DNA of 26,182 nt. It comes from a virus. Of the stretch, positions 1-26,182 are shown in pieces. Position 1 is the first letter of the stretch. Each line of letters opens with the position of its first letter. The position numbers and the translations under genes were made by a program. Where the stretch lies: the IMG/VR virus record IMGVR_UViG_3300044633_000912, positions 1 through 26,182 of that record; one strand, 5' to 3'. Under the pieces are notes generated by a model. The model did no database searches. It had not been told where the DNA came from and worked only from the letters and a program-made list of their open reading frames with translations.

Positions 1-921
1 AGCGATTTCAGCCGCGGTGATTGTGGCGCCTGCGATTTGGTCTGCAGTGATGGTTGCAACTGCGATGTTGCTGGCCGTGATTGTGGTAGCCGCGATTTTG
101 GCGCCAGTGATGGTGCCTGCCGCAATCGAGACTGCTTCGATGGTGCCGACTGCAAGCTTCACACCAGTAATGGTGCCTGCGGCAATCGAAACTGCTTCAA
201 TCGTGCCAGCAACGAGTTTGGCACCCGTGATGCTAGCTGCCTGTATGCGGTCTGCATTCAGAACGCCAGCGTTGATGTTTGAAACTGTGATAACTGAAGC
301 GTCAATCGTGCCTGCTGTCAGTTTATTGGCTGAAAGTGAGGCAAGTGCTTCGTTGCCCAGCGTAAAGGCTGAGAACGCGCCGCCAGTGTACCTGTAGAAC
401 TTGTTGTCATCGTCTGTGTCAAACCAAAGGTCACCCTCTGAGAATGGCCCAGTAGTTGGCATTGTGGTCTGTCTGTAGATGCGGTTTTTGCCGTCGGCTG
501 TTGTTTGTGCTGCCGTTGCTGCTGCTGCCGCTGCTGCTGCTGCGGCTGTTGCAGATGCGGCCGCCGATGAGGCTGCCGCTGCTGCCGATGAAGCCGCTGC
601 TGCTGCGTCTTCTGCGGCCTGAATGCCGAGGTCGCGAACTGAAACCCACGCGGTGCCTGTCCAGTAGTATTGAATGTTCTCGTCGTCTGTGTCAAACCAA
701 ACGTCGCCCTCGGTTAGGGGATAGACTGAGCCGTCGGGAGCTGTTGCCTGTCGATAGATGTGGTTCTTGCCGTTGACCGCAACTTCGATTGTGTCGATCT
801 CGGTTTGAAGCTCGTCAATCTCCTCGGTAGTTGCAGCCACAATCGGAATGATAGAAGTCTGAGTCATGCCAGTTGAAGTGACGGTGATTGGCGTGATTGT
901 GATTTGCGGACAAAGTGGCAT
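1..921 (-). CDS. Tail fibre / receptor-binding protein, N-terminal part (runs off the window)
   Basis: The frame is open from an ATG at 921 to base 1, giving 307 codons with no stop, so the C-terminal part lies outside. GGGGGAG sits just upstream of the ATG. The protein has an N-terminal segment, then two copies of a roughly 45-residue module (each with an IYRQ motif, then EGD(V/L)WFDTDD and a Y-x-TG-x-A/T motif). An Ala/Ser-rich linker, encoded by a GCN-rich tract near 490-610, separates the copies. The rest is made of short beta-type repeats with the pattern AGTI(E/T)... and GTITGAK(L/I), typical of elongated phage fibres. It follows the minor tail protein by 8 bp at the end of the tail block. 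A distal tail fibre is the natural reading; the receptor is unknown. Confidence 0.8.
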   Translation of the reverse strand, partial: MPLCPQITITPITVTSTGMTQTSIIPIVAATTEEIDELQTEIDTIEVAVNGKNHIYRQATAPDGSVYPLTEGDVWFDTDDENIQYYWTGTAWVSVRDLGIQAAEDAAAAASSAAAAASSAAASATAAAAAAAAAATAAQTTADGKNRIYRQTTMPTTGPFSEGDLWFDTDDDNKFYRYTGGAFSAFTLGNEALASLSANKLTAGTIDASVITVSNINAGVLNADRIQAASITGAKLVAGTIEAVSIAAGTITGVKLAVGTIEAVSIAAGTITGAKIAATTITASNIAVATITADQIAGATITAAEIA

Positions 922-929
922 CGCTCCCC

Positions 930-2024
930 CTAAATCGTAATCGTGTAAGGGTCAACTACCGAGGTAAAGTAGCTGACGCGCCAGTTGTCGGCGGTGATTG
1001 AATGTGCAAGGCCCTCAACCACGCTGTTAATAGTGATGTTGCGGCCGTCGTAGGTCAGGCGCTTGACTTGAACTAGGTCATTAAGCTCTGTCTCTAGCAT
1101 GTCAGTAGCAAGAGCGCCGATACCGATGGCCGTAAAATCAATCTGCTCAGCCAAAACCGTGGCGTCTGAGTCCTTGCGGGCTGCGTATAGCGCTAGGTTG
1201 GCAGCGCTGGTCTCATTTGAGATCGGAGCGTCCAGCTTCTTAGACTTTAAGCCATAAGTTGAAACGCTAGAGGTGTAGCGGGCTGTCTTTTGGGCCTTCT
1301 TTGGACCGCGAAACACGATGGCCTCGTTGTACACATAGTCGGTGCCAGGGTTAGTGATCAGACCGTCATAGCCGACGCTGTTGGCGTCGCCTTGGTCTGA
1401 GAATAAAAGTCTAGTCGGACGGGTGAACTTGTCTGCGATATTGACAAGCGTGGCTACGCCTGTGCGGCTAACGTAAAAGCGGCCGCCGACGCAGTTTGCA
1501 CACTGCTCGAGCATTTCAAGGCAGCTCATGTTCTGTTTGGTCTTTAGCATGACGGTCGCACCAGTTAGGCTACGAGAACCACCCCCTGGCCAGTCTGCGA
1601 GATCGAGTGCGCGTGCTGCTCTAAGAGCCGCGGTCTCTGAGAAATCGCTAGTGGCAAGTGCTGGAGCGATTGCTTTGGCGATCTGAGCCAAGCCGTCCAC
1701 AAAAGTAAGCGAAACGGTCGGGTAAATGCCTTGGTTGACCGCGTTATCCTCAAGAAAGCCTGTGAATATGACGGTAGCGTTGCCAGTGATACGAACCTGC
1801 ATGCCAGCGATTAGAGTGCCGTACCACGGACTTGATGTGTTGCTTGGGTCGAAAGCACCAGATTGGTTGTTGAGCACAACGGCTGCAGTGCCAGCTTCTA
1901 AGAAGTCATTCTGAAACTGGCGGCCGCGGCGAATATCAACCTCAAGAATGAGATCAGCACTGACGTTGGTAAATGAGCCGTTGATGCCAAAAGCAACTGT
2001 GAGTGTGGGTGCGTTCGCGGGCAT
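930..2024 (-). CDS. Minor tail protein (tail tip / distal tail)
   Basis: The protein is 364 aa. It starts at an ATG whose A is the last base of the tape-measure stop codon (TAATG), so the two are translationally coupled. Its position, after the tape measure and before the fibre, is that of the distal-tail or tail-hub proteins of siphoviruses. The sequence has no transmembrane segment and is beta-rich, with a paired Cys region (CLEMLEQCANC near residues 167-177). I recognise no catalytic motif. The role as a baseplate/tail-tip component is inferred from synteny more than from sequence. Confidence 0.68.
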   Translation of the reverse strand: MPANAPTLTVAFGINGSFTNVSADLILEVDIRRGRQFQNDFLEAGTAAVVLNNQSGAFDPSNTSSPWYGTLIAGMQVRITGNATVIFTGFLEDNAVNQGIYPTVSLTFVDGLAQIAKAIAPALATSDFSETAALRAARALDLADWPGGGSRSLTGATVMLKTKQNMSCLEMLEQCANCVGGRFYVSRTGVATLVNIADKFTRPTRLLFSDQGDANSVGYDGLITNPGTDYVYNEAIVFRGPKKAQKTARYTSSVSTYGLKSKKLDAPISNETSAANLALYAARKDSDATVLAEQIDFTAIGIGALATDMLETELNDLVQVKRLTYDGRNITINSVVEGLAHSITADNWRVSYFTSVVDPYTITI

Positions 2025-3595
2025 TAGAGCGTCGCAAACTGACTGCCCGCACGGCGGCGCATTAGGGTTGCAAGACCGTTCTTGATTCCGTTGATAAGGT
2101 CTCCCTGTGAGACCACAGAGCCAGCTACGTTCACCGTGATGTTGCCCCCGTTCATTGTGGTATTGCTTGCGATGTTGCCTCGGCCTGCGTTGCTAAGTAG
2201 TGAAATGGTTGGGCTGGACATGCCAAGCGCTCGCTGTTTGACGAGGTTGCGTCTAATCGCTTCAAGCGTGACTGGGTCCTGTGCTTTCAGATCTTTGCTT
2301 GAACCAATGCCGAACTTCTTGAGTCTTGCGATTCCCTTAGAGACTGCGAGGTCCTCTTTTTGCGCATCTGTCAGGCCCTTGGTTGCAGTGGTCATGCCCT
2401 CAATGCCTTTGGTGTAGTCCTCGGCCTTGGTTTTAAAGCCCTTGGTGTCAATGCCGAACTTGCCAAGTGTGTCGAGTGCTTTGTCAGAATCTGAATTGAA
2501 CTTCTTGGCTGCCAGCGTGATGCCACCAAGCGCAAGTGCAAATGCGGCAGCACCCGCGGCGGCTGAAACGCCACCAGTGGCGAGCGCTGTTGCTGCAGCT
2601 GATGCTAGTGAGACGGTGCGCAGTGCTTTCATTACCTTGATGATGGCCATGATGCCACCGATTAGGGCTTGAGCTGCTGCCGCCACTTTGGCGCCAAAAA
2701 AGGCTGCCACGATGACTGCACCGAGTGTGCCGAATACCTTGATATTGCGAGAAACGAAACTGAATATGTCGAACATCAACTTGGCGAATGCTATGCCGTA
2801 GCTGATTGAAGTCTTGAAGCCAGCAGCAATCTTGTCGCCGTTTTCGTCAACGAACTTCTGAATGGCTGGGATTGCCTTTTGAATGATGAGATCTGCAAAG
2901 GCTTTGACTTGTGGCAGGAGTTTATAACCGAGAGACTCTGAAGCCTCGCCAAAGGCGAGTCTGATACGGTTGATTTGGCCCGCAAAGGTGTTGGCGGCTG
3001 CGGCCGCGGCGCCTTTAGTCTCATCGGAAATCTCGCGAAGTGCGGCAGCAAAGTCTTTTGATTTAACAGTTGCGGCCGAGATCTGTGGAAAGAGCTTTTT
3101 GAGTGCGCCGACGTTGCCGCCGTAGCCTTTTGAAAGTAAAGCGGCTGCAGTTTCGAGGTCAATGCCTTTGGCTGCAGAAATGTCCATGGCGACACCAAGC
3201 AGGTTTTGAGCCTTGCCGACGTCTCCAGTGACCGCCGCGAGCTTGCCAAGAGCTGGACGGAGTTGGTCGTCTGCAACGCCAAACTCGGCTTGCATGGCGG
3301 TAATGTATTGCTCAGTTGCTGCGATTGCAGCATCAGTTGCACCAACTGTGTTGCGCAAGGAGTTTGCAAGTAAGACTTGGGACTTTTGGTCCTCGGCTGC
3401 TGCTTTGACTGCGTCGTAACCGACTTTGGCAGCGAAAGCGCCAACCGCGAGCGCTGCAAGCCCAAACTTCTTGGCTGTAGCATTGGCGAACTTGTTGAAC
3501 TTCTTTTCCATCTTTGCGATGTCTTTGACAGCGGCTTTTGTGCCTTTGTCTGAATACTGAGTGAGAATGCGGGCAATTACTGCGCCAACTGCCAT
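2024..3595 (-). CDS. Tail tape measure protein (short)
   Basis: The protein is 523 aa, rich in Ala/Lys and mostly helical. It has several hydrophobic stretches (around residues 44-60, 288-325 and 333-365) and a central region (roughly 70-240) resembling phage tape-measure proteins, with AAEDQKSQ and a GDVGKAQNLLG-type motif. It lies directly downstream of the chaperone gene pair, as expected for a tape measure. At the usual ratio of about 0.15 nm per residue it predicts a tail of only about 75-80 nm. The start ATG at 3595 follows the upstream stop by one base. There is no visible lytic or peptidase domain. Confidence 0.88.
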   Translation of the reverse strand: MAVGAVIARILTQYSDKGTKAAVKDIAKMEKKFNKFANATAKKFGLAALAVGAFAAKVGYDAVKAAAEDQKSQVLLANSLRNTVGATDAAIAATEQYITAMQAEFGVADDQLRPALGKLAAVTGDVGKAQNLLGVAMDISAAKGIDLETAAALLSKGYGGNVGALKKLFPQISAATVKSKDFAAALREISDETKGAAAAAANTFAGQINRIRLAFGEASESLGYKLLPQVKAFADLIIQKAIPAIQKFVDENGDKIAAGFKTSISYGIAFAKLMFDIFSFVSRNIKVFGTLGAVIVAAFFGAKVAAAAQALIGGIMAIIKVMKALRTVSLASAAATALATGGVSAAAGAAAFALALGGITLAAKKFNSDSDKALDTLGKFGIDTKGFKTKAEDYTKGIEGMTTATKGLTDAQKEDLAVSKGIARLKKFGIGSSKDLKAQDPVTLEAIRRNLVKQRALGMSSPTISLLSNAGRGNIASNTTMNGGNITVNVAGSVVSQGDLINGIKNGLATLMRRRAGSQFATL

Positions 3596-3596
3596 G

Positions 3597-4154
3597 CTAG
3601 GCCGCCTCTCTATTTAACTGATTTTGTAGAGTAGCCTTGGCCTCATCTAGCGCCTTCAAGACTTTAATCTCTGCCGTTTTCTTTTTGGCGTCAACGGCTT
3701 GCCATATTAAGCGCGACGGATTTTTGATCTCGTCTGTAAGATTGCGAATGAACTGAATGCCAGTGCCTGTACCGCCTGACTTGCGACCTGCGACTTCAAT
3801 AATCGCGCCCGCGGCAGACTCGTTGATGAGAGCTCCAGCGCTTGTGGTGTAGTCGCTTCGCACTTTGCCTTGTGATTTGGTTTTGCGAATGCCCTGCACG
3901 ATAACACCTTGGTTGTAAGCAGGCCAACCAGCGCCACCACGCGTTGATTTTTTGGGCCTAAGCGGGTCTTTCGTTTTCCAGCCACTCATAGGTGGGTCGG
4001 CCTTAACAAAACCGCGAGCAGCGCGTTGTGCATCTACCAAGACGTCGTCAATCACCTTGTTGAACCGCTTGACCGCGTCTTTGTCGAACTTCTTTAGGCC
4101 TTCAAGCGTCGGCTCGATTCCTACAAGAATGATCTCGGTCTCTTCATTAGCCAT
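3597..4154 (-). CDS. Putative tail-associated protein between chaperone and tape measure
   Basis: The protein is 185 aa, basic, with a helical N-terminus (residues 1-50), a Gly/Pro/Lys-rich middle (about 52-80) and a helical charged C-terminus. The ATG at 4154 overlaps the end of the chaperone extension frame (stop at 4149-4147). A gene here in actinobacterial and related phages often encodes a small tail or HK97-gp10-like head-tail protein; the basic, lysine-rich make-up agrees but does not prove it. I do not recognise a defining motif. The product is probably structural. Confidence 0.6.
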   Translation of the reverse strand: MANEETEIILVGIEPTLEGLKKFDKDAVKRFNKVIDDVLVDAQRAARGFVKADPPMSGWKTKDPLRPKKSTRGGAGWPAYNQGVIVQGIRKTKSQGKVRSDYTTSAGALINESAAGAIIEVAGRKSGGTGTGIQFIRNLTDEIKNPSRLIWQAVDAKKKTAEIKVLKALDEAKATLQNQLNREAA

Positions 4155-4302
4155 GTTTTTTCGCCCGTTCTTTCAAGTAAGCTGTGATTGCTTCAAGCAC
4201 CCCCTCAGGGGCATCAAGCAGATCGGTCGGAGATATGCCAGTCTCCACCGAGATAGCGGCAACGGTGTAAGTTAAGCTGTCTCGGTGGACTCGAAAGACG
4301 CG
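4147..4302 (-). CDS. Tail assembly chaperone extension, -1 frame (probable frameshift product)
   Basis: This frame is open from 4302 (just after a TGA at 4305-4303) to a TAA at 4149-4147. It encodes a segment containing LTYTVAAISVETG, SPTDLLDAP and a helical LEAITAYLKERAKKHG tail. This looks like the C-terminal part of siphovirus tail assembly chaperones (the T part of G/GT). The frame contains no ATG before its conserved region. The coding sense starts upstream of the chaperone stop, so a -1 shift from the upstream gene, perhaps at the TTC codon at 4295-4293 (TCTTTCG), is the best explanation. No canonical XXXYYYZ heptamer is present. Reinitiation at an internal GTG is the alternative. Confidence 0.55.
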   Translation of the reverse strand, partial: RVFRVHRDSLTYTVAAISVETGISPTDLLDAPEGVLEAITAYLKERAKKHG

Positions 4303-4550
4303 TCAGAGTCCAGTTCTGCAGAGATAAGAGTATCTAAGAAATCGGGACCCCAAGGCTTGACAACAACCCCGCTGGTTTGCAAGCATTTCCAAGCAAGCCA
4401 AAAAACGTGCTCGATTTTTTGTTCCTCGGCCAACAGTTTGGGCAAACCCTTGCCGTACTGTTGTTCGAATGCCACGATGACGCGAGGTGTCAGTTTGTAT
4501 GACGCCTCGACGCCGTCTGTGGTTTTGACCTTGATTGATAAACCGTCCAT
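4272..4550 (-). CDS. Tail assembly chaperone (G-like)
   Basis: The protein is 92 aa, with an N-terminal beta segment, then LTPRVIVAFEQQYGKGL, an aromatic helix (VFWLAWKCL) and an acidic Glu/Ser/Asp-rich tail. This make-up is typical of the short chaperone that coats the tape measure during tail assembly in siphoviruses. It lies between the tail-tube genes and the tape measure, the expected place. The ATG at 4550 follows GGGGC. The acidic tail overlaps the extension frame described at 4147-4302, so two proteins, short and extended, are expected. Confidence 0.8.
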   Translation of the reverse strand: MDGLSIKVKTTDGVEASYKLTPRVIVAFEQQYGKGLPKLLAEEQKIEHVFWLAWKCLQTSGVVVKPWGPDFLDTLISAELDSDASFESTETA

Positions 4551-4567
4551 TTTGCCCCCTTGTTAGG

Positions 4568-4957
4568 TTATGACTTTGTTATTGCGCCGCTGATCGGCCA
4601 AGTGACCGAGGCGGTTGCGAGTTCGCCGACAGCTCCATTGAGAGGAGTCCATTCGGAGATCAGCGCTGAGAATGAATAGACAGGCGAAGTGCCTGCAACT
4701 GGGCGAGCAGTGATTGCCACTGCTGTGCCGAGTGTTGGGTAGATAGTCGCTTCAAGTGCGCTTGTGGCGTAGTCTTGATTAAACTCGAGAGTGACGCTGT
4801 TGTCGGCAAGACCAGCAACGCGAGTGCGGGCTGTGTTGCCAAAGGCCGTTGTTTCGACCACGTCGAAGTTAGATGCTATGCTGACCGAGGTCACGTAGCT
4901 CGAAATGTCGGTGCCCGCAAAAGTGACGGCAACGTTGGTGAGGACTATGCGTGCCAC
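4568..4957 (-). CDS. Tail tube-like protein, copy 2
   Basis: The protein is 129 aa. It is a clear paralogue of the next gene upstream: both share VVETTAFGNTARTRVAGL / VIETTAFGSTARTRVAGL, an E-F-x-QDYATS segment, EATIYP and a nearly identical C-terminal WTPLNGAVGELATASVTW. The beta-rich sequence and position before the chaperones indicate a major tail (tube) protein. The start is GTG at 4957, overlapping the stop of copy 1 (TAGTG), so the pair is translationally coupled. Either copy could be the tube subunit; the other may be a minor or decorating tube protein. Confidence 0.8.
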   Translation of the reverse strand: MARIVLTNVAVTFAGTDISSYVTSVSIASNFDVVETTAFGNTARTRVAGLADNSVTLEFNQDYATSALEATIYPTLGTAVAITARPVAGTSPVYSFSALISEWTPLNGAVGELATASVTWPISGAITKS

Positions 4958-5364
4958 TATGAGACCGCCTTTGTGATATCGCCGCTAATAGGCCAGGTAA
5001 CGCTTGCCGTTGCAAGCTCTCCGACGGCTCCATTAAGCGGGGTCCACTCGGACACTAACGCTGTGAAAGTGTATGAGGGGTTGGTGGCTGCAGTTGAGGA
5101 GCCATTCGGCTTGACCACGACTGTGGTGGTTGAGCCAAGCAGCGGGTAGATTGTCGCTTCCACGTTGCTAGTTGCATAGTCTTGGTGGAACTCGAGTGCG
5201 ATTGAGTTGTCTCCAAGCCCTGCGACTCTTGTGCGAGCGGTTGAACCAAAAGCAGTGGTCTCAATGACATCATCTGCCGTCGTCAAAGTGACGCTAGCGA
5301 TGTGGTCACTCAGATTGACTGAGTTGATTGTGATGTATGCATTCGTAAGGACTAAAGCGGCCAT
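4957..5364 (-). CDS. Tail tube-like protein, copy 1
   Basis: The protein is 135 aa, the upstream member of the tandem tail-tube pair. It differs from copy 2 mainly in the N-terminal strand region and by a Ser/Thr/Asn-rich insertion (SSTAATNPS near residues 88-96). The C-terminal 40 residues are almost the same as in copy 2. The ATG at 5364 overlaps the upstream stop (TAATG). Function as tail tube follows from the shared beta-rich fold signature and the synteny. Confidence 0.8.
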   Translation of the reverse strand: MAALVLTNAYITINSVNLSDHIASVTLTTADDVIETTAFGSTARTRVAGLGDNSIALEFHQDYATSNVEATIYPLLGSTTTVVVKPNGSSTAATNPSYTFTALVSEWTPLNGAVGELATASVTWPISGDITKAVS

Positions 5365-5537
5365 TATTCTGCGGCTCCTTCTGCTTGTGGCTTAGTTGAG
5401 TTATTGCTAGAAAGATGCCCACCACTAACAAGCGCAGCGATGTTGCATCCAGCTTCAAGCAATTCTTTGGCGGCGATTTGCTCGCCTTTTTTCTTGTTGC
5501 CTACCTCGAAGTTGTCCGAGGCGATGGTGTAGTTCAT
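5364..5537 (-). CDS. Small conserved phage protein, unknown function
   Basis: The protein is 57 aa. An AAGGAG ribosome-binding site lies 7 bases before the ATG at 5537, which fixes this start; the longer upstream frame lacks such a site. The sequence has a GNKKKGEQIAAKELLEAG segment. Short proteins of this kind (a charged 'K-K-G' turn followed by a helix and a Gly) occur near head-tail genes in many phages, without known function. The C-terminus is Ser/Asn/Gln-rich and probably flexible. Confidence 0.65.
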   Translation of the reverse strand: MNYTIASDNFEVGNKKKGEQIAAKELLEAGCNIAALVSGGHLSSNNSTKPQAEGAAE

Positions 5538-5539
5538 GG

Positions 5540-5947
5540 TTAGTCTCCTTGACCCCATACAGTGATTCGATAACGGTAAGACAGGTAGTCTATGTCGCCC
5601 GTTTGGTAAGTGCCAGATTCTGCAGATGTGACTCGCAGGGTGTTGCACGCGCCGCCCAAAGTCCTGTCGGACTCTATGGCTGCCTTGATAGAGTAATCAC
5701 CTGAGCCCGCTAGATATTGGTCCAGCTTGGTCTGTCCAGTGCGCTCCGAAAAGCGTTGGACGATGATGAAGATATCAAGATTGGCTTGGTCTAGACCGCG
5801 AGCGTTATTCAGATCGAAAGTGAAATCGAGCTGGCCAACAACCGCACAAGGTGGAACGAGGACGTCGGGCACTTGGTCGTAGCACCGAAGGCCGTCAATA
5901 CCACTCAAGTTCTGTTTTAGGCCTTCTCGGACCTCACTTGGAATCAT
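5540..5947 (-). CDS. Putative tail terminator / tail completion protein
   Basis: The protein is 135 aa, with mixed alpha/beta character: a helical start (SEVREGLKQNL), a central strand pattern (NLDIFIIVQRFS), and a C-terminal YRYRITVWGQGD strand. The ATG overlaps the stop of the connector gene (ATGA at 5947-5944), so they are coupled. In HK97-like cassettes the gene between connector and tail tube commonly encodes the tail terminator or head-tail joining protein; this is the basis of the call. No catalytic motif is seen. Confidence 0.65.
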   Translation of the reverse strand: MIPSEVREGLKQNLSGIDGLRCYDQVPDVLVPPCAVVGQLDFTFDLNNARGLDQANLDIFIIVQRFSERTGQTKLDQYLAGSGDYSIKAAIESDRTLGGACNTLRVTSAESGTYQTGDIDYLSYRYRITVWGQGD

Positions 5948-6552
5948 GCTACTAAGCCGCTCATCTTGCGGAATGGGCGAATCAAGGCTTCAACATCTGG
6001 GTCAAGCCGAGATGTGAGCCTAACTGTGCCGATTTCGGGAGTGCCCGCGATGCCAAAAGGCGACTGGCGCCGAATAAAGAGGCGTGAGGCCTGCAACTTG
6101 GTGGCCATGGCGATTTCTGCTGGTACAGACGGCCAACCCCAAACAGCTTGGACTCGAACCGATTGCGGGTAAGCATAGGGGAAAATGTAGCGGTCGATAG
6201 CGGTGATTCGAGTATATGGCCAACCACGCCGTGCGTTATTGACTGGGTCGATTAAGTAATCGCTAGCTGCAAGAATAGTGGTGTAGGTTTGGTCAAAGTC
6301 GTCGTCCAGCGCGATTTGATTGAGAGAGACAAAGTCGTCTAAGTTGGTAATGTACCAGCTGTCGGGTGTGTAATAGCGAGTCACAGGCGCTGCTGTGGTG
6401 CCGTCTCGATAAAAGAATCTGCCAGTGTAGTCGTCAATCATGCGGCTAGCGGTCAGAATCGCAGCTTCAAGCGCGGTGTCGTCCTGTATGTCCTCGATTG
6501 CAAGCGAGGTTTTCAGATCAGACAGCGTGCAATAGCAGTTGGTTAGAGCCAC
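5944..6552 (-). CDS. Head-tail connector (adaptor, HK97 gp6-like)
   Basis: The protein is 202 aa. The N-terminal helical pair (residues 8-45, LSDLKTSLAIED...ILTASRMIDDYTGR) is the typical start of phage head-tail adaptors that dock under the portal. A beta-rich middle (YYTPDSWYI, AIDRYIFPYAYP) and a C-terminal helix with a RLDPDVEALIRPFRK motif follow. The start is GTG at 6552, with AAAAGG upstream. It lies at the head side of the tail cassette, coupled by ATGA to the probable terminator. Confidence 0.8.
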   Translation of the reverse strand: MALTNCYCTLSDLKTSLAIEDIQDDTALEAAILTASRMIDDYTGRFFYRDGTTAAPVTRYYTPDSWYITNLDDFVSLNQIALDDDFDQTYTTILAASDYLIDPVNNARRGWPYTRITAIDRYIFPYAYPQSVRVQAVWGWPSVPAEIAMATKLQASRLFIRRQSPFGIAGTPEIGTVRLTSRLDPDVEALIRPFRKMSGLVA

Positions 6553-6567
6553 GTTGTGTCCTTTTCT

Positions 6568-7263
6568 CTAGCTGTCTTTGTTGAGCTGCCTGTCAATGTG
6601 GTGCCTCTCGTCAAGCCAGTAGGTCTTTTGGTGCGGCAGGATAGCCGCGGTGTTTGCGTAGATCGGAAAGCCCAGTTGTCTAATCCTGCGGCAAAAAAGC
6701 AGATCTTCACTTATCCACTCGCCGTTGATGGGCCCGTCCCAAAACCAGCACCAATCGGTCCCTTGATTTGGGTCTGCAGCTTCGCGCATTTTTTCAAGCA
6801 CGCTGCGATGAATAAGCATGCACCCAGTGCCGCAAGCGTCAACCTCGAAGATCGAGTTGCGTTGGTAGTCGTTGATAGGTGCAAAGCCTTTGGGTGTGTC
6901 TTTGAATATTAGTGGCACGGGCACAGGGTAAAGGTTTTTATTGGCGTCCCAAGCCCCGAAGTACAGGCCCGCTATTACTGGTCGCTCTTTGTCGTGTGCA
7001 GTGTTGATAAGTTGGTCGAATGCTTGCAACGACAGTTGTTCGTCAGCGTCGATCAGCAAAAGCCAATCGGAGTTGGTGTCGTCGAGAAAAGACTTAACTA
7101 CTCGGTTGCGTAGCTTGCTAAGCAGACCCGAGCCTTTGGTACGCACAAACGGACCAAGCCTAGAAGACCGCGATTGTGCGAGTTGAATCATGCGAAAGGC
7201 GAAATCGCCGTTCACCATGCCAGGGTCACAGACCCCGATAGATATTTTGTGGCTTGCTTTCAT
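6568..7263 (-). CDS. GT-A fold glycosyltransferase, in the head cassette
   Basis: The protein is 231 aa. It starts at ATG 7263, preceded by GGGGGAG. The sequence shows a GT-A-like fold: LLLIDADE (Asp72-x-Asp74, a metal-binding DxD) and, near the C-terminus, ISEDLLFCRRIRQLG, which resembles the acidic acceptor-side motif of family-2-type enzymes. A Cys-containing segment (ACGTGCMLIHRSV) also occurs in such transferases. It sits between the major capsid gene and the connector, an unusual place, and so may glycosylate a capsid or tail protein; this target is inferred from position only. No membrane segment is visible, so it should act in the cytosol. Confidence 0.8.
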   Translation of the reverse strand: MKASHKISIGVCDPGMVNGDFAFRMIQLAQSRSSRLGPFVRTKGSGLLSKLRNRVVKSFLDDTNSDWLLLIDADEQLSLQAFDQLINTAHDKERPVIAGLYFGAWDANKNLYPVPVPLIFKDTPKGFAPINDYQRNSIFEVDACGTGCMLIHRSVLEKMREAADPNQGTDWCWFWDGPINGEWISEDLLFCRRIRQLGFPIYANTAAILPHQKTYWLDERHHIDRQLNKDS

Positions 7264-7279
7264 ACTCTCCCCCTAAGAG

Positions 7280-7321
7280 GTGCAAGGCAAATGAGTCGGG
7301 GGAGTCCCACTTGCCTTGCAC
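7280..7321 (-). terminator. Inverted repeat after the capsid gene (terminator- or processing-like hairpin)
   Basis: GTGCAAGGCAA at 7280-7290 pairs perfectly with TTGCCTTGCAC at 7311-7321, and pairing can continue past one mismatch. It lies in the 84-bp gap between the capsid stop (7348) and the next start (7263). The minus-strand transcript has no U-run after the stem, so it may attenuate transcription, block RNA decay or mark RNA processing. It is not a textbook intrinsic terminator. Confidence 0.5.
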
Positions 7322-7347
7322 TTGTACTTTAGTGCCGAGCCTTCGAT

Positions 7348-8694
7348 TTAGAAGGACGGTGCAGCTAGACCAGTTCCTGAGATGATGGAAGCGGCCAACG
7401 GATAACGCTCTGCGGTGAACGCTGCGTATCCATAAACTACGGTCTTGATGGTCAAGTTGCCTGGGGCAGTTGCATCAAAGCGTAGTGCGAACGGTGTGCC
7501 TGGTTGCTCCCATAGGTGCATTTCACGGCTGTCAACCAAGTAGATTTCGTCTTGGTTTGTGCCTGTGCCGTAGGTTGTGCCTACGCTTGCATCTGTGATG
7601 ATTGGGAGTCCGAGCAACTGATAGCCTGAGTTTGCATACTGTGCAACTCCAGCGCCAGTTGATACAGCGTTCATTGGTGCGCCCGCTGCTGGTACAACAA
7701 GTGGACGATTTGAACCGTCAACGCCAGCTAGCAAGAACGCTAGGCGACGTGGGTGCATAATCCAATGTGTTGGTGTTGTGAAGACGTTGCTTTGTACTTG
7801 CTGCAACGCATCAGCTAGCTTTGGGTAAAGGAGTGCAACAGTTGGTGCAGTTGATGTGAAAGTAACTGCGTTGCCACCTGAGTTGCGAATGCCTTTGATT
7901 GTTCCTGAAGAACCAGCACCGTTTAGGATTTGGCTGTCAAGAGTGGTGTGCCATGAACGAACAAGGTCTGCAACGACGAAGGTGTCGATACCAGTTCCAC
8001 GCTCGATTGCCTGGCGGCTGAGGTCCTGTTGTCCAGCGATTGTGCGCACGTCAACAGTTAACAGTGTGTCATCAACGTCAGTCTCGCTGACAGCTGCATT
8101 TTCAGTTGCCTGAATCGCAGTTGATGAGCCCGTTGTCATACGGGATATTTCCAACTTCATGCCTGATGCAGGCAAGGTCATCTTGTTGGTTGCGAAATCT
8201 GCAGTCGGTCTGCCGCTTCGAGCTAAAGGTGCGGCTAGTTCGATGAGATATTGAGGGACCACTAAGCCTGCGAAAGCTGAAGTGCCGACATCGCGGCGCT
8301 CGATAGCTTCCTCTTTCATGTGGCGAGCAAGGCGCTCAGATGCTGCGAAATCGTTGCGTACTTGTGCATTGAATGCGTCGCGTACGAATGAGTTCTCAGA
8401 ACCCTGTGCGTAGGTGCGTGCCTCTGACACGACCTTGATGCTTGTAGATGCTGGAGTTGCAACTGCTGCAACTGAAGCGCGGGCCTCTGAGGCCTTTGCA
8501 TCAGCGTCGGCTTGTGCCTTCAGCTTTTCGATCTTTGTATCGAGTGAACGTGACTCTTCAACGAGAGCGTCAACCTTCTCGGTCTCCTCTGCAGTAAGGT
8601 CGGTGCGGTTCTCTTCAGCAACTGCTTCAAGAACTGCGTCCATTTCTGCCTTAACTGCATCACGGCGCTCGACTACTTTGTCAAGGTATGACAT
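7348..8694 (-). CDS. Major capsid protein (HK97 fold)
   Basis: The protein is 448 aa. It has an N-terminal coiled-coil delta/scaffold region (about residues 1-65, rich in Glu/Lys/Ala), an Ala/Ser linker and the HK97-type body from about residue 115 (SAFAGLVVPQYL, then MTLPASGMKLEISRM, and a conserved IAGQQDLSRQAIER segment). AAGGAG lies 9 bases before the ATG. It follows the protease gene in the standard portal-protease-capsid order, and the delta region would be removed by that protease. A hairpin lies just downstream and another in the upstream gap, in line with separate control of this abundant protein. Confidence 0.95.
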   Translation of the reverse strand: MSYLDKVVERRDAVKAEMDAVLEAVAEENRTDLTAEETEKVDALVEESRSLDTKIEKLKAQADADAKASEARASVAAVATPASTSIKVVSEARTYAQGSENSFVRDAFNAQVRNDFAASERLARHMKEEAIERRDVGTSAFAGLVVPQYLIELAAPLARSGRPTADFATNKMTLPASGMKLEISRMTTGSSTAIQATENAAVSETDVDDTLLTVDVRTIAGQQDLSRQAIERGTGIDTFVVADLVRSWHTTLDSQILNGAGSSGTIKGIRNSGGNAVTFTSTAPTVALLYPKLADALQQVQSNVFTTPTHWIMHPRRLAFLLAGVDGSNRPLVVPAAGAPMNAVSTGAGVAQYANSGYQLLGLPIITDASVGTTYGTGTNQDEIYLVDSREMHLWEQPGTPFALRFDATAPGNLTIKTVVYGYAAFTAERYPLAASIISGTGLAAPSF

Positions 8695-8784
8695 TGTATT
8701 CTGCTCCTTATGAGTTTGAAATCGAGGTGGTGGCGACTGTGCTCACGGCGCTTTTAGGGTGTGAGTCTCGCTCCGACTTCGGTA

Positions 8785-8807
8785 TCTGCTAGCGATTTGC
8801 CAGCAGA
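8785..8807 (-). promoter_or_regulatory. Hairpin in the 116-bp gap between protease and capsid genes
   Basis: TCTGCTAGC (8785-8793) pairs with GCCAGCAGA (8799-8807) with a single mismatch and a 5-base loop. It is the main feature of the gap 8695-8810. No clear -10/-35 pair was found there. The structure may be a weak terminator for readthrough from the protease gene, or an RNA processing or stabilising element ahead of the capsid message. Confidence 0.4.
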
Positions 8808-8810
8808 ATC

Positions 8811-10118
8811 TTATTTTGTGCTATTGACTAGGGCTTTTGCAAGACGAAGTGAGATCGAGCGCGGTGTCGCGGCTTCGGTCTCCATGATGTCCTCGAGTTC
8901 GTCCTCGTCCTCATGGACTGCAGCCTCGTCTTCAACTGGCTCCTCTTGGGCACCCATCAGTGCAGCCATCATTTCGACAGCTTCCATGACGTACTCATGG
9001 CCTTCAGACATCTTCTCAAAGACGCTCTGCAAGACGACGAGTGATTCGCCTGAGATCTCGCGGCCTTCTTTGACGGCTTGAATCGCCCGAGCCAAATGCT
9101 CACGCGCCTCGACCGTTGTCGTTGGATAAGCTGGGTAGGTAACAACACTGACGTCTCCGTCAGCCAGCGACACTTCAGTCAGTGTGCGCTCGCTGCGGTC
9201 TTTGTTAAACTTCTGCCTTATCACGCGAAATGCGAAGCTCATCTGATCGACGTCGCCTCGCTCAATCAGTGTGTAAAGATCTCGAGCCTCGTTGGTGTCA
9301 GGCAGCTCCGCATCAAAACGCAGGCCGACCTCGTCCTCAGTTAGAGCAAGAGTGCCATTTTTGGTACGTGCTAGTGGCAGACCTTCGTGGTTGATTAAAA
9401 GGCGCACATCGGGGGTCTCGCTGAGGGTCTTGCGAAAAGCACCAGGCGCGATATATTCAGTGAATGGAAGCGGCACGCTGGCGTTATTAAAAACAGCAGC
9501 ATAGCCCGACAGGCGCATCTTGCCGTCGTCCTCTGTCCGTGTCTGCACGTTTTGCACAGTGTATGTGCGACGTTCAATCTTTTTCATTTTTCTCCTAGAG
9601 TCTGCTTCTGCGTTCAAAGCGTCGATCTTGCGTTGCGCCCAGTCTTGTGCCCTGCTTGAGAAGTTGCTGTCGCCGCCCCACAAGAGCCACGCCACCAAAC
9701 CCGCGCCTGGGTAGCCTGGGTCAGAAGGGTCTTTATTGGAAGGCGCTTGACCGTCAACCTTGTGTCGAGCGAACCACGGCGCCATCTTTCGCACTTTGGC
9801 TTCTGAGATTCTCCCAGCTGCCATGTCCCTTGCCGCTGAGATAGTGCTTGGCACTAGCCCATCGCCCCCTAAACCATCTTCATAGTACGCTAGCCCGCGC
9901 TTTGCGTTGGCGCGAATGAAAGACGGCACTGACAGATCGACGGCTCGTACTTCACCGCCTGGCTCAATCTCCTCAGAGACCGAAATGGCGACCATTTGGT
10001 CGATGGCGTCTTGTTTGCTATCGTGACAACCAATCGTGGTGTAGCTGCCGTCTGCTTCTTGTTTTACTGCTGCCCAGCCTGAGCAATCGCTCTGCTGGTC
10101 CGAAATGAAATATGGCAC
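8811..10118 (-). CDS. Prohead protease with fused N-terminal domain
   Basis: The protein is 435 aa. Residues 1-60 hold a small domain (SDCSGWAAVKQ ... GCHDSKQDAIDQM) and 65-165 a second region (RANAKRGLAYYEDG, WFARHKVDG, GYPGAGLVAWLLWGG), both known from phage protease-region proteins. From residue 178 (MKKIERRTYTV) begins a canonical HK97-family prohead protease with His244 (LLINHEGLPLAR) and Ser294 (DQMSFAFRV), the expected catalytic pair. The C-terminus is acidic. It matures the capsid by removing the delta domain. A strong internal ribosome-binding site precedes Met178 (see 9585-9596). The ATG at 10118 touches the portal stop. Confidence 0.9.
   Translation of the reverse strand: MPYFISDQQSDCSGWAAVKQEADGSYTTIGCHDSKQDAIDQMVAISVSEEIEPGGEVRAVDLSVPSFIRANAKRGLAYYEDGLGGDGLVPSTISAARDMAAGRISEAKVRKMAPWFARHKVDGQAPSNKDPSDPGYPGAGLVAWLLWGGDSNFSSRAQDWAQRKIDALNAEADSRRKMKKIERRTYTVQNVQTRTEDDGKMRLSGYAAVFNNASVPLPFTEYIAPGAFRKTLSETPDVRLLINHEGLPLARTKNGTLALTEDEVGLRFDAELPDTNEARDLYTLIERGDVDQMSFAFRVIRQKFNKDRSERTLTEVSLADGDVSVVTYPAYPTTTVEAREHLARAIQAVKEGREISGESLVVLQSVFEKMSEGHEYVMEAVEMMAALMGAQEEPVEDEAAVHEDEDELEDIMETEAATPRSISLRLAKALVNSTK
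9585..9596 (-). promoter_or_regulatory. Internal ribosome-binding site and start for the protease domain
   Basis: On the minus strand AGGAG (9596-9592) is followed 4 bases later by ATG (9587-9585). That ATG is codon 178 of the fused gene and exactly the start expected for a stand-alone prohead protease (258 aa). Two in-frame products are therefore likely. Confidence 0.6.
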
Positions 10119-11551
10119 TACTCGACCTCGTAGGCTGCCAGTGGGTTCGCGGGGTCAAGCGTAGAGAGCTGTTGCAACTGGCCAGTTGGAATGCCTGTGT
10201 GGTCCATAGGTGGCAAACCGACCGCTTCAAGCACTGACTTCGGTTCGAAGCCAACCTGAATCAAGTTGGTAGCGATTTCGGTGCGCAACTTCAGACCGAC
10301 GTCTTTTGCATCAGATGCGTCGATGTTCTGCAGTGGAACACGGTACTGATCTCCAGCCTCGCCTAGCGGGCTCAGATCTTCAACGGCTCTGACATCATTG
10401 AGTGACAAAAAGCCTTCGTTTAATCCTTTGGTGTAAGCGTCGTAGCGCTCGAGTGTAGTGCCGCGAAGTAGCGCGTCAAGGTTGAACTTGATGAAGCCAT
10501 CGGCTTCAGGTAGAAGTGGTGAAAGTGCTTGTTCTAAGCGTTCAAGGAGTGGACGCAGTGAGTGTTGCACGAAAGATAAGTTCTGAGCTTCAACTGATGC
10601 AAAGCTCATGGCCCCAGCTACTGGGTGGCCAAGGAGTGAGATCGGAACGCGGAATATCCGCGCAATCTCTTCGACGCCAAAGCGACGCACTTCAAGAAGT
10701 TGTGCGTCAGCGGCGTTAAGCGTCAGCGGCTTAAACGAAGCGCCACCAGTTAGAACGCCAAGCTTGCCAGCACGGTAGGGACCTGAATGTGAAAGGTTCC
10801 AGTTGCGAGCGATGTCCGAGATCTGTTCCTCGGTCAACTCGGTCGGGGCTTCAATGACGCCGCCAGGGTTTGCAGCGTTGCCAAAGTAACTAGCTGCGTA
10901 AACCTCGGCTGCCATCGCAGAGCCTAAAGTAATGCGAGCCGCGCCGATTGGGCCAAGGCCTAAAAGCTGGCCTGGGAGTTTAAACATCGGAATATGAAGC
11001 ATTTCGCGCTTGGTCAGGACCATGGTCTTGACTTCTTGTGTCACAGACTGCATGTCCTCATATACCACGCCGCCTGGTTGAATGCCGATAGTTACTTCGT
11101 AAATGACTTCTGCATTTGGGTCAGGGCGTCGAATGCGAACGTTTAGCGGGTTCACAGCGTAGAGTTCAACAACATCGCCAAGGTCGTCGCGCACTGTGAT
11201 GATAAAGGCGTTACCGTGTAAGTTTAAAGACGAGATCACTTGCTCGTAGAAATCCAAGCGGGTGCAATCTGGGTTTGGCTTGTTCACCCAAGCTGGTTGC
11301 TCGCCATAGACTGCGGCGTACGGGATTCGGTTGCGGCCGCGGCGAACGTAAGCGCCAAGCGGCAAAGATGAGATGGTGTCGCCCAAAAGGCGAACACAAG
11401 CGTAAACGGTGGACATGCGAATCGCAGACTCAGCATTAACATCAACACCAGCTGGGGTTGCGTAGGCTGGCCGTGACGGGATAAGTGGCTCCATGAACAT
11501 GTTCTGAGCGCGTTGCTCACCTGCTGCTCGCAGTCTTTTCGATAAGCTCAT
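10118..11551 (-). CDS. Portal protein (HK97 family)
   Basis: The protein is 477 aa, near the family's usual length. Landmarks are AIRMSTVYACVRLLGDTISSLPL (about residues 42-65, read as the conserved helix), FYEQVISSLNLHGNAF, the ILHIPMF-type segment (EMLHIPMFKLPGQLLG) and IARIFRVPISLLGH. It forms the dodecameric DNA gate at the capsid vertex. The start is ATG 11551, immediately after the glycosyltransferase stop. The terminase lies 5.5 kb upstream rather than directly beside it. Confidence 0.93.
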   Translation of the reverse strand: MSLSKRLRAAGEQRAQNMFMEPLIPSRPAYATPAGVDVNAESAIRMSTVYACVRLLGDTISSLPLGAYVRRGRNRIPYAAVYGEQPAWVNKPNPDCTRLDFYEQVISSLNLHGNAFIITVRDDLGDVVELYAVNPLNVRIRRPDPNAEVIYEVTIGIQPGGVVYEDMQSVTQEVKTMVLTKREMLHIPMFKLPGQLLGLGPIGAARITLGSAMAAEVYAASYFGNAANPGGVIEAPTELTEEQISDIARNWNLSHSGPYRAGKLGVLTGGASFKPLTLNAADAQLLEVRRFGVEEIARIFRVPISLLGHPVAGAMSFASVEAQNLSFVQHSLRPLLERLEQALSPLLPEADGFIKFNLDALLRGTTLERYDAYTKGLNEGFLSLNDVRAVEDLSPLGEAGDQYRVPLQNIDASDAKDVGLKLRTEIATNLIQVGFEPKSVLEAVGLPPMDHTGIPTGQLQQLSTLDPANPLAAYEVE

Positions 11552-12613
11552 CTAGTTGCCTTTCGTAATAAGCGCTTTTTTGTAAAAGGCCATGTTCTCT
11601 TGGAGTCTGTCAATCCACGGCGCAAATGCCGCGGCTTTTTTGCCGTGTTCAATCGCTTCGCTTGGTTTGTTCATGTTGTGGCATGCTATCGCAATCAGGT
11701 CGTGAGGCAAGTAGCCCCAAGCGTCTGACTCGTTCAGGTACTCAAGCGGTTGCTCGGTTATTCTCAGCGCTGCGTGTGCGGTTGCGTAGCAATCCAGCCA
11801 CAAGCTCTTGGAATAGTAATGCTGCGCGAGATCGACTCTAGCCTCTCGGCTGCCTGGAGACTCTGCGATTGCTTTTAAGAGCCAAGACTCTCTTTCAGCC
11901 TCTTCCATCTTTGCGAGGTACCGCATTGAAGCTGCTCGCTCGGGTTTCCACTGCGCTCTAGGTAGGCCTAAGTGGCGTTTAAACTCTTGAATCGCTTCAG
12001 GCCATTTGTTGTGAAAAAACAACTCTCTTGCGTTGTAAAAACAGTTGCGGTCGTCTGCTGGGTCTTCAAGCACCGACTGCGCCAGCAGTGCAGAGTATTG
12101 ACTTCTAGATTTCGTATCATCAGGGTGGTGGTGAATCTCGAGCTTGGTCCAATGCTGGACCTCACTGCCCGTGCAGGTTAAGACTTCGTGCACTGGGTGC
12201 TTCCACCTGTAATTGCGCCTTGAGTGGACTTTGTCTCCACCATAGACCAAGCCAGGAGAACCGTCAGGATTCCAGGACCAAGTGTATTTGTACCTAGGTC
12301 GTGTCACTTGCGGGTCCAATGACTCCAGCTCTTGGCGCCAGCCAGGCTGTAGTTCCTCGTCCATGTCAAGTGCTATGCAGTAGTCAACGTCAAGCGGGAG
12401 TGCCGCAAGCGCTGCATTCCTTGCGTCATCAAAGCGCCAAGGCCGCACGGCGATCTTGATAACGTTGATGCCGAGATTCTCGGCGTACTTAATTGTCAGA
12501 TCTGTGGAACCAGTGTCTGCTATGAGCAGGTAGTCAGCCTCTTTTGCGCTCTTATGCCAACGTTCGACAAAGGCTTGTTCGTTAAGTGCGATTGTGTAAA
12601 CTGCTATTTTCAT
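11552..12613 (-). CDS. Family-2-type glycosyltransferase
   Basis: The protein is 353 aa. The N-terminus reads MKIAVYTIALNE, followed by IADTGSTDLT (nucleotide-sugar binding) and DMDEE at 83-87 (DxD metal site), the hallmarks of GT2 enzymes of the 'SPBc2-like/tetratricopeptide' sort. The C-terminal half is helical and repeat-like (AARELFFHNKWPEAIQEF and similar pairs), resembling TPR helices. The start is preceded by GGGGGACC. It sits between the fibre genes and the portal and may glycosylate the Ser/Thr-rich fibres or the head; the target is inferred. It is not closely similar to the second glycosyltransferase at 6568-7263. Confidence 0.85.
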   Translation of the reverse strand: MKIAVYTIALNEQAFVERWHKSAKEADYLLIADTGSTDLTIKYAENLGINVIKIAVRPWRFDDARNAALAALPLDVDYCIALDMDEELQPGWRQELESLDPQVTRPRYKYTWSWNPDGSPGLVYGGDKVHSRRNYRWKHPVHEVLTCTGSEVQHWTKLEIHHHPDDTKSRSQYSALLAQSVLEDPADDRNCFYNARELFFHNKWPEAIQEFKRHLGLPRAQWKPERAASMRYLAKMEEAERESWLLKAIAESPGSREARVDLAQHYYSKSLWLDCYATAHAALRITEQPLEYLNESDAWGYLPHDLIAIACHNMNKPSEAIEHGKKAAAFAPWIDRLQENMAFYKKALITKGN

Positions 12614-12636
12614 TGGTCCCCCGACCTAGTTCATTT

Positions 12637-12801
12637 TTACCATTTGTTTTTAGGACAAGTCGAAGCAACAAGCCTGGTTTTAATCTTCATAAAACAACCA
12701 CATTGTTTACAAGTCCAAGTTGCTTTAAACAATTCTTCACATTTTCTACAAATGTCTTGTCTGTCGGCGATTTGTTTTTCGTCAGCGACAAGCTTATTCA
12801 T
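12637..12801 (-). CDS. Small four-Cys zinc-binding-like protein
   Basis: The protein is 54 aa from ATG 12801, which overlaps the upstream stop (ATGAATAA). A longer frame up to 12852 has no convincing ribosome-binding site. It shows CRKC, then CKQCGC, and a final Cys (STCPKNKW): a compact Cys-ribbon. Similar small proteins accompany tail-fibre genes in aquatic phages; their function is unknown. Confidence 0.6.
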   Translation of the reverse strand: MNKLVADEKQIADRQDICRKCEELFKATWTCKQCGCFMKIKTRLVASTCPKNKW

Positions 12802-13153
12802 TGGTACGAATCCAGGTGCTTTCTTCTTCGAACCACGCGTAATCGTTTCCATCTGTTGGGTAGTTAATGGGAGCCCGCCAAAGGCAAGTCTCCTCGTTTA
12901 AAACCCAACTTTCATACGGTTTTGGATACAAGAAAGCATCTCTATCAGGGTCATAAGTGCCAGTAGTGGTCGCAAAGTTGTACCTAAAACTGCCGTTGTA
13001 TGAAGTTTGTTTCCAGTTAGTGTGCCCGCCTGACCATTCGGTCAAAAACTCAACCCCTGAAGCTTCTTCATTTTTAGGGTCAAGAGCAGCATTAGCCACT
13101 ACAGCCACTTCAATAACATTGTTGTTTTCGTCTAATTTTGCAAAATGCGCCAT
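12794..13153 (-). CDS. Small conserved fibre-associated protein
   Basis: The protein is 119 aa. It has the layout of a protein common beside tail fibres in aquatic phages: MAHFAKLDENN at the start, WKQTSYNG in the middle and AFLYPKPYESWVLNEETCLW towards the end. It is aromatic-rich without membrane segments or catalytic motifs. TAATG coupling to the glycine-rich gene upstream and ATGAATAA coupling downstream place it in the appendage operon. The exact role is unknown; a virion or fibre accessory role is likely. Confidence 0.65.
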   Translation of the reverse strand: MAHFAKLDENNNVIEVAVVANAALDPKNEEASGVEFLTEWSGGHTNWKQTSYNGSFRYNFATTTGTYDPDRDAFLYPKPYESWVLNEETCLWRAPINYPTDGNDYAWFEEESTWIRTNE

Positions 13154-14037
13154 TATAATGTAATGCTCCCGTTCCCAGTAAACTTGTAGATGCGGTATCC
13201 GCCTACTGTGGTGACAGTTGGAGAACCAGTTGTTGAAGCCGCTGCAGCAAAAGAATCTGGGTAACGAAGTATAACAACGCCCGAACCGCCAATTGTGGCA
13301 GCTCCACCTGTTTGGCCATACGCTCCACCTGCGCCACCGCCAGTATTCGCTGTACCGTTTGTATGCGTATCTGAGTTGTGATTTGAACCAACGCCGCCAC
13401 CACCAAGTCCAGCTACGCCTTTAAAGTATGTAAAACCATATTGCCAGTTTCCTCGCACTGCAGCACCACCACCACCAGCATAATAAGTCGCTGTGCCAGT
13501 GATTGAGGATTGGATTCCGTTGCCGCCGCTACCAGTGTAGTACCCTGTAGGGCTACAGCCAGGAAGGCCTGCTGCTCCCGCACCGCCACCGCCGCCACCA
13601 CCCGCATCAGGGTCTCCAGTTAGGTTAAGACCGCCCGCATTTCCTTGGCTGGGAGATGTGGAAGGCGTGTTACCCGCTCCACCAGCAGCAGTTGGGTAGC
13701 ACCCACCACCACCTGAACCGCCAGCAGTTGCTGGGTCTCCATTGGAAAAGGTTGAACCGTATCCGCCACCGTTGGCTGTAATTGTAGCCAAACCTGAGCC
13801 AGCAATAGAAGAATTGCCACCATTGGCGGCGTTTCCACCGTTACCAACTGTGATGGTGTAAGTTATGCCTCTTGCTGTTGAAAAGTTAGACTCTCTTAGG
13901 CCGCCTGCTCCGCTACCACCAGAACCTGTGCAACAGTTAGTCGCGCCAGGAGAACCGCCGCCACCAGCGACTACTAAATAGTCAAGTGGCACAGTTCTTG
14001 GGTAGTTTTGGCTAGCTACAATCCCGATGATTGGCAT
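13153..14037 (-). CDS. Glycine-rich fibre/adhesin protein
   Basis: The protein is 294 aa. After a short N-terminal strand (about 1-28, DYLVVAGGGG), a long region is made of Gly-rich repeats (GGGG, GGSG, GNGG; about residues 25-265). The C-terminus (about 265-294) is a beta segment with GGYRIYKFTGNGSITL, the ending typical of glycine-rich adhesin domains of phage fibres that contact host polysaccharides. Two CC residues (NCCTG) near position 35 are odd. It is coupled to its downstream neighbour by TAATG. It probably forms a polyglycine-II-type tip. Confidence 0.78.
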   Translation of the reverse strand: MPIIGIVASQNYPRTVPLDYLVVAGGGGSPGATNCCTGSGGSGAGGLRESNFSTARGITYTITVGNGGNAANGGNSSIAGSGLATITANGGGYGSTFSNGDPATAGGSGGGGCYPTAAGGAGNTPSTSPSQGNAGGLNLTGDPDAGGGGGGGAGAAGLPGCSPTGYYTGSGGNGIQSSITGTATYYAGGGGAAVRGNWQYGFTYFKGVAGLGGGGVGSNHNSDTHTNGTANTGGGAGGAYGQTGGAATIGGSGVVILRYPDSFAAAASTTGSPTVTTVGGYRIYKFTGNGSITL

Positions 14038-14038
14038 G

Positions 14039-14731
14039 TTAGGCGATGTCTCCCACGATAGTAAATGTGTTTGAAGCTGTGCAAATCACTGTACAGGCTG
14101 AATACTGAGCTCTTGTTTTCGGAGCTGAAGCAGTTGCGCCAGTTGATGTGATTGTGACGCCCGCGCCTTGTGCGAATGTAAGTTGGCCAGCGCCAGTCTG
14201 TTGCACATGGATTTGATCGTTTGCGCTAAACACGGAAGGTGGCACTGTGATTGTCGCGGTTGCGCTCACTGTAACAAGTTCGTTTAGATCTCCAGCGGCA
14301 AGTGTGTAGTTGCCAGCTTGTGGGCTAAAACCAACTAAAAGGCCTGGGCCTGTTGGACCAGTTGCACCTGTAGGACCTGTGACAGTCGAAGCTGCGCCAG
14401 TTGGGCCAGTTGGACCTGTCGGACCTGTTGGGCCTGTAACGGTTGAAGCGTCGCCAGTTGCACCAGTGGGACCTGTTGGGCCTGTAACGGTAGAAGCCGC
14501 ACCAGTAGCACCAGTTGGACCAGTGACGGTTGAAGCTGCGCCTGTTGGGCCAGTTGGTCCAGTTGCGCCAGCTGTGTAAGCGTAGGCCAATGAGTTCCAA
14601 GCAGTAGTGCCGTCACCGATCTTAAACTTAGCGGTGTCAGTCTCGAGTCCGAGTTCACCTGCAGCAAGGGTTGGGTTATTGGCTGTCCAGTTTGCTGCCG
14701 TGTCTCGGCGATTTTGGAGTCTTGCTGTCAT
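14039..14731 (-). CDS. Collagen-like tail fibre protein, short
   Basis: The protein is 230 aa. Residues 1-52 form a phage fibre N-terminal domain of the hyaluronidase / major-tropism type ([34 protein letters not shown]). Residues about 55-135 are Gly-X-Y collagen-like repeats, with [13 protein letters not shown] units. The C-terminal 95 residues form a beta-rich head ([20 protein letters not shown]). Collagen-like repeats in phages form trimeric rods. It shares repeat units with the larger fibre gene just upstream. Prolyl hydroxylation is not expected, so stability should come from Pro/Thr content. Confidence 0.82.
14341..14577. repeat. Gly-X-Y coding repeat tract of the short fibre
   Basis: The DNA is a set of degenerate 9-, 18- and 45-base repeats that read GPTG and GAASTVT units on the minus strand. 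They mirror the repeats at 14901-15486 and 15878-16530, so recombination between the fibre genes is possible. Plus-strand open frames over this tract are by-products of the repeats. Confidence 0.75.
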
Positions 14732-14753
14732 GTGATTATCCCTTGTCTTTAGG

Positions 14754-16938
<2,185 letters not shown>

Positions 16939-16939
<1 letters not shown>

Positions 16940-17079
16940 CAATTAGCCTTTTCTGTAGCCCAAACGAGGAATGAACCGAGAGCGATGAGGGCAATCGGCG
17001 GTGAGAATAGAGCAAGACCAATCGTTACGAGTGCAACGCCTAAGACCTCAATAATGAGGCTAACGTCAAAACGCTTCAT
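16939..17079 (-). CDS. Small membrane protein (two hydrophobic segments)
   Basis: The protein is 46 aa from ATG 17079, preceded by AGGAG (8 bases). Nearly the whole chain is hydrophobic: residues about 6-22 (SLIIEVLGVALVTIGLA) and 24-40 (PPIALIALGSFLVWA), ending in a charged TEKAN. It thus forms two short membrane segments with a Pro-Pro turn. Small proteins like this follow terminase in some actinobacterial phages; a holin-like role is possible but not shown by position, since no endolysin is nearby. Confidence 0.65.
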
Positions 17080-17086
17080 AGGTCTC

Positions 17087-18646
17087 CTAGACTTGAATAG
17101 TGCGGTAACTGACTTTGGGTGCAACGGGCTCGGGATTAACAAGCGCTTCGGTGCGGCCTAGGTAGGCCAAAACAGCGGCAATTAAGCCGTCGATCTTGTG
17201 ACTTTGCGATGGCTTCATGACTTGACCGTACCGCGTTGGAACTGCGTTGGTTACATGTCTTGTAAGCTCTGCTGCGCCGTTGTGCTTTAGTCTGCCTTCG
17301 AGAATGTCTTCAAGAAAGCGGTCAAGTCCCTGCGCCATCAGCTTGCGCTGACTGGAAGGGTAAACTGCGACGACTTTGTCTGCGAAGGTGGAGTTCCAAG
17401 CGTCAAGGTAAGACTGCCAGCCTGAAGGGTCGGCCCAGATCTTGTGGACTTTGTACTTTGCAAATGCGATTCGAACAGCTTCGTCAACTTCGACTCTTGG
17501 TACTTCCCAACCGTAGCCCGCAGGACCAGGCGGTCTTTCCCAACACTCGAGTTGAAAGATCTTGCCGTCTTCAATTCTGCAAGCAACAAGCACTGTGGCG
17601 TCGTCTTTGCGCGAACCGTCATACCCGAGAACGATTTCGGTGCCTTCTGCCAGTTCCTCAGGCTCGGCCGCTGCGTTCCATGCTGTAATGTTCATGTAAC
17701 GGTCGGTGTCTGTGGACGGCTGATTTAAAAAGTAACGCCTTGCGTCCGATGCTTTTGTCATCGGGTCTTGTATCTCGGCCATTAGACGCGGCACGTCTAG
17801 CCATTTAAAAGCTGGCCCATACACGACAGCAAGTGCTTTTTTAAGCTGCTCACTGTCTTGCAGGTCGGGCACCTCGGGCGCTTGCTTGTGGTCGAATAAC
17901 AGGCCTTGATTTTTTGTGCGGCCTTCTTGTATCGAAATCCATAAGCGGTGCGTTTGCTCGGCGATTGATTCCTCGCCAACCGAGTACATGGTCGATGTCT
18001 CCAGCATCCAAGGGTCTGCAGCTTTCCGCTTGGCGAGGTTACGCCTTACGGTTTCGTGCATTCGCTTGAGCTCGGGGCTCGAATAAAGGTGTGTTTCGTC
18101 AGCTACGGCAAAAGACTCTTTTCCACCGTCTTTTGATGCCGATGCTGCTGTTGATGGGACGATTTCGCCGCCACCTTTTAAAAAAGTGCGTGTGAGGCCA
18201 ACGTCAATGCCTGGATACTCAGTGCCGAAGTTGGTCCTGATGTGCTCGAGCATGTAACGAACGTTGTCGTATGTGTTGCCTGATTGTTGCTCTTCAGTTG
18301 CTAGGCATCTAATGAACGGATACTGGACTGGTCGTCCGATTGGATTGCCGAAGGCGTCCCAACGGTCAAAGCGAGCAGGGCCGAGAGCCTCAAAGCAAAC
18401 GAGCATTCCAGCAAGCTCCGACTTCGCACGACCTTTTGGTCGAGAAAAGAAAGCTCGCCGTGTAACTCGCCGCCCATGTTTGTCCAATTCATAGGCCTTC
18501 AATATGAAAGCCGCTTGTTCGTCGTCTAAAGTGATGGCTTCACCCTGCACGTCGCCTGGGCCGTGAACTAGATAAGTCTCAATCCAGTCAATCGCGTCCC
18601 AACCGAGCGAGATGAAGCTACTCTGTTGTCGTTTCTTCTTGGTCAA
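17087..18646 (-). CDS. terL: Terminase large subunit
   Basis: The protein is 519 aa, a usual length. The ATPase domain has a deviant Walker A at about 68-77 (SRPKGRAKSE, with Arg/Lys-rich loop) and Walker B FAVADETH (179-186). The nuclease domain has GYDGSRKDDA (Asp343), ADPSG (Asp406) and a C-terminal KIDGLIAAVLAYL (Asp486), the expected three acidic metal ligands. It packages DNA through the portal and cuts the concatemer. The start is probably TTG at 18646, preceded by GGGGGAAG, and overlaps the small subunit gene by 29 bases. Confidence 0.92.
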   Translation of the reverse strand: MTKKKRQQSSFISLGWDAIDWIETYLVHGPGDVQGEAITLDDEQAAFILKAYELDKHGRRVTRRAFFSRPKGRAKSELAGMLVCFEALGPARFDRWDAFGNPIGRPVQYPFIRCLATEEQQSGNTYDNVRYMLEHIRTNFGTEYPGIDVGLTRTFLKGGGEIVPSTAASASKDGGKESFAVADETHLYSSPELKRMHETVRRNLAKRKAADPWMLETSTMYSVGEESIAEQTHRLWISIQEGRTKNQGLLFDHKQAPEVPDLQDSEQLKKALAVVYGPAFKWLDVPRLMAEIQDPMTKASDARRYFLNQPSTDTDRYMNITAWNAAAEPEELAEGTEIVLGYDGSRKDDATVLVACRIEDGKIFQLECWERPPGPAGYGWEVPRVEVDEAVRIAFAKYKVHKIWADPSGWQSYLDAWNSTFADKVVAVYPSSQRKLMAQGLDRFLEDILEGRLKHNGAAELTRHVTNAVPTRYGQVMKPSQSHKIDGLIAAVLAYLGRTEALVNPEPVAPKVSYRTIQV

Positions 18647-19067
18647 CTTCCCCCACCACTCTCAACAAACGAGTCCGTCGCTGATCAGACAGGGTCTTGT
18701 TCGATTTGGCCCCCTCTGCTTCACCGTCGATCTGCAACCGAAGTCGCATTCTGTCCTCAGGTGTAGCGCCAAACTTCGCGACTCGGAGTCGCAATTCTGC
18801 TCCTACGTTGTCACCGTTCCAGTAAGACGAGTGCAACAACGCTGTATCGATTAAAAAATCCCAATCAGTATCAGTGAAAGTGACAGCTTGTGCTGACTTG
18901 CGCCAAGTGTCCCACCAGCGAAATGTCTGTGAGTGCCAAGGATACCCAGCTGGCAGATCTGGACCGCGCAAAATGCCGTCCTGAGTAACCACCTGAGTGG
19001 GTACTGGGTCAACGTTTCTGCGTCTGCGTTGTTCTGCGTCCTTAGGCGCTGGACCTTTGCCTGCCAT
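18618..19067 (-). CDS. terS: Terminase small subunit
   Basis: The protein is 149 aa from ATG 19067, with AGGAG 4 bases before it; an upstream in-frame start has no such site. The N-terminus is MAGKGPAPKDAEQRRRRN, a basic DNA-contacting segment usual for small terminases. The middle (AGYPWHSQTFRWWDTWRKSAQA) is typical of this family and the C-terminus is helical and charged. It recognises the packaging site, likely in the upstream gap, and overlaps terL by 29 bases. Confidence 0.85.
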   Translation of the reverse strand: MAGKGPAPKDAEQRRRRNVDPVPTQVVTQDGILRGPDLPAGYPWHSQTFRWWDTWRKSAQAVTFTDTDWDFLIDTALLHSSYWNGDNVGAELRLRVAKFGATPEDRMRLRLQIDGEAEGAKSNKTLSDQRRTRLLRVVGEVDQEETTTE

Positions 19068-19094
19068 GTGTCTCCTAAAATGTGAATCATGCAA

Positions 19095-19211
19095 ATATGC
19101 AAAATGGTAAATCCGTACGCGCCGCGTCCTTTGGGGCAGCGGGGTCTCTGTACGCGTAGATTTTCGAAGTTCGAGGGGGGTGTGGAAAATGCCAGGGGGG
19201 ATATTGCGTGT
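19095..19211 (-). other. Candidate cos / packaging site in the HNH-terminase gap
   Basis: The 144-bp gap 19068-19211 holds no gene. It contains two GGGGGG runs (19175-19180 and 19195-19200) 14 bases apart, separated by TGTGGAAAATGCCA. It also has a perfect palindrome TACGCGTA (19151-19158), a repeated GTACGCG (19115-19121 and 19150-19156) and TTCGAA. In cos phages with an HNH protein next to the terminase the cohesive-end site usually lies here. The layout fits, but the cleavage position cannot be read from the sequence. Confidence 0.5.
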
Positions 19212-19508
19212 TTAAGGCTGTATTGGTCTGCCTGAGTTACAACTGCGACAAAGCACCCTTAGATTGGCGACTTCATTACTGCCACCCATAGATAGGGGGA
19301 CTATGTGGTCAACAGTGAGATCAGCGGCTAGACCGCAAAACGAACACCAAGGCTGCAAGCGCCTCAGCTCTCTCGATAAACGGCGCCATTTGCTATCGTA
19401 GCCGCGTTTGCTTGCGCTAGGCCTAATACCCCTATATGGGGATTGGCATTTGTTGCATTTGGTTTGTTCTTGTATAAGAGCACCGCATTCAATGCAGGGC
19501 TTAATCAT
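19212..19508 (-). CDS. HNH endonuclease (terminase-associated)
   Basis: The protein is 98 aa from ATG 19508, which overlaps the upstream stop (ATGATTAA). It has two Cys pairs at the N-terminus (Cys5/Cys8 and Cys18/Cys21), then the HNH domain: CSFC (55-58), TVDHIVPLSMGG (Asp67-His68), an NLR motif (82-84) and CRSC (87-90). Such proteins beside terminase are required with it for cos cleavage in several phages. The extra N-terminal zinc-ribbon is common in this group. It is the packaging partner of the terminase. Confidence 0.9.
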   Translation of the reverse strand: MIKPCIECGALIQEQTKCNKCQSPYRGIRPSASKRGYDSKWRRLSRELRRLQPWCSFCGLAADLTVDHIVPLSMGGSNEVANLRVLCRSCNSGRPIQP

Positions 19509-19704
19509 CTTCCTCGTCGTCCTCGTTGCTAAAAACGTCATAAATGACGCGCATTCTTTCGTCTGTTGGCAACGACATGTAGGCCTGCAGTGTGGACTGC
19601 ACGGCCCTGTTTAGCACGGATTCGATAGCGTCAAAGCTGAGATCTTGGTCTGTGTCTACTTCGGTCTGTAATGCACCTATTGACATCTTAACGGTTAGAC
19701 CCAT
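19501..19704 (-). CDS. Small acidic protein, unknown function
   Basis: The protein is 67 aa, starting at ATG 19704 with AGGA 9 bases upstream. It is acidic, with a helical middle (FDAIESVLNRAVQSTLQAY) and an Asp/Glu tail (EDDEEDD). It overlaps the HNH gene by 8 bases and stands first after the candidate promoter at 19745. I do not recognise it. Acidic DNA-mimic-like composition is noted, without any claim of function. Confidence 0.6.
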   Translation of the reverse strand: MGLTVKMSIGALQTEVDTDQDLSFDAIESVLNRAVQSTLQAYMSLPTDERMRVIYDVFSNEDDEEDD

Positions 19705-19731
19705 GAGGTTGGTCCTAAAGATACGACTCTA

Positions 19732-19753
19732 CCCCAAGGGGATAAGTATACCA
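19732..19753 (-). promoter_or_regulatory. Candidate promoter (extended -10) for the late block
   Basis: In the 80-bp gap 19705-19784 the minus strand shows TGG TATACT (19753-19745), which matches an extended -10 element (TGnTATAAT-like). Just upstream is an imperfect palindrome around CACGCGTG (19753-19764), a possible operator. Downstream CCCCTTGGGG (19741-19732) would lie near the transcription start. No good -35 is seen. The next gene starts at 19704. Confidence 0.5.
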
Positions 19754-19784
19754 CACGCGTGGGGTTTTGCGCCACAGGCTTCAC

Positions 19785-20372
19785 TCACTCATTGGTCGGC
19801 GTGTCGAGCATTAAGCCCAACAACGGCCACTCTTTTTGGGTCCATGCGTGCCCTTTCCCTTTTGTGCAGTTGCAATCCTCAACAGCGCATCTGCAGTTGT
19901 GATTTCTGCAGAGCAGAAGCCCTTGGTCCAGCTTGATTACTAAGCTCTTTGCACAATGTGGACACCTTAGTCTTGCCGTCAAAGGCCTCTGCTCCAATCC
20001 TAACAGGATTTTCACCTGAGTGTGTCGCTTAGCAATAGAAAGGCTGATCTCTTCAATCAGTTTGGTCCGATTTGATGTCGGCCAGCTTTGTATCGTGTCG
20101 GCAACCCAAAACAACGACCTTACTGGGTCGCTGTTGGGTACCACGCCCTGTCCTCTTTCGAGTCTCAGTTCGATCTCCCACGTAAGTATAGCAGACCGAA
20201 TCCCGAGAATCGCGTCAAGCACATCGACACGCACTGGCAACCGCGGGCCTGGGACTGAGCGGCTGGTGCGCTCGCCCGTTCGCCCAGGCTCCAACTCGAC
20301 CCCCAGCTGGTCGTACCAAGTGGCAAGGTCCCTTAGCTCTTGAGCTGTTTCAATGAGTGGCTTATCAGACAC
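19785..20372 (-). CDS. Zinc-ribbon protein, unknown function
   Basis: The protein is 195 aa from GTG 20372, with GGGAG 6 bases upstream; the GTG overlaps the dUTPase stop. Residues 1-125 are helical, with no known domain (IETAQELRDLATWYDQL at the start). The C-terminal 60 residues hold a Cys-rich ribbon: CPHC, then CRNHNCRC and CNC. Such proteins are frequent hypothetical proteins of actinobacterial phages in the early region. A nucleic-acid-binding role is plausible but unproven. Confidence 0.7.
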   Translation of the reverse strand: MSDKPLIETAQELRDLATWYDQLGVELEPGRTGERTSRSVPGPRLPVRVDVLDAILGIRSAILTWEIELRLERGQGVVPNSDPVRSLFWVADTIQSWPTSNRTKLIEEISLSIAKRHTQVKILLGLEQRPLTARLRCPHCAKSLVIKLDQGLLLCRNHNCRCAVEDCNCTKGKGHAWTQKEWPLLGLMLDTPTNE

Positions 20373-20796
20373 CTGAACTCCCAAAACCAGCAGCGCCACG
20401 GTTGGTCTTGGGAAGTTCTGCCACCTCTTGTGCCTGGACATCGAGGGAAGCGTTGTGAATAAGTATATACTGAACCAAGCGCATGCCAGGTTCTACTTTG
20501 ACAGGTTTGTCAGTCATGTTCCACACACCAGCAAAAAGTGGACCAGTGTAGCCGCAATCAATGACACCCTGTGCCACCATGAGGCCGTGCTTGCGTAAAG
20601 TGCTAGAGCGAGCTGTTAACAAGCCCCACGTGCCCTCGGGCACTTTGATTGCGACTCCTAGAGGGATATCGACAAAAGTGCTCGGCTCGATCACCATTTC
20701 GGCGTCGCAGTACAAGTCGAAGCCAGCGTCGTCGTTATAGGCCTTCGTCGGTGCTTGTCCAGTGGAAGTCAGTAGTTGGTACAATAGGGCTGCCAT
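20365..20796 (-). CDS. dut: dUTP diphosphatase
   Basis: The protein is 143 aa from ATG 20796 (GGAG 5 bases before); the longer upstream start is disfavoured. All five dUTPase motifs are visible: AYNDDAGFDLY (20-29), ARSSTLRKHGL (62-72), GVIDCGYTG (77-85), PGMRLVQYI (103-111) and RGAAGFGSSG (133-142). It makes trimers that hydrolyse dUTP to dUMP and pyrophosphate, keeping uracil out of phage DNA and feeding dTMP synthesis. Its start lies inside the deoxyribosyltransferase-like gene (62-base overlap). It belongs to the PurZ cluster. Confidence 0.93.
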   Translation of the reverse strand: MAALLYQLLTSTGQAPTKAYNDDAGFDLYCDAEMVIEPSTFVDIPLGVAIKVPEGTWGLLTARSSTLRKHGLMVAQGVIDCGYTGPLFAGVWNMTDKPVKVEPGMRLVQYILIHNASLDVQAQEVAELPKTNRGAAGFGSSGV

Positions 20797-21172
20797 ATTC
20801 ACTCCATTCTTTGATTGATTTGTAGGTGGGGATTTCAAGTGCTGCAAGGCCGACACTGTTCATGCCGACGTCTCCAACCACGACAACTGGGGTTTCAAGG
20901 TCGTGAGCATGTTGGATTTCAAGGACAGTGCCAATGGTTAGCACGCCTTTCACTAAGACTGCGACAACGAGATCAGCCTGTTCCAGTACAAGCAAGTTGG
21001 CCCAGTGCACAAACTCGTCAGGCACTAGGTCACTCGGTGCTTGCCAAGCGCCAGCTGGGTCATAAACCCACACGCACTCTTGCTCTTTGAAGTGCTTTTT
21101 GATCTCGTCTTTAATGCGATTGACTTTCGCTCCTTCATCAAAGTCAATCGGTGCGGCTAGGTAGACTATCAC
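20735..21172 (-). CDS. Nucleoside 2-deoxyribosyltransferase-like protein
   Basis: The protein is 145 aa from GTG 21172, which overlaps the MazG-like stop (GTGA), preceded by GGGGCGGG. The sequence shows the family pattern: a first strand ending IVYLAAPIDF (Tyr4), then ADLVVAVLVKG and GTVLEIQHAH with Glu85, which corresponds to the catalytic glutamate of the family, followed by TPVVVVGD. The family breaks or transfers N-glycosidic bonds of (deoxy)nucleosides, or hydrolyses deoxynucleotide bonds (Rcl/DNPH1). In a PurZ cluster it could salvage or remove purine deoxynucleotides. The substrate is not known. Confidence 0.75.
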   Translation of the reverse strand: MIVYLAAPIDFDEGAKVNRIKDEIKKHFKEQECVWVYDPAGAWQAPSDLVPDEFVHWANLLVLEQADLVVAVLVKGVLTIGTVLEIQHAHDLETPVVVVGDVGMNSVGLAALEIPTYKSIKEWSEYGSPIVPTTDFHWTSTDEGL

Positions 21173-21564
21173 TCGACAAACCCGCCCCAACCGCCGTTTT
21201 CACGTGCGTACTGCGCCATTTTGGTGTAAATAGCAATGTCGTGCCATGTGTCAGATGATGGGCTGCGACCATCAGCATAGCCACCGATCAGACGTGCGAC
21301 CTTGCCCAGCACATAAAACGCTATGCCTAGCTCGTCGTCTGTCACGTTGGTCGGCTTGCCAATCATTTGACTCAGAGCAAAGCCGATGACTTTCAGATCT
21401 GCGCTGCCATACTCAACGGCTTTTGGTATGACAGAGTCTAACTCGAACTTTGTCTCTTCAAGCCACCAGTTTGCAAGACTTTGCACGGTCGGTGCGTCTT
21501 TTGTGGGCGTTTCTTTCCTAAAGGCAGCTGCCACATCTTCCCACTCATTAAAGCCGCTTCTCAT
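21169..21564 (-). CDS. MazG-like nucleotide pyrophosphohydrolase, candidate MazZ
   Basis: The protein is 131 aa. The start ATG at 21564 overlaps the PurZ stop (ATGA). The middle reads WWLEETKFELDSV, KAVEYGSADLKVIG, then DDELGIAFYVLGKVARL and DTWHDIAIYTKMA. The acidic helices (Glu36, Glu37, Glu41; Glu51; Asp56; Glu78) match the all-alpha MazG-like fold rather than its exact ExxE...ExxD spacing. In Z-genome phages MazZ turns dGTP into dGMP, the substrate of PurZ. The direct coupling to PurZ is the best argument for this role. It could also be a generic phage MazG-like protein. Confidence 0.6.
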   Translation of the reverse strand: MRSGFNEWEDVAAAFRKETPTKDAPTVQSLANWWLEETKFELDSVIPKAVEYGSADLKVIGFALSQMIGKPTNVTDDELGIAFYVLGKVARLIGGYADGRSPSSDTWHDIAIYTKMAQYARENGGWGGFVE

Positions 21565-22595
21565 TTGACCCACGCCATCGTTGAAGGTCCAGTGCCTACC
21601 AGTCTGACTGGTGCGTTCACTGCACTTTCGATGTCTGTGATGTAGCGTTGTTGCTCGTCAGACAAGATGTCTATTCCAGTCTGATCTTTCAGCTCAGGAA
21701 AGATGTAATCGAACATGGTAAGTGCGATTTTGACGGTTGGAGCGCCACCGTTTGCAATAACAGCGTCGCGAACTAGCTTGCTGTCAAAGTGCCCGACTCT
21801 GCGAATCTTTTGAGTTACGGTCGTGCGCTCTGCCTCAAGTCCTAGCTGTTCCCAGCTGGTTTCGTTCTCGAGTGGCCCTGAATTGCCAGCAACACGGATT
21901 GGGTAGGTGCGGGCTGTGACCCAGATGTCAAAGACATCAACTGCGCGGTCCCACGGGCTAACACCAGCTTGCGACAAGAAGTCCAAGGCTCTGCAGTCTT
22001 GGCTTGTGCAGAATGGGTACAGACCTGCGTGCAGTCCAAGGCCGTAGCCTTGTGTGCCCTCGATTAGAGCAGTGCCGCCTCTTTGTAGGTGCTCGCGAAT
22101 AACTTGTGAAGTATCTACGCCACCACCAAATAGAGAAGCCTTGCGCATGATGCGGTCAGCACGTGAAGCGCCGATGCCTTTGCTGGTTGAACCGATTCGG
22201 GCTTGAATGCCGTCACTGGTCTCGATATCGTGGTGGCGAGGCTCCAAGATTGTGGCTTGGTCGTCCACGATAATGCGTGAGCTGGCTTGGTAGCCCGCTT
22301 TGTCGAGATCTGAAAGCTCTCTATTAAAGACTTCCATATCGATCTCAGAACCCGCTGCGATGATTAGGTCGCTTTCGGGTGCAGTCACTGCGTTGACTGG
22401 GATTGAGCGAAGTCGCCATGCGTATGACTCCTCGCCGTCGGGGCCTTTGCCGATAACGGTGTGCCCTGCGTTTGGTCCTGCCACTCTGATGCCCATAAAC
22501 GGTGCCTCAGATGTTGCGGAAAGGTAGCCTGCCACGGCGCCCTTCCCTTCACTGCCATACTGACCGCCGACTACGGCGATAAGACGTCCTGCCAT
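21561..22595 (-). CDS. purZ: PurZ-type (2-amino)adenylosuccinate synthetase
   Basis: The protein is 344 aa, about 85 residues shorter than bacterial PurA. Its P-loop-like start is GGQYGSEGKG (residues 10-19): Ser15 stands where PurA has the catalytic Asp (GDEGKG), as described for phage PurZ. NAGHT (His45), SKGIGASRADR (139-148), EGTQGYGLGLHAG (179-191), YPFCTSQDC and KIRRVGHFD (263-271) follow; the loop after EGTQG differs from PurA's IDHGTYP region. PurZ converts dGMP with aspartate to 2-aminodeoxyadenylosuccinate, the first step to dZTP; the host PurB does the next. The start is preceded by GGGGGAA. The 4-base overlap with the MazG-like gene implies coupling. Confidence 0.85.
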   Translation of the reverse strand: MAGRLIAVVGGQYGSEGKGAVAGYLSATSEAPFMGIRVAGPNAGHTVIGKGPDGEESYAWRLRSIPVNAVTAPESDLIIAAGSEIDMEVFNRELSDLDKAGYQASSRIIVDDQATILEPRHHDIETSDGIQARIGSTSKGIGASRADRIMRKASLFGGGVDTSQVIREHLQRGGTALIEGTQGYGLGLHAGLYPFCTSQDCRALDFLSQAGVSPWDRAVDVFDIWVTARTYPIRVAGNSGPLENETSWEQLGLEAERTTVTQKIRRVGHFDSKLVRDAVIANGGAPTVKIALTMFDYIFPELKDQTGIDILSDEQQRYITDIESAVNAPVRLVGTGPSTMAWVK

Positions 22596-22607
22596 TTGTT
22601 CCCCCTT

Positions 22608-22916
22608 TTAGAAGTTAGGTTCGAGTTGTTGTGGTACTGCCCAGTAGATTGGGTGCTCCTTTACGGCCTGGGCTGAACCGCAAAGATGCTTGGCGAGTAT
22701 GAACTCGTATTGCTTGTGTATGTTGAGCATTGAGCGGCGTTCTAGGTAGAAGCTGGGCAACCACCTAGAGACGCCGTACGTCGGGCGCTTTTTTAGTAAG
22801 CACTCGATCTCCACCATTGTACTTATGGGGGTGCCGTCCGAAAACACCGAAAAACCGCACCACTGCGCCTTCCAAAGCGCAGCTCCACAAATACGGCAGA
22901 AATCCTTTATAGCCAT
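22608..22916 (-). CDS. Small Cys-motif protein, unknown function
   Basis: The protein is 102 aa from ATG 22916, right after the primase stop, with AGGA 5 bases before; a start at 22946 would overlap the primase. It has a CRIC zinc-ribbon half near the N-terminus, further single Cys residues (Cys22, Cys43, Cys83 approximately) and several aromatics. No known family was recognised. It sits 12 bp before purZ. The Cys pattern suggests metal binding. Confidence 0.55.
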   Translation of the reverse strand: MAIKDFCRICGAALWKAQWCGFSVFSDGTPISTMVEIECLLKKRPTYGVSRWLPSFYLERRSMLNIHKQYEFILAKHLCGSAQAVKEHPIYWAVPQQLEPNF

Positions 22917-22917
22917 T

Positions 22918-25119
22918 TTATCCTGCATCGGGTTCACCATCATCACTGCTGACCGACTTCACCGACCGCCCCCCCTTATAGGGGGGGGCGAAGTCGGTCA
23001 AGTTTCGGTCGCCTCTTGCCCCTACTTGACCGATACCCTCGCGGTCAAGGTCGGTCAAGTCGGTCAAGTTAAAGGGAGAAGGCGCCCCTAGCACGAAGGG
23101 CTTCAGGTGCTTGAAGTAGCGACCCTGCCCCTGGCTCCTGACACTCAGGAAGCCCTGTCCCTCGAGCTGAGCAAGCGCCTTCTTGATTTGGTCGGTGCCG
23201 CCGTCAATGACCTGCACGACCTGATTGGTGGATAACTCTGCGCCGTGCTTCTCCATGAACTCGGAGATCTTGCGCATCAAATACTCATGTGGGGTGAAAC
23301 CGACCTGCCCACCCACAATCGAGATCTCAATTCGGTTGTTAGCTTGCGAGATCAGGTCAACGTGGCCGACATAAGAAGCCTCTTGGCTAATACCGCGAAC
23401 GAAGCCTGGGCGGTCTTTGGTGATTTTAAGGTTGAGCTTGCCGTTGGAACCGCGACCAAAAGGCATCGAGACATCGACCGAGATAGCAACACCGTCAATA
23501 TCGGCACGCTTTGCCTGTGCGCCGATTGCGTAGTTGCCTCGGTTGTCTTTGGATTTGGTGACGTGGTCAATGGTCAAGACAGCCGCACCCCACAAACGGA
23601 GCGGGCGCAAGACCACCTGGCTGAATTGAGTGGCGTCTTTATTCTTTTCAAGGTCAAGGCCCAGCAGGTTCATGGCGGCATTGACGCCGTCCATCACAAT
23701 CAGATCGGGCTTGAAGTCGCGAATCGAGCCGAGCAGTGCCTGCTGGGCGATTTCGTTGTAAGCACCATCTGGGTTGGCGTATTTAAAGCGCTCAAACTGC
23801 TCCCGCATGACACCCAGCGCCTTCAAGCGGCCGCGAATGCCTCGCTTTGAGTCCTCAAAATCAATATAAAAGACCCTGTTGCCCTGCACCAGCTGTTGAC
23901 GCACTGCTTCCAGCGCCACCCAAGTCTTGCCTGACTCAGACTCTCCGAATATGGCGTTGATTTTGCCGCTGTACAGCAAGCACTGCCCGTCTGTACGGTA
24001 GAGAACAGTTGGGCCAGCCTCGGTCTCGTCCTCATCATACTCAATCGCTCTCGGTAGCCAGCTGGTGTCGGGCTCTGTCACAGGCTCTGCGAATGGCTCA
24101 GGCTCGGGCGCTTCGAGGAGCTGTGAAATGTCAATGGGCTGCAGGGCACTTGAACTGCCACTGCCGAAGCCCTTCGCGGCCAGCGCTGACGCTGCCTTAT
24201 GGAAGTCGCCACCGTGCTCCAGTAGCGTATAAACCGCGAACTTAGAATAACCGCGCTCTGCTTCAAAGATAGTGCTAGTGCTAAAGACAAAGAGCAGATC
24301 TGAGCCTTCATAGTTGGTGGTGGCGCTGATGCCTTCACTCTTGCCTGGACGACACCAAGCGGTGGTCTGCCCCTTTGAGAATACCTTCGTCCAACCCAGT
24401 GGCAGCAAGATCTCGTCCCAAGTCGTCTTTGCGTTGTAGTCGTCGCCTGGCAGTGTCGAGTTCGCGTCCCGAGGCCTTTCTGTGACCTCTGAAGCTACCA
24501 CCGACGCCTTTGGAAGTTGGTCGAAATATCTAAATAAGGAATGGAGACTTTCGCGCTCGCCGACGCTGATAGTCGGGATTGTCTCAATCGAGCCCGAAAT
24601 CAAAGACCAAGAACCACCTGACGGGTGACAAGACCCGCTGCTGGGGGCTGCAACCACGAAGCCACCTTCGCCGCGGGTCTCGGCCAGCACATCAACGCCG
24701 TCGCCTGAAGCGGGGCGCCTAGCTAACTTTGTATTGCCTGGGACTTCGCCATCTATGCGGTAGAACCAGTGCAGACCGCCGCTCGGGGTCATTTCGCAGT
24801 AGCCTTCGTTTAGCCGTTGCCAAAGTTCGCCAAGACCAGTTTCGATTGCCATGTCTTTGATTTCGGTGTGAATGCCGTCAGCCACAGCGCGACCTTCGAC
24901 TTCGAGCATTTCGAGATTGCCTGAGATCTTGCCCGTGATAATGCCGACGCCTTTGGCATCTTTGAACCAAGCCTGAAGCTCTTCAACGGTTGGCAGCTTG
25001 TGCTGGTACTCTTTCCAAGCGCCAATGCCAGGGCGTTTCGAGCCGTCAGCCATAACTGGCACGACTGAACAGCCAGCTGCCGCGAATCTAAGCGCTGCTG
25101 TTAGCACCTCTAAGGACAT
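22918..25119 (-). CDS. Primase-polymerase / helicase fusion (replication)
   Basis: The protein is 733 aa. Residues 1-200 form a Prim-Pol domain: AAAGCSVVPVMADGSKRPG, GVGIITGKISGNLEMLEVEG (residues 57-76), a SGGLHWFYR motif (113-121) and GVDVLAETRGEGGFVVAAPS. The usual DxD metal motif reads ExE here (LEVEG). Residues about 380-600 form a RecA/RepA-type ATPase: Walker A GESESGKT (392-399), Walker B LIVMDG (473-478) and IDHVTKS (517-523). Residues 605-670 look like a winged helix. It should prime and unwind at replication forks. The start ATG at 25119 has GGGGGGTGG upstream. The 3' end carries direct and inverted repeats. Confidence 0.9.
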   Translation of the reverse strand: MSLEVLTAALRFAAAGCSVVPVMADGSKRPGIGAWKEYQHKLPTVEELQAWFKDAKGVGIITGKISGNLEMLEVEGRAVADGIHTEIKDMAIETGLGELWQRLNEGYCEMTPSGGLHWFYRIDGEVPGNTKLARRPASGDGVDVLAETRGEGGFVVAAPSSGSCHPSGGSWSLISGSIETIPTISVGERESLHSLFRYFDQLPKASVVASEVTERPRDANSTLPGDDYNAKTTWDEILLPLGWTKVFSKGQTTAWCRPGKSEGISATTNYEGSDLLFVFSTSTIFEAERGYSKFAVYTLLEHGGDFHKAASALAAKGFGSGSSSALQPIDISQLLEAPEPEPFAEPVTEPDTSWLPRAIEYDEDETEAGPTVLYRTDGQCLLYSGKINAIFGESESGKTWVALEAVRQQLVQGNRVFYIDFEDSKRGIRGRLKALGVMREQFERFKYANPDGAYNEIAQQALLGSIRDFKPDLIVMDGVNAAMNLLGLDLEKNKDATQFSQVVLRPLRLWGAAVLTIDHVTKSKDNRGNYAIGAQAKRADIDGVAISVDVSMPFGRGSNGKLNLKITKDRPGFVRGISQEASYVGHVDLISQANNRIEISIVGGQVGFTPHEYLMRKISEFMEKHGAELSTNQVVQVIDGGTDQIKKALAQLEGQGFLSVRSQGQGRYFKHLKPFVLGAPSPFNLTDLTDLDREGIGQVGARGDRNLTDFAPPYKGGRSVKSVSSDDGEPDAG
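22950..23070. repeat. Iteron-like direct repeats and nested hairpins at the primase 3' end
   Basis: AAGTCGGTCAAGTT occurs at 22991-23004 and again at 23057-23070. The core GGTCAAG occurs four times (22996, 23043, 23053, 23062) and CTTGACCG once in inverted form (23024-23031). TGACCGACTT (22950-22959) pairs with AAGTCGGTCA (22991-23000), and within it CGCCCCCCC (22967-22975) pairs with GGGGGGGCG (22982-22990) over a 6-base loop. All lie in the last codons of the gene and encode the LTDLTDLDR / NLTDF segment. A replication origin or a late terminator is possible. Confidence 0.6.
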
Positions 25120-25256
25120 CTAAGCCACCCCCCGTTCGTTGTTTGTCTTGTGCGGTGTTGGGCCTCGAACCCACTGCGTCCCGACTGACTTCCCCTTTCA
25201 GTTGTACGCACCGCGCCTTCCCTAGAGACCAGTGGAAGGATACTGCTCTAGGAAAT
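25120..25256 (-). other. Structured 137-bp gap: hairpin and tRNA-like T-arm
   Basis: On the minus strand, CCTAGAG (25252-25246) and CTCTAGG (25227-25221) form a stem extended inside by CAGT/ACTG (11 pairs, one bulge), just after the upstream gene's stop. Next, GCGGTG (25214-25209) pairs with CACCGC (25157-25152), and inside are ACTGA/TCAGT (9-base loop) and a T-arm-like GGTTCGAGGCC (near 25160-25172). It lacks about 7 bases and a D-arm, so it is not a normal tRNA. A terminator plus a structured leader or a relict tRNA are options. Confidence 0.45.
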
Positions 25257-25700
25257 CTAGAGAGGCTTAGCCCCGAGTTGAGCTAAAAGAGCCGCGACCT
25301 CGGGTGGCACTCCACCCGCTGTGGCTGGTGCTGGCGTTGCTGTTGCCCCTGGCTTATAAGCCGCGGCCTTGGCAATCGCTGCCTGATCTGCAGAAGCGTC
25401 CACGATAATCCATGGGGCAGTCTTGCCAGGCTTGGCCACACCTTGTTGAATGCGACCGAGTACGCGCTGGCCGATTAACGGCCTGAGTGCGTTTCGAATG
25501 GCGATATTAAAAAAGAGGACATCGCTGTACTCTTGGTTGGTGTCAAGGTTGGTGACGTCGCACGAAATCGCGTCAGCTGGACCGTTGACCGTCTCGATAC
25601 CTGAGCGGTATTCGATTGGCTTGAAGATGAGCAACTGACCTTGCAAGTCAGCTGGTTTTGGACCAGTGCTTGCGGCAGCTGGTGAAGCGAATGCTTCCAT
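25257..25700 (-). CDS. Replication-associated small protein (conserved phage hypothetical)
   Basis: The protein is 147 aa. It starts at ATG 25700, coupled to the small upstream ORF by TAATG, with AGGGGAA just before. A short Ala/Ser-rich N-terminus leads into QGQLLIFKPIEYRSGIET, then SCDVTNLDTNQEYSDVLFFN, GQRVLGRIQQGVAKPGKTAPWIIVD, a beta-rich core of about 90 residues. The last 40 residues are Ala/Pro-rich. Similar proteins occur next to replication genes of actinobacterial phages. An OB-fold, ssDNA-binding role is possible but not shown. A structured gap separates it from the primase. Confidence 0.6.
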   Translation of the reverse strand: MEAFASPAAASTGPKPADLQGQLLIFKPIEYRSGIETVNGPADAISCDVTNLDTNQEYSDVLFFNIAIRNALRPLIGQRVLGRIQQGVAKPGKTAPWIIVDASADQAAIAKAAAYKPGATATPAPATAGGVPPEVAALLAQLGAKPL

Positions 25701-25804
25701 TATTCCCCTGCTTTCTGTTGGTTGGTGTTGGTGGTGGGTTCCTCTTCAGCAGACTCGAGCATCTCTTTGATGATGTCGTTGATGGTTTTCTCAGGCAGTG
25801 TCAC
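25700..25804 (-). CDS. Overlapping short ORF, 34 aa
   Basis: The frame runs from GTG at 25804 to TAA at 25702-25700. AAGGG lies 7 bases upstream of the GTG. It overlaps the nuclease 3' end by 14 bases and its stop overlaps the next ATG (TAATG), so it bridges the two genes without a gap. The peptide is acidic, with a possible helix (EKTINDIIKEMLESAEEE) and a polar Asn/Thr/Gln tail. No homologue is recognised. It could be a real micropeptide or a coupling device for translation of the next gene. Confidence 0.5.
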   Translation of the reverse strand: MTLPEKTINDIIKEMLESAEEEPTTNTNQQKAGE

Positions 25805-26182
25805 CTGGGCACCCTTCTACGAGAGACTTACTGAATGGTTTGAAGTATGGACACCAAGCACAAAGCCTGTCGGGCTCTGCGGGTATTTGACTCCAAATCT
25901 CGGGGTTGGCTTCGACATCTGCCGCGGCCAGTAGGGCATGAATCGAGTCAAGGCGCCCCAAAGCGTTGAGCGCGACTTGCTCGTCGTAATCTTGTAAGAC
26001 CATGACCATGTCTGTAAGCGAGCCTGACGTTGGTAGGTAGCAGAGTGCCACTTTTTTGACATCAGCGCCTTGCTGAGCGAGGCCGTAGGCGTAAAGTTGA
26101 ACTTGAATGATATGCTGGGCATCAGCCCCAAACCTGCGGTACTTGTCCAGCTTGCTCGCGCCTGTCGTTTTCCAGTCGAGCA
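25791..26182 (-). CDS. Cas4/RecB-like PD-(D/E)XK nuclease, C-terminal part
   Basis: The gene enters from beyond the right edge in frame; about 130 codons are visible and it stops at 25793-25791. The fragment shows LDWKTTGASK (the D-x-K part of the PD-(D/E)XK active site), then QVQLYAYGLAQQG (QhxxY motif) and a C-terminal CAWC...GC Cys cluster. With a first Cys outside the window this would complete a Cas4-type [4Fe-4S] site. The family has 5'-3' exonuclease activity and acts in phage recombination and replication. It stands upstream of the replication genes. Confidence 0.82.
   Translation of the reverse strand, partial: LDWKTTGASKLDKYRRFGADAQHIIQVQLYAYGLAQQGADVKKVALCYLPTSGSLTDMVMVLQDYDEQVALNALGRLDSIHALLAAADVEANPEIWSQIPAEPDRLCAWCPYFKPFSKSLVEGCPGDTA

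Follow-up and report, generated by a model that had tools for sequence, protein, structure and literature searches.

In the DNA of some phages, 2-aminoadenine (Z) takes the place of adenine, and two of the usual partners of Z synthesis are DatZ, a dATP-destroying enzyme, and DpoZ, a dedicated DNA polymerase. The locus described here raises the question of whether a phage can carry the genes for such a replacement with neither partner. The window, i.e. the whole stretch of DNA analysed, is an entire public record, a virus fragment of 26,182 bases. An initial annotation had read it as a probable Z phage synthesizing dZTP, from a PurZ-type synthetase overlapping a MazG-like gene, and had suggested that DatZ and DpoZ may lie past base 26182. 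The features of the window and of related contigs are located in Table 1.

Table 1. Positions of the features discussed in the text (window coordinates unless a locus is named).
Feature	Position	Strand	Length	Basis or remark
PurZ0 (succino-2-amino-deoxyadenylate synthetase)	22595..21561	(-)	344 aa	NF038379, PHROG 1211, 7vf6, PurZ0 clade, Ser at PurA Asp13 position
P2, unnamed PurZ0-linked all-alpha protein	21169..21564	(-)	131 aa	from ATG in ATGA overlap; ORF open to GTG 21573
DmtZ, NDT-family protein (predicted dAMP hydrolase / deoxyribose-5-phosphate transferase)	21172..20735	(-)	145 aa	GTG start overlaps P2 stop
DutZ-type dUTPase-fold protein	20796..20365	(-)	143 aa from ATG	PF00692 85.6 bits; ORF open to 20856
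Prim-Pol (AEP) / RecA-like helicase	22918..25119	(-)	733 aa	PF09250 52 bits, PF13481 40.8 bits
PD-(D/E)XK nuclease	25791..26182	(-)		cut by window end; sibling gene G002 16341-17075 matches PF12705
Family 2 glycosyltransferase	11552-12613			PF00535
Glycosyltransferase-like gene	6568-7263			by eye; no Pfam match
Glycine-rich domain protein	13153-14037			PF21722
Collagen-like repeat genes	14039-16592			long GPTG/GATG repeats
DUF6378 protein, Ochrobactrum phage gp31	L155:1475-1975			beside purZ
Prim-Pol frame of G011	L057:5044-7245			one in-frame stop
Nine PolA-less PurZ0-linked contigs	L119, L121-L123, L125-L127, L129, L130
Three-gene cellular module, examples	L171:3902-8084, L164:3947-7846, L209:3882-8143

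Identity of the synthetase

The reading frame and motifs that had drawn attention to the synthetase are present as described: the short 344-aa protein carries GGQYGSEGKG and EGTQGYGLGLHAG, Ser replaces the catalytic Asp13 of PurA, and Ser15 is invariant in a 13-row alignment of PurZ0 proteins. The protein scored 341.9 bits with the NCBIfam model NF038379 (succino-amino-deoxyadenylate synthase PurZ), which exceeds the curated cut-off of 300, and 163.2 bits with the PurA model TIGR00184, whose cut-off is 395.55; scores with PurA models are all far under threshold. PHROG 1211 ('2-aminooxy adenylosuccinate synthetase') was matched with E=8.6e-79, and the best match in a sequence comparison with the PDB was 7vf6, the PurZ0 of Gordonia phage Archimedes (Poubanne 2026, PMC12884076). 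A tblastn search of 50,697 phage records with the window PurZ returned matches in 215; in a spread listing, these matches separated cleanly into actinobacteriophages, with identities of 39-54%, and other phages, among them those of Vibrio and Acinetobacter, which did not exceed about 31%. Compared with its siblings, purZ displays a dN/dS of 0.05-0.07, indicating purifying selection.

In a maximum-likelihood tree of 49 proteins, which included seven cultured PurZ0, four PurZ and two PurA rows as well as chromosomal homologues, the window protein grouped with its relatives and with every cultured PurZ0 row in a single clade (25 rows, support 100/99), which excluded the PurZ and PurA rows and the chromosomal homologues. 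This placement identifies the window protein as PurZ0 rather than a phiVC8-type PurZ and, together with the curated model scores, rules out a PurA identity. By analogy with characterised homologues, the enzyme would use dGMP rather than IMP.

The genes directly behind purZ

The overlap of the purZ stop with the ATG of the next gene, reported initially as ATGA, is real (21564..21561) and sets the product of that gene, here termed P2, at 131 aa, the mechanical list of reading frames starting it at GTG 21573. The order PurZ-P2-DmtZ-DutZ was retrieved in 41 of 43 related contigs, all originating from one scan, the two exceptions being cut by contig ends. Values of dN/dS between 0.04 and 0.15 indicate purifying selection on PurZ, P2, DmtZ, DutZ and Prim-Pol. 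The identification of purZ, the conserved gene order and the purifying selection are far beyond chance.

PurZ0 phages use DutZ and DmtZ in place of DatZ: DutZ turns dATP and dGTP into dNMP, and DmtZ converts dAMP to adenine and moves deoxyribose-5-phosphate to Z; the chemistry of DutZ, DmtZ and PurZ0 was measured in Ghobes and Wayne, and Arthrobacter PurZ0 phages employ DUF5664 as an additional pool enzyme (PMC12884076). The matches of the window dUTPase above 47% identity are PurZ0 phages, other phages standing at about 40% or less (identity ranking, spread listing). Its PF00692 match, this ranking and its linkage point to a DutZ-type enzyme that would hydrolyse dATP and dGTP. The NDT-family protein reaches 30.1 bits with PF05014, just above the cut-off of 28.8, and its identity to characterised DmtZ is low (30-35%). 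Its phage matches come from Gordonia and Arthrobacter only and coincide with, or adjoin, genes that carry a dUTPase or NDT annotation. All of the Ghobes DmtZ residues Y6, D12, P57, N77, G99 and E103 are kept in the window protein, as in 46 of 46 sequences, and the column aligned to the Trp124 lid of the second Ghobes subunit holds Ser in 43 of 46 rows, in a region where the alignment is unsure. We identify this protein as a DmtZ, predicted to act on dAMP with transfer to Z.

The nature of P2 required a closer comparison. Members of its family were found in 65 viral contigs and 31 phage records, and purZ lies directly upstream of P2 in every inspected contig reaching that far. The family is not confined to the window lineage, as it also occurs in Gordonia, Microbacterium, Streptomyces, Curtobacterium and Micrococcus phages. 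The 'MazG-like' label of this neighbour has weak support and is not established. P2 might be a true MazG-superfamily enzyme, equivalent to MazZ and yielding dGMP from dGTP; its AF2 model is indeed all-alpha (pLDDT 81.6, pTM 0.68), and in a second look at PDB folds, where the rows covering the domain include 2a3q (Z 5.2 over 76 residues), 4qgp (4.9), 2q5z (4.6) and DR2231 (about 4), entries of the MazG fold recur. Moreover, the same slot behind purZ is occupied in Wayne by DUF5664, a dATP/dGTP hydrolase. However, the MazG-type entries at Z 4-5 stand among unrelated helical rows, helical bundles often reach a Z of about 5, and Foldseek of the model against the PDB returned nothing below E 1. The sequence profile of P2 gave chance matches only against the PDB (E 0.27 and up), no Pfam or NCBIfam family matched, the MazG, PRA-PH and DUF5664 Pfam families included, and an assignment to DUF5664 (PF18909 / Wayne gp51) was rejected with an hhalign probability of 0.1%. 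The metal-binding motif ExxE...ExxD of MazG is absent from P2, which has no ExxE or ExxD pair; its invariant acidic residues are E54, E81, D108 and D112, and E44 is nearly invariant.

The nearest outside relatives lie elsewhere, which also argues against a MazG enzyme. Among the BFVD viral models, DUF6378 and Nmad1 proteins come next after P2's own family (ranks 8-11 and more, E 0.07 and up), and phrog_474 matched P2 weakly (E=9e-4). The threshold of Pfam DUF6378 was not reached by P2, and a search of the viral contigs with the Ochrobactrum protein found no DUF6378 relatives, so that the link is carried by the weak PHROG match and the fold ranks; we consider it a weak tie. We regard a true MazG identity of P2 as a possibility of rather low probability. 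From its position and fold class, P2 is a probable purine dNTP pyrophosphohydrolase. It is to be noted that the PHROG label 'phosphofructokinase' (phrog_474, phrog_1167) matches the DUF6378 protein of the Ochrobactrum phage and looks like a misnomer.

DatZ, DpoZ and the copying of the genome

Two siblings of the window are terminally redundant and were for this reason taken as closed: G002, with an exact terminal repeat of 99 bp, about 33.98 kb long and about 86% identical to the window in nucleotides, and G011, with a 123 bp repeat and about 32.06 kb long. By comparison with G002, the window lacks about 8 kb. Genes for tail and lysis functions are located there, along with a nuclease gene and one for a PurB-like lyase; the lyase is also present in the other window-group contigs spanning this region. 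DatZ (PF12917 YfbR, PF01966 HD) was absent from the window, from both closed siblings and from the remaining relatives covered by a search that detected both positive controls, phiVC8 and the Ochrobactrum phage. Likewise, YfbR/DatZ, HD, DnaE and DUF5664 (PF18909) were absent in all eight window-group records tested, with the controls detected, and a family A polymerase or DpoZ (PF00476) was absent in 15 of 15 window-group records. The closed siblings thus exclude that DatZ or DpoZ lies just past the window end. This absence had been proposed as grounds for rejecting a Z phage, an argument that fits the PurZ branch; because the present branch is PurZ0 with DutZ and DmtZ directly downstream, the lack of DatZ does not refute the reading.

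The same PF00476 search was applied to 20 other PurZ0-linked records reached via P2 and detected PolA in 11 and none in nine (G017, G019-G021, G023-G025, G027 and G028, 27-45 kb). Prim-Pol and PurB-like genes are present in those PolA-less contigs that were looked at; G019 carries Prim-Pol and G020, which has a 42-bp terminal repeat, a Prim-Pol homologue.

The only polymerase-like gene in the window and in the closed sibling is the Prim-Pol/helicase, and the PF09250 domain is present in 8 of 8 window-group records tested. AEP motif I of the window protein reads ExE, not DxD, which renders its polymerase activity unsure. The ExE is also found in the Prim-Pol of Arthrobacter phage Peas, in the region of which no purZ is annotated, and an adaptation of this motif to Z is thereby ruled out. 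The Prim-Pol frame of G011 is interrupted by one in-frame stop, which may be either genuine or a sequencing error.

The gene set was compared with the most similar ones known. Gordonia phages Ghobes and Archimedes (PMC12884076) share with the window PurZ0 followed by a P2-family protein, a separate DmtZ and a DutZ, and at other places in their genomes they encode a PurB-like lyase and Prim-Pol; they possess a DNA polymerase I (DpoZ-1) and genomes of about 45 kb, whereas the window group has no PolA, measures about 32-35 kb and keeps its four cassette genes directly adjacent. The closest cultured PurZ0 (51-54% identity) and the closest annotated phage PurB-like lyases (about 39%) belong to Streptomyces phages Hiyaa, Galactica and Keanu, whose genomes, unlike those of the window group, reach 81-83 kb; in Hiyaa a DNA polymerase I is annotated and the P2 domain is the end of a longer protein. 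Arthrobacter phage Wayne resembles the window in having PurZ0, DmtZ-DutZ and, immediately after purZ, a small gene for nucleotide processing, but its DUF5664 is not detectably related to P2, its DmtZ is fused to DutZ, and PolA is present. Cyanophage S-2L, compared through the published descriptions, is like the window group in that PrimPol is its sole polymerase-like gene, with no DpoZ (PMC8065100, PMC8342488); it differs by a PurZ of the other branch, DatZ and MazZ in place of PurZ0, DutZ, DmtZ and P2, and by the subfamily and motif I of its PrimPol.

Among the terminase matches, those to actinobacteriophages lead (Streptomyces, Arthrobacter and Gordonia, with Mycobacterium in number), so that an actinobacterial host is likely for this aquatic phage. 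Two genes amid the structural genes, a family 2 glycosyltransferase and a glycosyltransferase-like gene, might possibly glycosylate the virion, and the collagen-like repeat genes with the adjoining glycine-rich domain protein (13153-16592) are probably tail fibres.

A predicted route to Z-DNA

What was observed here is the identity and order of the genes, their active-site residues and the absence of DatZ and DpoZ; the enzymatic steps proposed below are borrowed from characterised homologues. DutZ, and probably P2 too, would yield dGMP from dGTP and dAMP from dATP by hydrolysis. PurZ0 would join dGMP and aspartate into N6-succino-2-amino-dAMP, from which the PurB-like lyase, whose gene lies outside the window in the missing stretch of about 8 kb, would release dZMP, and host kinases would make dZTP. 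DmtZ would destroy dAMP, freeing adenine, and could hand the deoxyribose-5-phosphate to free Z base, producing extra dZMP. The net effect would be a pool drained of dATP and filled with dZTP. Since there is no Z-selective family A polymerase, discrimination against A would have to take place in this pool, through its ratio. Replication might fall to the phage Prim-Pol, a situation known from S-2L; more likely, the Prim-Pol/helicase would start the host replisome, which would then copy the genome.

We consider it likely, with good confidence, that an actinobacteriophage here carries a Z cassette of the PurZ0 type. The phage itself very probably has Z-DNA and belongs to a PurZ0 lineage devoid of DpoZ. 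The Z-phage reading proposed at the outset, with synthesis of dZTP, is thus probably correct, with a different set of partners. The curated PurZ model, the PurZ0 clade, the DmtZ residues, the DutZ ranking, the gene order, the selection and the PurB-like lyase argue for it, as would the precedent of S-2L, a Z phage that lacks DpoZ and has a non-selective PrimPol (PMC8065100). Against it count the missing DpoZ and DatZ, the polymerase annotated beside Prim-Pol in 7 of 7 cultured PurZ0 genomes looked at, and, on the sequence side, the ExE of Prim-Pol, the low identity of DmtZ and its unmatched Trp124 lid.

These same observations bear on the alternatives. It could be that dZTP is made and adenine replaced only in part, giving a mixed A/Z genome, because DpoZ is missing and the polymerase also accepts dATP; the 15 PolA-less window-group records would fit, as would a Prim-Pol type common to non-Z actinophages. 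Yet two predicted enzymes draining dATP and dAMP are kept under purifying selection, and S-2L attains full replacement with a PrimPol that takes both A and Z, once DatZ has removed dATP (PMC8065100), a role that DutZ and DmtZ could fill here; we judge a mixed genome rather unlikely. A viral PurA boosting ordinary dATP/ATP synthesis for a genome with normal adenine is very improbable: PurA shares fold and Pfam family with PurZ, and both DatZ and DpoZ are missing, but the catalytic Asp is replaced by Ser, model scores and tree exclude PurA, and linked enzymes draining purine dNTPs would be senseless for such a phage.

Homologues were also encountered outside recognized phages. A contig of a La Plata Verrucomicrobia MAG (L158) carries a phage-type PurZ0 with P2, DmtZ, DutZ and PurB, and is likely a phage contig binned into the MAG rather than a host gene. 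Chromosomal Ser-type PurA/PurZ homologues (cellular contigs L161-L237) belong to a conserved module of three genes, encoding a protein of about 690 aa with HhH, RNase_H_2, DUF429 and P-loop nucleotide-kinase-like parts, the synthetase, and a dCTP-deaminase/dUTPase-like protein with a C-terminal extension; both flanking genes are present at 57 of 80 loci, across many phyla. As the genome contig scan pattern required GSE or GST.KGIGA, the Ser of these matches is not an independent result. A single literature search on the module found no paper; the three genes might make up a cellular Z-nucleotide pathway or, alternatively, serve in defence.

The PurZ0 cassette with DutZ and DmtZ was already known (PMC12884076), and what is new is a PurZ0 lineage without DpoZ. 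We propose, tentatively and with somewhat less than even confidence, that Z-DNA is made without a Z-selective polymerase in two or more uncultivated PurZ0 phage lineages. These would depend solely on rewriting the nucleotide pool with DutZ, DmtZ and P2 as a new purine dNTP pyrophosphohydrolase, and would leave the incorporation of Z to Prim-Pol or the host replisome, an independent PurZ0 counterpart of the S-2L strategy. P2, a small and conserved predicted enzyme tied to purZ0, is an obvious target. The Z-DNA of phages would be extended to a recurrent lineage of uncultivated phages (the 43 related contigs), in which Z synthesis and the Z-selective polymerase, reported to travel together in PurZ0 phages, are separated. 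If these phages truly carry Z-DNA, an ordinary polymerase would suffice once the pool has been rewritten, which would bear on the minimal machinery for running a cell on a ZTGC alphabet.
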